NCBI RefSeq assembly: GCF_024714495.1
Contig: NZ_JAMZMJ010000001.1
Span: 1,550,001 to 1,614,000, forward strand
Direction: 5' to 3'
Length of the DNA: 64,000 nt
Source of the DNA: Marinoscillum pacificum
Lineage (GTDB): Bacteria; Bacteroidota; Bacteroidia; Cytophagales; Cyclobacteriaceae
Within the stretch, counting starts at the first letter, position 1; each line of letters begins with the position of its first letter. Below the pieces are notes generated by a model that saw nothing but the letters and a program-made list of their open reading frames with translations, was not told the origin of the DNA and ran no database searches. Below, in pieces: positions 1 through 64,000 of the stretch. The position numbers and the translations under genes are program-made.

Positions 1-26
1 AAAATGTTTTTATGAGGGTTAAACTC

Positions 27-1157
27 CTAACCGAAAATTTCTTTCAGTTTAGCTTCTAAACTAGCCCCTCTTAGTCCCTTAGCAATGATCTTACCATCAG
101 GACCGATTAAGTATGTAGCTGGAATAGCCGAGATTTGATAGGTCCTGGCTGCCACATTGTTAAAATACTGTAGATCACTAACATGCAACCATGGCAAGCC
201 ATCCTGATCAATTGCCTTTAGCCAGGCGTCTCTATTGCGGTCAAGTGATACACCTAGAATTTCAAACTGATCCCCGCCATACTCGCTGTACATTCTTACC
301 ACATTAGGATTTTCAGCTCTACAAGGCTTGCACCATGCAGCCCAGAAGTCGATGAGCACATATTTACCTTTTAAGGATGAAAGTGTAATGATTTCGCCAT
401 CCGGGTTTTCCATAGAAATTTCAGGAGCTTCCGCACCAACAGCCAAATTTTTAGCACCATCTACCTTGGTAATCAAGTCAGCCACAAAGAAGTTCTTAGC
501 TAAGGCAGTGTCTTGTTTCAACTTTTGAGTCACACTATCGTAAAATGAATAATGCTCTTCAATTGGAAGGTTTTCCAAGCCATAAACTACAGAAAGTGAA
601 GGGGTGATACTCCATACATATTCTTTAAATTCCTTTTGATACTCATTCATCAAGGCATAATACTCTTCAGTCAAACGTTGCATTTTCGCAGCATCATCAT
701 CTTGCCTCGCTTCCATTGCTTGTTGATTTAGAGCTTGCACGTCAGATTGATTATCACGGATACGCCCTTCCATTTCTTTGATATAGGCTGTATGCTTTGA
801 TCCTTTGATAGAAACCTCACCTTGTGGGTTATCACCTTCTAGCATGATCTCAACAACCTCTTCTTTGCCATCAAGCACCATAGTCACCTGCTGACGGTTG
901 TAGAAATTCAAACGATAAAATGTAGGAGCATCCACAGGTACATATACTGTAAATTCACCTGAAGGCTCAACTGTGATCGTATCTAAAGGAGTAGGTCCAG
1001 TAGGTTTGAACTCGTTCAAAACCACTAACTCACCTTCAATTGGGTTTTCCACCTTACCTGTAACTTTAACGCCAGTTTCACTTCCTCCACCAGAGCAGGC
1101 AAAAGCAAACAATAAAGTCAATAGCATAATTGGACTAATATTTTTCATATGTGTCAT
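27..1157 (-). CDS. TlpA-like thioredoxin-fold lipoprotein
   Basis: A 376-residue exported thiol-disulfide oxidoreductase. The N-terminus has a lipoprotein signal ending in the lipobox FAFAC followed by GGG, so the mature protein is probably membrane anchored in the periplasm. Residues about 30-110 look like the DUF4369 domain often found before thioredoxin modules in Bacteroidota. A charged helical linker follows. From about residue 240 there is an AhpC/TSA-type thioredoxin fold with the redox motif WCKPC (Cys276 and Cys279) and a cis-Pro region, IPATY. It starts one base after the gatB stop, so it is probably the last gene of the alaS-gatB unit. A second ATG three codons downstream is equally possible as start. 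The fold and export are clear; the partner protein is unknown. Confidence 0.88.
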   Translation of the reverse strand: MTHMKNISPIMLLTLLFAFACSGGGSETGVKVTGKVENPIEGELVVLNEFKPTGPTPLDTITVEPSGEFTVYVPVDAPTFYRLNFYNRQQVTMVLDGKEEVVEIMLEGDNPQGEVSIKGSKHTAYIKEMEGRIRDNQSDVQALNQQAMEARQDDDAAKMQRLTEEYYALMNEYQKEFKEYVWSITPSLSVVYGLENLPIEEHYSFYDSVTQKLKQDTALAKNFFVADLITKVDGAKNLAVGAEAPEISMENPDGEIITLSSLKGKYVLIDFWAAWCKPCRAENPNVVRMYSEYGGDQFEILGVSLDRNRDAWLKAIDQDGLPWLHVSDLQYFNNVAARTYQISAIPATYLIGPDGKIIAKGLRGASLEAKLKEIFG

Positions 1158-1158
1158 A

Positions 1159-2619
1159 TTACAATTCTAATGAATCTTGCAAAAGTTTCTTAGCAACTTT
1201 AGGATCAACCTTACCTTGGGTCTTTTTCATGACCTCTCCCATGAACATTCCGATTAACCCTTTCTTTCCATTTCTGTAAGCTTTCACCTTATCAGGATTT
1301 TCCTCTATAACCTGATCGATAATCGGTTGAATAGATCCGGAATCAGACTCCTGGATAATATTTAAAGACTTTGCAGCATCTTTTGCCGGTACATGAGGGT
1401 GTTCGAATAAGTATGGCAACAATTGCTGACTGGCAGCTGAGAAGCTTACCAAATTATCATCAACCAATTGGATGATTTCAGCCAATCTGACAACTCCAAT
1501 CTCTAGCTCATCTATCTCCTTACCATGCTCATTAAGGTATGATTTAATTGGCCCCATGGTCCAGTTAGCAGCTGCTTTGTAGTTAGCCGTTTTCTCACAG
1601 AAAGAATCAAAGAAATAAGCCATCTCCTTTTTATCTGTCAACACCTCAGCATCATACAAGCTCAAGCCATAATCTTCCTGGAACTTTCTTCTAAACTCAG
1701 AAGGCAAGGTTGGTTGAGTATCAGCAATCTCATGTAGCCATGCATCTGTCACATGAATTGGACTTAAGTCTGGCTCAGGGAAATAACGGTAGTCGTTCAA
1801 TTCCTCTTTGGTACGCATCCCTGAAGATCTACCTGTATTGATATCGAAGGTTCTGGTTTCAGAAAGGATCTCTTCGCCATCTTCGATTAAATCGATTTGA
1901 CGTTCAGTCTCATGTTCAATTGCTCGAATAACACTCTTGATTGAGTTCATATTCTTAAGCTCCACTTTCTTTCCAAGCTCCTTCGCATCTTTGAGCTTCA
2001 CAGAAACATTGGCATCACATCTAAGCGAGCCTTCTTCCATATTTCCGTCACAGATTCCAAGGTAGCGAACTATTCTTCGGACCTCTGCAAGAAAGGCTCC
2101 AGCCTCTTCTGCCGAATGAATCACAGGTTCAGTTACAATTTCAATCAAAGGAACGCCTGCACGATTCAAATCGATCAGCGAATTTTTCTTTCCCTCAACG
2201 TGAATGGATTTCCCTGCATCTTCTTCCAGGTGAATTCTGTTAAGAATCACTTCGCTGTGAATGTTATCTCCGTAATAGACAGGAACCTTTCCACCTACAC
2301 AAATGGGTGTTTTATCCTGAGTTACCTGATAGCCTTTCGGAAGATCGGGATAGAAATAATTCTTACGGTCAAAAAACTGGTATTCACTGATTTTGCAATC
2401 ACATGCCAAACCCATTCGAATAGCGTATTCTACTGCCTTCTTATTGAGTTTTGGCATTACTCCTGGGTGACCAAGAGAAATGACACTTACGTTTGTATTA
2501 GGAGCATCACCAAATGAGTTACTATCTCCTGAAAAGATCTTACTCTCAGTATGTAACTGTGCATGTACTTCCAACCCAACTACCAGTTGGTACTTTTCTT
2601 TCACTTCTGGTGAAATCAT
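1159..2619 (-). CDS. gatB: Asp-tRNA(Asn)/Glu-tRNA(Gln) amidotransferase subunit B
   Basis: Subunit B of the GatCAB complex, 486 residues, the usual full length. It binds misacylated Glu-tRNA(Gln) or Asp-tRNA(Asn) and activates the side-chain carboxylate for transamidation with ammonia from GatA. The N-terminal catalytic core starts with the family hallmark GLEVHAQL and includes the zinc and activation region around residues 60-220. The C-terminal YqeY-like tRNA-binding domain ends in [11 protein letters not shown]. Its ATG overlaps the alaS TGA by four bases (ATGA), so the two are translationally coupled. gatA and gatC are not in this window. Cytoplasmic; assignment is secure. Confidence 0.97.
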
Positions 2620-5255
2620 TTAATCTCAATGTTCAGTTTGTCTTCTAAAAGTTGTTTTCCAACCTCCAGGGCTTTTGCTAAACCTGCAACGTCTTTACCG
2701 CCTGCTGTGGCGTAGAAAGGCTGTCCACCTCCACCACCTTGAATCTCCTTCGCCATGGCTCTCACCATTTCTCCAGCATTCAGGCCGTGTTCTTGCACCA
2801 GCTTGTCATCCATTATGACACTTAGCATTGGTTTTTCGTTCAGATTAGCAGCTAAAACCGCTAAAAGATTCGGAACTTCATTTTTGAGTTCAAATGACAG
2901 TTGTTTAAGTACGTTGGCATCAGGGACATTTACAACCTGGGTGATCAAACTGATACCATTTACTTCTTGAGTTGATTTCATCAAGTCAGTTTTCAAAGCA
3001 CTGCCTTGCTGTTGATTCAACTCATCTATTTTCTTTTGAAGTTGATTCTTCTCTTCTATTAAAGCCTCTATTGCTTTTTTAGGATCTTTAGGGCTCTTTA
3101 GGAGCTCCTTAATCTCATTAAGCAACGTCAACTCTTCATCTACATAAGCTTCCGCTTTATCTGCTGTAATCGCTTCAATTCTACGCACACCTGCAGCAAC
3201 AGAGCTTTCACTTGTTATTTTCAATAAACCGATTTGACCAGTTGCTGGTACGTGAGTACCACCACATAGCTCTACGGAATATGCTTTATCAAAAGTAATG
3301 ACTCTTACGAATTCACCATATTTCTCTCCGAACAACGCCATAGCTCCCATCGATTTTGCATCTTCGATTGGCACGTTACGCTTTTCTTCCAGTTTGATGT
3401 TTTCACGGATTTTTTTGTTGACAATGCTCTCAATTTTTGCCAACTCTTCATCCGTTACTTTAGCGAAATGCGAAAAGTCAAAACGCAAAGCTTTCTCATT
3501 AACCAATGAACCTTTTTGCTGAACATGATCACCTAACACTTCTCTTAGTGCAGCATGCAATAAGTGTGTTGCGGAGTGATTGTTTTCAGTAAGTAAGCGC
3601 TTTGTCACATTCACTTGAGCAGTGAATTCAGCTTCTATATTTTTTGGAAGTTCGTTCGCATAATGAACGATCAAATCATTTTCTTTCTTAGTATCGAAAA
3701 TAGCAACTTTATCATCACCATTTACCAATACACCAGTATCACCCACCTGTCCTCCACTCTCTGCATAGAAAGGAGTTTGATCCAATACGATCTGGTAGAA
3801 CGATTTGTTCCTCTGTTTTACTCCTCTATAACGAGTAATCTTAGACTGAGACACTAAATGCTCATATCCCAGGAAAACAGGAAGTTCAGCTTCTTGAATC
3901 ACGATCCAGTCACCAGTAGATTGCTGAGCAGCACTCTTAGAGCGTTCTTTCTGCTTAGCCATTTCTTCCTTGAACTCATTCTCGTTAATAGACAAGCCAT
4001 TTTCTCTAGCTATCAATGAAGTCAAGTCCAATGGAAAACCATAGGTATCGTATAATTCGAAAACAACCTTTCCATCAATCACTTTTCCTTCCGTTTCAGC
4101 TTTGATGGTTTCGAATCTCTTCAAACCTTTATCAAGAGTTCTAAGGAAAGCAACTTCCTCTTCTCGAATCACTTTAGCAACAAAAGACTTTTGTGCATCC
4201 AATTCAGGGAATACCTCTTTGAACTGATCAGCCAACAATGGCACAAGCTCAGTTAAGAATGGCTCCTTAAAATCCAGGAAGGTATAGCCATAGCGAACAG
4301 CTCTTCTCAAAATTCTTCTGATAACATAGCCTGCTTTTGCATTACCTGGCAACTGTCCATCTGCAATGGTAAATGAGATGGCACGAATGTGATCTGAGAT
4401 TACTCTAATCGCAATATCTATCTTCTCATCATTACCATACGTCACGCCAGCTTTTGCAGCAATCGCTTTGATTGTTGGTTGGAATACGTCTGTATCGTAG
4501 TTGGACTGCTTCTTTTGCACAGCCATAGCCAAACGCTCAAATCCCATACCAGTATCCACATGCTGTGCAGGAAGATTTTTCAATGAACCATCTGCTAACC
4601 TATTGAACTGCATGAATACCAGGTTCCAGATTTCCACTACTTGTGGATGATCTTGGTTGACCAACTCCTTACCAGATTGTTTAGCAACATCTTCATCTGG
4701 TCTAAGGTCTATATGAATTTCTGAGCAAGGTCCACACGGCCCTGTATCGCCCATTTCCCAGAAATTATCTTTTTTATTTCCATTTAGAATACGCTCTTCA
4801 GGAATTAAACCTTTCCAATACGAACGTGCTTCTTCATCAGACTCCAATCCTTCACTTGCGTCACCTTCGAATACAGTAGCGTACATTCTATCAGCAGGCA
4901 ATTCACATACTTCAGTCAAGAATTCCCATGCCCATTCGATGGCCTCTTTCTTAAAATAATCACCAAATGACCAGTTACCCAACATTTCGAACATGGTATG
5001 GTGATAGGTATCTAAACCTACCTCTTCCAGGTCATTGTGCTTACCAGATACTCGCAAACATTTTTGAGTATCAGCTACCCTATTTGCTTCAGGAGTTTTG
5101 TTCCCTAAGAAATAATCTTTGAACTGATTCATCCCCGCATTCGTAAACATTAGGGTTGGGTCATTCTGCACAACTATTGGAGCAGAAGGAACGATTTTAT
5201 GGGATTTAGAATTAAAAAACTCGAGAAATTTGGCTCTGATGACCTTAGAATCCAT
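2616..5255 (-). CDS. alaS: Alanyl-tRNA synthetase
   Basis: Alanine-tRNA ligase, 879 residues, standard bacterial length. The class II catalytic domain begins with the typical KFLEFF and [19 protein letters not shown] region. The anticodon-independent tRNA domain follows. The editing domain shows the zinc-binding histidines of [10 protein letters not shown] and the later CGGTH motif. The C-terminal DHHA1-type domain has the glycine-rich GGGGGQP stretch. The gene heads the minus-strand unit alaS-gatB-TlpA and is divergent from the M23 peptidase gene, an arrangement frequent in Bacteroidota. No convincing promoter was identified in the 127-base divergent spacer. Confidence 0.98.
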
Positions 5256-5382
5256 GTAACTAACTGAAAATTAATGAGTTATAATCAATTATTTGGTTTT
5301 GTTCTTATAAAAACCGTAATTTGCTGGTTGTTTGTTTAACCGGCGGAACAAAACTAGTTGAAAATAATCTTAACATCGACCA

Positions 5383-6366
5383 ATGGCCAGAATTAAGTAT
5401 TATTATGATACAGAGTCATGTAGATATGAGCGAATAAGGGTTTCCAGTTGGGATATCATTTGGAATTCGCTCGGTTTTATGACTCTGGCATTACTACTTG
5501 CATCAGGTATCGTATTCATTTACATCAAGTATTTTGAATCTCCTGAAGAAGCTATCCTCCGAAAAGAGAACGAGGAGCTCAAAATGTACTACGAGCTGCA
5601 AAGCCAGGAAATGGAAGATGTAAGCAGAATGCTGACCAATCTTCAAGAAAGAGACGACAATGTTTATCGGATCATAATGGAAGCAGATCCAATTCCTGAA
5701 GAGGTTAGGAAAGCAGGATTTGGAGGAGCAAACAGATATAAGGACTTATTGGATAATGGATTGAAACAAGGCGAACTTATTCTTGAAAATTATCAAAGAA
5801 TAGATATGCTAAAAAAGCAAATGTATATTCAGACGAAATCCTATGACGAACTCATGGAGTTAGCTCTGAAAAAAGAAGAAATGTTTGCCTCACTACCAGC
5901 GATTCAACCGGTATCCAAAGAACACATTAAAAGAATATCAAGTGGGTATGGTTATCGTATGGATCCTATTCTAAAGGTAAGACGACCTCATGAAGGGTTG
6001 GATTTTTCACTACCTAAAGGAACTCCAATATATGCAACTGGAGATGGCGTGATTAAATCTACCAGAAGAAGTCCCGCTGGATACGGAAATCATATTGATA
6101 TCGATCATGGTTTTAACTACACCACTAGATATGCTCACATGAGTGAATTTACAGTAAAAGCAGGTCAAAAAGTAAAAAGAGGTGAGTTAATAGGATACTC
6201 TGGAAACTCTGGAAAATCTACAGCTCCACATCTCCACTACGAAGTACGAATCAATGGTCACGCAAAAGACCCTGTTCATTATTTCTATAAAGACATTAGT
6301 CCTGAAGAGTATGAAGAAATTCTAATCGAAGCTTCTAAAGAAGGTCAGGCTCTAGGGTCTTATTAA
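5383..6366 (+). CDS. Membrane-anchored M23 metallopeptidase
   Basis: A 327-residue LytM-type peptidoglycan endopeptidase. The N-terminus is cytoplasmic and Tyr-rich, followed by one transmembrane helix at about residues 30-50 and a periplasmic coiled coil of Glu and Lys-rich heptads at about residues 55-165. The C-terminal M23 domain keeps all zinc and catalytic residues: His203 and Asp207 in HEGLD, and His283 and His285 in HLHY. The architecture resembles cell-wall hydrolases or their regulators acting in septation or elongation. It is divergent from alaS and followed by a terminator hairpin. All catalytic ligands are present, so I infer an active enzyme rather than an EnvC-like degenerate activator. 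Confidence 0.92.
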   Translation: MARIKYYYDTESCRYERIRVSSWDIIWNSLGFMTLALLLASGIVFIYIKYFESPEEAILRKENEELKMYYELQSQEMEDVSRMLTNLQERDDNVYRIIMEADPIPEEVRKAGFGGANRYKDLLDNGLKQGELILENYQRIDMLKKQMYIQTKSYDELMELALKKEEMFASLPAIQPVSKEHIKRISSGYGYRMDPILKVRRPHEGLDFSLPKGTPIYATGDGVIKSTRRSPAGYGNHIDIDHGFNYTTRYAHMSEFTVKAGQKVKRGELIGYSGNSGKSTAPHLHYEVRINGHAKDPVHYFYKDISPEEYEEILIEASKEGQALGSY

Positions 6367-6390
6367 TAGTCTGAAGATAAGAAATTTGAA

Positions 6391-6421
6391 AGGTCTGACT
6401 TTGATAGTCAGACCTTTTTTT
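6391..6421 (+). terminator. Intrinsic terminator of the M23 gene
   Basis: A nine-base perfect stem, AGGTCTGAC with GTCAGACCT, around a seven-base loop, followed directly by a run of T. It lies 24 bases after the M23 stop codon and is oriented for the plus strand. Confidence 0.85.
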
Positions 6422-6513
6422 ATGCTTCAAGGATTAATTGTCTAAAAGTTGTGGAAAACTCAGTAAGTCAGATACTTTTGGGCTTTATATTTTTGAGGGC
6501 TAATTAATCGGGA

Positions 6514-7719
6514 ATGGATCGCATCAATCGCTTACTTGTTTGGGTTACTTTAATCATTGTTCTAACGAATTGTAAAACACAAACAAGCCTTACTTCATCC
6601 ACTCCCTCCAAACAACTAGACACTTTAAGTCTAGACACCCTGCCTACTACTGAACCTATAGAGTATTTGATTACCCAAAAAGGAGACACGCTTGATTCTT
6701 TGTTTAGTGAAGTAGACATTGCCATCAATAGACTACTTCCAGACACAATCAACATCATGGCCGTAGGTGATATGATGATGGGCACGAAATTTCCCAATGA
6801 AAGCTACTTACCTGGAGGAAACGGAGAATACTTGTGGGATGATACTCGCGAATTATTAGCATCTGCTGACATCACCTTTGGCAATCTGGAAGGAACCGTT
6901 CTGGATGGAGAAGGCATTCAAAAACAATGTTCCAATCCAAAAGCATGCTATCTATTCAAAATGCCTACCAGGCTAACATCCAATTTAGTTGAGGCGGGAT
7001 TTGATTTGATTTCCGTAGCCAATAATCATGCGAATGACTTTGGGAAACCTGGTCGACTGAGCACTCAGAGAACGCTAGACTCACTAGAAGTTGCCTATGC
7101 GGGATCGGTAGAACAACCTTACATCCTAACTAAAATAGGCCATCTCAAAGTTGGTTTTGTGGCCTTTGCTCCAAATGTAGGGACGTTAACTTTTTATGAT
7201 GAAGAGCGAGCTAAACAAATTGTGGCTAAACTTGATTCTTTAAGTGACATAGTCATTGTATCTATACATGGAGGAGCCGAAGGATCAAAAAACATGCATC
7301 TCACCAAAGAGCGGGAGTTCTATTATGGAGAAGACCGTGGCAACATTTATGAGTTCAGCCATGCCATGATCGATACAGGAGCTGACGTCATTCTGGGACA
7401 TGGACCGCATGTGGTGAGAGCCATAGAAGTCTACAAACAAAAATTAATCGCGTACTCATTGGGCAATTTTCTGACTTATGGTCGTTTCAACCTAAGAGGA
7501 GTAAGTGGTGAAGCTCCCCTACTAGAATTTAATATCGATAGTGATGGTAATTTTTTAAATGGACAAATACATTCTTTCTACCAGAGCTACAGCCTTGGGC
7601 CGGAATTGGACTCCAGAAAACGGGCTATGCAATCAATTAAAAAATTAACTGAAGAAGATTTCCCTGAAAATCCAATAATCATTGATGATAAGGGGATAAT
7701 TACCTATATTCAAAACTGA
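6514..7719 (+). CDS. CapA-like metallophosphatase-fold lipoprotein
   Basis: A 401-residue protein of the CapA / PgsA superfamily (calcineurin-like fold), related to poly-gamma-glutamate capsule proteins. The N-terminal hydrophobic stretch ends in LTNC, a lipobox, so it is probably lipid anchored. Fold motifs are in order: MAVGDMMMG, FGNLEGT, SVANNHANDFG, SIHGGAEG and GHGPHVVRAIE, then SLGNFLTYG. These are the expected metal-binding stations of the family. No capB or capC partner is nearby, so a real role in polyglutamate synthesis is doubtful. A function in envelope or cell-wall turnover next to the M23 peptidase is possible but unproven. The MerR gene follows 11 bases downstream. Confidence 0.85.
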   Translation: MDRINRLLVWVTLIIVLTNCKTQTSLTSSTPSKQLDTLSLDTLPTTEPIEYLITQKGDTLDSLFSEVDIAINRLLPDTINIMAVGDMMMGTKFPNESYLPGGNGEYLWDDTRELLASADITFGNLEGTVLDGEGIQKQCSNPKACYLFKMPTRLTSNLVEAGFDLISVANNHANDFGKPGRLSTQRTLDSLEVAYAGSVEQPYILTKIGHLKVGFVAFAPNVGTLTFYDEERAKQIVAKLDSLSDIVIVSIHGGAEGSKNMHLTKEREFYYGEDRGNIYEFSHAMIDTGADVILGHGPHVVRAIEVYKQKLIAYSLGNFLTYGRFNLRGVSGEAPLLEFNIDSDGNFLNGQIHSFYQSYSLGPELDSRKRAMQSIKKLTEEDFPENPIIIDDKGIITYIQN

Positions 7720-7730
7720 AAAATTCCACC

Positions 7731-8069
7731 GTGCCTTATAAAGAGAAAGAAATACAGAAAAAATACTTTACCATCGGTGAAGTAGCTGACGAGTTGGGAG
7801 TTGCGACTTCTTTGATTCGCTTTTGGGAAGGTGAATTTGACATCATCAAACCGAAGAAGAACCGCAAGGGGAATAGACAATTCACACAAGATGACATTCG
7901 AAATGTCAAGCTTATTTACTACTTGGTAAAAGAGAAAGGGTTCACTCTTCAGGGAGCTAGAGACTTCATCAAAAACGATGTAGAAGCTGCTACCAACAAA
8001 GTAGAATTGATCGAAAGCTTAAAAAGAGTTCGCACTTTCCTTGAAACACTTAAAAAGGAATTAGACTGA
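7731..8069 (+). CDS. MerR-family transcriptional regulator
   Basis: A 112-residue regulator with an N-terminal MerR winged-helix domain. The signature YFTIGEVADELGV is followed by RFWEGEF and the wing, and then by the second helix pair KLIYYLVKEKGFTLQGA. A C-terminal dimerisation helix ends the protein, with no long effector domain and no metal-binding cysteines, so it is not a metal sensor of the classic type. The reading frame has no ATG near the N-terminus, so GTG is taken as start, 11 bases after the CapA-like stop. The dprA gene follows 10 bases later, so these three genes are probably cotranscribed. The target is unknown; the close link to M23 and alaS genes is common in the phylum. Confidence 0.88.
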   Translation: MPYKEKEIQKKYFTIGEVADELGVATSLIRFWEGEFDIIKPKKNRKGNRQFTQDDIRNVKLIYYLVKEKGFTLQGARDFIKNDVEAATNKVELIESLKRVRTFLETLKKELD

Positions 8070-8079
8070 GTCACTTTTC

Positions 8080-9171
8080 ATGGAAGAGAAGTTATATCAA
8101 CTAGCTCTGGAGCTAATTCCAGGAATTGGGGATGTAAATGCTAAAAACCTCATCGCCTATTGCGGCTCAGCATCAGCGATATTCACCTCCAAAGTCAGTC
8201 ATTTAAAGAAAATCCCAGGAATTGGTGCAGAGAAAATCGAAGCGCTCACCTCCTCAGAATATCTATCAAAAGCAGAAGCAATTCTCAATGACTGTGAAAA
8301 AAGGGGAATTGACATCTATCACTATACAGACAAAGGCTATCCAACCAAACTTAAGCAGGTAGCCGATGCTCCTAACATCATCTACGCTCAGGGCAAAATC
8401 AACGAATGGACAAGGGTTCTTGGAATCGTAGGAACTCGTAATGCAACAGAATATGGACAGGCGGTCACAACTAAAATCGTTGAAGACTGTAAATCATTGA
8501 ATGTCCTCATCGTTAGTGGACTTGCCTACGGAATTGACATTACAGCACATAGAGCTGCTCTTAAAAACAACATTCCGACAATTGGCGTGCTTGCAGGAGG
8601 ATTAGATAAAATCTACCCTGCTTTACATAAAAAGAATGCTCAGGAAATGCTGGAACAAGGAGGGTTAATTTCAGAAAACCCGCCAGGAACCAAACCAGAA
8701 GCTCATTACTTTCCTGCCAGGAATAGAATCATTGCAGGAATGAGTGATGCCGTAATTGTGGTGGAAGCGGCTAAAAAAGGTGGCGCATTAATCACTGCAA
8801 ACATCGCTGACTCATACAATAAGACAGTCTTTGCTGTACCTGGTGATCTAAACAACAAGTATTCTGAAGGGTGTAACTTCCTAATAAGAAATCAAAAAGC
8901 GTTGTTATTTACTGGTGTCAACGACTTGAAATACCACCTGAATTGGGATGATGAATCTATAGCAAAACAAGCAGCTCCTGACTATTCCAGTTTATCGGCG
9001 GAAGATCAGAAAATTGTATCAGCACTATCTGAAAACAAAGCTGGTGTACCTATTGATGAGTTAGCATGGAAAACACAGATTACTGTCAATCAATTAGCAA
9101 GTAACTTATTGACCTTAGAATTTTCAGGTCTTATTAAATCACTACCAGGCAAGAAATACAAGCTTAATTAA
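8080..9171 (+). CDS. dprA: DNA-processing protein DprA
   Basis: A 363-residue DprA/Smf protein, which binds incoming single-stranded DNA and loads RecA during natural transformation. Residues about 1-70 form a helix-hairpin-helix region with two repeats, ELIPGIGD and KKIPGIGA. The Rossmann-like DprA core has GIVGTRNATEYG, VSGLAYGID, LAGGLDKIYP and the PARNRIIAG motif. The C-terminal 60 residues form a winged-helix domain. The end overlaps the convergent SLC13 gene by eight bases. With cinA, also in the window at 56.7 kb, it hints at competence, though no com genes are seen here. Confidence 0.96.
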   Translation: MEEKLYQLALELIPGIGDVNAKNLIAYCGSASAIFTSKVSHLKKIPGIGAEKIEALTSSEYLSKAEAILNDCEKRGIDIYHYTDKGYPTKLKQVADAPNIIYAQGKINEWTRVLGIVGTRNATEYGQAVTTKIVEDCKSLNVLIVSGLAYGIDITAHRAALKNNIPTIGVLAGGLDKIYPALHKKNAQEMLEQGGLISENPPGTKPEAHYFPARNRIIAGMSDAVIVVEAAKKGGALITANIADSYNKTVFAVPGDLNNKYSEGCNFLIRNQKALLFTGVNDLKYHLNWDDESIAKQAAPDYSSLSAEDQKIVSALSENKAGVPIDELAWKTQITVNQLASNLLTLEFSGLIKSLPGKKYKLN

Positions 9172-10963
9172 AAGGGTAGAATACAGGAATTAACAACGTA
9201 GCCAGAATCCAAAATAGCAGATTCAGCCACACTCCTACCCTGAAGAAATCTCCAAACTTATATTGCCCGGCACTGTATACCATTGTATTGGTCTGATACC
9301 CAATTGGTGTCATGAAACTGGCAGAAGCAGCCACCATCACAGCAATTAAAAATGGGTACGGACTAAGCTCTAATTTATCAGCAGTTGTAATGGCTATTGG
9401 AGCTAGTAATGCTGCAGCGGCATTGTTACTCATCACTTCTGTCATTAATGATGTAATCAAGTACAATCCAGATAAAATCACAACTGGCCCATAGTCGTTG
9501 AGATAACCAGTAAGACCATTAGCTATGATATCCGCAAGACCACTATTGCTCATCGCAATCCCCAAACTGAGTGCACCTGCCAACAGGAAAATGATCTTCC
9601 ACTCAATGGACTCATGCACCTCATTCATGGTGATGGTTTTCGACAAAACCAAAACCACAGTACCAATCAAGGTTGCTATAGGAATGGAAAGAATGTTGAA
9701 AGCCGAAATCATGACAACTCCAACAATAACTCCTAGAACTGTCAAGAATTTCTTTCTATTGAAATCAATAATTCCTTGTTCTGAAAGCACAATAAACGGA
9801 CTTCTTTGACCCATTTCCTGCCTTTTCAGGTTAATTAGACGGTGAGTCTTAATCTCCGTAAGAATTACGTCTCCTGCATTCAACTCCACATCGTGCAAGT
9901 CTTCGTGAACTACTTTTTCATGATGTAAAATCGCTAAAGGAACAGCTCTATATCTCCTTCGGAAATCCATTTCTCTGAGACTTTTTCCTTCAAATTCAGA
10001 ACCTGAGGTTATGATCAATTCCAATATAGAAGTATCTCCAGATTGGATTTCATTTTCATTCAAACGAACGGCATCTGTATTGAAGTTAACCTTTAATCGA
10101 TCTCTTAAGGCCTTAATCTTCTCTACATCACATCGAATCTTAAGCTTATCGCCCGGATAGATCACAAAGTCTCCAGCAGGAAGAGTAAAATTGGTTGAGT
10201 TCCTTTTTATCTCAATTACATCAATATTCAGCTCTGTTGCCAATATCGAATCCATGATTCGCTGACCAACAAACTCAGATTCGTCCATCACTTCAATTTC
10301 CGTGATGTAATCTCTCATTCCGAATTTCTGACTAAGGTCACCGGTTGAGAAACGATCCGGAAGAAGCTTCTTGCCAAACAAGAAAATATACACTGCTCCT
10401 ACCACTACGAAAACAAGTCCAATCGGAGCGCTCAAGAACAACGGAAATGCCTCTATCCCATTTTCCACCGCTATGCCGCTGACTAACATATTGGTGGATG
10501 TACCAATCATGGTACACATCCCTCCAAAAATAGATGCATACGAAAGAGGAATCAATAACTTGGAAGGACTGTATCCTGACAGATTGCCCACGCTAACCAT
10601 CACTGGAATGAACATAGCTACGATGGGAGTATTATTTATGAAGGCAGACACCAGTCCGATGAAGACCATCATTATCAATATCCCCAGATTGAAATTCTTC
10701 TTGAAAATCGGGCCGAGATACGGCCCTATCCGCTGCAAAGAACCTGTTTTAAGCAACGAATAACTCAGCACGAACATAAAGGCCACGGTAATAGCCGCCG
10801 GGTTACTAAATCCTGACAAACCTTCTTCCGCGCTGATTACACCTGTTGCTGTAAGAGAAACCAAAATAAGTATTCCTACCAAATCGATAGACAGCCACTC
10901 CGTTGCAAAAAGCACCAGCGCACCTACAATTACCAGAAGGACTACTATTTGGTCAAAACTCAT
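9164..10963 (-). CDS. SLC13/DASS-family permease with two RCK_C domains
   Basis: A 599-residue inner-membrane transporter of the divalent anion:sodium symporter superfamily. Two sets of membrane helices flank a soluble centre at about residues 205-385 that holds two TrkA-C (RCK_C) modules. The first membrane half has SAFINNTPIVAMFIP and the GTSTNML substrate-site signature. The second half has SNNAAAALLAPI and TPIGYQTNTM. Substrates in this family include sulfate, phosphate and dicarboxylates; the sequence does not decide. It begins at the base after the HMG-CoA lyase stop and is probably the last gene of the SAM-riboswitch unit. A sulfate role would fit sulfur amino acid control, but that is inference. 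Confidence 0.9.
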   Translation of the reverse strand: MSFDQIVVLLVIVGALVLFATEWLSIDLVGILILVSLTATGVISAEEGLSGFSNPAAITVAFMFVLSYSLLKTGSLQRIGPYLGPIFKKNFNLGILIMMVFIGLVSAFINNTPIVAMFIPVMVSVGNLSGYSPSKLLIPLSYASIFGGMCTMIGTSTNMLVSGIAVENGIEAFPLFLSAPIGLVFVVVGAVYIFLFGKKLLPDRFSTGDLSQKFGMRDYITEIEVMDESEFVGQRIMDSILATELNIDVIEIKRNSTNFTLPAGDFVIYPGDKLKIRCDVEKIKALRDRLKVNFNTDAVRLNENEIQSGDTSILELIITSGSEFEGKSLREMDFRRRYRAVPLAILHHEKVVHEDLHDVELNAGDVILTEIKTHRLINLKRQEMGQRSPFIVLSEQGIIDFNRKKFLTVLGVIVGVVMISAFNILSIPIATLIGTVVLVLSKTITMNEVHESIEWKIIFLLAGALSLGIAMSNSGLADIIANGLTGYLNDYGPVVILSGLYLITSLMTEVMSNNAAAALLAPIAITTADKLELSPYPFLIAVMVAASASFMTPIGYQTNTMVYSAGQYKFGDFFRVGVWLNLLFWILATLLIPVFYPFN

Positions 10964-11812
10964 TTAGTTCAAAAAAATCTTATTAGAAAAATTGATAGCT
11001 TCTTTAAAAATTAACTCATCAAGCCCAGTGGTTACCTCATTCTCATTCAAAAAATCGATAATGGTCTCGGTCGCCATGTTTCCTGTCAAATCATCCTTTG
11101 CCATAGGACATCCTCCAAAACCACGAACGGCTCCATCTATTCGCCTACAACCTCCATCAAAAGCAGCTTTCACTTTATCTTTTGCCGTTGTTGGAATAGA
11201 ATGCAAATGAGCACCAAACTCGATATGCGGAAATTTAGGAATTAAAGTTCGAAATAACGGAGATATTATTTCTGGAGTTGCAACTCCAATGGTATCTGCA
11301 AGTGAGACCACATCAATCTCCATTTCGTCCAGCCGATCCACAAACTGACCGACATAATCGATTTCGTATGGATCGCCATATGGATTACCAAAGCCCATGG
11401 ACAAATACACCACTAATGTTTTATCATCCGACTGACAGATATCCTGAATTTCTGCCAGATTATCAAACGCCGTGTCAATAGATCGATTGGTATTTCGTTG
11501 CTGAAACGTCTCCGACAATGACAATGGATAGCCCAAATACTGGATTTCCTCAAAATTGGAAGCAATCTCAGCACCTTTTACGTTTGCAACAATGGCCAAC
11601 AGCTTAGACTTAGAACTACCTAATTCCAAACCATCCAACACTTCAGCTGTATCCCGCATTTGAGGAATGGCTTTAGGCGAAACAAAACTTCCAAAATCAA
11701 TGGTATCAAAACCAACTTTCAGAAGTTTGTTGATATACTCAATCTTTAATTCCGTTGGAACAAAGTCATGCAAACCTTGCATGGCATCTCTTGGGCACTC
11801 GATGATCTTCAT
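10964..11812 (-). CDS. Hydroxymethylglutaryl-CoA lyase
   Basis: A 282-residue TIM-barrel enzyme of the HMGL-like family that splits HMG-CoA into acetyl-CoA and acetoacetate, the last step of leucine catabolism. The N-terminus has ECPRDAMQG, the form of the (G)PRDGLQ metal-site motif. The C-terminal active-site loop GFGGCPMAKDD contains the catalytic Cys, and GAHLHS gives the metal-binding histidines. The Cys loop separates it from isopropylmalate and homocitrate synthases. It lies 27 bases after metF and is followed without a gap by the SLC13 gene. Its placement in a methionine unit is unusual. Confidence 0.88.
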   Translation of the reverse strand: MKIIECPRDAMQGLHDFVPTELKIEYINKLLKVGFDTIDFGSFVSPKAIPQMRDTAEVLDGLELGSSKSKLLAIVANVKGAEIASNFEEIQYLGYPLSLSETFQQRNTNRSIDTAFDNLAEIQDICQSDDKTLVVYLSMGFGNPYGDPYEIDYVGQFVDRLDEMEIDVVSLADTIGVATPEIISPLFRTLIPKFPHIEFGAHLHSIPTTAKDKVKAAFDGGCRRIDGAVRGFGGCPMAKDDLTGNMATETIIDFLNENEVTTGLDELIFKEAINFSNKIFLN

Positions 11813-11839
11813 AGGGGTATGTTGTTTCCCGCAAAGATA

Positions 11840-12796
11840 TCAGAAAAGCGATTTGGCTATGCGCTCTACCGAATCAGACTTACCCATAGAATAATAATGA
11901 AGCACCGGTACGCCAGCTGCCATTAATTCTTTGGACTGTTTGATTCCCCATTCAATACCTACTTCCTTCACTTGCTTATTGTCTTTACACTTCTCAATCT
12001 CATTGTAAAGCTCATCAGGAATATCAATATGGAAAATACTCGGCAATACGGTCATGTGTCCCTTTGTAGTAATCGGCTTTAACCCTGGTATGATTGGCAC
12101 ATTGATTCCAGCCTCTCTACACTTATCCACAAACTCGAAATACTTCTGATTTTCAAAAAACATTTGAGTCACAATATATTCTGCCCCATTGTCCACTTTC
12201 TCCTTCAGGAACTTTAAATCAGAAGTCATATTAGGCGCTTCAAAGTGCTTCTCTGGATAACCAGCTACACCAATGCAAAAACTGGTAGGCATGGCATTTT
12301 GCAGATCTTCATCCAGGTATTGTCCTTCATTCATTCCTACCACCTGATTTACCAAATCAATGGCATAGGCATTGCCATCTGGCTCTGGTTTGAAAGTCTT
12401 CTCCTCTGCAATGGAATCTCCTCTCAGCACTAACACATTATCAATCCCCAGGAAATTCAAATCGATTAGTGCATTCTCTGTTTCCTCTTTTGTAAAGCCA
12501 CCGCAAATGATATGCGGAACAGGGTCCACGTTGTATCTATTTTTAATAGCAGCACATATTCCTACAGTACCTGGTCTTTTTCTGATCGTTTTCTTCTCCA
12601 ACAATCCATTACCACGGTTTTTGTAGACATATTCTTCTCTGTGATATGTCACATCGATGAATGGTGGATTGAATTCCATCAACGGATCAATGTGATTAAA
12701 AAGAGAATCAATACTATCACCTTTCTTAGGCGGAATGATTTCCAGGGAAAACAGAGTCTTACCCTCAGCTGCTTTTATATGTTCAGTTACCTTCAT
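11840..12796 (-). CDS. metF: 5,10-methylenetetrahydrofolate reductase
   Basis: A 318-residue FAD enzyme that reduces 5,10-methylene-THF to 5-methyl-THF, the methyl donor for MetH. The TIM-barrel shows the N-terminal SLEIIPPKKGDS with the catalytic Glu, the VTYHREE segment, and LVLRGD and TQMFFEN stretches typical of bacterial MetF. Length and start match the family. It lies 46 bases downstream of the large metH half, in the same orientation, so it should share the SAM-riboswitch transcript. Confidence 0.97.
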   Translation of the reverse strand: MKVTEHIKAAEGKTLFSLEIIPPKKGDSIDSLFNHIDPLMEFNPPFIDVTYHREEYVYKNRGNGLLEKKTIRKRPGTVGICAAIKNRYNVDPVPHIICGGFTKEETENALIDLNFLGIDNVLVLRGDSIAEEKTFKPEPDGNAYAIDLVNQVVGMNEGQYLDEDLQNAMPTSFCIGVAGYPEKHFEAPNMTSDLKFLKEKVDNGAEYIVTQMFFENQKYFEFVDKCREAGINVPIIPGLKPITTKGHMTVLPSIFHIDIPDELYNEIEKCKDNKQVKEVGIEWGIKQSKELMAAGVPVLHYYSMGKSDSVERIAKSLF

Positions 12797-12842
12797 TTTA
12801 TTATTGGTTCGGGGTGCCTAATGAATGGGTAATGTTGTCTGT

Positions 12843-15515
12843 TTACTTATATCCTAAATTTGGAGCCAACCATCTTTCGATCATTTCTTTGTCCATGCTT
12901 TTACGCTTGGTGTAGTCATCTATTTGATCTTCATACACTTTTCCTAGGCCAAAATACTTTGACTCAGGATGAGAAAAATAGAAGCCACTTACAGATGATG
13001 CAGGATACATTGCCATGCTTTCCGTTAATTCGACACCAATGCTTTTCTCTGCCTCAAGTAATTCAAATAGGATTGGTTTTTCCGTATGATCGGGACAGGC
13101 AGGATAACCAGGAGCTGGTCGAATCCCTTCATATTTTTCTTTGATCAAAGACTCATTATCCAATATTTCCTCAGACGCGTATCCCCAAATCTCCTTTCGC
13201 ACTTTTTCATGCATCATTTCTGCCAATGCTTCCGCAAAACGATCCGCAATAGCTTTTACCAGAATAGAATTGTAGTCGTCATGATCTTCTTCGTAAGCTT
13301 TAGCCAGTTCATGTGCGCCAAAAATAGATACTGCAAAACCACCTAAATGATCTTGTTTTCCTGTTTCTTTTGGTGCAATAAAGTCAGCCAAACTCATATT
13401 TGGAAGATTGCTACCTTTTTTACCTTGCTGACGTAGGAAATGGAACTTTGTACCATTTTCCAGCACCACATCCTCTCCTTCAGCTACTGCAGGCCATAAC
13501 CCAACAACCGCTTTCGCTACCAATTTCTTATCAGCAATAAGCTGATCAATCATCACATTGGCGTCATCGTACAGCTTCTTGGCTTCCTTCCCTACTGTGG
13601 GATTTTCGAAGATGTTAGGAAACTTCCCTTTTAACATCCAGGTGTTGAAGAATGGAGTCCAATCAATGTATTTCCTGATTTCTTCCAGATCAACATCATC
13701 AAAAACCTTAATCCCGACATGATTTGGAGTTGTTGGCTCAAATGCTGACCAATCTATCTTCGTCCTATTATTGCAAGCTGCTTTGAATGAGACATGAGCC
13801 TTTTCAGATCGTCTATTCTCATGATCTTCACGAAGTTGATCGTATTCACCTTTTACATTGGCAACCAGAGCATCTTTCTTGGTTCCTAACAAATCAGAGG
13901 CAACCCCAACACTCTTGGATGCATCCAACACATGAATGGCTGGACCTGAGTATTTCGGAGCTATTTTCACAGCAGTGTGAACCCTACTCGTAGTAGCTCC
14001 ACCAATTAGTAAAGGTGTACTAAGCTTTCTACGCTCCATCTCTTCTGCCACATGAACCATCTCATCTAGAGAAGGCGTGATCAAGCCACTCAAACCGATT
14101 ATATCGGCACCAACCTTAGCCGCTTCATCCAATATCTTCTCAGCAGGCACCATTACCCCTAGGTCAACGATATCATAGTTGTTACAGGCCAAAACAACAC
14201 CCACGATATTCTTTCCAATATCATGCACATCTCCCTTCACAGTAGCTAAGAGTATTTTTCCTTTGGAGCTCATCTCTGCCCCTGAAAGTCTCTTCTCTTC
14301 TTCCAAATAAGGAATTAGATAAGCTACTGACTTCTTCATTACTCGGGCACTCTTTACCACCTGAGGCAGGAACATTTTACCCGCTCCAAACAAGTCACCT
14401 ACCACGTTCATTCCATCCATCAGTGGACCTTCAATCACATGAAGTGGACGATCGTACTTTTGGCGTGCTTCTTCGGTATCTTCTTCTATGTAATCAACAA
14501 TACCTTTTACCAGGGCATGCTTCAAGCGCTCTTCAACAGTGGTTTTACGCCATTCGTTATCTTCTACCTTAACTTTACCAGAACCTTTAACCTTCTCAGC
14601 AAAAGCTAACAATCGCTCAGTAGCATCTGATCGTCTGTTGAGTAATACATCCTCAACATGCTCCAACAAATCCTTAGGAATCTCATCGTATACCTCGATC
14701 ATTCCGGCATTCACAATACCCATATCCATTCCCGACTGAATGCCATGATATAGAAATGCTGAGTGCATCGCTTCACGAACTGCATTATTCCCTCGGAAAG
14801 AAAATGAAACGTTACTTACTCCACCACTTACTTTAGCACCAGGGAGGTTTTCTTTGATCCATTTCGTTGCTTTGAAGAAGTCTACCGCATAATTATCGTG
14901 CTCTGATATACCTGTAGCGACAGGGAAAATATTCGGATCGAAAATGATATCTGCCGGATTGAAACCAACCGTATCCACTAAAAGATCATAGGAACGTTTA
15001 CAGATCTCAATTCTTCGTTCATAGGTATCCGCCTGTCCATTTTCATCGAACGCCATCACCACCACAGCAGCACCATACTGGCGAACCTTATTAGCTTGAT
15101 ACAAGAAAGGTTCTTCACCTTCTTTCAAGGAAATAGAATTGACAACTCCTTTACCTTGAATGCACTGCAATCCTGCTTCAATGATGTCCCATTTTGAAGA
15201 GTCAATCATGATTGGAATGCGAGCAATTTCTGGCTCTGATGCGATCAGGTTGAGGAACTTAACCATGGCAGCTTTGCCATCCAGCATTCCTTCGTCCATG
15301 TTGACATCCAAAATCTGCGCACCACTTCGCACCTGATCCAAAGCAACCTCTAATGCCGTATCGTATTGCTCTTCAAGGATCAATCGCTTGAAACGTGCGG
15401 AACCAGTCACGTTAGTACGCTCACCAACATTGACGAAGTTTGATTCTGCAGTTACAACCAAAGGTTCAAGGCCCGATAATCTCAATATATAGTCAGTATT
15501 CAGTTTTTCGCTCAT
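12843..15515 (-). CDS. metH: Methionine synthase, folate/cobalamin/activation half of split MetH
   Basis: An 890-residue protein with the C-terminal three modules of cobalamin-dependent methionine synthase. The pterin-binding domain starts at once ([12 protein letters not shown]). The B12 cap and Rossmann-like cobalamin domain contain the His ligand motif DVHDIGKN. The last part is the SAM-dependent activation domain, with [12 protein letters not shown]. The homocysteine module is missing here and is encoded separately at 15963-16979. The start is taken at the ATG reading MSEKLN; a TTG seven codons upstream is possible but less likely. It lies 29 bases after the QueF-like gene. Confidence 0.96.
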
Positions 15516-15544
15516 TAAATCGTTCTCTACTTCCAATCACCAGA

Positions 15545-15982
15545 TTACATCAAGACTTGCCAGTTATCGTCTGTACCACCATTAGCCCAGTCCGAGTACT
15601 TTTCTTCTCCTCCTCTTACTTTCCAGTCAGAGTCAATAGTCAATCTTGAACTGATTCCTCCACGAGGGTTACAGTTCATCACAATACGCAAACGATCAGG
15701 TCCATAAACCTCCATCAGGTGATCATAGAAGATATTGATCAATCGCTCATAAGAAACCGTGATGTTTCTCAACTGAAACACATATTGTTTCAAGGATTTC
15801 AATTCGATAATTTTACCTTTTGGATAGAATGTCAAATAAACATTCGCAAAATCAGGCTGCTCCTTTACTCCAAGAAAAGTGAATTCCGGAATCTTGATTT
15901 TGATTTCGTAAGCTTCTTTTGATGGATTAGGTATTGCTTTTAAAATTCCTTTATCGATAGCATCATACAGTTGCGTGGACAT
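15545..15982 (-). CDS. QueF-like T-fold protein lacking the catalytic Cys
   Basis: A 145-residue protein clearly related to QueF (preQ0 reductase, T-fold), but not a normal one. Family motifs are visible: PEFT (32-35), QPDFA (42-46, with the acid Asp44), ELKSLK (60-65), RN (72-73), Glu79 where QueF has its substrate-anchoring Glu, and NPRGGIS (105-111). In QueF the segment after PEFT is SLC, with the Cys that attacks the nitrile; here it is FLG, one residue shorter, so the nucleophile is gone. The His before the anchoring Glu is Tyr. The only Cys is at 104, just before NPRGG. The start is the ATG 20 bases inside the upstream metH half; a start 14 codons earlier is less likely. It lies between two metH halves, so I infer a ligand-binding or new role, not preQ1 synthesis. 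Confidence 0.82.
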
Positions 15983-16979
15983 TGTCGATCTTTCTAGGTT
16001 TATACTTGGCCGCTCGCGCAGCAATTTCTTTTATATGTTCTGGAGTAGTTCCGCAGCACCCTCCCAGGATATTGACATAACTCGACTGAAGGTATTCTTC
16101 TACCTGATCTCCCATTTCTGATGGTGTCTGGTCATATTCTCCAAACTCATTAGGTAAACCAGCATTTGGGTGAGCACTCACCAAGAAATTAGCCTTTTCA
16201 GAAAGCGTCTGAAGATATGGTCTCAACTGACTCGCTCCCAGTGCACAATTCAAGCCAACACTCAACAAAGGCATGTGTGAAATGGAAATCAAGAAAGCTT
16301 CTGTTGTTTGTCCTGACAAAGTTCGTCCTGATGCATCAGTAATCGTTCCAGACACCATAATAGGCACCTTCACCCCTCTATCAGCACACTCTTCATCAAT
16401 AGCCATCAAAGCTGCCTTGGCATTCAACGTATCGAATACGGTCTCTACCAACAAGATGTCAGAACCGCCTTCCAACAATGCTCTGACTTGCAGGCGATAC
16501 GCATCTTTCAGCTGATCGAACGTAACCGCTCTATAACCCGGATCATTCACATCTGGAGACAAAGAAGCAGTTCTATTGGTTGGTCCAATGGAACCCGCCA
16601 CAAAGCGAGGTTTGTTTGGCTCTTTAGCAGTAAACTCATCCGCTACTTCTCTTGCGATTTTAGCAGACTCATAATTGATTTTATAAACCCAATACTCCGT
16701 ATCTAACCCATAATCCGCCTGAGCGATGGTAGTACCGCTGAAGGTATTGGTTTCCACAATATCCGCTCCTGCTTCAAAATACAAAGCATGGATTTCTTTG
16801 ATGATATCTGGTCTGGTAAATGACAATAGATCATTATTTCCCTTCAATGGAGATGGGTGATCTTTCAACTCATCATTTCTAAAGTCTTCTTCTGTGAGTT
16901 TATGGCGTTGGATCATGGTACCCATAGCCCCATCCAAAACCAATACTCGCTCCTCCGCTATTTCTAGTAGCTTGCTCAT
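15963..16979 (-). CDS. metH: Methionine synthase, homocysteine-methyltransferase half of split MetH
   Basis: A 338-residue homocysteine S-methyltransferase module (TIM barrel with zinc). The N-terminus [10 protein letters not shown] is the classic MetH start. Zinc ligands are supplied by the Cys of GLNCALG and the pair in [10 protein letters not shown] near the end. In most bacteria this is the first domain of a protein of about 1200 residues; here it is a free protein followed by the QueF-like gene, then the remaining modules. It is the first gene after the SAM-I riboswitch. Together the two halves carry all four MetH modules. Confidence 0.95.
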
Positions 16980-17031
16980 TTCACGTTTAGTTTAGCACAT
17001 TTAGGGAGAAAGGATACTTTGTATGGATCAA

Positions 17032-17150
17032 CTTATCTCTTCATGACACTATGGTCATGATGGGAATTGGCACCGAAATCCTGACTTGAACGCCAGAAAA
17101 GGTTGCCAAGGCTTCATAGGGCCCAATCCCTCAGCCTTTCTCGATAAATG
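17032..17150 (-). promoter_or_regulatory. SAM-I (S-box) riboswitch
   Basis: The minus strand carries the S-box core almost unchanged. It reads, in order, TTATCGAGAAAGG, GAGGGATTGGGCCCTATGA, GCCTTGGCAACC and GGTGCCAATTCC. P1 closes between TTATC near 17147 and GATAAG near 17035. The last helix is a seven-base perfect stem, TCATGAC with GTCATGA (17041-17060). The ATG of metH-N is 52 bases beyond the aptamer. No terminator with a T-run is visible in that spacer, so control is perhaps at translation start or by a weak fold. High SAM should switch off the six-gene unit. Confidence 0.95.
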
Positions 17151-17156
17151 TGGTTG

Positions 17157-17164
17157 CAAATATA
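17157..17164 (-). promoter_or_regulatory. Bacteroidota -7 element before the SAM riboswitch
   Basis: TATATTTG on the minus strand matches the phylum -7 consensus TAnnTTTG and lies seven bases before the first P1 base of the riboswitch, where transcription should begin. No clear -33 TTTG was found. Confidence 0.55.
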
Positions 17165-17236
17165 CACGCCAATCTATAGAATAAAAATCCAGTTTTATCA
17201 GTTCCCCACGTTCTAAAAAATTAATTTTACCCAAGC

Positions 17237-18142
17237 ATGAAATTAGCCGCAATAGACATTGGTTCGAATGCCATCCGACTGCAGGTCACCAAGGTGATTG
17301 AATACGAGAAACTGATCACTTTTAAAAAATTGCAATATGTCCGCTTCCCACTACGGCTGGGCCAGGATGTGTTTACCAACAAAATGATCAGCCCACACAA
17401 TCAGGAACGATTTATCAAGTTGATGACGGCTTACAAAAACCTTATGGACCTCTATGAAGTGGATCATTACTTCGGGTGTGCAACTTCGGCCATGCGCGAA
17501 TCCAAAAACGGCAAAGAATTGGTTCAACGAACCTTGGATGAAGTAGGCATAAAAATCAATATCATCTCCGGATTGAGAGAAGCTGAAATGATCAACTCGG
17601 TCATCAGCCTGGATCTGGATGATAAAATCTATTTACACATAGATGTAGGTGGCGGTAGTACAGAACTTAACTTCTACTACAAGCAACAAAAGGTGGCTTC
17701 GAAATCATTCAAAATTGGCTCAGTGAGAAACTTGCAGCATCATGACTCACCAAAAGTCTGGAAGGAAATAACAAAATGGGTGAAAGATGAACTTTATGGT
17801 CACAAGGAGAAAGTAACGGCGATTGGTACAGGTGGAAACATCAACAAGATTTATGAACTATCTCCACGCGCTTCGAAACGTAAAATTTCTCTCGAAAACA
17901 TCATGCGGGTGCAGGATTATCTCAGAAACCTTACACTGGAAGAACGACTCAATAGATTACAATTGAACCCTGACCGTGCGGACGTCATTGTTCCAGCATC
18001 AGAGATCTATGTGCATGCAATGAAAGCTGCCAAATCAAAAACCATGTTGGTACCAGATGTTGGGCTCAAAGATGGTATTAACTATTACCTGTTTGATAAA
18101 TATTATCCAAGCAGAGGAAAAATCTTCGTTAAAAACAGCTAA
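17237..18142 (+). CDS. Ppx/GppA-family phosphatase
   Basis: A 301-residue protein of the exopolyphosphatase / pppGpp phosphatase family (ASKHA fold). It opens with AAIDIGSNAIRL, the phosphate-1 loop, has GCATSAMRE and LREAEM in the middle, and DVGGGSTEL as the second phosphate loop, then IGTGGN. It has only the core fold; the C-terminal HD-like domain of long Ppx proteins is absent. It is divergent from the methionine unit. Whether polyphosphate or pppGpp is the substrate cannot be told from the sequence. Confidence 0.92.
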   Translation: MKLAAIDIGSNAIRLQVTKVIEYEKLITFKKLQYVRFPLRLGQDVFTNKMISPHNQERFIKLMTAYKNLMDLYEVDHYFGCATSAMRESKNGKELVQRTLDEVGIKINIISGLREAEMINSVISLDLDDKIYLHIDVGGGSTELNFYYKQQKVASKSFKIGSVRNLQHHDSPKVWKEITKWVKDELYGHKEKVTAIGTGGNINKIYELSPRASKRKISLENIMRVQDYLRNLTLEERLNRLQLNPDRADVIVPASEIYVHAMKAAKSKTMLVPDVGLKDGINYYLFDKYYPSRGKIFVKNS

Positions 18143-18178
18143 GTCGTAATTCGACTTCATTCAATAAACAACTTAATT

Positions 18179-18409
18179 ATGACGATAGTAGAAATAATTG
18201 GATGGCTTGGTGCCGGACTGCTTTTATTAGGCTTCTCACTGAACCTCTTTCATGTCATCACGGCCAAATCCAGAACCTACTTATTATTGAACCTGTTTTC
18301 GTCAGCTATGCTGCTGTACAATGCCTATATGAATGGGGCATTCCCGTTTGTAGTAGTTAATTCTGTGTGGGTGATCTTCTCTGCTTACCAACTGGTCAGA
18401 AACAAATGA
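18179..18409 (+). CDS. CBU_0592-type small membrane protein
   Basis: A 76-residue protein with three predicted membrane helices. It resembles the CBU_0592 family, whose members have the pattern GWLGAGLLLLGF at the start and a polar loop between helices. Function is unknown in the family. It lies 36 bases after the Ppx/GppA gene in the same direction. Confidence 0.75.
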   Translation: MTIVEIIGWLGAGLLLLGFSLNLFHVITAKSRTYLLLNLFSSAMLLYNAYMNGAFPFVVVNSVWVIFSAYQLVRNK

Positions 18410-18444
18410 ATACCGAGCAGGTTTAAATAGGTAACTTTAAACCT

Positions 18445-19188
18445 ATGGACAAAGACCTGAATCTGGCCGTTCTTATAGACGGTGACAATATACCCTCTGC
18501 ATACGTAAAGGAAATGATGGAAGAGATTGCTAAATATGGCAACCCCTCCATTCGACGCATTTATGGAGACTGGACCAAACCGAATCTCTCCAAATGGAAG
18601 AATATGCTGCTGGAAAATGCCATTACCCCTATCCAGCAATATGCATACACTGCAGGTAAAAATGCCACAGACTCAGCGATGATCATTGATGCTATGGATA
18701 TTTTATATTCTGGCAAAGTAGAGGGCTTTTGTTTGGTATCCAGCGATAGTGACTTTACCCGACTGGCCACCCGCTTGCGAGAAGCTGGAATGCGTGTGAT
18801 TGGTATTGGTGAAAAGAAAACGCCAGAGCCATTTATCGTGGCATGTGATCGATTTATCTACATAGAGATCCTAAAGAAGAACGAAGAGAAGGAATCTCCT
18901 AATTCCAAAACCGCCAACTCCAAAAAGAATGATGTAGATAAGATTGGCGCTAAAACCATTCGTTTGATCAGTGCAACCATTTCTGATTGTGCAGACGATG
19001 ATGGCTGGGCGTTTATGGGTGATGTAGGGAGTTTGCTTCAGAAAAAACAACCGAACTTTGATTCCAGAAATTATGGATTTCAAAAGCTGACGCCTATGAT
19101 CAGCTCGATTTCAAAATTCGAAATAGAGCAACGTGAAAATCAAAAAGGAGGAAAGTACAAACTGATTTATGTGAGAAATAAGGAGTAG
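18445..19188 (+). CDS. NYN-domain protein (LabA/MARF1-like) with C-terminal LOTUS region
   Basis: A 247-residue protein. Residues about 6-145 form a NYN domain, a PIN-like nuclease fold, with the acidic residues AVLIDGDNIP (Asp12, Asp14), a central TDSAMIIDAMD and VSSDSDFTRLA, as expected for metal-dependent RNA cleavage. A low-complexity Lys/Asn/Ser linker of about 20 residues follows. The last 75 residues look like an OST-HTH/LOTUS fold, which binds RNA, including G-quadruplex RNA in studied cases. The architecture is widespread in bacteria and the natural substrate is unknown. It is convergent with the YefM-like antitoxin gene, 25 bases apart. Confidence 0.85.
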   Translation: MDKDLNLAVLIDGDNIPSAYVKEMMEEIAKYGNPSIRRIYGDWTKPNLSKWKNMLLENAITPIQQYAYTAGKNATDSAMIIDAMDILYSGKVEGFCLVSSDSDFTRLATRLREAGMRVIGIGEKKTPEPFIVACDRFIYIEILKKNEEKESPNSKTANSKKNDVDKIGAKTIRLISATISDCADDDGWAFMGDVGSLLQKKQPNFDSRNYGFQKLTPMISSISKFEIEQRENQKGGKYKLIYVRNKE

Positions 19189-19213
19189 GGAATTGCAAAC
19201 AAAACCACTCTAC

Positions 19214-19474
19214 CTATTTAAGAAAATCCTCGCTTCCATGTAATTTTTTCTTAGCAGAATTCATCTGATCAATTGACGCGAAGAGTCTTTTCGCATTTGC
19301 TCGTGTTCCAAGTAAGTACAGGGTTTCCATTATGGAATTATACTCATCTAAAGACATCAACACTGAGGACTTACATGATCTGTTGGTGATTCTCATTCGA
19401 GAATTTTCTTTTTCGACTTTGTCCAGATAGTCTTCAAGGTTATCACGAAATAAAGAAAAGTTAACTTCAGTCAT
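19214..19474 (-). CDS. Orphan YefM/Phd-family antitoxin
   Basis: An 86-residue protein very like YefM antitoxins: a short N-terminal dimerisation and DNA-binding part, then RITNRSCKSSVLMSLDEYNS and ETLYLL, ending in a motif like ANAKRLFASID. In YefM-YoeB systems the toxin gene lies directly downstream of the antitoxin. Here only 25 bases remain before the convergent NYN gene, so no YoeB toxin is present on either side. The C-terminal toxin-binding tail appears intact. It may be an antitoxin kept after toxin loss, an anti-addiction gene, or a free repressor. Confidence 0.82.
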   Translation of the reverse strand: MTEVNFSLFRDNLEDYLDKVEKENSRMRITNRSCKSSVLMSLDEYNSIMETLYLLGTRANAKRLFASIDQMNSAKKKLHGSEDFLK

Positions 19475-19580
19475 CTGATTAGCAATTAATTAGGGTCCAT
19501 AAATATAAATAGTTAATCAATTGGCTTTAACTCACTAGCCGTGCGCCAAAAGGGAGGACAATAAATTTTCATCTAAAAAC

Positions 19581-20066
19581 CTACCTCCACGACATCTTCA
19601 AGATCTGAATATCGTCATTGGATTCTACACGAAACCACTTCACTCCTTTGCCGCCGAAATTGGTCACGGCGAAGTAATAGGCTCCGGTCCAGTAGAAGTT
19701 GGCGCTCCGAAGAATTAACTTGAAGAGCACGTCGGCTTCTTTCTTGCTGATGTCGATTTCTTCTTTGTACTGGTAAATGACGTCATGCACCATGGAAGCA
19801 TAATAGGTTATTGGTTTCTCTGTTTCGTAATCCAATCGACCATCGGGAGTACCAATGATCATGTCCAGCCATTCTTTTTTAGGAGTGCAACCATCCCACG
19901 CATAGCCGGATTTGTGACTTCCCAGAATGGTCATTTTACCCGATGGCTCTACTTTGAAAAACTCGGTTTCGAATGTTCTACCAGTAATATTGGTTTCTAT
20001 CCACACATCATCACGATGCACGAACTTGTAGACCTTTTTAGGAATGCTAGAGGACCTTTGAGGCAT
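19581..20066 (-). CDS. DUF1353-like protein
   Basis: A 161-residue protein without signal peptide. The region SGYAWDGCTPK, followed by a conserved segment ASMVHDVIYQY and SKKEADVLF, resembles DUF1353 proteins, often phage-encoded or found on mobile DNA, of unknown function. The HD pair in VHD and the later acidic residue may form a metal site, but this is inference. It stands alone between the orphan antitoxin and a repeat-rich spacer. The resemblance is from pattern reading only. Confidence 0.55.
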   Translation of the reverse strand: MPQRSSSIPKKVYKFVHRDDVWIETNITGRTFETEFFKVEPSGKMTILGSHKSGYAWDGCTPKKEWLDMIIGTPDGRLDYETEKPITYYASMVHDVIYQYKEEIDISKKEADVLFKLILRSANFYWTGAYYFAVTNFGGKGVKWFRVESNDDIQILKMSWR

Positions 20067-20120
20067 GAGCGTTAAGTTTGGTTTTCAATTCATGAAGTTC
20101 TTAACTTTTGAATTCCCTGT

Positions 20121-20144
20121 AAATACCCCATTTCGGGTATTTTG
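20121..20144. repeat. REP-like hairpin, copy 1
   Basis: AATACCC and GGGTATT form a seven-base perfect stem around a six-base loop, followed by TTG. A copy with 21 of 23 bases identical lies at 21931-21953 beside the decayed REP-associated transposase. Both are intergenic. Confidence 0.7.
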
Positions 20145-20168
20145 TGAGTAACGTTTTTGTTTAATCAA

Positions 20169-20328
20169 GTTCGCCTTTCACCCTTTTATTCCCTAAAGGG
20201 AAGGCGAAAAACTTTATTCAATCATTTTTTCACCAATTAGCCTGCCGTGAGCCACTTGTCGTGCACCTCTTAAAAGAGAGGGCATCATTTGTCTTAACTT
20301 AATAGCATTTCTATGCACCCTTTAAAGG
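20169..20328. repeat. Cluster of short A/T-centred palindromes in a gene-free spacer
   Basis: The 301-base spacer 20067-20367 has no gene that I can support. It holds the REP-like hairpin and then three dyads with a pyrimidine arm, an A/T centre and a purine arm: TTCCCTAAAGGGAA nested inside TTCGCCTT/AAGGCGAA (20170-20208), CCTCTTAAAAGAGAGG (20266-20281) and CCTTTAAAGG (20319-20328). They could be decayed repeat units, terminators of the minus-strand neighbour, or operators of the Crp/Fnr gene; the sequence alone does not decide. Confidence 0.5.
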
Positions 20329-20367
20329 AGCCAAATTGATTACTTATGTATTAGATTAGCCATAGCA

Positions 20368-20904
20368 ATGGACATCATCAAAGAGCTATATCATCGAATC
20401 AATCAACTCAACCTTTGGAGGAAGACGATTGAGCTTAAGCGTAATGATTTCCTAAAATCTGCTGGTACTACTGACACGAATCTCTATTACGTAGTAGAAG
20501 GAAGTCTAAAAGCATCCATCATAACGGATGAAACAGAACACATCATTCGGTTTGGGTATCAACATGACTTCATTGCTTCACTGGATAGTTTCATCACTGA
20601 AAGCGCTTCGGACCTATTCATTCAGGCGATCAAAAAATCTACGCTCAAGGTCATTTCGAAGAATGACTATATGGACTTTGTTCATGACAACACGGAAAAC
20701 AGAGAGCTCTGGGAAACTACCTTACAACTTCTGATTGTACAGCAAATGGAACGTGAACGAGACCTATTAACCAATTCTCCTAAAGAACGCTATGAACGAG
20801 TTCTCAAAAGAAGTCCCAGGCTGTTTCAGGAAATCCCCAACAAACACATCGCTTCCTACCTGCGAATGACTCCCGAAACGCTCTCTCGACTCAAAAAGGC
20901 TTGA
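20368..20904 (+). CDS. Crp/Fnr-family transcriptional regulator
   Basis: A 178-residue regulator. The N-terminal half is a cyclic-nucleotide-binding beta-roll (YYVVEGSLKASI, then HIIRFGYQHDFIASL). A dimerisation helix is followed by a short winged helix ending HIASYLRMTPETLSRL. There are no cysteines for an iron-sulfur cluster and the cNMP phosphate-binding Arg motif is not obvious, as in many Bacteroidota members, so the ligand is unknown. It is followed after 53 bases by a DinB-like gene in the same direction, a common pairing. Confidence 0.88.
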   Translation: MDIIKELYHRINQLNLWRKTIELKRNDFLKSAGTTDTNLYYVVEGSLKASIITDETEHIIRFGYQHDFIASLDSFITESASDLFIQAIKKSTLKVISKNDYMDFVHDNTENRELWETTLQLLIVQQMERERDLLTNSPKERYERVLKRSPRLFQEIPNKHIASYLRMTPETLSRLKKA

Positions 20905-20957
20905 TCTCAATCAATTTTTAAGTCCGCTGATTGCTCGTACTTTGTAAAAAAGATCAA

Positions 20958-21524
20958 ATGAACTCATCTACACTGCTTAACGAACTACGAGAAATCACAC
21001 GGACCAACATCAAGGAAGTCAATCAGTTGCTCGAGCTTGACTCAGAACAACTGAACTACAAACCTTCCTCTGAAAGCTGGAGTATCCTGGAATGCATGGA
21101 ACACCTCAATCGTTATGGTGATTTTTACATTCCAGAAATTACGCAACGAATCAAGCAGTCAAAACATGGCAAGTCTAACACCTTCCAAACAGGACTTCTT
21201 GGAGACTACTTTGCCAAAAGCATGCTACCTAAGGAGAAGCTGAACAAGATGAAGACGTTTAAATCCATGAATCCGAATAACAGCCAACTGGATGCAAGTG
21301 TACTAAACACCTTCCTGGATCAACAACAGCAGCTATTGAAGCTGCTAGACCAATGTAAAAACATCAATCTCACCAAAACCAAAACAGCCATCTCCATTTC
21401 CAAACTGATCAAACTAAGACTAGGCGACACTCTTCGAGTAGTCATTTACCACAACTGGCGTCATGTGGTGCAGGCAAAGAAGGTGGTTAAGCTGGTGAGT
21501 GTTGCACCGGTGGAGGTAGGGTGA
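20958..21524 (+). CDS. DinB-family protein
   Basis: A 188-residue four-helix-bundle protein of the DinB/YfiT superfamily. Typical signs are the first helix with LLELDSEQLNYKPSSESWSI, then ECMEHLNRYGDFY with a metal-type His, and the last-helix GDTLRVVIYHNWRHVVQ with two further His. Members are metal-dependent thiol transferases or hydrolases, or have unknown roles. I place the start at the ATG reading MNSSTLL; a weaker upstream start adds nine residues. It probably belongs with the preceding Crp/Fnr gene. Confidence 0.82.
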   Translation: MNSSTLLNELREITRTNIKEVNQLLELDSEQLNYKPSSESWSILECMEHLNRYGDFYIPEITQRIKQSKHGKSNTFQTGLLGDYFAKSMLPKEKLNKMKTFKSMNPNNSQLDASVLNTFLDQQQQLLKLLDQCKNINLTKTKTAISISKLIKLRLGDTLRVVIYHNWRHVVQAKKVVKLVSVAPVEVG

Positions 21525-21534
21525 GGTCAACCAA

Positions 21535-21877
21535 TCATAAAAGACGAAGTTTATCTTTTTCCCAATTCATAGGGTTTTGAATGATGTAATTAGAAATACG
21601 TTGATAGGATGCCTCATCACGAATGATGTGATCATGAAACCGTGATTGCCATGCAAAACCGGAAAATGCATCCGATTCCATTTTCCGCACCTGGGTGGTT
21701 ACCGATGATTTGATGCCACGAATGATGGATGCCAGATTTTTGGATTGCGGTCCAAATTGATTGGGCCAAAGTTTGGATGACGGTGAAAATTGTGGGATAG
21801 GCACCGTTCGATGCATAATCCCAGTATGGGTGGCGTGCGGAATCGTTGCGGTACTTGTTTAGGTATAGTTTGGCCAT
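21535..21877 (-). pseudogene. Decayed REP-associated tyrosine transposase (RAYT)
   Basis: Two reading frames hold the two ends of one Y1/HUH transposase of the TnpA_REP type. The frame starting at 21877 gives the N-terminus (KYRNDSARHPYWDYASNGAY). A second frame ending at 21535 gives the C-terminus (FGPQSKNLASIIRGIKSSV, then WQSRFHDHIIRDEASYQR). Between them about 60-70 residues, including the HUH metal motif, are missing and the frame is shifted near 21800. It cannot make an active enzyme. A REP-like hairpin lies 53 bases upstream of its start. Confidence 0.85.
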
Positions 21878-21929
21878 GTCATTGTGGCTAATTCGGGTTT
21901 TCTAAGATCTGACCTATTACCATCATACT

Positions 21930-21953
21930 CAATACCCTAATTCGGGTATTTTG
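21930..21953. repeat. REP-like hairpin, copy 2
   Basis: AATACCC (21931-21937) pairs with GGGTATT (21944-21950), followed by TTG. It differs from copy 1 at 20122 in two loop bases only. It sits just 5' of the transposase remnant, the usual position of REP units relative to RAYT genes. Confidence 0.72.
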
Positions 21954-22045
21954 AATGGGTTGTTTAAAACTTCCCTCCTCAAACGCACAGTTTTCCCCTT
22001 ATCTAAGTACGCTAGAAGTCCAAAACTGGAGTTTTCAATTAAAAA

Positions 22046-22534
22046 TCAATAACTAATCACCACCTCTTTGCCCTGACCGATCTCGGTTACTGTGACAATG
22101 AATAGGTAGTTGTAGTCATTTTCGTCGAGCTGGGAATACTTCTTATCACCGATGAGTTCGTTGACTAAGTCTGGAATGGTGTTGGAATGACCAGCTATCA
22201 ATACTGTTTCTCCAAGATGTTTATCTAACGTCTCCTTAAGAAAGCCTTTTTCCATGGGTTTGTATTCAGTTACTTCCATGTCATTGGCTTTGGCAGTTGG
22301 AGCTACGGTAGCTCTTGTTCGCGCATACGGCGTACTGTACACGGCATTGATCTCTTGACTCACAAGCAACTCCTTCAACTTCATGGAGCGCTGTATTCCT
22401 TCTTTGGTCAAGGCAGGATCTTTACTACCATCCTCCACCTTTTCGGCATGTCTTACCAGGATAAATGTAGTTGACTGTGCGTTTGACAGCAATGCGCCAG
22501 CAACACACACCAATAAGAATACTATCTTCTTCAT
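22046..22534 (-). CDS. Exported histidine phosphatase family protein
   Basis: A 162-residue branch-1 histidine phosphatase. A cleavable signal peptide ends near SNAQ. The catalytic RHAE motif is in FILVRHAEKVEDG, with the phosphate-binding Arg in YARTRAT and the second His in IAGHSNT. The core is compact, like SixA or short phosphoglycerate-mutase-like enzymes, and it should act in the periplasm on an unknown phosphomonoester. It is adjacent (one base) to the TMEM220-like gene and probably cotranscribed. Confidence 0.88.
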   Translation of the reverse strand: MKKIVFLLVCVAGALLSNAQSTTFILVRHAEKVEDGSKDPALTKEGIQRSMKLKELLVSQEINAVYSTPYARTRATVAPTAKANDMEVTEYKPMEKGFLKETLDKHLGETVLIAGHSNTIPDLVNELIGDKKYSQLDENDYNYLFIVTVTEIGQGKEVVISY

Positions 22535-22535
22535 A

Positions 22536-22904
22536 TTACTTGATTTTGCTTCGTTTCAGATAACTCAATGCAATTACAGCAATTATTAAGCCACCAAATT
22601 CTCGTGCTCCTTCTATCCATGGGTCTTCTGCTTTCATTTTCCCAACCAAATCTGATTTATTGGAGCTATTCCAAAAGTCAATCACACTGGGAATAAACGT
22701 GAATGCATAGAAGGTTAATATTAACAACAAAGTGATGATCAGCGGACCAAAGTTCACCTGTGGAAATTGTGTTTTCACAATCGCCACCAAAGCCACGGAA
22801 CCATAGATCAAGATCCACAACCATGGATCAGGATCATTGTATTGAACAGCTGCAAATACGACAAATAAGCCAGCAATTATGTAATGGATCACTTTTGAGT
22901 TCAT
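22536..22904 (-). CDS. TMEM220-family membrane protein
   Basis: A 122-residue protein with four predicted membrane helices. The segment AAVQYNDPDPWLWILIYG in the first loop and the late EGAREFGGLII are hallmarks of the TMEM220 family, shared by bacteria and animals, without known function. It precedes the histidine phosphatase gene in the same direction. Confidence 0.82.
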   Translation of the reverse strand: MNSKVIHYIIAGLFVVFAAVQYNDPDPWLWILIYGSVALVAIVKTQFPQVNFGPLIITLLLILTFYAFTFIPSVIDFWNSSNKSDLVGKMKAEDPWIEGAREFGGLIIAVIALSYLKRSKIK

Positions 22905-22958
22905 GCGCCAAAGGTAATCGTACTTAACAAGTTAGAACCACTATTCGTTGTGATTTTC

Positions 22959-23372
22959 ATGAAAGGTTTATTCTCACTCTTATTCCTATTAACCGTACTA
23001 ACAATTAATGCTCAAGATCTCAGCGCATATCAATGGCAAAATAGACTATTGGTTATCCTAAGTTATCAGGAGAATAACCCAATGATTGAGAAGCAACTGA
23101 GGGAATTGAAAAGCCAGCAACAAGCTTTGGAAGAACGTCGACTGCTAACGGTAGTCATGACTCCTGAAAAATACAAGCTCGCTTCAGAAGAGAACAAGTG
23201 GGTTGCGGGAAGCAATTATTCGAGTTACCAGTCAGGCAAAGTGTTTGAAGTCTTACTGATCGGATTAGATGGTCAAATCAAACAGAGAGAGACCGGCATA
23301 TTTACCGCCGGAAAACTCCTCTCTATTATTGATTCCATGCCTATGCGCCAGGCAGAGATTAGGGGATATTAG
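22959..23372 (+). CDS. DUF4174 secreted protein
   Basis: A 137-residue exported protein with a signal peptide ending near NAQD. The mature part fits DUF4174, a thioredoxin-like fold without a CxxC pair: YQWQNRLLVIL at the start, a central ERRLLTVVM strand, LLIGLDGQIKQR, and the closing DSMPMRQAE. Function is unknown. The ATG reading MKGLFS is chosen over a GTG three codons earlier because it gives a normal signal peptide. It is convergent with the PAF-AH-like gene five bases away. Confidence 0.8.
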   Translation: MKGLFSLLFLLTVLTINAQDLSAYQWQNRLLVILSYQENNPMIEKQLRELKSQQQALEERRLLTVVMTPEKYKLASEENKWVAGSNYSSYQSGKVFEVLLIGLDGQIKQRETGIFTAGKLLSIIDSMPMRQAEIRGY

Positions 23373-23377
23373 TCCTT

Positions 23378-24844
23378 TTACCGAATCGAGTCCCCCACAT
23401 GGACGGTCATTTCTAACTTATCATATTCGGCACCAATTGCTTTTGGATCAGCATTGGGATCATTTTTAAGGTTCTGATCAAAGAAAGCAGTTGTCAATTT
23501 GGTTACGATTTCCATTCCTTCATAAGGATCAATGGTTCCCGTTCCGGCCAGTTCATTCACTGGAATCATGAATGGAATATCCATAAAATTCGGGTGTCCT
23601 GAATTCAGCAATTTGGTTTCGTAGAAGTAGTCCGTACTCTTGTTGATGTAAATATGTGAATTGACATCTTCATGCTCGGCTGGCCAATCTGCAGAGATGT
23701 ACAAGAATGGAATCTGATAAGTCGTATCAATCAAATTACCCCACGTAATTCCATCCAGATTTGCTGCAGCTTTCACTCTAGTGTCCATCAAGGGCACTTT
23801 CCCAGCAGATCCACCACCGTTGGAGTGACCAAACACACCCAGTCTATCCAGATCCAACTTACCTTTTAGAAGTCCTGATGCATTCCACGATTCTAACTCG
23901 TCGATCACCTTGATCATGTCCCAAGCCCATCGGTTCATGGATTCACTTTCATAAAATTTATTGACTGCTTTTTGTACAATAGGATGTCTGGCTTCATAGT
24001 CCAAACCATCCTTGAATGCAGCGATCAAGGGCTCCATAGCAGCCATTCCACCATCAGAAATGCGGCGTTGAAAATCGAAATCAAAGTAAACCGCTCTACC
24101 GTCAGGAAAAGTAGTACCCAAACTCTCGTAGGTATGGTTCATATTAATAATCACATATCCCTGACTTGCCAGCTCTGTCAGCAAAGCATAATAACCTGTA
24201 GCCTTGGAGCCATACCCATGGGAGAAGATCAAAATCGGAAACTTGCCTTCAGCTACTGGAATATCTCTATAGACATAGGTTTTCACATAATCCAGATAGT
24301 TTAGCATTCCCGGAGATAACCCATACTTTGTGGCAAACCCTGCTCTGCTCGTTTGATCTACATAAGGCTCTCCTTCCAATTTCGAAACGTCTGCATCACT
24401 TGGATACCACACTTTCACCATCAATTCACGCTTGTCGGAAGGGTCTTCTGTCACCACTTCGTCCATTTTCGTTTTCAAGTAAATATCTTCTGTACCTACG
24501 TTGTATGCTCCTCGAGGATCTGGCAAAGAGAAAACAGGTAATGCTTTGGGTAGAACCCATCCAACAGCTACAACGATCAGCACTCCAAGGTATCCGAGTA
24601 TCCGCAAGAAGGTGATCCTTGCTTTGGTATCTGGCTTGACCACTTTTAATCTCCACGCCAATATGGCTAGCAAAAAATAAACAGGTATCATCTGCCATCT
24701 TCCACCTTCTATCACCAGGTGCATCAGCACTAGTGAAGCCAGGATAATCAGGACAATATTGGCCTGTACCATTCGAAGCAATGGGCGTTTCACAAATGGT
24801 AGAATAGTGACTACCAGCAATAAAATAAATTCTAATGTTCTCAT
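23378..24844 (-). CDS. PAF-acetylhydrolase-like alpha/beta hydrolase with membrane N-terminus
   Basis: A 488-residue protein. About 100 N-terminal residues form three or four membrane helices; the rest is an alpha/beta hydrolase related to PAF-acetylhydrolase. Supporting motifs are PILIFSHGYGS (oxyanion region), the nucleophile elbow GHSNGG with Ser341, an Asp in NLDG and a late His in SGHPNFMD. The catalytic domain probably faces the periplasm. The substrate may be an oxidised or short-chain phospholipid or another ester; this is inference from family. Confidence 0.83.
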   Translation of the reverse strand: MRTLEFILLLVVTILPFVKRPLLRMVQANIVLIILASLVLMHLVIEGGRWQMIPVYFLLAILAWRLKVVKPDTKARITFLRILGYLGVLIVVAVGWVLPKALPVFSLPDPRGAYNVGTEDIYLKTKMDEVVTEDPSDKRELMVKVWYPSDADVSKLEGEPYVDQTSRAGFATKYGLSPGMLNYLDYVKTYVYRDIPVAEGKFPILIFSHGYGSKATGYYALLTELASQGYVIINMNHTYESLGTTFPDGRAVYFDFDFQRRISDGGMAAMEPLIAAFKDGLDYEARHPIVQKAVNKFYESESMNRWAWDMIKVIDELESWNASGLLKGKLDLDRLGVFGHSNGGGSAGKVPLMDTRVKAAANLDGITWGNLIDTTYQIPFLYISADWPAEHEDVNSHIYINKSTDYFYETKLLNSGHPNFMDIPFMIPVNELAGTGTIDPYEGMEIVTKLTTAFFDQNLKNDPNADPKAIGAEYDKLEMTVHVGDSIR

Positions 24845-25079
24845 GTTGTCAATTGAATTTTAGGAAACAAATTGGTCCTCCAAAACTAGATCTGAGGCTT
24901 CCAAAATGCTATGTAGAATCCACTGACTAAAGCGTCATTCGTCGATAAAAACGGCTTCATTAAACCAAAAACGAATAAAAATTGACGAAAACCAACATAT
25001 CCTCGACAAAGAATAAAAAAGCATGAAGGGCAATTAATTCAGGTTGTTTTACTTTGCAACCCTACCAGACTAAAACCAA

Positions 25080-26207
25080 ATGCGCACTCAACTATTTCAG
25101 CTACTACTAGTGATGACGATCCTATGTGTAGCATCTTGTAAGAAGCTAAACGAAGAACCAGACGAGAAACAAGTCAGCACCCTTCTGGATTGCTTTGAGC
25201 CTAATGATACTTTGATTATTGAAAACAGAACGTTTTCCATGGGGTTTAGTACATGGCCTTTTGGATCCTCTCCTCAAGCCAAACAGGAAACATATGCTTC
25301 AATAGCTGAATTTTCAGACATATACTCAGAACAATTTGATGATCATATTCCTTGGTTTGGACTAAGAGATGGAAGACCACTGCCTCAGCAAGCTTCTTCT
25401 GATCTGAATACCAGAGTAAACAATATCATTTCATCAAATGATCTCGTTTTGTCCGTTAGTCTATTCAATCCCGAACGGAATGATCTAATAACAGGATATA
25501 ATGGACAAACACCTACATATGGGAGCATATCGGATCAGGAAATTGAGGATACTTACTTCAAATACATAACGATCATGGCTGATGAGTTTCCTAACTTGAA
25601 ATATCTGGTGGTAGCCATGGAAGTGAACGAATTTTATTTGAAAAGTCCAGAAAAATGGGATGATTATAAAACGCTTATGTCGAACCTCAAACCCAGGCTA
25701 TATGAGCGCTATCCTGGAGTCCTAATTTCCGAATCGATCACATTGCACAATCTATCTACTAGTAGCAACCAACAATATGTAGATAATATTATTTCCTATG
25801 TCAATGAATTGGACTTTGTTGCCATAAGCTACTACCCTTTCCTACATGGAGCTTTGGAAGACAATCAGATTCAAGATGATTTTGACTTTCTTCATGATAA
25901 AATCACTAAGCCCATAGCGATTGTTGAAACAGGTCAAATAGCGGAGACACTAGAAGTACCAGAAGTAACGTTAGAAGCAGATGAATGTACCCAGAAAGAT
26001 TATGTACAGTTACTTCTATCCAATGCCAATTCGCATGATTATGAATTTGTGATTTGGTGGACACATAAAGACTATGACGAGCTCTATGAAACATTTCCGG
26101 ATGATGTAAAGGCACTTGGTAGAATCTGGAGAGATGCTGGATTGATCAATGAAGCAGATCAGAATCGACCTGGTTTCAGAGAGTGGGAAGCTGTTTTTAA
26201 CAATTAA
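25080..26207 (+). CDS. Clan GH-A-like glycosidase lipoprotein
   Basis: A 375-residue lipoprotein; the signal ends in the lipobox VASC. The mature part reads as a TIM-barrel glycosidase. The strand-4 motif VVAMEVNEF places a candidate acid/base at Glu184, and PIAIVETG places a candidate nucleophile at Glu283. FVAISYYPF and FVIWWTHKD fill the expected strands near the active site. It resembles distant GH53-like or related clan GH-A enzymes, but the family cannot be fixed by eye. No SusC/SusD pair or other carbohydrate gene is adjacent. A partial -7 element (TACTTTG) lies at 25050-25056. Confidence 0.65.
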   Translation: MRTQLFQLLLVMTILCVASCKKLNEEPDEKQVSTLLDCFEPNDTLIIENRTFSMGFSTWPFGSSPQAKQETYASIAEFSDIYSEQFDDHIPWFGLRDGRPLPQQASSDLNTRVNNIISSNDLVLSVSLFNPERNDLITGYNGQTPTYGSISDQEIEDTYFKYITIMADEFPNLKYLVVAMEVNEFYLKSPEKWDDYKTLMSNLKPRLYERYPGVLISESITLHNLSTSSNQQYVDNIISYVNELDFVAISYYPFLHGALEDNQIQDDFDFLHDKITKPIAIVETGQIAETLEVPEVTLEADECTQKDYVQLLLSNANSHDYEFVIWWTHKDYDELYETFPDDVKALGRIWRDAGLINEADQNRPGFREWEAVFNN

Positions 26208-26259
26208 TCTTAACAATCGGTAAGAGTCCGCAGTTCATAAGGTGTAACCATTCACATTT

Positions 26260-26427
26260 ATGAAAAAAGGACTCATTATCTCCATATTAGTAATAGCCGG
26301 AATTTTAGTTGCCGGGGGACTTGTGATCAATGCTATCCTGGAAATTGCTGAAGCAATCGTTGGCTTTGTAATTTTCCTGGTTGTTGTATTGGCAGGTTTT
26401 GGAATTTTCAAATTGAAGCAGAGCTAA
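26260..26427 (+). CDS. Small two-helix membrane protein
   Basis: A 55-residue reading frame with ATG start and TAA stop. It begins MKKGLIISILVIAG and has two hydrophobic stretches separated by the short polar turn LEIAEAI, ending in KLKQS. The positively charged ends and clean membrane pattern look like a real protein. It is 52 bases after the glycosidase-like gene and three bases from the convergent lipoprotein gene. Function unknown. Confidence 0.6.
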   Translation: MKKGLIISILVIAGILVAGGLVINAILEIAEAIVGFVIFLVVVLAGFGIFKLKQS

Positions 26428-26430
26428 CTC

Positions 26431-27270
26431 TTAGTATCTGTAACGCTCTACGACCTCATCAAACTCGATCAATTGACCACCTAATTCATGACAATCCTGA
26501 ACGATGACTGGGAAGTTATCAATTGAGTCCGCAGGAATAAGGTAATTATAAGATCCTTCAGGCCCCTTATATATGTATATGTTCTGGTCCTCGTAAAGCA
26601 ACTCTATCAAATGTGTTCCTCCCTTTTTCGTTCTTAGTTCAAGTTTTTTGTCTGTATTAGTAATCACTTCATCAATTACTTCAGGAGCCAAGCCATCCAT
26701 GTAATAGTTAACAATTGCTGAATCTGAAATGGTAATACCTTGAATATGAAAATCACACAGAGACAAATAATTATAGAATTCTAAATTGTAGCGATAAAGA
26801 GGTTTCCAATTACCGATAAACTTAGATTTTAGCCTGTGATATTCAGGTCCATTTCTTGAAAATAGATTGGAATATTGAATGCTATCATCTTCATCTTGGA
26901 AACCATAACCTGATTTTATTCTTTGATGAAATCGAGAGTTCGGAATGGCATCTACAAAAACATAAACTTGATTACTATTATCTCCAGAAGTGAATGCAAT
27001 TAGCTTAACTGGTTCATCAATAGCAAGGCGCTCTCTTATGTCAGATTCTAATTCTGCAATATTGAAAACTTCATTATTATTAGTTGTTAATCTTTTCAAC
27101 TTCGTCTCCAGCCTTTTAATCTTTTTCTCTTGAGATTTAACCTCTCGATTCTTTTGCTCTAGTAATTCTGATTTTTCTTTTATTTGATCGTTCAAATCAC
27201 GAATTGCATTAGAATCTGCAGAACTACATGAAATTGCTACCAGAGAAAGAAATGCTATTAATTTATTCAA
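26431..27270 (-). CDS. Coiled-coil lipoprotein of unknown function
   Basis: A 279-residue protein with a lipoprotein signal (VAISC). Residues about 22-65 are a strong coiled coil rich in Glu, Lys and Gln. The remainder is a soluble domain with alternating strand pattern that I do not recognise. The start is a TTG reading into NKLIAF; no ATG is available near it, and it gives the correct signal length. Alone on the minus strand, between a small membrane protein and the DUF6624-like gene. Confidence 0.65.
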   Translation of the reverse strand: MNKLIAFLSLVAISCSSADSNAIRDLNDQIKEKSELLEQKNREVKSQEKKIKRLETKLKRLTTNNNEVFNIAELESDIRERLAIDEPVKLIAFTSGDNSNQVYVFVDAIPNSRFHQRIKSGYGFQDEDDSIQYSNLFSRNGPEYHRLKSKFIGNWKPLYRYNLEFYNYLSLCDFHIQGITISDSAIVNYYMDGLAPEVIDEVITNTDKKLELRTKKGGTHLIELLYEDQNIYIYKGPEGSYNYLIPADSIDNFPVIVQDCHELGGQLIEFDEVVERYRY

Positions 27271-27491
27271 TATGGGAATCGACTTCAGATTAGTTTACTG
27301 CTAACTAATTTATAGAAAATTGGCTGAACCCAATATTCCGTCAGATTCATACCAATTGTGTTTTGAAAATCGAACGTTAAGAATTCTTTGACTTTCTTAA
27401 GATTCATCTTAGCTCAGAAAACCTAAAAAAACCGATAAGGTTATGCAGATAATTTTTGAAGTGTTCTTTCTTAGGTGATTTGCACACAATT

Positions 27492-28091
27492 TCAATCGAT
27501 CCAACCAACCTTCCTTCTCCATTCAGTCACTTGCTGATGTCTTTCCTGGAGGTCTTCTGGAGCTCTTTGTCCTTCACTTTGGGCTCTTTGTCTAATTATC
27601 GTGGTTTGTTCAGCTATTGAATTGAGACCTATTTCTTTGCGTCTTTTATCCACTAAAGAAACATCATCCATCTGGTTAGGATTCAATTCACCATTTTCAT
27701 TCCAATCAAATTGAGTTCCATAAAGCTGCGGATTGCCTTCCAATACAGCGATTCGGTCTTTCAAATAGGCGAGATCAATAGGATTTGCTTTTTGATGGTG
27801 TACTTCCTTTTCTAAAAGTGATGCACACCTGCGCATGAAATTAGGTTTGGATATGGCGTGTTGTATCACTAACCATGCAGCTTTCGAGGCCTCCTCTCCT
27901 ACTTTCCCTTCGGTTGGAAAACCAATATCCTGTATAATTTCTTCTAAATCTTCAGCATTCTTGATATGCAAAGCCTCCATTTGCGGATGATAGCCATCAA
28001 ACAGCTCACCGGATTGGATGAGATGATTACGGAGTTCTAAATCCGCATTACTTAATTCTATAATCTTGTTGGATAATTCCTTAATTGCCAT
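27492..28091 (-). CDS. DUF6624-like protein
   Basis: A 199-residue cytoplasmic protein. The pattern IQDIGFPTEGKVGEEASKAA, then WLVIQHAI, LKDRIAVLEG and QLYGTQFD agrees with DUF6624, a family of unknown function common in Bacteroidota and often near regulatory genes. The C-terminal part after residue 165 is charged and may be disordered. The upstream spacer holds the terminator of the HepT/MntA pair. Confidence 0.7.
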   Translation of the reverse strand: MAIKELSNKIIELSNADLELRNHLIQSGELFDGYHPQMEALHIKNAEDLEEIIQDIGFPTEGKVGEEASKAAWLVIQHAISKPNFMRRCASLLEKEVHHQKANPIDLAYLKDRIAVLEGNPQLYGTQFDWNENGELNPNQMDDVSLVDKRRKEIGLNSIAEQTTIIRQRAQSEGQRAPEDLQERHQQVTEWRRKVGWID

Positions 28092-28126
28092 CTGTGATCA
28101 ATCTACAGGATTCTACATTCAGTTAT

Positions 28127-28160
28127 CCTAAAAACGCCAGCGGTTTTCCACTGGCGTTTC
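28127..28160 (-). terminator. Intrinsic terminator of MntA/HepT, copy A of a repeated hairpin
   Basis: On the minus strand an 11-base stem (AACGCCAGTGG with CCGCTGGCGTT, one G-T pair) surrounds an AAAA loop, followed by TTTT. It lies 29 bases after the hepT stop. A 30-base copy with one change is at 28891-28920. Confidence 0.85.
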
Positions 28161-28188
28161 ACATATATGACTTTATTACAATTCTTAT

Positions 28189-28545
28189 TTAGAAGTCACC
28201 ATTCTTATCAATCAAACTATCAATTTCATTTTTGAGCTTTGGAAGATGAGCAATTAAGATTGACCATATATTTTCATCGGACACACTATCATAGGCATGT
28301 ATGACATGATTTCTTAAACCAACAATAGATCTGGCATGACTAATTTTATCTTGATAGTTTTCGTCTCTTTTTAAAATTCGATTCAGTGCCTCTCCTATAA
28401 TTTCTAAATCCCTTTCAACAGCTCTCTTGAGCATTATATTATTCCGATATTGAAGGAAATCCATATCCTTTCCATCGAAATAGCTTTCAATTTCAGTAAT
28501 CGCTTGTTTTATATCATACAACCATTTCAAGGTGTATTCATCCAT
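28189..28545 (-). CDS. hepT: HepT-like HEPN ribonuclease toxin
   Basis: A 118-residue HEPN (DUF86) protein. The catalytic RX4HXY motif is intact (Arg78, His83, Tyr85 in LRNHVIHAY), preceded by the helix AVERDLEIIGEALNR typical of the family. HepT dimers cleave RNA; their partner MntA blocks them by adding AMP to the motif tyrosine. It overlaps the end of mntA by eight bases. Position and motifs make it a complete type VII toxin-antitoxin pair, flanked on both sides by nearly identical terminators. Confidence 0.92.
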   Translation of the reverse strand: MDEYTLKWLYDIKQAITEIESYFDGKDMDFLQYRNNIMLKRAVERDLEIIGEALNRILKRDENYQDKISHARSIVGLRNHVIHAYDSVSDENIWSILIAHLPKLKNEIDSLIDKNGDF

Positions 28546-28837
28546 AAACCAATTCTTTGCTATTATTTATGGACTCAATAAGAATAGGGTTTTTTAACGC
28601 TTGCTCCTCCAACAGATCAATATCTCTTCCAAACAAGCTCGATAATTCATTTTTCAGATCCAGGTAATTATTAAAATACTCAGAAAGCTCTACTGGCTGA
28701 AATTTGACTAGAAAATCAAGGTCACTTTGGTTGTTGAATCTTGAACTTAAGGCAGAACCAAATAGATATAACTTATCTACATAGTGCTTTGCGCATATAG
28801 ATTCAATACTATCCAAATGGTTATCAATGACTGTCAT
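28538..28837 (-). CDS. mntA: MntA-like nucleotidyltransferase antitoxin
   Basis: A 99-residue minimal nucleotidyltransferase. The GSx10DxD signature is intact: Gly27 and Ser28 in LFGSAL, then Asp39 and Asp41 in SDLDFLV. A third acidic residue is likely in GRDIDLLEE. In studied pairs this enzyme transfers AMP from ATP to HepT, neutralising it. It is the first gene of the pair; the hisB terminator lies 50 bases upstream. Confidence 0.92.
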   Translation of the reverse strand: MTVIDNHLDSIESICAKHYVDKLYLFGSALSSRFNNQSDLDFLVKFQPVELSEYFNNYLDLKNELSSLFGRDIDLLEEQALKNPILIESINNSKELVYG

Positions 28838-28886
28838 TAGTTAAAATTACCAATTTTCTCAATTTCCAACATCATCATATGATATA

Positions 28887-28920
28887 ACAAAAAACGCCAG
28901 CGGTTTTCCACTAGCGTTTC
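28887..28920 (-). terminator. Intrinsic terminator of the his genes, copy B of a repeated hairpin
   Basis: Same hairpin as at 28131-28160, 29 of 30 bases identical. The single change turns one pair into a G-T wobble on the minus strand, so the stem is kept. TTTTTT follows. It lies about 20 bases after the hisB stop. Confidence 0.85.
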
Positions 28921-28940
28921 CTTTCTTATCTTGAATGTTC

Positions 28941-30035
28941 TTAAAGCACTCCTTTTGTACTTGGCAAACTGCTCATCTCGTCTGGATTACGATGAATGGC
29001 CATTTTGATCGCTTTAGCCCATGCTTTAAATATCCCTTCGATCTTGTGATGCTCGTTATCTCCCTCAGCTTTGATGTTCAGGTTAGACTTGGACGTATCT
29101 GAGAATGACTTGAAGAAGTGCAGAAACATCTCTGTTGGCATCTCTCCGATCTTCTCACGCTTGAACTCTGCATCCCAAACCATCCATGGTCTGCCACCAA
29201 AATCTATCGCTACTTGTACCAGCACATCATCCATTGGCAACAAGAATCCGTATCTGTTGATCCCTTTTTTATCTCCTAAAGCTTTTAGAAAACACTCTCC
29301 TAAAGCCAGCGCAGTATCTTCAATCGTATGATGTTCATCAATGTGTAGATCACCCGAAACCTTCACCTTCAGGTCAATTCCACCGTGCTTGCCTAGTTGG
29401 TCTAGCATGTGATCAAAGAAGCCTAATCCGGTGCTAATTTCTGTTTGACCACTACCATCCAAATTCACTTCAATCTGTATATCCGTTTCCTTGGTAGTAC
29501 GCTGAACTGATGCTTTTCTAGGCTTTAGAATCAAGTACTCATAGATTTCCTTCCAATTGTCAGTAGTCAACTCAGCGTCAGTCACAGGTTCTTTAGCAAT
29601 GTGAATGGCCTTGCAGCCTATGTTTCTAGCCAGCTGAACATCTGTGGTTCTATCACCGATGACGTAGCTATTCTTCAGGTCATAATCACCTTTCAGGTAA
29701 TCAGTCAACATTCCTGTACCTGGCTTTCTATTCGGATGATTGTCTGCAGGAAAGTGCTCATCAATATGCACCGCATCGAAGTTGATGCCCTGACTTTCCA
29801 GAGTACGCATGATCAGCTTGTGCACTGGCCAAAAAGTATCCTCAGGAAAGGCATCCGTTCCTAAACCATCCTGATTAGTTACCATGACTAACAAATAATT
29901 AGACTCTGCCTGCACTTTGCGCAAGTAGAAAAATACATCATTCAGGTAACTAACTTTATCTATGTGATCGATTTGCTCGTCTTCCGTTTCGTGGTTGATT
30001 GTACCATCTCGATCTATGAATAATATGGGTCTCAT
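28941..30035 (-). CDS. hisB: Bifunctional histidinol-phosphatase / imidazoleglycerol-phosphate dehydratase
   Basis: A 364-residue fusion. The N-terminal HAD phosphatase (about 1-165) opens with LFIDRDGTI and shows VTNQDG and a late [10 protein letters not shown]. The C-terminal dehydratase (about 175-364) has the metal-binding motifs [24 protein letters not shown] and [11 protein letters not shown]. Both activities of the histidine pathway are thus on one chain. Last gene of hisGDCB here; a terminator follows, so hisH, hisA, hisF and hisI are not continued. Confidence 0.97.
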
Positions 30036-30036
30036 A

Positions 30037-31083
30037 TCAATAAAATTCCTTTATTAAGTGTATTAGTCTGGTATTCTCATCTGGTGTTCCTACCGTCAGA
30101 CGCAGACAATTTTCACAATACAGTTCTTTCGTCCTATTTCGAACGATTACCTTTTCATTAATTAAATAATCGAAGAGTTCCTGAACCTGATCAAAACGTA
30201 CTAGTAAGAAATTGGCTGCACTCTCAATGATTTCCTGAACCTGACCTAGATCTTTCAGTTCATTAATCAATCGATCTCTTTCTGATAGCAAAGTATCCAC
30301 TTTTTCGTTCTTCTTTGCCTCAGCATTTAAAGCTTCAAGAGCTAATTGTTGATTGGCTTGACTCAAGTTATAAGGTGGCTTGATTCGCTCCAGCATGGAA
30401 ACAACATAAGGATCAGCCATAGCTACTCCAACTCGGATTCCCGCCATTCCCCATGCTTTGCTCAATGTCTGAAGCACCACTACATTTCGATAATTAACCA
30501 ACTCGTTTATCCAACTAGCCTCAGGAGAAAAGTCGATATATGCTTCATCCACTACTACAATCCCTGGAAAGATTTTGACCAATTCCAACATTACCTGTTT
30601 ATCGAGCAAATTACCCGATGGATTGTTGGGTGAACATAGAAAGAGTAGCTTGGAATGTCTATTGATCACCGCCTTGACGCCATTTAAATCAATCTGAAAC
30701 TCCTTCGTGAGGGGAACTTTCACATTCTCAACCGCATTGATGGCTGAACTAACAGCATACATCCCATAGGTAGGAGGCAAAGTAATGATGTGATCTTCAC
30801 CCGGCTCACAAAACAAGCGAATCAACAAATCAATGGGTTCATCACTACCGTTTCCAAAAAAGATGGAATTAGTAGCTACTCCTTTGATTTCAGACCATTT
30901 GTTTTTCAGTGCTTTATGGTGTGGATCAGGGTAGCGATTGTAAAATCCTTCCGTCGCTGATCCTAGCGAGTTTTCATTAGCATCTAAGAAAACCTCAGCT
31001 TCTCCTTCAAACTCATCCCTTGCTGAAGAGTAAGCTTTCACCGTCTTCAGGTGATTTCTTACCAGATTTTCCGGAGATACCAT
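30037..31083 (-). CDS. hisC: Histidinol-phosphate aminotransferase
   Basis: A 348-residue class I/II PLP aminotransferase. SARDEFEG and LDANENSLG start the protein as in HisC, with CSPNNPSGN and VVDEAYIDF in the middle; the Schiff-base lysine is in [12 protein letters not shown]. The last Arg is in CLRLTVGT. The hisB gene starts one base later. The ATG lies 71 bases inside the hisD reading frame. Confidence 0.97.
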
Positions 31084-32371
31084 CTTCTCTCAATTTATTA
31101 AGTCGTACTGTAACTGCATTTTTGTGTGCATCAAGCATTTCTGCTTCTGCCATTCGCTCTACGGTTGGGCCGAGTAACATCAAACCCTCTTCTGTAATGC
31201 GCTGATAGGTGATCTTCTTCACGAAAGAATCTAGAGACACTCCACTGAAAGACTTAGCCCAGCCATTGGTAGGCAAAGTGTGATTAGTACCAGATGCATA
31301 ATCTCCGGCAGATTCTGGAGTAAACTCTCCAACAAATACAGATCCTGCATTCACTACTTTTTCAGCTAATTTTTCTGGTTTATCGGTACTGATGATCAAA
31401 TGTTCAGGACCATAGTCATTGATGATCTGAAGCATTTGCTTTTTGTCTTCAACGATAATCATCGCGCTAAGCTCTAAAGCCTTCTCAGCAATTTTCTTTC
31501 TGCTCAACTTGTCGAGTTGCTTCACTACCTCTTCATTGATCTCAGCAGTTTTCTTTTTGCTGGTTGATACCAAAACCACCTGACTATCAGGTCCGTGCTC
31601 TGCCTGAGCTAGTAAATCTGACGCTGCATATGCCGCGTTGCTGTGTTTATCTACAGCCACAAGCACTTCTGAAGGTCCTGCAGGCATATCTATGGCAACG
31701 TCTTGCTTGGCAAGCATTTGCTTGGCAACGGTAACATATTGATTACCCGGACCAAATATCTTATCTACTTTTGGAACAGTCTGAGTACCATATCCCATAG
31801 CAGCAATCGCTTGTGCTCCTCCAAGTTTCAGAACACGCTTTACTCCAACCAAATTAGCGGTATATAAAACCACAGGATTGATTTCACCCAATCGATTGGT
31901 AGGTGATGAAATGATCACCTCTTGGCAACCCGCTAGAATAGCTGGAACCGCCAACATTAATACCGTAGAAAATAATGGTGCTGATCCACCTGGCACGTAT
32001 AGACCCACCTTTTGAATAGGAACAGATCTGCGGCTACAAACAACGCCTGGCATCACTTCCATCACTAGTTTACTTTGATGCTGTGCTTCGTGGAATTTCT
32101 TGATATTGGAATACGCCATTTGAATGGCTTCCTTCAAGGTATCAGGCACATGGCTGTCAGCAGTTGCAAACTCTGATTCAGAAACCCACAAGTCATCCAA
32201 CTCGACGTGATCATATTCCAAAGCCAACTTACGAAGAGCCTTATCACCTCCTCGTTTCACTTTTTCCAATATGGGTTCTACTACCTTTTCAATCTTCGAA
32301 AAGTTGTAAGATGGTCTTTGGAGTATCTCCTTTAGCTTTTCAGCAGATGGATTCTCGTAAATAGCTATCAT
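31013..32371 (-). CDS. hisD: Histidinol dehydrogenase
   Basis: A 452-residue zinc enzyme that oxidises histidinol to histidine. Typical segments are GLYVPGGSAPLFSTVLM, DKIFGPGNQYV, PAGPSEVLV, QAEHGPDSQ with a catalytic His, and TNHTLPTNGWA. The normal protein ends near the segment NAVTVRLNKLR; about 23 residues rich in Gly, Ser and Lys follow and run through the start of hisC in another frame. It overlaps hisG by four bases (ATGA). Confidence 0.96.
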   Translation of the reverse strand: MIAIYENPSAEKLKEILQRPSYNFSKIEKVVEPILEKVKRGGDKALRKLALEYDHVELDDLWVSESEFATADSHVPDTLKEAIQMAYSNIKKFHEAQHQSKLVMEVMPGVVCSRRSVPIQKVGLYVPGGSAPLFSTVLMLAVPAILAGCQEVIISSPTNRLGEINPVVLYTANLVGVKRVLKLGGAQAIAAMGYGTQTVPKVDKIFGPGNQYVTVAKQMLAKQDVAIDMPAGPSEVLVAVDKHSNAAYAASDLLAQAEHGPDSQVVLVSTSKKKTAEINEEVVKQLDKLSRKKIAEKALELSAMIIVEDKKQMLQIINDYGPEHLIISTDKPEKLAEKVVNAGSVFVGEFTPESAGDYASGTNHTLPTNGWAKSFSGVSLDSFVKKITYQRITEEGLMLLGPTVERMAEAEMLDAHKNAVTVRLNKLREDGISGKSGKKSPEDGESLLFSKG

Positions 32372-33225
32372 CTGATCATTTTTTCTATTGGGACTACCAA
32401 TATACCTTCTGCACCAGCTTCTCGCAACTGTTCGATATTTTCCCAGAAAGTATCTTCATTGATCACAGAGTGTATACTGCTCCATCCTTTGTCTGCCAAA
32501 GGCAATACAGTAGGGCTACGCATCCCCGGTAGCAATTCGATAATTTTATCTAAAGATTCATTTGGTGCATTCAACAAGACATACTTGTTGTTTTTGCCTT
32601 CCAAAACTGAGTTAATTCTAAAAATCAGTTGATTTACCAGCTTTTGCTGATCTTCAGTCAGCGATTTACTCGCTACCATCACTGCTTCTGACTTCATCAC
32701 GGTTTCCACTTCTTTCAGTCCATTACTCAACAATGTACTTCCAGAGCTCACGATATCACAGATACCTTCTGCTAAACCAATACCTGGAGCGATTTCCACA
32801 GAACCACTGATTTCGTGAACTTCTGCTGATACTCCTTTGCTTTTCAAGTAATCCTTAAGGATGTTTGGATACGATGTAGCTATATTCTTTCCTTCGAAAT
32901 AAGAGATATCCTGATAGTCTTCTTCTCTTGGTACAGCCAATGAAAGACGACATTTAGAAAAACCAAGATGCTTAACTACTTCTACATTCTTTTGGTATTC
33001 ATCATGTACATTCTGACCTACGATACCTATATCTGCGATTCCATCCTCCACATATCCGGGAATATCATCATCTCTTAGAAATAGAAATTCGATTGGAAAA
33101 TTATGAGACTGTGCTTTGAGTTTTTTAACTCCGTTATTGAATTTGATACCACATTCTCTGAAGAGCTTCAATGAGTCTTCACTCAACCTGCCTGACTTTT
33201 GGACAGCTACTTTAAGTGTTGCCAT
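32368..33225 (-). CDS. hisG: ATP phosphoribosyltransferase, long form
   Basis: A 285-residue HisG, the first and feedback-controlled step of histidine synthesis. The N-terminal half has VAVQKSGRLSEDSL and DIGIVGQNV; the phosphoribosyl-binding region has EISGSVEIAPGIGLAEGICD. The last 75 residues form the ACT-like regulatory domain, with LPGMRSPTVLPL, so it belongs to the long form that needs no HisZ. First structural gene after the histidine leader. Confidence 0.96.
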   Translation of the reverse strand: MATLKVAVQKSGRLSEDSLKLFRECGIKFNNGVKKLKAQSHNFPIEFLFLRDDDIPGYVEDGIADIGIVGQNVHDEYQKNVEVVKHLGFSKCRLSLAVPREEDYQDISYFEGKNIATSYPNILKDYLKSKGVSAEVHEISGSVEIAPGIGLAEGICDIVSSGSTLLSNGLKEVETVMKSEAVMVASKSLTEDQQKLVNQLIFRINSVLEGKNNKYVLLNAPNESLDKIIELLPGMRSPTVLPLADKGWSSIHSVINEDTFWENIEQLREAGAEGILVVPIEKMIR

Positions 33226-33309
33226 GAGTTAGTAATAAAGAAATTAAGAAGATTGTTTTATGAATTACTGTTGTTTATTGTGCTAAACGCACAGGGGATG
33301 TGTCACTGC
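33226..33309 (-). promoter_or_regulatory. Candidate his attenuator with two exclusive hairpins
   Basis: The 84 bases between the leader peptide stop and hisG hold CACA-TCCCC-TGTG followed by TGTGC-GTTTA-GCACA. The two stems share TGTG, so only one can form at a time. There is no long T-run after the second stem, so a classic intrinsic terminator is not clear and control may act at another level. The folding is my own reading. Confidence 0.5.
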
Positions 33310-33360
33310 TTAAGAGCAATGATGATGATGGTGGTGATGATGTTTCACTACGTAATTCAT
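33310..33360 (-). CDS. hisL: Histidine operon leader peptide with eight consecutive His codons
   Basis: A 16-residue peptide starting MNYVVK, then eight histidines in a row (CAT and CAC codons), then CS and a TAA stop. It ends 84 bases before hisG on the same strand. A run of codons for the pathway product in a short leader is the hallmark of ribosome-mediated attenuation, as in enteric hisL. The ATG is six bases after a good -7 element, so the messenger may begin almost at the start codon. Confidence 0.92.
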   Translation of the reverse strand: MNYVVKHHHHHHHHCS

Positions 33361-33365
33361 AGGAG

Positions 33366-33399
33366 CAAATGTAAACCCTAAAAATCCAGAAAAACAAAA
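33366..33399 (-). promoter_or_regulatory. his operon promoter
   Basis: The -7 element TACATTTG (33366-33373) matches TAnnTTTG. About 21 bases upstream is TTTTTTG, a fitting -33 element. The latter lies in the T-run of the upstream stress-protein terminator, so the two signals overlap. Confidence 0.65.
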
Positions 33400-33420
33400 A
33401 ACCCCGGAATTTCCAGGGTT
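33387..33420 (-). terminator. Intrinsic terminator of the universal stress protein gene
   Basis: Minus-strand stem AACCCTGGAA with TTCCGGGGTT (one mismatch or wobble), followed by a long T-rich tract. It begins 10 bases after the stress-protein stop. Confidence 0.85.
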
Positions 33421-33429
33421 AAGTTTTTA

Positions 33430-34281
33430 TTATTCGTTTTCTAAACCATAAGTCCAAACTGGAACAGTGGCGTGATTGACGACATCTTCCGCAATACTAC
33501 CAGCTAAGAAATGTCCAAGACCTCTTCGCTGCTTAGTACCAATTGCAATCAAATCAGCAGCAACATCTTCCGCATAAGCAAGCACTCCATCCTCTTCGTT
33601 GGAGTGATTGTATGTTTCGTAAGTACAATTTTCTAGACTGTGCTTAGCGATAAATTCTTCCATCTGCTTTTTATCCTGTCTGGTAGTTGTGAAACTAGCA
33701 GGTGTATTGATTTTCACCAATCTTAGCTTCGCACCAAACAACGACTGAAGTCCTTTCACATGATTGATGAAAGACTCAGACACTTCATGGAAATTAGAAG
33801 CAAAAACGATATCATTCACAGCCTCTAAAGTAGCCTCTGCACCTACTGTAATCACAGGAGCTTTAGAATAGCGAACCATTCTTTCTGCATTAGAACCTAC
33901 GAAGAATTCTTCCGCACCAGAAGCACCAGTAGTTCCCATCACCACTAGCTCAACACCTTGAGTCTCAATCTCAGCTGCAAGTTCTTTGAATGGATTACCA
34001 AGTACGATCTTGTACTTCAGTGAAATGTCTTTATATGAAGCATCAGACATTAGCTCTTCCATGTTAGCTTCTGCCTTTTCGATCATTTTCTTAATCCAAA
34101 TGTTCTCCATTGGATCCGCATCCGAAACACCCATTGTCTTGAAGTCTGATGGGGTCGGTTGTTCAATAATATTGATTAGCGTAACAGCCTCTGCTTTGGA
34201 TTTTCTCGCAATCTGGGCAGCAAAATTCAAAGCATGTTTTGCTACATCTGAAAAATCGTAAGGAACGAGTATTTTATTCAT
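33430..34281 (-). CDS. Universal stress protein with tandem UspA domains
   Basis: A 283-residue protein made of two UspA domains, about 1-145 and 150-283. The first opens KILVPYDFSDVAKHALNFA and has the nucleotide-site pattern VMGTTGASG...GSNAERMVRYS, so ATP binding is likely in this half. The second has IAIGTKQRRGLGHFLAGSIAE. Such tandem proteins are stress induced; the ligand effect here is unknown. A single-gene unit with its own terminator. Confidence 0.92.
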   Translation of the reverse strand: MNKILVPYDFSDVAKHALNFAAQIARKSKAEAVTLINIIEQPTPSDFKTMGVSDADPMENIWIKKMIEKAEANMEELMSDASYKDISLKYKIVLGNPFKELAAEIETQGVELVVMGTTGASGAEEFFVGSNAERMVRYSKAPVITVGAEATLEAVNDIVFASNFHEVSESFINHVKGLQSLFGAKLRLVKINTPASFTTTRQDKKQMEEFIAKHSLENCTYETYNHSNEEDGVLAYAEDVAADLIAIGTKQRRGLGHFLAGSIAEDVVNHATVPVWTYGLENE

Positions 34282-34361
34282 CTTTTTGTGTTTGACGTTC
34301 TTGTAGAAATAAGACTAGCCTAAGTTAAACAAATCTGAGTTTAATACAATTGGAATCAAAC

Positions 34362-35264
34362 TCAGAACAAAAGCTCTCCTAATCCAAACAACAAAACGAA
34401 CAACAATGTTGTCAAAGCAAGCTGTTTTAAATAAGGATCTAACCCTTCGGAAGTCGTTTTGATTTTTACCGCACGTGCATTAAAAAATAACATTGGGCTA
34501 ACTAGTAGGAAAAGGTAGGCACCAGGAGACAAATCCTTGATGACACAGTAAGCTAACATCGTTGCTACGGAACCAATGATTAAAAACCAGTGATATAGGA
34601 TAGCTTTCTGTCTTCCGATACGAACAGGAATACTACTTTTCCCTGAAGCTTTATCCGATTCGATATCTCTAATATTGTTAACGTTTAGTACTCCTACAGC
34701 TAAAAAACCACAGCTCAATGCCGGCAATACTACCATTGGATCTAGAGAATTGGCATACAGGAAATAATTACCACCAACGCCTACCAATCCAAAAAAGATG
34801 AGCACGAAAAAGTCTCCGAGCCCAACATAGCCGTAAGGTCTTTTACCCACGGTGTATTTGATAGCAGCTGCAATTGCTCCAAGTCCAAGTACTAAAAACA
34901 CGAGCACTTTAGACCACTGATCGCCAAAAGACAACCAAATCAGGTAAATCCCCGAAGCAAGTGACAGGAATGAAAACACATACAATGCTTTCTTCATTTG
35001 CTCTTTTGTAATTAAGCCGGAAGAAACTGTTCTTTTAGGCCCTGTTCTGTGCTCTCCATCTACACCTGATGAAGCATCACCATAGTCATTGGCCAAATTG
35101 GACAAAATCTGTAAAAACAAAGTGGTAATCAAACCCCAGGTAAGAATCACTCCATCAAAATAGCCATCAATTCCGGCTGTAAAAGCACCCATAAAGATGC
35201 ATGAGAATGCTAATGGTAGCGTTCTTAAACGAAAGGCTTGTATCCAGGCTTTAATTGACTTCAC
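34362..35264 (-). CDS. menA: 1,4-dihydroxy-2-naphthoate polyprenyltransferase
   Basis: A 300-residue UbiA-family membrane prenyltransferase with about nine helices that attaches the polyprenyl tail in menaquinone synthesis. The two metal-diphosphate motifs are NLANDYGDASSGVD in the first half and NNIRDIESDKASGK in the second. The sequence around PKRTVSSGLI is typical of MenA. The start is GTG, 14 bases inside the preceding lipoprotein gene. Menaquinone is the usual quinone of the phylum. Confidence 0.92.
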   Translation of the reverse strand: MKSIKAWIQAFRLRTLPLAFSCIFMGAFTAGIDGYFDGVILTWGLITTLFLQILSNLANDYGDASSGVDGEHRTGPKRTVSSGLITKEQMKKALYVFSFLSLASGIYLIWLSFGDQWSKVLVFLVLGLGAIAAAIKYTVGKRPYGYVGLGDFFVLIFFGLVGVGGNYFLYANSLDPMVVLPALSCGFLAVGVLNVNNIRDIESDKASGKSSIPVRIGRQKAILYHWFLIIGSVATMLAYCVIKDLSPGAYLFLLVSPMLFFNARAVKIKTTSEGLDPYLKQLALTTLLFVLLFGLGELLF

Positions 35265-35646
35265 AATCTATTACAATATCAAAATTTTTCGAATCGCTTC
35301 CAGCTGTTATCAGATTTGTGGCAGAAACACATTCCAATGACTGATTACTTCCAAAATAATCGACAACATCTGGACTAACCTCAAAATAATCAACATCCTC
35401 GGTTTCTCTAACAAATGAATAATTACCTTGAGTATCAGTTACCACTTCAAACTCCATTATTTTATCGTCACAACCAGTAGTAACACAAACTCTTGAGCTG
35501 TATCCTGTCACATAAAGCCGACCTTCTGAAAAAGGAGAATTAGTCGACTGAAAAGTAACTGTTCCAGCTACGTCAGTAACTTCAGCACTTTCATCACATG
35601 AAACAACAACCAACAATACAGCAATTAGTACTATAAATCTTTTCAT
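35251..35646 (-). CDS. Small lipoprotein with a carboxypeptidase-regulatory-like domain
   Basis: A 131-residue protein with a lipoprotein signal ending VVSC. The mature part has a beta-sandwich pattern, with VAGTVTFQS at the start and VVTDTQGNYSF in the middle, as in carboxypeptidase-regulatory-like domains. Four cysteines in CVTTGC, SLEC and the final DC may form disulfides. It starts on the last base of the argS stop codon and overlaps menA. Role unknown. Confidence 0.68.
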   Translation of the reverse strand: MKRFIVLIAVLLVVVSCDESAEVTDVAGTVTFQSTNSPFSEGRLYVTGYSSRVCVTTGCDDKIMEFEVVTDTQGNYSFVRETEDVDYFEVSPDVVDYFGSNQSLECVSATNLITAGSDSKNFDIVIDCEVN

Positions 35647-37436
35647 TACATTCGTTCAGGTACGTGAATACCTAATAACGACATGGCAGACTTAATCGTA
35701 TTTGCAACCGTTGCAGATAATGAAATCCTGAATTTCACTACATCCTTGTCATCTTCGTTGAAAATAGGCACCTCCTGGTAAAAGCCATTATAAGTCTTTG
35801 CCAATTCGTATGCATATCCGGCCACCAATGCAGGCGAATAATCTCCCGCTGCCAAGTCAATGATTTTAGGATACTCCGTCAACTTGTGAATCAAATCCAA
35901 TGCTCTTGGATGCAAACTCGTCACTTTAGAAGCATCAAAGTTTTGATCAATTTCTAAAGAATTAGCTCTTCTCAAAATCGCCGAAATACGAGCGTGAGTA
36001 TATTGGATAAACGGGCCGGTATTTCCCTGGAATTCGATAGACTCCTGTGGATTGAATAACATACGCTTTTTCGGGTCCACTTTCAACAAGAAGTATTTCA
36101 ATGCACCTAAACCAAGCGTTCTGAATAACTCATCAGCTTGCTCATCAGTCATTCCTTCTATCTTACCAAGCTCTTCTGTTTGCTTGCGAGCGGTATCAAA
36201 CATCTCCTGCATCAAGTCATCAGCATCAACCACGGTTCCTTCACGAGACTTCATTTTGCCAGACGGCAAGTCTACCATTCCGTATGAAAGGTGATACAAC
36301 CCTTTAGCATAATCTCTACCTAGCTTATCCATGATAGAGAACAACACCTTGAAGTGGTAATCCTGCTCATTACCAACTACATAGACGGACTTATTGAATG
36401 AGAAATCATTATGTTTCAAATCACATGTCCCAATGTCCTGAGTGATGTAAACCGAAGTACCATCGCCTCTTAGCACCAACTTTTCATCTAGCTTTTCAGA
36501 CATCAGGTCTGCCCAAACAGAGTTGTCATCTTTTTTGAAGAAAACTCCCTTATCCAGACCTTCCTGAATAATATCTTTTCCTAGAAGATAGGTATCAGAC
36601 TCATGATAGACTTTATCAAATGAGATACCCATGGTTGCATAGGAGATATCAAATCCCTCATACACCCAACCGTTCATCTTCTTCCAAAGCGCTACAGTAG
36701 CCTCGTCACCATCTTCCCACTTCTTCAACATCGCTTGAGCTTCCAGCATCAATGGAGCTTGTTTCTTAGCATCTTCTTCAGACTTGCCATCGGCTACAAG
36801 CTGCTCTATCTCTTTCTTATACTCCTGGTCAAACTTCACATAGTAGTTACCAATAAGCTTATCGCCTTTGATGCCAGTTGACTCAGGTGTCTCTCCCTCT
36901 CCAAACTTCTCATAAGCCAACATCGACTTACAGATATGAATACCACGGTCATTTACCAGATTCACCTTTCTCACTTCATGACCTCTAGCAGCCAATATTT
37001 TGCTTACTGAGTCTCCAAGAAAATTATTTCTTAAGTGCCCAAGGTGAAGTGGTTTGTTCGTGTTTGGCGAGCTAAACTCAACCATTACTTTTTCTCCCGT
37101 TGGAGCGTATTGACCAAATGAAGTCTCTGCTGCAATGGCTTGCAATACATTCACCCAAGCAGATTCTGCAATAGACAAGTTCAAGAAACCCTTCACCACA
37201 TTGTATGCTGAAACTATTGGAGAGTGCTCCTTTAAGTATTCACCGATTGCTTCACCAGATTGCTCGGGTCCTTTTTTGGTTTGTCTCAAATAAGGAAATA
37301 CGACCAACGTATGAGTTCCTTCAAACTCTTTTCTTGTTGGTTGCAATTCAAAATCACTTGCATTCAATTCAAAATCAAAAAGGGTTTTGAATGCTTTTAC
37401 AATCTCCTCCTTAAGTTGCTTGTCTATCAAATTCAT
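35646..37436 (-). CDS. argS: Arginyl-tRNA synthetase
   Basis: A 596-residue class I synthetase, standard length. The N-terminal Add-1 domain is followed by the catalytic fold with SSPNTNKPLHLGHLRNN (HIGH region) and VYITQDIGT; the KMSKS-loop equivalent is GKMKSREG. The C-terminal DALR anticodon domain ends LLGIHVPERM. It lies four bases after ctlX, so arginine charging and arginine-type hydrolases share a transcript. Confidence 0.97.
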   Translation of the reverse strand: MNLIDKQLKEEIVKAFKTLFDFELNASDFELQPTRKEFEGTHTLVVFPYLRQTKKGPEQSGEAIGEYLKEHSPIVSAYNVVKGFLNLSIAESAWVNVLQAIAAETSFGQYAPTGEKVMVEFSSPNTNKPLHLGHLRNNFLGDSVSKILAARGHEVRKVNLVNDRGIHICKSMLAYEKFGEGETPESTGIKGDKLIGNYYVKFDQEYKKEIEQLVADGKSEEDAKKQAPLMLEAQAMLKKWEDGDEATVALWKKMNGWVYEGFDISYATMGISFDKVYHESDTYLLGKDIIQEGLDKGVFFKKDDNSVWADLMSEKLDEKLVLRGDGTSVYITQDIGTCDLKHNDFSFNKSVYVVGNEQDYHFKVLFSIMDKLGRDYAKGLYHLSYGMVDLPSGKMKSREGTVVDADDLMQEMFDTARKQTEELGKIEGMTDEQADELFRTLGLGALKYFLLKVDPKKRMLFNPQESIEFQGNTGPFIQYTHARISAILRRANSLEIDQNFDASKVTSLHPRALDLIHKLTEYPKIIDLAAGDYSPALVAGYAYELAKTYNGFYQEVPIFNEDDKDVVKFRISLSATVANTIKSAMSLLGIHVPERM

Positions 37437-37440
37437 CTCT

Positions 37441-38376
37441 CTATTTCTTAGGCAAAAATACTTCTGCCATCATACATCTGGCGCTTCCGCCACCTAAAGC
37501 TTCTATCGTATCTAAATTACTATGGAGCAACTGACCATGCTTGGACAGCTGTTCTTTTTGTTCTTCTGTCAATGCAGTAAATGCCGCTTCAGACATCACC
37601 ACAAATTTATCACCTGTTGCGTTCTGCACTTGCAACATATTTCCTGCAAATCGGCTTTTTTGCTCTTCAGTGATATAAACTACTTCTTTATGATGCTTTT
37701 CAAGTGAATCAATCACTCGCTGGCGTTCCTCTTGATCATCAATACTGTCTGCGCAAAGCACAGCAAATGATTCTCCCAGACACATCATCACGTTGGTATG
37801 ATAGATTGGAAGGCGCTGACCATTCACCGTTTGATTAGCAATGAAAGAAACCGAACTATATCCAGTCTTTTCCATGAACTCTGCCAGCACGTCTGGATTG
37901 GTTCTCTCAGAAATAGCTGCATAAGCAATCTTGTTCTGACGATCCAGGATCAAACTTCCCGTTCCTTCGAGAAATTTGTTATCCATTTCCCAGTCAAGAA
38001 AACCGTCAACAGACTCAATCTCAAACTTCTCACTCAATGATTCCAATAGATCCTCTCTTCTCTCCAATCGTCGGTTGATGGCATACATCGGGTACAACCA
38101 AACCTTACCACTTTCGTGAAAACTCACCCAGTTGTTGGGAAAAATAGAGTCTGGAGTAGATGGGGCCGGAGTATCATCAAATACCTCCACATTGACACCT
38201 GCAGTTCTGAGTTTAGCCACAAAGCCATCGAATTCTGCCAAAGCTTTGTCCTGTACTTGCTCGTTGCTGAGTCCTTCTATTTTTTTTTGATAATAGTTAT
38301 TGACTGCCGTTTGTTCATTCATGTAAAATGAGACCGGACGAATCATCATCAAAGTATCGGTTATCTGTCTGCTCAT
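37441..38376 (-). CDS. ctlX: Citrulline utilization hydrolase CtlX-like
   Basis: A 311-residue guanidine-modifying-fold hydrolase. Motifs are MIRPVSF at the start, then DSIFPNNWVSFH, FLEGTGSL with an active-site acidic residue, PIYHTNVMMC with the catalytic His, and the late GGGSARCMM with the nucleophilic Cys. The length and motifs fit CtlX enzymes, reported to act on citrulline. The ATG used overlaps the upstream gene's TGA by four bases; a frame extending 34 codons further is rejected. Confidence 0.82.
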   Translation of the reverse strand: MSRQITDTLMMIRPVSFYMNEQTAVNNYYQKKIEGLSNEQVQDKALAEFDGFVAKLRTAGVNVEVFDDTPAPSTPDSIFPNNWVSFHESGKVWLYPMYAINRRLERREDLLESLSEKFEIESVDGFLDWEMDNKFLEGTGSLILDRQNKIAYAAISERTNPDVLAEFMEKTGYSSVSFIANQTVNGQRLPIYHTNVMMCLGESFAVLCADSIDDQEERQRVIDSLEKHHKEVVYITEEQKSRFAGNMLQVQNATGDKFVVMSEAAFTALTEEQKEQLSKHGQLLHSNLDTIEALGGGSARCMMAEVFLPKK

Positions 38377-39287
38377 TTTCTTCTCAATGGTAGTGTAGAA
38401 CATCTCAACAAGCCCTCTTGCTTCGCGATTTCCGCATAAGGAATCTCTTCTACGGTCATTCCATGACTTCTGAACCAATCATTAAGTCTGGTGAAATTCT
38501 TTTCAGAAACCACTACTTCAGGAGAGATTGAGAACACGTTGCTAAACATGTGATACATCTCCTTTTTAGTAATGTGGAACAGGTTTTCCATTCCAAAAAG
38601 ATCTACCAAATACTGGTAATCAGCTTCATCGAGGAATCCCTCTCTATGAATGATCGCTTTGCCTTTACCTACTGGCTGGAAACAACAGTCCAGATGCAAG
38701 GCATTGTCTTCCGCTACTGTATTGGATTTCGACAGGTTGAATTCTTTGACAATTCTGTTTGGAAAAAACTCTTTCAAAAAGTCAACACCTTCTTTATTTG
38801 TTCGTGCTGTGATGTAATCAGGATAGTCAGCACCTTTATAAGTACCCACAAATAAGTGTTCACCATGAATCATCACATCTCCACCTTCCACGTGCACTTC
38901 TGCAGGTGGTGTAATTACTTTATCCTTGTCTATTTGGCTAATCACATAGTCTATCGCCTCCAATTCAGGCTCTCTGTCTGGCAAAATATTGGATTTGAAG
39001 AAGTAATCATCTATGACAAATGCGATATCTCTCGCGAATATTTGATTCAGATCTTTGATCAATTCAGGTCGGTATACCTTCACTCCATGCTTCTCAAAAA
39101 CTGCGTTGAAGGCATCCATCTCAGGGACCATATCTTGTTCTAATGGATAAGTACCATCCTTGATATGCTCTGCAGATTTGGGATCATAAGCATCTTCTAG
39201 CTTAGGAGTGCCGCCGAAACTTTCAGCTGTACCTAGTACCACAGCCTCCAGGGGTGATGTTTCGTCTTTTATATTAAGCTTGATCAT
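38373..39287 (-). CDS. Arginine deiminase / DDAH superfamily hydrolase
   Basis: A 304-residue member of the amidinotransferase (pentein) fold. An acidic EVHVEGGD motif, the catalytic His in NALHLDCC and the final Cys in LLRCSTLPL are in the expected order, so it should be active. Candidates are dimethylarginine dimethylaminohydrolase, arginine deiminase or an amidinotransferase; the sequence does not settle which. First gene of a minus-strand set with ctlX and argS, divergent from arginine decarboxylase. Confidence 0.78.
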   Translation of the reverse strand: MIKLNIKDETSPLEAVVLGTAESFGGTPKLEDAYDPKSAEHIKDGTYPLEQDMVPEMDAFNAVFEKHGVKVYRPELIKDLNQIFARDIAFVIDDYFFKSNILPDREPELEAIDYVISQIDKDKVITPPAEVHVEGGDVMIHGEHLFVGTYKGADYPDYITARTNKEGVDFLKEFFPNRIVKEFNLSKSNTVAEDNALHLDCCFQPVGKGKAIIHREGFLDEADYQYLVDLFGMENLFHITKKEMYHMFSNVFSISPEVVVSEKNFTRLNDWFRSHGMTVEEIPYAEIAKQEGLLRCSTLPLRRK

Positions 39288-39387
39288 TTGTTGGTTATTT
39301 GAAAATCAGTCCGCAAAACTAAAAGATTGAAAACATATTTGCGTCTCATCAAATATTAATATTAGCGGCACAGTGTTTTGCATTTTT

Positions 39388-39419
39388 TTTGTCAATATTG
39401 TGCCTCCTTTTATACTTTG
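39388..39419 (+). promoter_or_regulatory. Candidate speA promoter in the divergent spacer
   Basis: TTTG (39388-39391) and TACTTTG (39413-39419), a one-base-short form of the phylum -7 element, are about 21 bases apart. A six-base inverted repeat (GGCACA at 39367, TGTGCC at 39399) lies across the upstream part and may bind a regulator. Confidence 0.4.
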
Positions 39420-39438
39420 AAAATCTAATGCCTTTCTT

Positions 39439-40833
39439 ATGAAAAGCTACGCAGACTTAATTGAACAAACGTTCTACTTTCCGACCAAGGAATTCAGGGT
39501 TGAAAACAATCAACTTTGGTTTCATGATGTCAATCTCATGGAAATCATCGAGCAGTACGGTACTCCACTGAAATTGAGCTACTTACCGAAGATTAGCCAG
39601 AACATTCAGTTTGCGAAAAAGATATTCAATGACGCTATAGAAAAGCAGAAATACGACGGCACATACACCTACTGCTACTGTACAAAATCATCTCACTTCC
39701 GATTTGTATTAGAAGAAGGACTAAAAAATGACATCCATTTAGAGACCTCTTCTGCTTATGATATTCCAATTATCAGAAGGCTTAATGAAACTGGTCATTT
39801 CTCAAAAGACAGAATGGTTGTTTGTAATGGGTTTAAAAGACCATTATATCTTCAATACATCGCTGAGATGATCAATGATGGGTTTAAGAACACTATGCCT
39901 GTTCTTGACAACCTTGACGAGTTAGCTTATTACCATGACAATGTAGAAGGTGAATTCAAAGTTGGCATCAGAATCGCAGCTGACGAAGAACCAAATTTTG
40001 CATTCTACACCTCTAGATTAGGGATTAGATATGGAGACATTGTTCCTCATTATAAAGAAATGATTGCTGGCACCAAAGCCAAATTGAAATTGCTTCATTT
40101 CTTCATCAATACAGGAATTAAGGACACAGCGTACTACTGGAGTGAACTAAGCAGATTCATCTACAAATACTGTGAATTGAAGAAGATCTGTCCTGATTTA
40201 GATACTATTGATATCGGTGGTGGGTTTCCAATTAAGAACTCTTTGGGCTTTGAATATGATTATGCTTACATGGCTGAGCAAATCATTTCCAATATCAAAT
40301 GGATCTGTCAGAAGAACCACGTTCCGGTTCCAAATATCATCTCTGAATTTGGATCATTTACCGTTGGTGAAAGTGGAGCAACCATTTACAGTGTATTGAA
40401 CTCTAAGCTTCAAAACGATAAGGAACTTTGGTACATGATGGATGGATCATTCATCACGCACATGCCTGACGTTTGGGGTCTGAACGAGAAATTTATCATG
40501 CTTCCAGTTAACCATTGGGACAATCCTTTCCACAGAGTAAATATTGGTGGGTTAACCTGTGACAGTCAGGACTATTATGACTCTGAGGCGCACATTGGTG
40601 AGGTGTTCTTACCAAGAACGGATGAAGACGAAACATTGTATTTCGGTTTCTTCCATACAGGAGCTTACCAGGAGTCTTTAGGTGGTTATGGAGGTATCCA
40701 ACACTGTTTAATCCCTGCACCTAAACACATTATCATCAACAAAGATGAAAATGGTAAGGTAACTTCTGAATTATTTGCGCCAGAGCAGGAAAGTGAGCAA
40801 ATGATGAAAATTTTAGGATACGGAAAGTCTTAA
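39439..40833 (+). CDS. speA: Arginine decarboxylase, fold-III PLP enzyme
   Basis: A 464-residue decarboxylase with an alanine-racemase-like barrel plus beta domain. The PLP lysine is in YCYCTKSSH; the phosphate-binding glycine loop is in DIGGGFPIKN; SEFGSFTVGE and the Cys region GGLTCDSQDYY supply the active-site loop. It is shorter than E. coli SpeA, as usual in this phylum, and should make agmatine from arginine as the first step to polyamines. It is divergent from the guanidine hydrolases and argS. Another basic amino acid as substrate is not excluded. Confidence 0.85.
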   Translation: MKSYADLIEQTFYFPTKEFRVENNQLWFHDVNLMEIIEQYGTPLKLSYLPKISQNIQFAKKIFNDAIEKQKYDGTYTYCYCTKSSHFRFVLEEGLKNDIHLETSSAYDIPIIRRLNETGHFSKDRMVVCNGFKRPLYLQYIAEMINDGFKNTMPVLDNLDELAYYHDNVEGEFKVGIRIAADEEPNFAFYTSRLGIRYGDIVPHYKEMIAGTKAKLKLLHFFINTGIKDTAYYWSELSRFIYKYCELKKICPDLDTIDIGGGFPIKNSLGFEYDYAYMAEQIISNIKWICQKNHVPVPNIISEFGSFTVGESGATIYSVLNSKLQNDKELWYMMDGSFITHMPDVWGLNEKFIMLPVNHWDNPFHRVNIGGLTCDSQDYYDSEAHIGEVFLPRTDEDETLYFGFFHTGAYQESLGGYGGIQHCLIPAPKHIIINKDENGKVTSELFAPEQESEQMMKILGYGKS

Positions 40834-40858
40834 AAATCAGTTATATTAAAAAGTAACC

Positions 40859-41602
40859 GTGCACAGAAACCTCGTCATCATACCAACATACAACGAAAAG
40901 GAGAACATCCGTGATATTACCAATGCGGTAATGACGCTTCCGGTACCTTTTGAATTGTTGATCATTGATGACGGGTCTCCTGATGGCACCGCTGATATCG
41001 TAAGAGAACTGCAAACAGAGTTCCCTAACAGAATTCATTTAATAGAACGAGAAGGTAAACTAGGATTAGGCACCGCCTACATCAGAGGATTCGCCTTTGC
41101 AGTAGAACATGGATATGACTATATCTATGAAATGGATGCAGATTTTTCTCACAATCCAAACGACTTAGTAGCTCTTTATGAAGCTTGTGCAAATGGAGGT
41201 GCTGACCTGGCTATCGGCTCGAGATATATCAAAGGAGTAAATGTGGTCAACTGGCCAATGGGACGTGTATTGATGTCTTACTTTGCCAGCATCTATGTTC
41301 GATTAGTCACAGGTTTGCCAATCAAGGACAGTACTGCTGGTTTCAAATGCTACCACAGAAGCGTTTTGGAAACCATAGACCCAGAGAAAATTCATTTTAT
41401 TGGTTATGCCTTCCAGATTGAGATGAAATTCACCGCTTGGAAGCACGGCTTCAACATTGTAGAGGTGCCAATCATCTTTACAGAGCGTGCTAAGGGCAAC
41501 AGTAAAATGTCAAAAGGCATCTTCAAAGAAGCGATCTTTGGAGTCATTCAAATGAAGGTTAGAAGCCTGTTCCGAAAGTACCAACCCTATCACGTAGTGT
41601 AA
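40859..41602 (+). CDS. Polyprenol-phosphate mannose synthase-like GT2
   Basis: A 247-residue GT2 glycosyltransferase close to dolichol/polyprenol monophosphate mannose synthases. It has IIPTYNEKENI, LLIIDDGSPDGTAD, the DAD motif in YEMDADFSHNP and AIGSRYIKG. There is no C-terminal membrane domain, so it belongs to the soluble DPM1-like class and acts on a lipid phosphate at the membrane. The start is GTG. The speA stop is 25 bases upstream. Confidence 0.9.
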   Translation: MHRNLVIIPTYNEKENIRDITNAVMTLPVPFELLIIDDGSPDGTADIVRELQTEFPNRIHLIEREGKLGLGTAYIRGFAFAVEHGYDYIYEMDADFSHNPNDLVALYEACANGGADLAIGSRYIKGVNVVNWPMGRVLMSYFASIYVRLVTGLPIKDSTAGFKCYHRSVLETIDPEKIHFIGYAFQIEMKFTAWKHGFNIVEVPIIFTERAKGNSKMSKGIFKEAIFGVIQMKVRSLFRKYQPYHVV

Positions 41603-41605
41603 GAA

Positions 41606-42823
41606 TCAATCGAAGCGAATCGCTTTAATTGGTTTGATTCTAGAAATCACTCCTAATGGAATAAAGAGTGTAACTGCCGTGATTAAGATTACAAAAGCAT
41701 TGATCCACAAAACAGCACCAAAGTCAAATAAGATTGGCACATGATTCATGTAATAGTTCTCTGGGTCTAATGGAATCAGCTCAAACTGCATCTGCACCCA
41801 GCAAAAGCCAAGACTGATCAAGTTACCCCAAAACAAGCCTCTCAATATCAGATGGAATCCATTAAAGAAAAAGATGCGCCTTATCAAACCATTGGAGGCT
41901 CCAAGCGACTTTAACACCCCTACCATCTGAGTACGCTCCATGATTAAAATGAGCAAAATACTGACCATATTAAATGACGCAACGCCCAGAATCAAAGAGA
42001 AGAAGATAATCACGTTACGATCCAGCAAACGCAGCCAATCAAAGATCTGCATGTATTTATCGCTAACCTTGTCCACATAAAGATCTGTGTCCGTATTCTC
42101 AAAAACGACTGTTTCAGCTTCATCCATTTTATCTGGATCATCAAGGAACACTTCAATCCCACCTACTGTGTGATCTCCCCAATCATTTAACCTTCTAACC
42201 AAATTGATGTCGCCAAGAATGACTTTGTTATCAAAGTCTTCAAGTCCAGTCTCGTAAATCCCCGTTATTGTCAATTTCCTAAAACGTGGAGGAGTCTGGT
42301 AAAACAAAACCAATACATCGTCACCAACACCTAGCTGTAAATAATTCGCAATTCTAGCACTGACAGCCACTTCTGTCCCATATCCCTCTTTTGGGAATTG
42401 GGGGAAACTTCCAGCAATCATGTGCTTATCAAATGATGTTGTATCGAAATTCTGATCCAATCCTTTCAAAATCACTCCCTGAACCTCCTCTTCTGTCTTT
42501 AACAGGCCTGCTTTGAAAGCATAGGTTTGAGCATAATCAACCCCAGGAAGACTCAAAAGAGACTCCATTAAAAAATCTGAAGCGATAATACTTGATTGTT
42601 CATAAGAAGTGGAAAGCGTGTATTTGCTCACTACCAGATGACCACTAAAGCTGTAGATTTTTTGCTTGATCGTATTCTCAAAGCCTTTCAGAATCATAAA
42701 TGAACCAATCAACGCCGCCAATGCGACAGCCACACTTACTACACCGATCCTATTGATGACGGTGGAGAAAGATCCGGTATCATTTTTGGTAATTCTTTTA
42801 GATATGAAATACGGTAAATTCAA
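41606..42823 (-). CDS. LolC/E-type ABC transporter permease
   Basis: A 405-residue FtsX-family permease. One N-terminal helix is followed by a periplasmic MacB-PCD-like domain (about 60-245) and three C-terminal helices, with the cytoplasmic loop motif MVGVLKSLGASNG. In such organisms these permeases are annotated as lipoprotein-releasing system subunits; the ATPase LolD is not here. I choose the TTG that reads NLPYFISKR, the usual family start; an earlier TTG would run into the namZ start. Confidence 0.82.
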   Translation of the reverse strand: MNLPYFISKRITKNDTGSFSTVINRIGVVSVAVALAALIGSFMILKGFENTIKQKIYSFSGHLVVSKYTLSTSYEQSSIIASDFLMESLLSLPGVDYAQTYAFKAGLLKTEEEVQGVILKGLDQNFDTTSFDKHMIAGSFPQFPKEGYGTEVAVSARIANYLQLGVGDDVLVLFYQTPPRFRKLTITGIYETGLEDFDNKVILGDINLVRRLNDWGDHTVGGIEVFLDDPDKMDEAETVVFENTDTDLYVDKVSDKYMQIFDWLRLLDRNVIIFFSLILGVASFNMVSILLILIMERTQMVGVLKSLGASNGLIRRIFFFNGFHLILRGLFWGNLISLGFCWVQMQFELIPLDPENYYMNHVPILFDFGAVLWINAFVILITAVTLFIPLGVISRIKPIKAIRFD

Positions 42824-42841
42824 GATTCGTATTTTTGAGAG

Positions 42842-43999
42842 ATGCAATATTACAAGATATCTAAATTGAAGTCTGTTGTATTAACAATCTTTTTGCTAAT
42901 AACAGAACTTCTATGCGATGCCCAAGAACTAAAAACTGGTGCTGATCAACTGGACATCCTTACCCCAAAACTGCAAGGAAAGTCTGTTGGTTTGCTCGTC
43001 AACCACACATCTGTTGTAGGTAAAACCCATTTAACAGACACATTATTATCTCTTGGTGTTACTATTCCTAAAGTGTTCAGTCCAGAGCATGGCTTCAAAG
43101 GTAATAAGCCAGATGGCGAGAAAATAACTGGAGAATCCTCTGAAAGTTTTCAATTGATCTCGCTATACGGTGATGCGAAGAAGCCAACACCTAAACAACT
43201 AGAAAACCTTGATATCATGATCATCGACATGCAGGATGTTGGCGTGCGATGTTATACATACGCATCTACCATGACCTGGATGATGGAAACTTGTGCGGAA
43301 GTTGGAATACCCGTTATCGTATTGGATAGACCTAATCCAAATGGCAGTTATGTAGATGGACCAGTTCTAAATGAAAAGTATGAATCGATTGTTGGACTGC
43401 ATCCCATCCCGTTGGTACATGGCCTAACACTTGGTGAACTAGCCTTGATGATTAATGGTGAAGGATGGCTAAGAGATGGATTGAAAGCAGACCTTGAGAT
43501 TATTCCGGTGAGTGGATGGGATCATAGCATACCTTATTCTTTACCAATAGCACCTTCACCTAACCTACCCAATGATCTTGCTGTTTCTCTTTATCCTTCA
43601 TTAGTTTTATTCGAAGGAACTGTGGCTTCTGTGGGAAGAGGAACGGACTTTCCTTTTCAAGTGATTGGGCACCCAGATTTCAAGGGTGGATTTTTCGGCT
43701 TCACTCCACACCCCAATGCAGGATCCAAGTATCCTCCACTGGATGATAAACTCTGCGTTGGAATAAGTTTTATTGGTCAGGAACTTAAATATGAGCTGGA
43801 TATCACTCAGTTGATCAACTTTTATCGCAATACCGAGGTAGATGAGTTCTTTCTCGATTTCATATACAAGCTATCAGGAACTGATAAACTCAAAAAGCAG
43901 ATAATGAGTAAGAAAAGTGAGTTGGAAATACGATCCAGCTGGGAACAAGATCTGGCCGCATATAAGCAAATGCGCGAGAAATATCTGCTGTATCCTTAA
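42842..43999 (+). CDS. namZ: Exo-beta-N-acetylmuramidase NamZ (DUF1343, GH171)
   Basis: A 385-residue exported enzyme. A signal peptide (cleaved near CDAQ) is followed by a Rossmann-like domain with VGLLVNHTSV, FSPEHGFKG, DMQDVGVRCYTYAST and LDRPNPNG, the core of DUF1343. The C-terminal part has SVGRGTDFPFQ. Studied members release N-acetylmuramic acid from muropeptide-free glycan ends, feeding cell-wall recycling. Divergent from the permease gene; followed by a strong shared terminator. Confidence 0.9.
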   Translation: MQYYKISKLKSVVLTIFLLITELLCDAQELKTGADQLDILTPKLQGKSVGLLVNHTSVVGKTHLTDTLLSLGVTIPKVFSPEHGFKGNKPDGEKITGESSESFQLISLYGDAKKPTPKQLENLDIMIIDMQDVGVRCYTYASTMTWMMETCAEVGIPVIVLDRPNPNGSYVDGPVLNEKYESIVGLHPIPLVHGLTLGELALMINGEGWLRDGLKADLEIIPVSGWDHSIPYSLPIAPSPNLPNDLAVSLYPSLVLFEGTVASVGRGTDFPFQVIGHPDFKGGFFGFTPHPNAGSKYPPLDDKLCVGISFIGQELKYELDITQLINFYRNTEVDEFFLDFIYKLSGTDKLKKQIMSKKSELEIRSSWEQDLAAYKQMREKYLLYP

Positions 44000-44005
44000 T
44001 TACAA

Positions 44006-44048
44006 AAGCTCTTTCAAAAGATGTTATTTAGATCTTTTGAAAGAGCTT
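44006..44048. terminator. Bidirectional terminator, 17-base perfect stem
   Basis: AAGCTCTTTCAAAAGAT pairs exactly with ATCTTTTGAAAGAGCTT around a nine-base loop. It lies between the convergent namZ and beta-barrel genes, so it can serve both; A and T tracts at the stem ends give each side some T residues. Confidence 0.75.
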
Positions 44049-44059
44049 ATTATAATCCT

Positions 44060-44683
44060 TTAGAATCGATACCTTCCACCGATTCCACCCTGGAACCAGA
44101 ATGAGAACGGATTATCGATGATTTCTAAAAAGAGCACTGCATCACCAAAAATAGACACTGGCACATCTGGGAAAGTATATTCCAATCCTATCACTGCATC
44201 TGCACCTAAATCCACATTGGTCACACGCTCACCTCTTGCTACATACCAGTTGTTGTCACCATTTACTCGGTAGCGATAATCATATTCATAGCTTTGAGAC
44301 CTGATTTGACCACCAAAACCATAATACCAATCCAATCCAGTAACTGACTCATCACCAATTTTGGAAATCTTATTGTGAATTAAATAATGAGCCTGAAATC
44401 CGATTGGTTGAGACGCCTGAACTCCCAAATACTGGATATCTGAATAGTTATAGTTTTGATCCAGATACCAATCATTAAAGTTGTTATTGTAAAAGTTTCC
44501 GTTGAAATAGTGAGTTCGTCCCAAACTGAATTCGAAGGCTGTGGCGCCCATGTATCTTTTCAGAGTAACTCCAGTTGGGTCTCCTAGTCTTAAACCGATT
44601 CCCCAATCACTTTTTTGATATTGGGCAGTTGACACGTGTACCATCAAGAATAGTCCTAGTACAAAGAACAAAAATTGCTTCAT
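44060..44683 (-). CDS. Outer-membrane beta-barrel-like protein
   Basis: A 207-residue exported protein. The start MKQFLFFVLGLFLMV gives a normal signal peptide cleaved near STAQ; a longer frame upstream is rejected. The mature part has an aromatic-rich alternating pattern (GIGLRLGDP, FEFSLGRTHYF, WYYGFGGQI) and ends in a Phe-terminated strand, GGRYRF, as in outer-membrane barrels. Function unknown. Confidence 0.75.
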   Translation of the reverse strand: MKQFLFFVLGLFLMVHVSTAQYQKSDWGIGLRLGDPTGVTLKRYMGATAFEFSLGRTHYFNGNFYNNNFNDWYLDQNYNYSDIQYLGVQASQPIGFQAHYLIHNKISKIGDESVTGLDWYYGFGGQIRSQSYEYDYRYRVNGDNNWYVARGERVTNVDLGADAVIGLEYTFPDVPVSIFGDAVLFLEIIDNPFSFWFQGGIGGRYRF

Positions 44684-44839
44684 TTGCTGATTTGAGTTAT
44701 TAATTAGTATCAAGTAGGCTTTATCAAAATCCATGCTAAACAATTAACAGGTTTATAATTCGATAAAAGCGGGCAAATCTAGGAAGAAACTCAAATCAAA
44801 AGACTTAAAAAATTCACTTACTGGTTCAATGGGAATGAT

Positions 44840-44977
44840 TTATGCTTCAATCAACTTATTGACAGATATATCAAAAACAAAAGAGCCATCAAAAGTAATT
44901 TTAATGGCTCCTTTCATATCATCTAAAAGATTATTGAGCTCGCCCGTTCCGAACTCGCAAAACTTTAATTTGATCAT
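44840..44977 (-). CDS. Possible 45-residue small protein (weak)
   Basis: An ATG-to-TAA frame starting MIKLKFCEFGTGELNN, with a plausible protein-like pattern (AIKITFDGSFVFDI). It lies in the 302-base spacer 44744-45045, otherwise without a gene. It also contains the hairpin listed as a terminator, so the two readings compete. No recognised family. Confidence 0.25.
   Translation of the reverse strand: MIKLKFCEFGTGELNNLLDDMKGAIKITFDGSFVFDISVNKLIEA
44868..44910 (-). terminator. Probable terminator of the PadR module
   Basis: Minus-strand stem GAGCCAT with ATGGCTC around a 14-base A/T loop, followed by TTTTGTTTTT. It lies 136 bases after the membrane-protein stop. Confidence 0.55.
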
Positions 44978-45045
44978 TTACATAGTAGTCACCTAATGTT
45001 ATGAGGCACAGTCAAAAAACACCGGAAGCAACTACATGAATCACA

Positions 45046-45657
45046 TCACAATTTGTCCATGGACTCCTTATACATTCTAAAAAACAAGAATGGTAAGAAT
45101 CCGAATCCAAAAAACAGGAATGAGAAAATCAGTAGAATATTGGCTCCCATAAGGTGATTAAACTTAAAAAATGTAGCAGCCACAAAAAGCAACAAACTCA
45201 AGAGTCCTAAAATCCACTTCATTCGTTCAGATAAAGCCGAATGAATAAGCTCCTTATATCTATTGACCAACAACATCGGTACAAATACAAAGGCTAAACC
45301 AAAAATCCCCATGTAAAGCATGGAGGTAGCTCCAGGCCAGTGAAGTAACTTAAATAGCATCCCTAGTGTAAAGGATGCGGAAAAAATAAACCCAGAAATG
45401 TAGGTCAATCGTTTCATGTTCATAATTTTGTTATAGTTAAGTAAAAAAAGAGTTTCATTTTGAATCTCACCATACCCGTTCGGTGAGGTTTGTAGAAATG
45501 CTTTTTGATAGGCCTGTTCGAAAGACAGGCCTTTTTTTATTTCGATTTCCACAAGGCAGCACATGTGATCCAGCAAATCATCCCGCAATTCTTTGCTTTT
45601 CACTTCGCCTTTAAGGATTTCTTTCTCAATAAAGTCTACTTGTGCATCTGTTATCAT
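45046..45657 (-). CDS. PadR-associated membrane protein
   Basis: A 203-residue protein. The first 75 residues are a helical cytoplasmic domain with DLLDHMCCLVE, as in proteins that accompany PadR regulators. Four membrane helices follow, from LTYISGFIFSASF to FLPFLFFRMYK. It overlaps padR by four bases and is probably the regulated gene of a two-gene module. The exact family is not recognised. Confidence 0.7.
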   Translation of the reverse strand: MITDAQVDFIEKEILKGEVKSKELRDDLLDHMCCLVEIEIKKGLSFEQAYQKAFLQTSPNGYGEIQNETLFLLNYNKIMNMKRLTYISGFIFSASFTLGMLFKLLHWPGATSMLYMGIFGLAFVFVPMLLVNRYKELIHSALSERMKWILGLLSLLLFVAATFFKFNHLMGANILLIFSFLFFGFGFLPFLFFRMYKESMDKL

Positions 45658-46001
45658 AAAGCAGGCATTTTGTTCAAATCAGTGAATATTACTTTCTGGA
45701 TAGTCGCTAAAAAGTCCTTCAACTCAGCAATTTGTGCGTCTTTCTCCTTCTTCCCTTTTTTGGTTAAGAAGTAATATTTCCTCACACGCTTACCAATACT
45801 CTGCTCTTCATAATCCACAATTCCATCATTCAACAACTTGTGAAGCGCCGGGTAAAGCGATCCGTCTTTAAGCAATATTTTACCATCGGTGAGTTCCTTC
45901 ACTCGCTGTGATATTTCATAACCATACATCCGGTCATTCTCCTCCAACAACTTCAATACCATCACTCCGATAGTGCCTTTCAGCAGTTCTTTTGAATACA
46001 T
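45654..46001 (-). CDS. PadR-family transcriptional regulator
   Basis: A 115-residue winged-helix repressor. It starts MYSKELLKGTIGVMVLKLL and has MYGYEISQRV, KDGSLYPALHKL and RVRKYYFLTKKG, the PadR signature order. A longer frame with 19 more residues is rejected because the good promoter lies inside it. The ATG is only four bases from the -7 element, so the messenger is nearly leaderless. Coupled by ATGA to the membrane-protein gene. Confidence 0.9.
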   Translation of the reverse strand: MYSKELLKGTIGVMVLKLLEENDRMYGYEISQRVKELTDGKILLKDGSLYPALHKLLNDGIVDYEEQSIGKRVRKYYFLTKKGKKEKDAQIAELKDFLATIQKVIFTDLNKMPAL

Positions 46002-46005
46002 AGAA

Positions 46006-46038
46006 CAAATATACATAGAAATACGATGTATCAAAATT
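46006..46038 (-). promoter_or_regulatory. padR promoter with a palindromic spacer
   Basis: -33 TTTTG (46032-46036), an 18-base spacer and -7 TATATTTG (46006-46013) match the phylum consensus very well. The inverted repeat ATACAT-n9-ATGTAT (46011-46031) fills the spacer and resembles ATGT/ACAT half-sites of PadR operators, so self-repression is likely. Confidence 0.65.
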
Positions 46039-46066
46039 CTACGTATAAAAAGTAGCACGGGTTTAC

Positions 46067-46074
46067 TAGCTTTG
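46067..46074 (+). promoter_or_regulatory. fmt -7 element
   Basis: TAGCTTTG fits TAnnTTTG and is seven bases before the fmt ATG, so a very short 5' leader is expected. No clear -33 TTTG was found. Confidence 0.4.
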
Positions 46075-46081
46075 CGAGCCT

Positions 46082-47011
46082 ATGAAGGATCTAAGGATTG
46101 TGTTTATGGGTACGCCGGAGTTTGCGGTTCCCTCATTGCAGAAGTTGGTTGAGAATGGTTTCAACGTAGTAGCGGTCATTACCGCACCAGACAAACCACA
46201 AGGAAGAGGCAAGAAGCTTGGAACCTCTCCTGTAAAGGACTATGCAGTTTCCGCTAACATTCCTGTATTACAACCGACCAACCTTAAGAGTGAAGATTTT
46301 CAGTCTGAACTCAAATCTTATGAAGCAGACCTTCAGATTGTCGTTGCTTTCCGCATGCTTCCTGAAGCAGTTTGGGATATGCCTCCTTTAGGGTCTTTTA
46401 ACCTTCATGGATCTTTACTTCCGAACTATAGAGGTGCAGCTCCTATCAATTGGGCGATTATAAATGGAGAAAAAGAAACCGGAGTAACCACTTTCAAACT
46501 CAAGCACGAGATTGATACTGGGAACATCCTGCTTCAGCATGTAGAGCCTATCAACTACGAAGACACCTTAGGAACTGTCTACGAACGCTTGATGAACAAA
46601 GGCGCTGACTTGATTGTAGAATCTGTCAAGAAAATACAGAGTGGTGACTATGAGCTAAAACCTCAACCTCAGGTAAGCGAAGACAAACATGCTCCTAAAA
46701 TATTCAGAGAAGACTGTGAGATCAATTGGGATCAGCCATTAGAAAAAGTGAGAGACTTTATTCGTGGACTAAGCCCATATCCTGCCGCCTGGACAACCTT
46801 AGATGGATTGACCTTCAAAGTATTTATGGCAGAGAAATCGGGAAGAAATTATAAGGCTTCTGCGGGATCATTTCATTCAGATGGCAAGAATTACATTGAT
46901 GTAGTCACTGCTGACGGAGCTTTATCACTCACTGAGGTTCAGCTACAAGGAAAAAGAAAAATGCTCACCGAAGAATTCCTCAGGGGTTACCATTGGAAGG
47001 ACGAGCACTGA
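46082..47011 (+). CDS. fmt: Methionyl-tRNA formyltransferase
   Basis: A 309-residue enzyme that formylates initiator Met-tRNA. The catalytic domain has FMGTPEFAVPSL, GSLLPNYRGAAPINWAI with the Asn/His active-site region, and KLKHEIDTGNIL with the Asp. The C-terminal domain of about 100 residues binds tRNA. Divergent from padR; its end overlaps a small convergent gene by 32 bases. Confidence 0.97.
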   Translation: MKDLRIVFMGTPEFAVPSLQKLVENGFNVVAVITAPDKPQGRGKKLGTSPVKDYAVSANIPVLQPTNLKSEDFQSELKSYEADLQIVVAFRMLPEAVWDMPPLGSFNLHGSLLPNYRGAAPINWAIINGEKETGVTTFKLKHEIDTGNILLQHVEPINYEDTLGTVYERLMNKGADLIVESVKKIQSGDYELKPQPQVSEDKHAPKIFREDCEINWDQPLEKVRDFIRGLSPYPAAWTTLDGLTFKVFMAEKSGRNYKASAGSFHSDGKNYIDVVTADGALSLTEVQLQGKRKMLTEEFLRGYHWKDEH

Positions 47012-47150
47012 AATATTGTATAGGTAGAGAAAGGGGACCAATAAGCAAAGACAACAAAATCCATTCATAAGGATCTTGTTTCTGTTTACTGGCCAGAATC
47101 ACGTTACCCAACACAGATATAAAACAAATTGCAAGGAGTGCGATTAACAT
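46980..47150 (-). CDS. Small membrane protein, 56 residues
   Basis: An ATG-to-TGA frame beginning MLIALLAICFISVLGN, with a polar turn KQKQDPYEW and a second hydrophobic stretch, ILLSLLIGPLSLPI. The membrane pattern and protein-like composition support a real gene. Its last ten codons overlap the end of fmt on the other strand. No family recognised. Confidence 0.5.
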   Translation of the reverse strand: MLIALLAICFISVLGNVILASKQKQDPYEWILLSLLIGPLSLPIQYFSARPSNGNP

Positions 47151-47194
47151 TGTATTTATTTTTCTTTGAATACGATTAACAGAAACGAAAGGTT

Positions 47195-47695
47195 ATGAAG
47201 ATATCCATGATAGCAGCCATGGGGCAAAACAGAGTAATTGGCAAAGACAATGACATCCCCTGGCACCTGCCTGATGACTTTCAATACTTTAAAAAGACAA
47301 CTGAGGGTCATTACGTACTCATGGGTAGAAAAAATTACGAATCGTTGCCTCCGAAGTTTAAGCCACTCCCCAATCGTCCGAATGTAGTCATCACTCGAAA
47401 TGAGTCATATGATGCTCCTGGAACTGAAGTGGTCAATAGCCTGGAAGATGCGATTGAAATAGCTAGAAAAAACAACGAAGAAGAAGTATTCATCATTGGT
47501 GGTGGCGAGATTTACAAGCTTGGTTTAGCTTATGCAGACACCATCTACCTTACTGAGATTAATGGTGAGTTTGAAGGACAAACCATATTTCCAGAATTTG
47601 ACAAATCCGAGTGGAAAGAAATCAGCAGAGAGCATCATTCAACAGATGAACATCACAAATATTCGTTCGATTTCGTAATTTATGGTAAAATCTAA
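47195..47695 (+). CDS. folA: Dihydrofolate reductase
   Basis: A 166-residue DHFR, normal length. It has [21 protein letters not shown], with the catalytic Asp seen in PDDFQYFKK, the NADPH site [10 protein letters not shown] and [11 protein letters not shown]. It supplies the tetrahydrofolate used by MetF, MetH and Fmt, which are also in this window. The next gene follows after six bases. Confidence 0.97.
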
Positions 47696-47701
47696 CGAAT
47701 C

Positions 47702-48076
47702 ATGAACTCACAAAAAAAACTCCTAAGCATTCTACACATTGTATATGGCTCTCTTACCCTCATTACATTGTTAATCGTCAACCTGGCGCTGGAAGTAGCC
47801 CTGCCATTCATAGAAAATGAAGTTAGCGGAGATGAATTACGACTTATCAAAACTGTCTTTCTATTCGTTCATTCTTTGTTTTTCATTTTAATTATACTTT
47901 TCCCCCTACCCTCTATTGTTGGTGGAATCGCTCAACTGAATGGTAAAAAATGGGGATTGACTGTAATGATGATTTCAGGATGCTTATCTCTATTGAGCGT
48001 ACCAGTTGGAACAGCTCTTGGAGTGTTCACTATCTACGTATTTACGCAATCCAGCAAGCAAGAACAAAATGACTAA
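47702..48076 (+). CDS. Small three- or four-helix membrane protein
   Basis: A 124-residue hydrophobic protein with three or four predicted helices (LHIVYGSLTLITLLIV, LFVHSLFFILIILFPL, MMISGCLSLLSVPVG). Similar proteins are scattered in Bacteroidota without known function. It overlaps the following SDR gene by eight bases, suggesting cotranslation. Confidence 0.65.
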   Translation: MNSQKKLLSILHIVYGSLTLITLLIVNLALEVALPFIENEVSGDELRLIKTVFLFVHSLFFILIILFPLPSIVGGIAQLNGKKWGLTVMMISGCLSLLSVPVGTALGVFTIYVFTQSSKQEQND

Positions 48077-48866
48077 AATTAAAGATCAGGTAATAATGGT
48101 AACTGGTGCCTCATCTGGCATTGGTGAAGCACTCGTATATGAGTTATCAAAGCAGGGCGCCAAGTTGATTATTTCAGCCAGGCGTCGGGAAGAGCTAGAG
48201 CGTGTCAAAGCAAACTGTCAAATGCCTGATCAAGTGAATATTCTTTCTTTAGACCTGGCGGATAGCTTCGCCATTAGCCAAAAAGCTAAGGAAGCGGAAT
48301 CAATCCATGGCCATATTGATATTTTGATCAACTGTGGAGGCATTAGCCAAAGAGAAAAAGTGATCAAAACCAACATGGATGTGGATCGAAAAATCATGGA
48401 AGTCAATTACTTTGGAACCATAGCACTTTCTAAAGCCCTTCTTCCAAAGATGATAGAGAGGAAATCTGGACATCAAGTGATCATCACTTCTGCCGTTGGC
48501 ATAATTAGCACACCATATCGCTCAGCTTATGCAGCATCCAAGCATGCATTGCATGGCTTTTATGACGCACTAAGAGCAGAGCACCATGCTGATGGACTAA
48601 AAATAAGCATTATTCTTCCAGGCTTCGTAAGAACTCAAATTAGTGTCAATGCACTGACCGGAGACGGAAGTAAGCAAAACAAAATGGATGACGCACAAGC
48701 GGGTGGTTTATCTGCTGAAGAGTGCGCCGTTAAAATCATCAAGTCTATCGAAAAGAACAAAGAAGAAGTTTATATCGGTGGATTTAAAGAAGTGGCGGGT
48801 ATCTATGTAAAAAGATTCTTCCCTACCTTGTTCTCAAGAATAGTCAGAAAAACAGCCGTAACATAA
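48069..48866 (+). CDS. Short-chain dehydrogenase/reductase
   Basis: A 265-residue classical SDR. The NAD(P) motif is TGASSGIGE, the Arg pair in SARRREEL hints at NADP preference, the Ser is in ITSAVG and the active-site Tyr/Lys in YAASKHAL. The C-terminus fits the DHRS7-like group, active on lipids or steroids in animals; the bacterial substrate is unknown. The ATG reading MTKIKDQV is used as start, rejecting 21 codons of upstream frame. Confidence 0.88.
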   Translation: MTKIKDQVIMVTGASSGIGEALVYELSKQGAKLIISARRREELERVKANCQMPDQVNILSLDLADSFAISQKAKEAESIHGHIDILINCGGISQREKVIKTNMDVDRKIMEVNYFGTIALSKALLPKMIERKSGHQVIITSAVGIISTPYRSAYAASKHALHGFYDALRAEHHADGLKISIILPGFVRTQISVNALTGDGSKQNKMDDAQAGGLSAEECAVKIIKSIEKNKEEVYIGGFKEVAGIYVKRFFPTLFSRIVRKTAVT

Positions 48867-48873
48867 AACTCCA

Positions 48874-51800
48874 TTGAATCTTCATCGCTCATATTGGCTT
48901 ATCTTCCTTTTTTGTATTTCAGGGTTTATCCTAAATGCACAGACCAATTCGTATGAAAGGGGCTGGATTTATATAAAGCTTGATCAAATCACCGCACAAG
49001 GGAGGCAATCCAACGTTTTAAATCTGAGCGATATAACTGGAGTCCAGAAATTCGAACCATTACGAAAAAATGTCACTGCACTCCGAAGCGAACCATCGAT
49101 TCTCGATGGACTGTACAAAGTACAAATAAGCAGTGAACTTGACATTCAGCAACTCTGTGACAATCTGGAGCAATACAGCAATGTATTTTATGCGGAACCC
49201 ATCCATCAAGAAGAACTCTTATACATCCCAAATGATCCAGCCATAAGTGCAGGATCTCAGGATTATTTGGACATCATCAACGCATATACGGCCTGGGACA
49301 TAACCCGAGGAGATACTTCGATGATCATTGGAATCAGCGATACAGGAGTTGATTATTTTCACCCTGACTTAGTCAATAAAATGTATGTCAATGAAGCTGA
49401 TCCTCCTAACGGAATCGATGATGACAACAATGGCTACATAGACGATTATAGAGGCTACGACTTTGCAGATAACGACACTTCAGCACTCCCAGGAAGTGAC
49501 TATCATGGGACAAGAGTGGCCGGTATCGCAGGAGCTGAAGCAGACAATGGCTTTGGAATGGCTGGAGTAGGAATCAACCTCCAGATTGGAGCACTCAAAA
49601 TCTTCAAATCTGAATCTGGTAGCTCCTCTAACGCTTATGAATCTATCATCTATGCTGCTGACAATGGATTTGATGTAATTAACCTGTCGTGGGGTTCCGC
49701 CAACAGCTTTTCACTTGCCGCTCAGGATATTATCAACTATGCAGTAAATGAAAAAGATCTGATCATCGTAGGTGCTGCAGGAAATACGCCTCAAGAATTG
49801 GATTTTTATCCTGCCAGTTATGACAATGTGCTTTCCGTTGCTTCTACTGAGCTAAACGACACCAAAGCTTCTTTCTCTACTTTCAGTTATCACGTAGACA
49901 TTTCGGCACCTGGAAGAAGTATTTATGGCACCACTAGCAATAACGGCTTTACTTCAGGTGATGGCACCTCATTTAGTAGTCCAATGGTTGCAGCGACAGC
50001 AGGATTGGTTAGGTCAAGATTTCCAGAACTTACGTCAAGACAAGTCATAGAACGTATTCGTGTCACTGCAGACAAAATCGATGAACTTAACCCAGACTTT
50101 GAAGGGCAAATTGGATTTGGTAGACTCAACATGGAACGTGCTCTATCAGCAAGTTCTGATACGTTGAAATCCATTAGGATTAAAGAATCTAAGGTCTACA
50201 CAGATTTGGGTAATTCGATTTATTTTGGAGATTCCATTTTCATAGATGTGACCATCATCAACTATCTGGCGGATGCTACTCCTCAAATATCACTTGCTTC
50301 CTCTTCTGAATATTTAGAATATGGTTCTACGAAAATTCAATCTAAGACTCTAAAGGCTTTTGACGAGACGACAATAACACTCAAGGCTCGCATCTCAGAC
50401 AATACTCCCGCTAACACCTCCATTCCAATTGAGATTATTTTTGAAGACGAGTACTATTTGGATCATAGTTATGTAGTGATTCAAACCAATTCAGACAGAG
50501 CAGATCTTCAAAATGGTGTATTAGGTTTTACAACAGGGGGAAACGGAAATCTTGGCTATAGTAATGACGGCTTTTTCAATGGCCTTGGCCTCAGTTACAA
50601 TGGAATTAACATGATGAGCCGAATTGGTTTCTTTGTGAGCATAGACTCTAATCAAGTATCAGACAATTTCTATTTAGATATCACCAGCGGTCAGCGGCAT
50701 GCAGATTTTAACACTAAAACTTTAGTCAAACCTCAATACCACGGAGCAATTGACTTCTTTTCATCTAGCACTTTTGCTGATGATTCAGCCAGTATGCCGG
50801 CAGGAATAAATATCCAGCAAAGAACCTTAATGGACTCTGCTTCGAAATATGTGATTCAGGAATACTTCATAGGCAATACTGGATCATCCAATCTGGAAAA
50901 CTTAAGCATTGGACTATTTACAGACTGGGATCTCAACGATGCAGAGACGAATAAAAGTTACTACAATGACACTTTAGCTACAATCATCAGCTATGACTCT
51001 ATCAATAGTCTGTATGTAGGAATCACTTCCTACTATGATCGTTCACCAATACATCAGGCTATTGATCAAAATTCTTACAACAACAATCAATTAGACATTA
51101 CTACAAGCTGGACAGATAGCTTAATTCACCTTCTCTCCACACAATCTATATATGATTCTGCAGGTTGGTCGAGTGGTAATGATATCGCTTCGATGATTTC
51201 TGATGATTCTGTAAGCATATCCTCAGGCGCTGCAACGAAACGAGCATTTATCATCGCTTTTGCCAACTCAATAGACGAACTAGCCAATCAATTGGACTCA
51301 GGAAAATTAGCCTATGAACTGTATTTAGGCACCCCACTACTGTATGAAGAGTATTTTAGTTGTCTTGGTGCATCACTTACAATTAACCCTCAAGGCGGCG
51401 ATGAATTTGAGTTTTTCACCGATCCATTCGGCACCAATGTAATTGCAACTGGAGACACATTGATTACCGGCAGCATTTCACAGGACACCTCCTATTATTT
51501 GAGAAAACTGGATGACTTATCAATTGGAGATATATACCGCTTAGATATCAGTCTGGTCGACCAAGTTGCCAATTTTTCCATGTCTACAGATACCTTATTT
51601 TTAGATGCCAACGCTAATAGTATCTCCCTGACAGATAGGAGTTTTCTCCCAACAGATTGGTTATGGGATTTTGGAAACAACCAACAGGCAACACTTCAAA
51701 ATCCAATTGTAGGTTATGCAACCCCTGGAACCTACACAATTACTTTACAGGTAAATAATGAACTTGGATGCACCTCCTCTATTTCGAAAGAACTTCTTGT

Positions 51801-53019
51801 AGCAGTTCGACCTGATCTACCGGCCATTGAAGACCTATTGGTGTGCTCAGGCGCAAGTCCTGTCATTTCCGCTTCTAACACTGACAGTCTGGCTTTTTAC
51901 ATTACTGCTGATGATGAGTCTCCAATCTACGAAGGTCAAAGCCTGCAACTAAACAACCTTAGCAAAGACACACTCATCTATATCACAAATACTTCAGGAC
52001 CTTATGAAAGCTTAAAACTGCCCTTAAACATAAGCACTCAGGATTACGCTGCTTCATTCACTATCACTGTAGACACTACACAACAACAAACATCCGCCAT
52101 TTTGATCAACACTACTGAAGACATTTATGAAAGTGAGTGGACACTAGACGAAACAATTATTGGCACATCTGACACTTTGACCATTGAGGTTTCTTCAAAC
52201 TCGTTAAACCTTGGTCTTACCAGCACCTCCTCCTTAGGTTGCCAAAGCAGCATCAGTCAAATTATTAATTTAACAGCATCAGAAATACCATCTATTACTA
52301 ATCAAGTTTATTGTTATGGAGAGGATGCTATGATTTCACCAGAAAATGGACAATATTTTGCCTTCTACTCTGATGCTGAGCTATCTCAATTCCTCGAAAA
52401 AGGCACTTCTCTAAAAATTGATAGTCTAATAGAACCTACCTCAATCTATGTTACTGGTATAGACAAGATTCTTCCCTCTGAGGCGCTTGAAATTAACATA
52501 ACTCCTCAACTGCCAGAGGCAACCATTTTATCGAACCCTGACACGCTATATTTAAGCGAAGGATTAACAGTTACGTTTACCCTAAACAATAATGAATTGG
52601 AGTCAGTTGACTGGTTTGTCAATGGTGAATATTTTGATAACACTTTTGAGCCAATCGTACTATTCCAAAGTGAAGGCATACAATCCATCAAAGCCGTAGT
52701 GAAAGACGCTGATGGATGCTCCAATCAAGACTCACTTGTCTACCAGGTATTAAAAGAGCGAGAAATTATTGTCTTAGGAGATCAACCGGATAACCTCTTG
52801 ATTTACCCTAATCCCGCCAACAAAAATCAATCGATTTTTATCAAAGGATACGAAGGAACAATAAACATGAGCATCTTCAATGTCGAAGGAAAATTAGTTT
52901 TTCAGAAAAAGGTAGAAACAAAAAATCCACTTGACATTTCATTTCTGTCAAGTGGAAATTACACGATTATTTTAGAATCAGAAGAGTTTAAAACTTCGAA
53001 GAAACTAATCATTCGCTAA
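48874..53019 (+). CDS. Large secreted subtilase with PKD and T9SS sorting domains
   Basis: A 1381-residue exported S8 peptidase. The TTG start gives a signal peptide cleaved near LNAQ; no ATG is available. A propeptide-like region ends in FYAEPIHQEE. The catalytic triad is complete: Asp156 (ISDTGVD), His211 (YHGTRVAG) and Ser366 (GTSFSSPM). Beta-rich modules follow, one a PKD domain (WLWDFGNN...TPGTYTITL). The last 80 residues form a type A T9SS sorting domain, starting LIYPNPANKNQ and ending KLIIR. It should be secreted through the outer membrane and either surface-attached or released. Targets unknown. Confidence 0.92.
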   Translation: MNLHRSYWLIFLFCISGFILNAQTNSYERGWIYIKLDQITAQGRQSNVLNLSDITGVQKFEPLRKNVTALRSEPSILDGLYKVQISSELDIQQLCDNLEQYSNVFYAEPIHQEELLYIPNDPAISAGSQDYLDIINAYTAWDITRGDTSMIIGISDTGVDYFHPDLVNKMYVNEADPPNGIDDDNNGYIDDYRGYDFADNDTSALPGSDYHGTRVAGIAGAEADNGFGMAGVGINLQIGALKIFKSESGSSSNAYESIIYAADNGFDVINLSWGSANSFSLAAQDIINYAVNEKDLIIVGAAGNTPQELDFYPASYDNVLSVASTELNDTKASFSTFSYHVDISAPGRSIYGTTSNNGFTSGDGTSFSSPMVAATAGLVRSRFPELTSRQVIERIRVTADKIDELNPDFEGQIGFGRLNMERALSASSDTLKSIRIKESKVYTDLGNSIYFGDSIFIDVTIINYLADATPQISLASSSEYLEYGSTKIQSKTLKAFDETTITLKARISDNTPANTSIPIEIIFEDEYYLDHSYVVIQTNSDRADLQNGVLGFTTGGNGNLGYSNDGFFNGLGLSYNGINMMSRIGFFVSIDSNQVSDNFYLDITSGQRHADFNTKTLVKPQYHGAIDFFSSSTFADDSASMPAGINIQQRTLMDSASKYVIQEYFIGNTGSSNLENLSIGLFTDWDLNDAETNKSYYNDTLATIISYDSINSLYVGITSYYDRSPIHQAIDQNSYNNNQLDITTSWTDSLIHLLSTQSIYDSAGWSSGNDIASMISDDSVSISSGAATKRAFIIAFANSIDELANQLDSGKLAYELYLGTPLLYEEYFSCLGASLTINPQGGDEFEFFTDPFGTNVIATGDTLITGSISQDTSYYLRKLDDLSIGDIYRLDISLVDQVANFSMSTDTLFLDANANSISLTDRSFLPTDWLWDFGNNQQATLQNPIVGYATPGTYTITLQVNNELGCTSSISKELLVAVRPDLPAIEDLLVCSGASPVISASNTDSLAFYITADDESPIYEGQSLQLNNLSKDTLIYITNTSGPYESLKLPLNISTQDYAASFTITVDTTQQQTSAILINTTEDIYESEWTLDETIIGTSDTLTIEVSSNSLNLGLTSTSSLGCQSSISQIINLTASEIPSITNQVYCYGEDAMISPENGQYFAFYSDAELSQFLEKGTSLKIDSLIEPTSIYVTGIDKILPSEALEINITPQLPEATILSNPDTLYLSEGLTVTFTLNNNELESVDWFVNGEYFDNTFEPIVLFQSEGIQSIKAVVKDADGCSNQDSLVYQVLKEREIIVLGDQPDNLLIYPNPANKNQSIFIKGYEGTINMSIFNVEGKLVFQKKVETKNPLDISFLSSGNYTIILESEEFKTSKKLIIR

Positions 53020-54153
53020 TTAGCGAACTACAACTTTCTTTACGAGTTGATCACCCTCTGTTGTATTCATTTTTATAAGGTAAATCCCTTTTTCCAGATA
53101 ATTACCTGTAAGTTCAACTTCTGAACCGTGATTTTTTACAAACGAAAGACTCTTACCTTGCTGGCTTCCGGACAAACTATAAATCTCAACATCCTTCACT
53201 TCGAACGCTCTATTCGCATTAATAGTGATCTTATCTGCCGTAACTAACGTTGGATACACATTAAAACTCATTGTATTATTTGAAACTCCAGTTTCTACTC
53301 GGATAGTTTCAGAATACTCATATTCACCATCATAGTCCACTTGCTTCAACCTGTAGTACGAAATAGCAGCTACCGCTGAAAAGTCAACAAATGAATAGTT
53401 TACCTGCTCATTAACTGTTCCACTTCCTTCTACTACTCCAATACTGTAGAAGTATACTCCATCTTCAGATCGCTCAACCTCAAAACGGTCGTTATCTTTT
53501 TCTGAAGCCGTAGCCCAGGTTAAATCCACATTAGGACTAGTAGATTTACCCGTAAAGAATAGAAACTCAACAGGAAGAGGTGTCGCTCCTCCACCAGTTA
53601 CAAAATCCTCGATTTCCTGCGATCCTCCTGTTTCTGAAATTTGATTGGTAGGTAACTCTCCACCATCATTATCTACATTAAAACCGGAAGTAGAACTACC
53701 ATCAGTTGTATATAGAGTTCCAGCACCTGTAACATCACCAACAGCTGCACCGCCACCAGATGGATCGGCCAAAACATTCCCCGTCACAATCACCATCCCA
53801 CCAGTACCAATGTCAATTCCAGCATGGTTTTTTCCCATATCTAAATCACCAAATATAATAAGCACATTACCAGCTCCAACAGACACTGTAGCTCCACTGG
53901 TGGAATTAAATATTACATTTCCGTAAACCACAAGTGTATCATTTATAATCAGGTCTTTGTTTGTTCCTGAAAAGGTCAATCCAGCATCTGAAATAACGTA
54001 AGACTCTATGGTAATATCTGCCAGATTTGTATAACCAGGGGAAGATCCTCCCCATGTTGCTCCATCGATCCACTTTCCATCTGTAGTACTAGTTGTCTGT
54101 GCCATCACAGATAGCGTGAAAAAGAAGACTAAAAACGTAAAAAATAATTTCAT
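53020..54153 (-). CDS. T9SS-sorted secreted protein of unknown function
   Basis: A 377-residue exported protein. The signal peptide MKLFFTFLVFFFTLSVMAQ gives the start; an upstream in-frame extension of 126 codons is rejected as unlike protein. The mature part opens with DGKWIDGATWGG and a Gly, Ser, Thr and Val-rich repeat resembling surface beta-helix proteins, then LPVEFLFFTG, WATASEKDNDRFEVERS and a C-terminal T9SS sorting domain ending KKVVVR. It is convergent with and touches the subtilase gene. Confidence 0.82.
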   Translation of the reverse strand: MKLFFTFLVFFFTLSVMAQTTSTTDGKWIDGATWGGSSPGYTNLADITIESYVISDAGLTFSGTNKDLIINDTLVVYGNVIFNSTSGATVSVGAGNVLIIFGDLDMGKNHAGIDIGTGGMVIVTGNVLADPSGGGAAVGDVTGAGTLYTTDGSSTSGFNVDNDGGELPTNQISETGGSQEIEDFVTGGGATPLPVEFLFFTGKSTSPNVDLTWATASEKDNDRFEVERSEDGVYFYSIGVVEGSGTVNEQVNYSFVDFSAVAAISYYRLKQVDYDGEYEYSETIRVETGVSNNTMSFNVYPTLVTADKITINANRAFEVKDVEIYSLSGSQQGKSLSFVKNHGSEVELTGNYLEKGIYLIKMNTTEGDQLVKKVVVR

Positions 54154-54340
54154 AATTGCTGCTTGTCTGTTGTGCAAATCACTTACGTAATTCACGCATT
54201 TGCTGGATTGAAAATTTTGTGGAGGCACTAGAATGTTTATGTCTTTCCTACATCTCCAAACTTTCGATAAAACAAAGAAAATCAAAGATTTAGGGGAGAT
54301 ATGCTTAATTTCGATGGTCGGTAATGATTTTTCGGTAAAC

Positions 54341-55366
54341 ATGGTGATATACGTGCTTTTAGGTTTTTTCTTGGTTATTTCCCTCGTTTTGGGTGCAGGT
54401 GTTTCCCTTAGCGCCCCTGGACATAAAGGACCCGCAACTGACCATTTCAACGGTAAGAAATTCATAAACCCTACTGGTGCCAAGGCTAAAGGATTCTCAT
54501 CCGTTATCGAATGGATGCTTAAAAGTGACAAGGGTCCCTGGCTAAAAAATTATGAAACATCCATAGGTCCAAAACCAGTTGATAGCAGTACAGATCTGAT
54601 CATCACGTTTGTCAATCATAGTACCTTTCTGATTCAATGGAACAACATCAACATTCTCACTGATCCTGTATGGAGCGAGCGTGTGAGTCCATTTTCTTTT
54701 GCCGGGCCAAGCAGAATGCGTCCACCAGGTATTAATTTCGAAGACCTTCCTCCTATTGATGTCATCCTTTTGAGTCATAACCATTACGATCACCTGGATA
54801 TCGTCACTGTTAAAAAAATCAACACACTTTATGAACCGGTTTTTATCGTTCCTTTGGGCGTGGGGAAATATCTGGCGCAACATAAAATCACTAAATTCAA
54901 GGAATTGGATTGGTGGCAATCATCAGAAATTGGATTAAAAGTAACTGCCACTCCAGCCCAACACTTCAGCAGTAGAGGAATGTGTGACAGAGATAAGACT
55001 CTTTGGTGTGGATATACACTTACCGATGGCGAGCGTAAGGTTTATTTTGCTGGAGACAGTGGTTATGGTCCTTTCTTCAAAGAAATTGGCAAGAAAGAAG
55101 GTCCTATGGATGTTTCTATGATTCCAATTGGAGCTTACGAACCGAAGTGGTTCATGTCACCCATACATGTTTCTCCCGATCAATCAGTAATGGTACACAA
55201 GGACGTGAAGTCTAAACAAAGTATTGCCATGCATTTTGGTACATTTCCACTAGCTGACGAAGGTCAGGGAAAAGCAGAAGAAGACTTGATACTAGCACTT
55301 GATAGTGCTGGAATACCACAAAGTGAATTCCTTATCCCTGAAGAAGGTGAACCTATGAAACTTTAG
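54341..55366 (+). CDS. NAPE-PLD-like metallo-beta-lactamase-fold hydrolase
   Basis: A 341-residue membrane-anchored MBL-fold enzyme. One N-terminal helix (VIYVLLGFFLVISL) is followed by the hydrolase: FVNHSTFLIQ, LLSHNHYDHLD (zinc motif HxHxDH), the third His in ATPAQHFSSR, the bridging Asp in AGDSGYG and the last His in AMHFGTF. It resembles NAPE-hydrolysing phospholipase D and UlaG-like proteins. The start is uncertain: ATGs nine and 36 codons upstream are possible; this one begins just before the helix. Confidence 0.82.
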   Translation: MVIYVLLGFFLVISLVLGAGVSLSAPGHKGPATDHFNGKKFINPTGAKAKGFSSVIEWMLKSDKGPWLKNYETSIGPKPVDSSTDLIITFVNHSTFLIQWNNINILTDPVWSERVSPFSFAGPSRMRPPGINFEDLPPIDVILLSHNHYDHLDIVTVKKINTLYEPVFIVPLGVGKYLAQHKITKFKELDWWQSSEIGLKVTATPAQHFSSRGMCDRDKTLWCGYTLTDGERKVYFAGDSGYGPFFKEIGKKEGPMDVSMIPIGAYEPKWFMSPIHVSPDQSVMVHKDVKSKQSIAMHFGTFPLADEGQGKAEEDLILALDSAGIPQSEFLIPEEGEPMKL

Positions 55367-55932
55367 ACCCAGCGTGCATGCTCCCAGAAACCGAATAGCC
55401 AATTACCTGGAGACTGCTCATCGTCACTACGGAAAAACTCACGAATAGCAATCAATAATTCATCACGGCTTATTAAGTCATCCTTATTTTTATCCAGATT
55501 TTCAAAAGCCTTGGCTGAATGGCGAATCTCTATTCGATAAGCCATAAACATGTTGAGGTATTCGCTAAGCGAAAGAAACCCATCTTTATCCGCATCGAAT
55601 AGATCAATGATTTCCATGGCCACTTTGCTTACATGCTGAATGTAGAGCTCTTCATTCCCATTCACAATCATTGAATCCGCAAAAGTTAGCCATTCACTGA
55701 GTGTAGCGTGCTCTTCTTCTGATTTTCCAATGAATTGATGAAAATCAGTCCAAATATTAGTTGTTCTTTGAATGCTTGCCTGATATTCCGGAGTACTGGA
55801 GGAGAATCCCCAAAGGACACATAGGTTTTCACCAATACTCACAAAGTCTTTTTTTTCCAAAGTCCCACTCTTATCAAAGTCCAGAACATTGAAATAATGA
55901 GTCAGCTTTTTTTGCTGAAGGTCTGTAAGCAT
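55363..55932 (-). CDS. EF-hand calcium-binding protein
   Basis: A 189-residue cytoplasmic protein with three good EF-hand loops: DFDKSGTLEKKD near the N-terminus, DADKDGFLSLSE and DKNKDDLISRDE in the second half, plus a degenerate fourth site between them. The size and helical spacing match sarcoplasmic-type calcium-binding proteins, which occur in some bacteria. No enzyme domain is attached. It begins three bases after the DUF4197 gene and overlaps the convergent MBL gene by four. Confidence 0.85.
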   Translation of the reverse strand: MLTDLQQKKLTHYFNVLDFDKSGTLEKKDFVSIGENLCVLWGFSSSTPEYQASIQRTTNIWTDFHQFIGKSEEEHATLSEWLTFADSMIVNGNEELYIQHVSKVAMEIIDLFDADKDGFLSLSEYLNMFMAYRIEIRHSAKAFENLDKNKDDLISRDELLIAIREFFRSDDEQSPGNWLFGFWEHARWV

Positions 55933-55935
55933 GAA

Positions 55936-56646
55936 TTAATCTTGTTTAGCAAATACTTTCTTAAGTAGCTCTGTAGTTCTGGCAACAGGATTCTCCCTGA
56001 TATTTTTCTCTTCTTCCGCTACAAGTGTAAACAAACCACTTAATGCTCGATCTGTAGCATATTCATCAAGGTTAGGGTTTACTTTTTCCACAAATGGAAT
56101 CTTGTTATAGGTATTCACCAAATCACTGTAATACTTTGTAGCACTGGTTTTATCCAAAGCCTTCTTGATTACTGGTTGGAATTTAGCCTTCAAATCAGGA
56201 GTAGTCTTCCCCTGCAGGTAACTAGTAGCTGCATTATCTTCGCCCTTCAATATTCCCCAGGCGTCTTGTACAGTCATTCCTTTTATAGCATTGACAAAAA
56301 TTGGCTTAGCTTCTTTGGCTGCCTCCTCTGCTCCATGATTTAGTGTCTCAATAAATTGATCCACCTTTGATCCCAACCCGAGCTCTCTGAGTTTAGTTTC
56401 AACCTTCTGCACATCAGGAGGAAATGGTATTTTAATCTTCGGATTACCTAAAAATCCATTGACTTTAGACGCCTCACTCGTACTCGTACCAGCTCCTTTG
56501 ATCAATGCTTCCTTCAGTCCAGAAACGACCTGCTCTGTGGTTAATTCTTCAGATTCCAAAACATCACCAAGTGTCTGCTGAATTTGCTGAACAGTGCAAC
56601 CTGTGAATAAAAAAATAAAACAGAGTGAAAATAAAACAAGTCTCAT
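55936..56646 (-). CDS. DUF4197 lipoprotein
   Basis: A 236-residue lipoprotein; the signal ends in FTGC. The mature part fits DUF4197: EQVVSGLKEALIKGA, NGFLGNPKIKIPFPP, a helical centre with NHGAEEAAKEAKPIF and MTVQDAWGIL. The family is widespread and of unknown function. Probably cotranscribed with the EF-hand gene. Confidence 0.85.
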   Translation of the reverse strand: MRLVLFSLCFIFLFTGCTVQQIQQTLGDVLESEELTTEQVVSGLKEALIKGAGTSTSEASKVNGFLGNPKIKIPFPPDVQKVETKLRELGLGSKVDQFIETLNHGAEEAAKEAKPIFVNAIKGMTVQDAWGILKGEDNAATSYLQGKTTPDLKAKFQPVIKKALDKTSATKYYSDLVNTYNKIPFVEKVNPNLDEYATDRALSGLFTLVAEEEKNIRENPVARTTELLKKVFAKQD

Positions 56647-56706
56647 CCTTCAAAGATTATATAATTTGCGTACCATAAAAGTATACAGAATAAAGCAAAT
56701 ACTGTA

Positions 56707-57954
56707 ATGCCAACATATGCTGAAATCATCTCAATTGGGGATGAGCTTCTATACGGTCAGACACTAGATACCAATGCGCATTGGATCAGTGCCCAACTCG
56801 ATCTGATCGGAATTAAAGTAAAGAGAAGAGTCACTATTGGAGATGTGAAAGAGGAAATCCTCAGTGCATTTAAAGAAGCAGAAGAAAGAGCGGATATTGT
56901 GCTGATCACTGGTGGATTAGGTCCAACCAATGATGATTTAACCAAACCACTTTTGGCTGAATATTTCAATGTGGGCTATGAACTCAATGAATCTGCACTA
57001 CAAGAGATCACTGATCTATTCAATAAAAAAGGTAGAGAGTTAACTGAACCTAATAGAAAGCAAGCGGAATTGCCTGCCAACTGCACGAAGCTCTCCAACA
57101 GCATGGGTACCGCTCCGGGCATGTGGTTCGACGAGCGAAACACTATATTCGTATCTATGCCTGGTGTGCCGTATGAAATGAAGGACATCATGTCCGCAGA
57201 GGTATTGCCTAGATTATCTGAAAGATTCTCCGTTGGCGTTATCATCCACAAAATCATACGCACGGTTGGCATTCCAGAATCTTCACTTGCCGAACTAATC
57301 AAAGACTGGGAAGATGCCTTACCTAAGCAATTGAAGCTGGCATATCTACCAAGTATGGGACAGGTGAAATTGCGAATTACCGCAATTGGAGACAATAAAA
57401 ATGAACTTAATGAAATGGTTCAAAGCCATTTAGAAAGCGTTCTTCCATTGATAGAGAAATACGTATATGGTTTTGATGATGATGAGCTTGAGAAAGTAGT
57501 AGGAGAAACTTTATTGAAAAATAACAAGTCCATTGCTTTTGCAGAAAGCTGCACAGGAGGATACTTATCTCATATGATTACATCCATACCTGGGAGTTCA
57601 TCGTATTTCAAAGGATCTATCGTTTCCTATGATTACGATGTGAAAGTGAATTCACTGGATGTTAATTTGCAAGAAATGGAGGAAAAAGGAGCTGTCAGCG
57701 AAGAAGTAGTTGTGCAGATGGCTCAAGCAGTTCGACAGAAGCTCAATGCGGATGTCGGACTATCGATTAGTGGCATTGCGGGGCCTGGTGGAGGCACCGA
57801 AGAAAAACCTGTAGGGACAGTATGGATTTGCTATTCTGATAAGGAAAAGACGATTGCTAAGAAATTTAATTTCACCAGAGATCGGGTTCTCAATATAAAA
57901 TTTAGTGCCTTAGCAGCCCTAAACATGTTCAGAATTCACTTTTCCAGCAATTAA
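56707..57954 (+). CDS. cinA: CinA-like nicotinamide mononucleotide deamidase / competence protein
   Basis: A 415-residue two-domain protein. The N-terminal MoCF-like domain (to about 170) has IISIGDELLYGQT, ITGGLGPTNDD and GTAPGMWFDE. The C-terminal CinA domain (about 255-415) has AESCTGGYLSHMIT and SGIAGPGGGTEEKPVG, the deamidase site that acts on NMN in NAD recycling. Divergent from the DUF4197 gene; E2 follows after 53 bases with its own -7 element. Confidence 0.95.
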   Translation: MPTYAEIISIGDELLYGQTLDTNAHWISAQLDLIGIKVKRRVTIGDVKEEILSAFKEAEERADIVLITGGLGPTNDDLTKPLLAEYFNVGYELNESALQEITDLFNKKGRELTEPNRKQAELPANCTKLSNSMGTAPGMWFDERNTIFVSMPGVPYEMKDIMSAEVLPRLSERFSVGVIIHKIIRTVGIPESSLAELIKDWEDALPKQLKLAYLPSMGQVKLRITAIGDNKNELNEMVQSHLESVLPLIEKYVYGFDDDELEKVVGETLLKNNKSIAFAESCTGGYLSHMITSIPGSSSYFKGSIVSYDYDVKVNSLDVNLQEMEEKGAVSEEVVVQMAQAVRQKLNADVGLSISGIAGPGGGTEEKPVGTVWICYSDKEKTIAKKFNFTRDRVLNIKFSALAALNMFRIHFSSN

Positions 57955-57964
57955 CGAAATTATT

Positions 57965-57972
57965 TATCTTTG
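57965..57972 (+). promoter_or_regulatory. E2 acyltransferase -7 element
   Basis: TATCTTTG matches TAnnTTTG and lies 35 bases before the ATG, within the short cinA-E2 spacer. A -33 partner is not evident. Confidence 0.45.
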
Positions 57973-58007
57973 TGTAACCCAAAAATAAACAACAAACAAA
58001 ATATTAT

Positions 58008-59318
58008 ATGGCTCTAGTAGAAATGGTCATGCCCAAAATGGGCGAAAGCGTAATGGAAGGCACAGTACTCTCCTGGCTGAAGAATATTGGCGATGCAATC
58101 GACGAGGATGAATCAATCCTGGAGGTGGCGACTGACAAGGTAGACACGGAGATTCCATCAACACATGCTGGAGTACTGAAAGAAATATTAGCTCAAGAAG
58201 GAGATGTAGTAGAGGTAGGCAAACCGATAGCGATCATTGAAACCGACGGAGAAGCAAGTACCCCAGAAGCTTCTGCACCGGCAAAAGATGAGAAAAAGGC
58301 TGTTGAAGCTGCTGAAGCCATTATGGAATCAGCATCAGCAACCGTTTCTGCAGAAACGATCCCTTCAAAAGCAGGTGATAAATTCTTCTCTCCATTAGTT
58401 AGAAACATTGCCAAAGAAGAAGGAATTTCACTTTCCGAATTAGAAAATTTAGCTGGCTCAGGAAAAGATGGTCGTGTGACCAAAAACGATATCCTTTCCT
58501 ATGTCAAGGATCGTAAGAACGGTTCCAAGCCAAGTGTATCTGCTCCTTCTGCTGCACCAGCAGCTCCAGTATCGAGACCAGCAGCACAGCCAATGCCTGT
58601 GACTGTAAGTGGTGAAGATGAAATCATTGAAATGGATCGTATGCGCAAGATGATCGCCGATAGAATGGTGGCATCTAAGCAAATCTCTCCACATGTAACT
58701 TCTTTCGTAGAAGCTGATGTAACTGAAATGGTTCATTGGAGAAATAAAATGAAAGGTGCTTTCGCTGAAAAAGGTCAGGCGCTTACTTTCACTCCAATCA
58801 TGATCGAAGCGGTGGTTAAGGCCATCAGAGATTACCCAATGATCAATGTTCAGGTAGATGGATCCAACATTGTACGAAAAGGAAATATCAATATTGGTAT
58901 GGCTGTGGCACTACCAACTGGCAATTTGATCGTTCCGGTGATTCATAACGCTGACCAATTAAATTTGGTTGGGCTAACTGAGAAAGTGAATGATCTTGCG
59001 AGAAGAGCTCGTGACAACAAATTGAAACCAGACGATCTTCAAGGTGGAACATATACGGTTTCTAATGTTGGATCATTTGGCAACGTCATGGGAACACCAA
59101 TCATTATGCAACCACAAGTAGGTATTCTAGCTCTTGGAGCGATCCAAAAGAAGCCATCTGTAGTAGAAACACCTCAAGGTGATTTTATTGGGATCAGACA
59201 TAAGATGTTCTTATCTCACAGCTATGACCACAGAGTAGTAGATGGCGCTCTTGGAGGCATGTTCGTGAGACGAGTTGCTGATTATCTTGAGCAGTTCGAT
59301 AAAAACAGAACAATATAA
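58008..59318 (+). CDS. 2-oxo acid dehydrogenase E2 acyltransferase
   Basis: A 436-residue dihydrolipoamide acyltransferase. One lipoyl domain (1-80) with Lys44 in ATDKVDTEIPS, an Ala/Glu-rich linker, an E3/E1-binding domain (about 125-165, SPLVRNIAKEEGISLSEL), an Ala/Pro-rich hinge and the catalytic domain from about 205. The catalytic His408 and Asp412 are in SYDHRVVDGA. A single lipoyl domain and this sequence are common to branched-chain and generic oxo acid complexes; E1 and E3 genes are not adjacent, so the substrate is open. Confidence 0.92.
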   Translation: MALVEMVMPKMGESVMEGTVLSWLKNIGDAIDEDESILEVATDKVDTEIPSTHAGVLKEILAQEGDVVEVGKPIAIIETDGEASTPEASAPAKDEKKAVEAAEAIMESASATVSAETIPSKAGDKFFSPLVRNIAKEEGISLSELENLAGSGKDGRVTKNDILSYVKDRKNGSKPSVSAPSAAPAAPVSRPAAQPMPVTVSGEDEIIEMDRMRKMIADRMVASKQISPHVTSFVEADVTEMVHWRNKMKGAFAEKGQALTFTPIMIEAVVKAIRDYPMINVQVDGSNIVRKGNINIGMAVALPTGNLIVPVIHNADQLNLVGLTEKVNDLARRARDNKLKPDDLQGGTYTVSNVGSFGNVMGTPIIMQPQVGILALGAIQKKPSVVETPQGDFIGIRHKMFLSHSYDHRVVDGALGGMFVRRVADYLEQFDKNRTI

Positions 59319-59340
59319 AATAGCTTAAACACGAAGCAAA

Positions 59341-59368
59341 AAGCGACCTCAAAAGGGTCGCTTTTTTT
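59341..59368 (+). terminator. Intrinsic terminator of the E2 gene
   Basis: Stem AAGCGACC with GGTCGCTT around a seven-base loop, followed by seven T. It lies 22 bases after the E2 stop. Confidence 0.88.
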
Positions 59369-59484
59369 GTACCCCTTCCCACTAAATCAAAATTTAAATG
59401 ACTGATTTATAGATACATAATCCCCTATTTTAAACAATTCGAGGCTGCATAACCTTTATATACTACACAAAACTCAAGAACACT

Positions 59485-59931
59485 ATGAATATTTTTGAAG
59501 CACTTAGAGAAGACCATGAGGTTCAAAGAACCCTTGCAGATAAACTTGTTGAAACACACGGTGATAGCGATGCGCGTCATGAGGCATTTCAGCAAATAAA
59601 AACTGAATTGCTAGCACATGAGGCGGCTGAAGAGCGTTGTTTTTATAAGCCTCTTATCGAGCAAGACATGACGCAAACACATGCCAGACATGGCGTAGCA
59701 GAGCACCATGAAATGGATGAGTTGATTGAAGAACTAGAAAACACAGACTACTCTTCACCAGCTTGGCTTTCTATTGCAAAAAAACTCAGAGAGAAAATAC
59801 TTCATCATTTGGATGACGAAGAGCATACCATATTCCAGCTTGCTGGTAAAGTGCTCAATGATGCTCAGAAGACTCAAATGGCTTCTGCCTATCACAAGCA
59901 CATGGAAGAGCGAAAAGCTCAGTATGCATAA
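59485..59931 (+). CDS. Hemerythrin-domain protein
   Basis: A 148-residue four-helix protein of the hemerythrin/HHE family. Metal-ligand candidates are in LREDHEVQR, LAHEAAEERCFY, AEHHEMDELI and ILHHLDDEEHTIF, covering the usual di-iron set. Such small stand-alone proteins may bind oxygen, nitric oxide or iron, or damp oxidative stress. Single gene; the spacer on to the TamB-like gene contains no clear feature other than a weak long-loop dyad (TCGCCG with CGGCGA). Confidence 0.88.
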   Translation: MNIFEALREDHEVQRTLADKLVETHGDSDARHEAFQQIKTELLAHEAAEERCFYKPLIEQDMTQTHARHGVAEHHEMDELIEELENTDYSSPAWLSIAKKLREKILHHLDDEEHTIFQLAGKVLNDAQKTQMASAYHKHMEERKAQYA

Positions 59932-60134
59932 TCAATTTTAGAATTGTACAAGTTTAAGGTTCTTCCTTAAAGTCGCCGGGTTGTTCTTGTTTTTTATAGA
60001 ATAATTCGGCGATTCATATTTTTCAGCACCCCTTTTGACAAAAATTGATCAACGGACAAACAAAACAATGGCTAGTTGATTATCTAAACTGATTCTATTT
60101 AGACCAATTTTTCAGATTCCCCTTTTGGGACTTT

Positions 60135-63100
60135 ATGGCAAATCACGCAGCATTTAAAAGGTATGGCTTACTGGCACTTAAAATCATCGGTTGGATCGTC
60201 GGGGTTTTGTTGCTGCTCTTTTTTGTATTGATATTTACCATCCGTAGCCCTTGGGGACAGAATCTCATTGTCCAAAAAGCATCGAATTTTCTTTCTACCA
60301 AGATCGACACCAAATTCTCTATTGGTCGGCTATTCATTACTTTTGATGGCAATGCCTATTTAGAAGATGTCTACCTTGAAGATCAAGCTGGAGACACACT
60401 CATTTATTCTAAAAATCTGGAAGCCTCAGTTGCACTGATTCCAATCATCAGCAACAATGAAATCAATATAGATTATGTAGAATGGGAAAAACTTGTTGCT
60501 AGAGTCAAAAGAGATAGCTCAACTGGCGAGTTCAATTTCCAATACATAATAGATGCTTTCGCGAGTGACTCCACTACACAGCAAGTAGATACCACCACTT
60601 CTTCCTCACCAACAATTGATGTAGGAGATATTCATTTTGCCGATTTTGACTTATTGTACCAGGATCAAACATTAGGTATAGATAGTAGACTTCTGCTTGG
60701 GTCTTTAGACTTATCAATGGATGAGCTTGATTTGGATAAAATGCTCTTCCATATTGATGAGCTGACTTTAAAAGATATAGATGGGCATTACACTCAAACA
60801 CTTCTAACAACCTCAGACACCAGCACAGAGGAAGACAGCACTGAGTCCATTCTTCCAACCATTATTGTTGATGAACTCAATGTTTACAACCTCAAAGGAA
60901 GCTATCACTCGCCTCCTACCCTCACTTTCTTTGATGGTCAGGTCGACAAGTTCGAAACGGAAATTCCTTTAATTGACTTGACCAATCAAAAAATTCAATT
61001 AGACAAATTGGTTCTCCATCAAAGTGAAATAGCATTTAGTTCTTATCCTAGAGCAACTTCCAGCCCTGATTCTGCAAGTACATCTACAGGCTTTAGTTGG
61101 CCTGAATGGGATGTGGTAGCATCTAATATTGATCTTTCAAACAACGATGTTTTATTAATTACCGATTCAACAACTCTCGAAGAAAGGGTCTTCAATCCAG
61201 CACACATTGACATTAAAGATTTCAACCTTTCAATTGATCAAGCATTACTGAAAAAAGAACAAGCAACATTAGTTCTAGATGCACTAAATTTTAAAGAGCG
61301 AAGTGGAGTATCAGTAGATGAACTGAATTTTGAGATCAATATATCGAACCAGGAAATCAACATTCAGAACCTTAACTTCTTATCAGAAGAAAACCAACTA
61401 TCAGGACTGATTAACGTCAAATTCAATTCGCTAAATGAGTTCATCAACAATCCCACATTGGCAGAACTCAAGTCCGACCTTTCCATAGAACTACATTCTT
61501 TGGATGCCTCATATGCTTTCCAGCCTTCTCTGGACACAATCTCCTACCTGCATTTAGTTGACCAAAAAGTGCTTGCAGCTTCTCTTGACATTGAAGGATC
61601 CATGTCAAAACTTGACTTAAACAAGGCAGTTCTAAATTGGGGTAAGAGCACTTCTTTTAAAGCTGATGGGATTATTTACAGCATAAACAATCCAGACTCC
61701 ATCCATTTTGAAGACCTAAATTATCTATTCAAATCAACCAAAACAGATCTTTCTACCTTTTTAAACCTGGACATCACTGGAATAGATCTTCCACAATCTT
61801 TCCAATTCAAAGGCAACACAACAGGATCATTATCAGAAATAGCTTCCAAAAACTCCATCAACACATCAGATGGAAACATCCTCATCAATGGAAACCTGAA
61901 ACGATCCAGCAATCAAATAGCCTTTGAAACCAGTATCAAAACAGACTCTTTAAGAATTGGAAAAATCCTTCAGAACACGGAATTAGGTCCCTTGACAGTA
62001 GATCTAGAAGCATCCGGAAATGGAAGTTCATTAAATGATTTGGATGCACAGCTCGTCACCACGATCAAATCTCTCCAATACGGAGATTATACTTTTGAAG
62101 AATTGCTACTGTCTGGTAACCTTAAAAATGGAACAGGAACACTGAATCTCGATTACAACGACTACAATCTAGAGCTAGGCCTGAGTGCAACTGCAAAACT
62201 CGACTCATTAACGCAAAAAGCTGACCTTCAAATAAACCTGAAAGGAGCTGATTTGCTAGCTCTTGGTATTACAAAAGAGGATATAAGAACCAAACTCACT
62301 CTCGATGCACAGCTCATCAATACTGAACGGGCAACGCAAGTGACTTTCGAAATTAATGATGCTGTTGTCGTCAAAGAATTAGAAAATTACACCATCAATA
62401 AAATCAGTGGAGACTACTACAGCACATCAGACTCGACAAGTGCGCATATTACAAGTGATGTCATCAATGCACGATTAGAGTCCAATACTTCACCCGGATC
62501 ATTTACCACAGCCCTGAGAGATCAGCTAGCTGAATATCTCCGTTCTGACAGTCTCACCAACAGTATCATACCTGCAGATTCAGGGATAGTCGTACGAGCA
62601 CATCTAAGTGTAAAGCAAGACTTGTTAGTCAGTGATATTCTTCTTCCTGGTTTACAACAATATGATTCGATTACGCTGACCATGGATTACCTGGAAGCCA
62701 AGGACTCTTTGTCTATTTTATTAAATGCACCTTACATCAATTATGCTGATCAGATTTTGGATAGTCTGCGAGTAAAAGCAATTGGAGCAAAACAGAAACT
62801 TAATTTCTCTGCAGGATGGTCATCCATTGAAGCTGGACCTATCAGTATGAAACAATTCGACTTTAGTGGTTTTGCTCAAGACAATAAGTTAGTCATGAGA
62901 TTAGATGCTCCTGAGGATAAAGGATCTATTATTGACATCAGAGCCGAAATGAAAATCGCTGGTGACACACTTGACTTCTACATAGAGCCAGATACCTTCA
63001 TCATGCATCGCAAAATGTGGATTGTTCCTGAGCAAAACAACATCCTTATCGCCCCTAATTACCTCCATTTTGAAAACTTTAGTTTGACTCACAAAAATCA

Positions 63101-64000
63101 AAAAATTACGCTTTCCAATTTCGGAGAAGAAAATCCTTATCAAAACTTAAAAGTTCAGGTGGATCAGTTTAATCTAATGACACTGTCTAGCTTTTTAAAT
63201 CCTACAGACACACTTGTATCAGGCGTAATGAATGGAGAAATCTCTGTTTCAAATCTTTTTTCAAACTCTGCACTTCTAGCTGATTTATCTATCAACCGAC
63301 TGGCATCACAAGGCATCAATTTTGGCAACTTGAATTTGAAAGCTGAAAAAGGATCCGACAGTGATTATAAATTTAACATGACCCTTCAAGGTGGTCAGGC
63401 AGATCTAGCTCTAAAGGGCTCCTTTATTCCGTCAGAAACTGGCGCTAATTTGGATTTGGGACTAGAAATGAACCGAATCAATGCAGAGATCATGGAAGCA
63501 TTTCTATCTGAAGAGATTTCTAATCCGGAAGGATATTTCACTGGTACTGTATCCATAAAAGGAAATACGGCCGAGCCAAAATACAACGGTGAACTTCAGT
63601 TTCATGATTTTGGACTTAAAGTCAATTCGCTCAATACCCGATTCGCTATCAACAACGAAAGCCTAAAAGTGGACAACAAAGGGATTTATCTGAATTCATT
63701 CAAAATTCAGGATCAAGACCAAAATGCCTTTACCATCAAGGGAAATATTTTAACAGAAAGTCTGACCAACCCTACTTTTGACTTAAGTCTCACAGCTAGA
63801 AACTTTACAGCTCTCAATTCTGATAAAGACGACAATGAATTATTCTATGGTAAAGTAGGTCTAGACGCTGATTTAACGGTAAAAGGCAACCTGGCTATTC
63901 CAAAGATTCGAGGTTCTATCGGGATTTTGAAAAATTCCGATTTTACGATGATTGTGCCTGAATCACAAGCTGATTTAGTCGAACGAGAAGGTGTGGTGGT
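60135..64000 (+). CDS. TamB-like translocation/assembly protein, 3' end outside the window
   Basis: An open frame of 1288 codons that starts at the ATG reading MANHAAFKRYG and runs off the window end. One N-terminal membrane helix (IIGWIVGVLLLLFFVLIF) is followed by PWGQNLIVQKASNFLS and then long beta-rich repeats without cysteines, the pattern of AsmA/TamB proteins. The visible end, MIVPESQADLVEREG, matches the segment before the conserved C-terminal TamB domain (DUF490) in Bacteroidota. It probably bridges inner and outer membranes for lipid or outer-membrane protein transport. Codon use is like its neighbours. Confidence 0.88.
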   Translation, partial: MANHAAFKRYGLLALKIIGWIVGVLLLLFFVLIFTIRSPWGQNLIVQKASNFLSTKIDTKFSIGRLFITFDGNAYLEDVYLEDQAGDTLIYSKNLEASVALIPIISNNEINIDYVEWEKLVARVKRDSSTGEFNFQYIIDAFASDSTTQQVDTTTSSSPTIDVGDIHFADFDLLYQDQTLGIDSRLLLGSLDLSMDELDLDKMLFHIDELTLKDIDGHYTQTLLTTSDTSTEEDSTESILPTIIVDELNVYNLKGSYHSPPTLTFFDGQVDKFETEIPLIDLTNQKIQLDKLVLHQSEIAFSSYPRATSSPDSASTSTGFSWPEWDVVASNIDLSNNDVLLITDSTTLEERVFNPAHIDIKDFNLSIDQALLKKEQATLVLDALNFKERSGVSVDELNFEINISNQEINIQNLNFLSEENQLSGLINVKFNSLNEFINNPTLAELKSDLSIELHSLDASYAFQPSLDTISYLHLVDQKVLAASLDIEGSMSKLDLNKAVLNWGKSTSFKADGIIYSINNPDSIHFEDLNYLFKSTKTDLSTFLNLDITGIDLPQSFQFKGNTTGSLSEIASKNSINTSDGNILINGNLKRSSNQIAFETSIKTDSLRIGKILQNTELGPLTVDLEASGNGSSLNDLDAQLVTTIKSLQYGDYTFEELLLSGNLKNGTGTLNLDYNDYNLELGLSATAKLDSLTQKADLQINLKGADLLALGITKEDIRTKLTLDAQLINTERATQVTFEINDAVVVKELENYTINKISGDYYSTSDSTSAHITSDVINARLESNTSPGSFTTALRDQLAEYLRSDSLTNSIIPADSGIVVRAHLSVKQDLLVSDILLPGLQQYDSITLTMDYLEAKDSLSILLNAPYINYADQILDSLRVKAIGAKQKLNFSAGWSSIEAGPISMKQFDFSGFAQDNKLVMRLDAPEDKGSIIDIRAEMKIAGDTLDFYIEPDTFIMHRKMWIVPEQNNILIAPNYLHFENFSLTHKNQKITLSNFGEENPYQNLKVQVDQFNLMTLSSFLNPTDTLVSGVMNGEISVSNLFSNSALLADLSINRLASQGINFGNLNLKAEKGSDSDYKFNMTLQGGQADLALKGSFIPSETGANLDLGLEMNRINAEIMEAFLSEEISNPEGYFTGTVSIKGNTAEPKYNGELQFHDFGLKVNSLNTRFAINNESLKVDNKGIYLNSFKIQDQDQNAFTIKGNILTESLTNPTFDLSLTARNFTALNSDKDDNELFYGKVGLDADLTVKGNLAIPKIRGSIGILKNSDFTMIVPESQADLVEREGVV

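Follow-up and report, generated by a model that had tools for sequence, protein, structure and literature searches.

A QueF-family protein without the nucleophilic cysteine, encoded between the two metH halves of Marinoscillum pacificum, is a candidate folate enzyme of the methionine/SAM cycle

Introduction

QueF uses NADPH to reduce a thioimide and then an imine, and its active-site Cys is needed for the first of these steps. T-fold proteins, to which QueF belongs, bind pterins and purines, and an invariant Glu anchors preQ0 in QueF, according to the available sections of PMC5372742, which treat sequences without the active-site Cys as non-QueF. Methylenetetrahydrofolate (methylene-THF) reductases pass through a 5-iminium ion to which a hydride is delivered. 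Some of them are flavin-free; one of these, Mfr, transfers the hydride directly through the 5-iminium ion with a Glu as the acid (available sections of PMC11094777).

Here, we describe a small protein of Marinoscillum pacificum, designated Q. Unimodular QueF (TIGR03139 and PF14489; Bacillus subtilis structures PDB 4F8B, 4FGC, and 5UDG) and Q share the T-fold, the equivalents of Asp62 and Glu97, the QueF/NADPH motif with the Glu78 equivalent (E60), and PRGG, and Q is about 30% identical to B. subtilis QueF in structure matches. Unlike QueF, Q has no nucleophilic Cys (Cys55 in B. subtilis), has Tyr in place of His96 and a loop one residue shorter, and carries invariant D117, D119, and W120 beyond the shared core; it also differs in its methionine/SAM gene context and in that 35 of 40 host genomes have no queC over the cut-off. 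Without the active-site Cys, Q therefore fails the QueF definition given in the available sections of PMC5372742. The archaeosine synthase QueF-L (PDB 5JYX and 5K0P) resembles Q as a T-fold relative with a changed reaction, but it keeps the Cys thioimide chemistry (in the part of PMC5485725 at hand), whereas Q is without that Cys. GTP cyclohydrolase I (FolE) also gave T-fold structural matches, at 13–18% identity in the Foldseek rows shown, whereas the family match of Q is to QueF. If the function proposed below is right, mycobacterial Mfr and Q would share direct nicotinamide hydride transfer to methylene-THF, although Mfr has a (beta-alpha)8 barrel fold and is a distant relative of MetF (accessible text of PMC11094777 and PMC7857596) and Q is a T-fold protein. 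MetF/MTHFR (PF02219) would likewise share the proposed reaction, and it occupies an overlapping genomic neighborhood, but it is a FAD-dependent ping-pong enzyme (accessible text of PMC11094777) and Q has no PF02219 match.

Our literature search, outside which most subscription papers and preprints lay, found no description of a Cys-less QueF family. DpdL is a possible relative of Q, but the search found no paper on it in this connection. Q is a new subfamily within a known superfamily, with a function that is probably new.

Results and Discussion

The window, that is, the whole analyzed stretch of 64,000 nucleotides, contains the Q gene at positions 15545..15982 on the minus strand, where a genuine ORF (ATG at 15982, stop at 15545) encodes a Cys-less QueF-fold protein of 145 aa that matches PF14489. 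Its start overlaps by 20 bp the end of metH_A (15963..16979, minus strand; PF02574), which encodes the homocysteine-binding half of MetH, and its end lies 29 bp from the likely ATG (position 15515) of metH_B (12843..15536, minus strand), whose profile matches cover the pterin, B12, and activation domains. Farther downstream are an intact metF (11840..12796, minus strand), encoding a canonical flavin-type methylene-THF reductase (TIGR00676, 313.6 bits; cut-off 293.7), and, 3' of it, an HMG-CoA-lyase-like gene (10964..11812, minus strand; 197.3 bits, below the cut-off of 246), which serves as a synteny marker for metF losses among relatives. A SAM riboswitch (RF00162; 17030..17150, minus strand; cut-off 44.4 bits) precedes metH_A, so that the operon order on the minus strand, 5' to 3', is SAM riboswitch, metH_A, Q, metH_B, metF, and HMG-CoA-lyase-like gene. 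The initial annotation had placed Q sealed between the metH halves under SAM control, and the MetH domain matches and the RF00162 score of 76.2 bits bear this out.

PF14489 (QueF) was the sole Pfam match of Q at E 0.001 (62.8 bits; cut-off 27.3), with no match to PF02219 (MetF), and the NCBIfam model TIGR03139 scored 84.9 bits against a cut-off of 86.9. Among solved structures, only three QueF sequences matched Q at E 0.001. An AlphaFold model built from a 19-sequence alignment (mean pLDDT 75.5, pTM 0.72) has a predicted secondary structure of beta-beta-alpha-alpha-beta-beta, as expected of a T-fold, and its best Foldseek match was B. subtilis QueF (4fgc/4f8b); QueF-L and GTP cyclohydrolase I were also matched. 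When aligned to the B. subtilis QueF chains, Q has PEFTSLCPKTGQPDFA, with Gly in the Cys column and a loop one residue shorter. The features read earlier from the sequence mostly held in this alignment: FLG stands in place of the SLC nucleophile motif in a loop that is one residue shorter, QPDFA, ELKSLK, and Glu79 are retained, and Tyr78 replaces the His that precedes the Glu. The statement that NPRGG is kept was inexact because the B. subtilis sequence reads TPRGG, so that PRGG is common to both and the first residue differs.

We then considered 86 aligned Q sequences, made up of 39 of the 41 loci L001–L041, 42 viral sequences, and L164–L168 (L035 and L040, which were ambiguous or cut, L076–L093, L169, and later viral loci were left out). 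The QueF Cys column (G38) was Gly in all 86 sequences. D44 (the Asp62 equivalent), E79 (the Glu97 equivalent), and Y78 were invariant (86/86 each); in the QueF/NADPH motif, E60 and K65 were invariant and K62 and S63 were conserved in at least 95%. The Q motif ELKSLKQY fits seven of the eight positions of the QueF motif as published in the available sections of PMC5372742. P32, E33, T35, F36, Q42, P43, L61, R72, S77, and R80 were also invariant, as were P106, R107, G108, G109, D117, D119, and W120. The Cys104 column contained Cys in 69 sequences, Phe in 13, and Ser in 4, and this variability makes a nucleophile moved to Cys104, raised at the outset as a weaker alternative, very unlikely; it was rejected for the family, 17 of whose 86 members have Phe or Ser there. 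As judged from the alignment, the active-site frame of Q is fixed, whereas the QueF Cys is missing and Cys104 can be dispensed with. Column identity averaged 80% in 19 Q sequences, and in all six pairs compared the nonsynonymous difference (0.09–0.12) was far below the synonymous difference (0.83–0.94). These values indicate that Q is under strong purifying selection and that the observation is not due to chance.

By analogy, a QueF-type protein that has no Cys but has the NADPH motif, the Asp, and the Glu would fit the methylene-THF reductase reaction. The 2-amino-4-oxo edge of the pterin may be held by Glu79, just as preQ0 is held by Glu97. Ring opening of the imidazolidine, which yields the 5-iminium ion, may be assisted by Asp44 or a different acid, and NADPH bound at ELKSLK may donate the hydride to this ion. 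An iminium substrate would need no Cys thioimide, which would explain the loss of the nucleophile. Our leading proposal, which we hold with slightly less than even confidence, is that Q is a flavin-free, NADPH-dependent methylene-THF reductase making 5-methyl-THF for MetH or MetE.

The sequence also bears on queuosine. With Gly in the Cys column throughout, Q should not be a preQ0 reductase, as had been anticipated. A second, normal queF had been expected in the Marinoscillum genome (completeness 100); none was found, the sole QueF-family match being Q itself, and queC was not over its cut-off either (best 26.7 bits; cut-off 150.3). The queC cut-off was exceeded in 5 of 40 Q genomes, and those same five carry a separate queF match of bimodular length (frames of 277–353 aa). 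The genes tgt and queA each exceeded their cut-offs in 37 of the 40, so that preQ0/preQ1 salvage is possible; however, a class sample of 149 genomes, which includes 10 Q genomes, had queA matches in 144, and queA is therefore a background trait. In Marinoscillum and other Q genomes, neither queC nor a true queF accompanies tgt and the one or two copies of queA, a pattern of preQ1 or queuine salvage. A 7-deazaguanine activity that relies on some other catalytic residue, be it preQ0 reduction or a related reaction, has something in its favor, namely the QueF family match, the possible salvage, and the queD- and queE-like ORFs close to Q in one viral contig, but we consider it highly improbable given the missing Cys, the unconserved Cys104, the rarity of queC and its constant company of a bimodular queF, and the background nature of queA. 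The co-occurrence pattern of queC, tgt, and queA likewise argues against queuosine synthesis, and a role of Q in queuosine biosynthesis appears unlikely. Because 13 of the 40 Q genomes contain a match exceeding the TIGR03139 cut-off, this model accepts part of the Q family, and the organisms would wrongly be credited with queuosine biosynthesis.

A scan of genome contigs yielded 40 loci encoding proteins 68–89% identical to Q. In an even class sample of 395 genomes, 19 had a Q-type protein at 254–292 bits and the other 30 matching genomes reached at most 68 bits; in a phylum sample of 218 genomes, the Q type occurred in the Marinoscillum genome only, and the other 115 matches reached at most 73.5 bits. 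No intermediates between Q and QueF were found in either sample, and the 15 same-family and same-order genomes in the class sample had no Q or QueF-family match. Seven of 245 genomes of Fidelibacterota, the phylum of locus L038, had Q (183–273 bits, E ≤1e−20). Cys was present in 38 of the 40 canonical-type matches that were read, L048 having Gly and L056 being unreadable, and EFTFLG was present in 17 of the 18 class-sample Q-type matches read, L090 having escaped the search pattern. A quick tree, built from 49 Q rows plus 9 others and flagged for long branches, placed the Q type on one side of a branch with an SH-aLRT of 100. A plasmid search matched Q to 37 records, all below 60% identity. 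L048, also read as L170:7238-7750 (−) in genome G093, encodes a second Cys-less QueF-family protein (EFTTLGPVNRQPDFA) with the canonical loop length; no met neighbors were seen by eye, and the tree sets the protein apart from the Q clade. In genome G231 (Anaerophaga), the same Q protein occurs on two contigs (L015 and L017), by duplication or as an assembly repeat.

In the 40 genome-contig loci, which are biased to near relatives, Q is flanked by both metH halves in 24 and by one half in 2. In the even class sample, Q is metH-linked in 3 of 19 cases (Marinoscillum, L076, and L087), and 15 of the 19 Q genes have no adjoining met gene (MetH and MetF by tblastn, the rest by eye). Of the refuting pattern named in the initial annotation, homologues scattered away from met genes with random substitutions, one half is seen: many homologues do lie apart from met genes, but the substitutions in them are not random. 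A further Q gene of the class sample, in L118 (a larger stretch around L091), lies between a PLP enzyme gene and a homoserine dehydrogenase gene in an operon with a SAM riboswitch; the PLP enzyme belongs to the Cys/Met metabolism family (metB-like) and does not reach the curated cut-off of any NCBI model shown. A SAM riboswitch was present in all eight metH-linked Q loci searched, an Rfam match in none of the 12 standalone Q loci searched, and among nine further sources searched against Rfam only L118 gave a match.

In Fidelibacterota, four of the seven Q genes adjoin, in two gene orders, a MeTr-like gene (methyl-THF:corrinoid methyltransferase; PRK07535, 122–141 bits, below the cut-off of 259), and of the other three, one adjoins metE (which exceeds the PRK05222 cut-off), one adjoins msrB (likewise above its cut-off), and one is at a contig end. 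No riboswitch was found near these Q genes, the cobalamin riboswitch of L158 being located elsewhere. In L014, Q is followed by selU, yedF, a desulfurase gene, and selD, and L017 and L024 are alike by eye; other bacterial Q genes stand alone, by eye. On the Q tree, the metH label required two changes and the distinction between met and non-met four, which implies either more than one origin of the linkage or recurrent loss. The earlier idea of a folate/methionine link is strengthened, since Q recurs at metE, at MeTr-like genes, in the metB-like/hom operon, and beside the viral SAM-cycle genes described below.

The link does not extend to the split of MetH, to which the role of Q had been tied. 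The 149-genome class sample contains MetH both split and whole, and its 10 Q genomes include 5 with unsplit MetH frames (1221–1238 aa), 3 with split MetH (Marinoscillum, G287, and G315), one with a 1006-aa frame (G316), and one with no match (G263). Split metH without Q also exists, its slot then being empty or holding other small ORFs, as read in the best 30 of 133 genomes with a MetH match. Q also pairs with the unrelated MetE, and a role as an accessory of the MetH split was rejected. Because MetE is B12-independent, a B12-reactivation role is unlikely as well. A MetH-family match was found at E 1e−10 in 51 of 52 Q genomes, all except G479; those in G253 and G263 are partial and weak, and the best in G244 is partial. 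In G253, the genome of L038, a lone homocysteine-methyltransferase-like gene (L158:5228-6112) is on a different contig from the MeTr-like gene and Q, and the B12 part of the metH model was not matched at E 1e−10 in this possibly incomplete assembly; methionine synthase appears scattered there.

The slot between the metH halves held other ORFs in 5 of 29 further metH loci and thus tolerates insertions; by eye, these are S23-like four-helix-bundle ORFs in L122, L123, L126, and L138 and a GxxExxY-like ORF in L144. Such ORFs would suit a non-catalytic Q, either a structural partner or a hitch-hiker in an insertion-prone slot. We regard this as improbable, as the active-site residues are invariant across phyla and viral contigs, purifying selection is strong, and Q recurs with other met genes in other arrangements.

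The proposed reductase function was next compared with the occurrence of metF. Twenty metH regions of genomes without Q were hand-picked from the 149-genome class sample, and those regions were counted in which the second MetH half was followed by 2 kb or more of sequence. Without Q, metF lay 3' of metH in 9 of 17 regions (8 within 0.4 kb); with Q, it did so in 3 of 25 comparable loci, Marinoscillum and near-identical relatives being counted (Fisher p 0.006, without correction for relatedness). Within Cytophagales, as grouped by record titles, where L041 was placed by the Q tree and the four genomes without Q are those fetched of the 15 same-family or same-order genomes, metF is beside metH in 4 of 4 genomes without Q versus 3 of 13 with Q (p 0.015, relatedness uncorrected). 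These counts are not phylogenetically independent and rest partly on near-identical relatives. In L005, a metF fossil comprising the last 34 codons remains between metH_B and the lyase gene, and L002 and L003 are without both metF and the lyase gene and retain the downstream transporter gene and dprA as in Marinoscillum. Q is thus associated with metF loss beside metH in Cytophagales.

In one Q genome, the MAG G224, no convincing metF was found in 1.995 of about 2.67 Mb (about 75%): the best MetF HMM scores were E 0.12 (12-sequence model) and E 0.037 (3-sequence model), and the best printed tblastn row had E 0.002 with 30.9% identity over 94 columns. As controls of coverage, 11 of 15 widely kept proteins, not all universal, were found, and a window-ORF control was poor (3 of 30 matched). 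A role of Q as a dihydrofolate reductase substitute was rejected, as DHFR_1 is present in 45 of 52 Q genomes, Marinoscillum included.

The metF losses and the operon context provide indirect support for the methylene-THF reductase reading. Against it stands chiefly the intact metF in the same operon in Marinoscillum, L011, and L041, which means that Q is not a strict replacement. The class-sample and viral Q genes that have no met/SAM neighbor, the standalone loci without an Rfam riboswitch, the selU or unrelated neighbors at some Q loci, and the viral locus with queD- and queE-like ORFs also count against it. Coexistence with an intact metF would be natural if Q acted on a reduced folate without being the main reductase, either by recycling or repairing oxidized 5-methyl-THF (e.g., 5-methyl-dihydrofolate) or by handing methyl-THF to methionine synthase; the MetH, MetE, and MeTr-like contexts suit this equally, and the msrB neighbor in L166 adds to it. 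However, metF losses at metH loci that carry Q would not be expected from such a role, our search found no literature on a 5-methyl-dihydrofolate enzyme, and we know of no enzyme family that recycles oxidized 5-methyl-THF. We consider this alternative rather unlikely.

Viral contigs extended the distribution of Q. An IMG/VR scan gave 42 Q loci. A broader alignment gave 157 relatives, and the 80 best of these, a set that overlaps the first 42, were retained. Among 78 viral loci with a clustered Q ORF, metK, ahcY, metE, or metH lay at most three genes away in 19 (a met/SAM neighbor for 15 of 62 distinct viral Q proteins), and none of the four lay within three genes in 59. In chosen examples, NCBIfam cut-offs were exceeded by MetH (L215), AhcY (L215 and L250), and MetE (L278), and MetK was over the cut-off in L250 and under it in L215; the remaining members of the viral met/SAM clusters were assigned by similarity. 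In L215, from a 273-kb contig, the gene order is metK-Q-metH-ahcY. PHROGs matches near Q included DNA polymerase and clamp loader (L278), ribonucleotide reductase (L288), baseplate (L218), topoisomerase (L262), and exonuclease (L292). Three ORFs of L215 tried against PHROGs gave no match, and its viral nature therefore rests on IMG/VR. A query of the INPHARED phages with the Q protein of L192 gave 12 matching records, none of which reached 60% or was of the Q type; their named features were QueF-type or GTP-cyclohydrolase annotations, and the rest were unannotated.

In a reverse scan of viral ahcY loci (best 80 of 244), Q was present in 10 and metK in 9 within the stretch covered, and tblastn with Marinoscillum MetF alone found MetF near none of the 80. 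A 12-sequence MetF HMM had no match in the viral and Fidelibacterota loci scanned. Viral scans with single proteins (phage MetH, phage MetE, and Marinoscillum MetF) returned the queries themselves, one near copy, or nothing, and as they found little beyond themselves, they are no test of MetF carriage by phages.

Several neighbors were noted by eye. In L292:6598-8564 (+), queD- and queE-like ORFs lie just upstream of metK-Q-ahcY, and tblastn with these two ORFs and with the queC/queD/queE-like ORFs of L171 found no other such locus among the 80 viral loci. In cluster c46, a small ferredoxin-like ORF is directly 3' of Q (L217, L219, L221, L222, L228, and L243), that of L221 having no NCBIfam match at a strict 1e−20 limit. 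In L278:6503-7123 (+), a methylthioadenosine/SAH-nucleosidase-like ORF is near metK-Q-metE.

The viral neighbors ahcY and metK, which mostly occur without metH or metE, also suit a Q that acts in the methionine/SAM cycle on a non-folate ligand, as an enzyme or sensor with homocysteine, SAH, or adenosine in the purine pocket. The metB-like/hom operon is consistent with such a role, and T-fold proteins bind purines too (available sections of PMC5372742). However, MetE and the two gene orders with MeTr-like genes point to methyl-THF, and the retained NADPH motif suggests a reductase; we therefore judge a non-folate ligand unlikely. MetH, MetE, and MeTr have in common the methyl-folate side of methionine synthesis.

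Conclusion

Bacteria and phage contigs alike have kept Q, which lost the Cys and is frequently found with methionine/SAM genes, and on these sequence-based grounds it probably acts in the methionine/SAM cycle as a new folate-handling enzyme. In its fullest form, our proposal is that Q is a third kind of methylene-THF reductase, unrelated to MetF and Mfr, with the QueF T-fold, flavin-free and NADPH-dependent; that it arose when the Cys that attacks the nitrile was lost and the half of the QueF reaction that reduces the imine was retained; that it displaced metF in some bacteria; and that it is present on large phages with their own SAM cycle (metK, Q, metH or metE, and ahcY). We advance this whole account tentatively, with a little less confidence than the reductase activity by itself. 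If it is true, a nitrile reductase became a folate enzyme through the loss of its nucleophile, some of the gaps at metF in methionine pathways would have an explanation, and a SAM-regenerating module would be part of the gene content of large phages.
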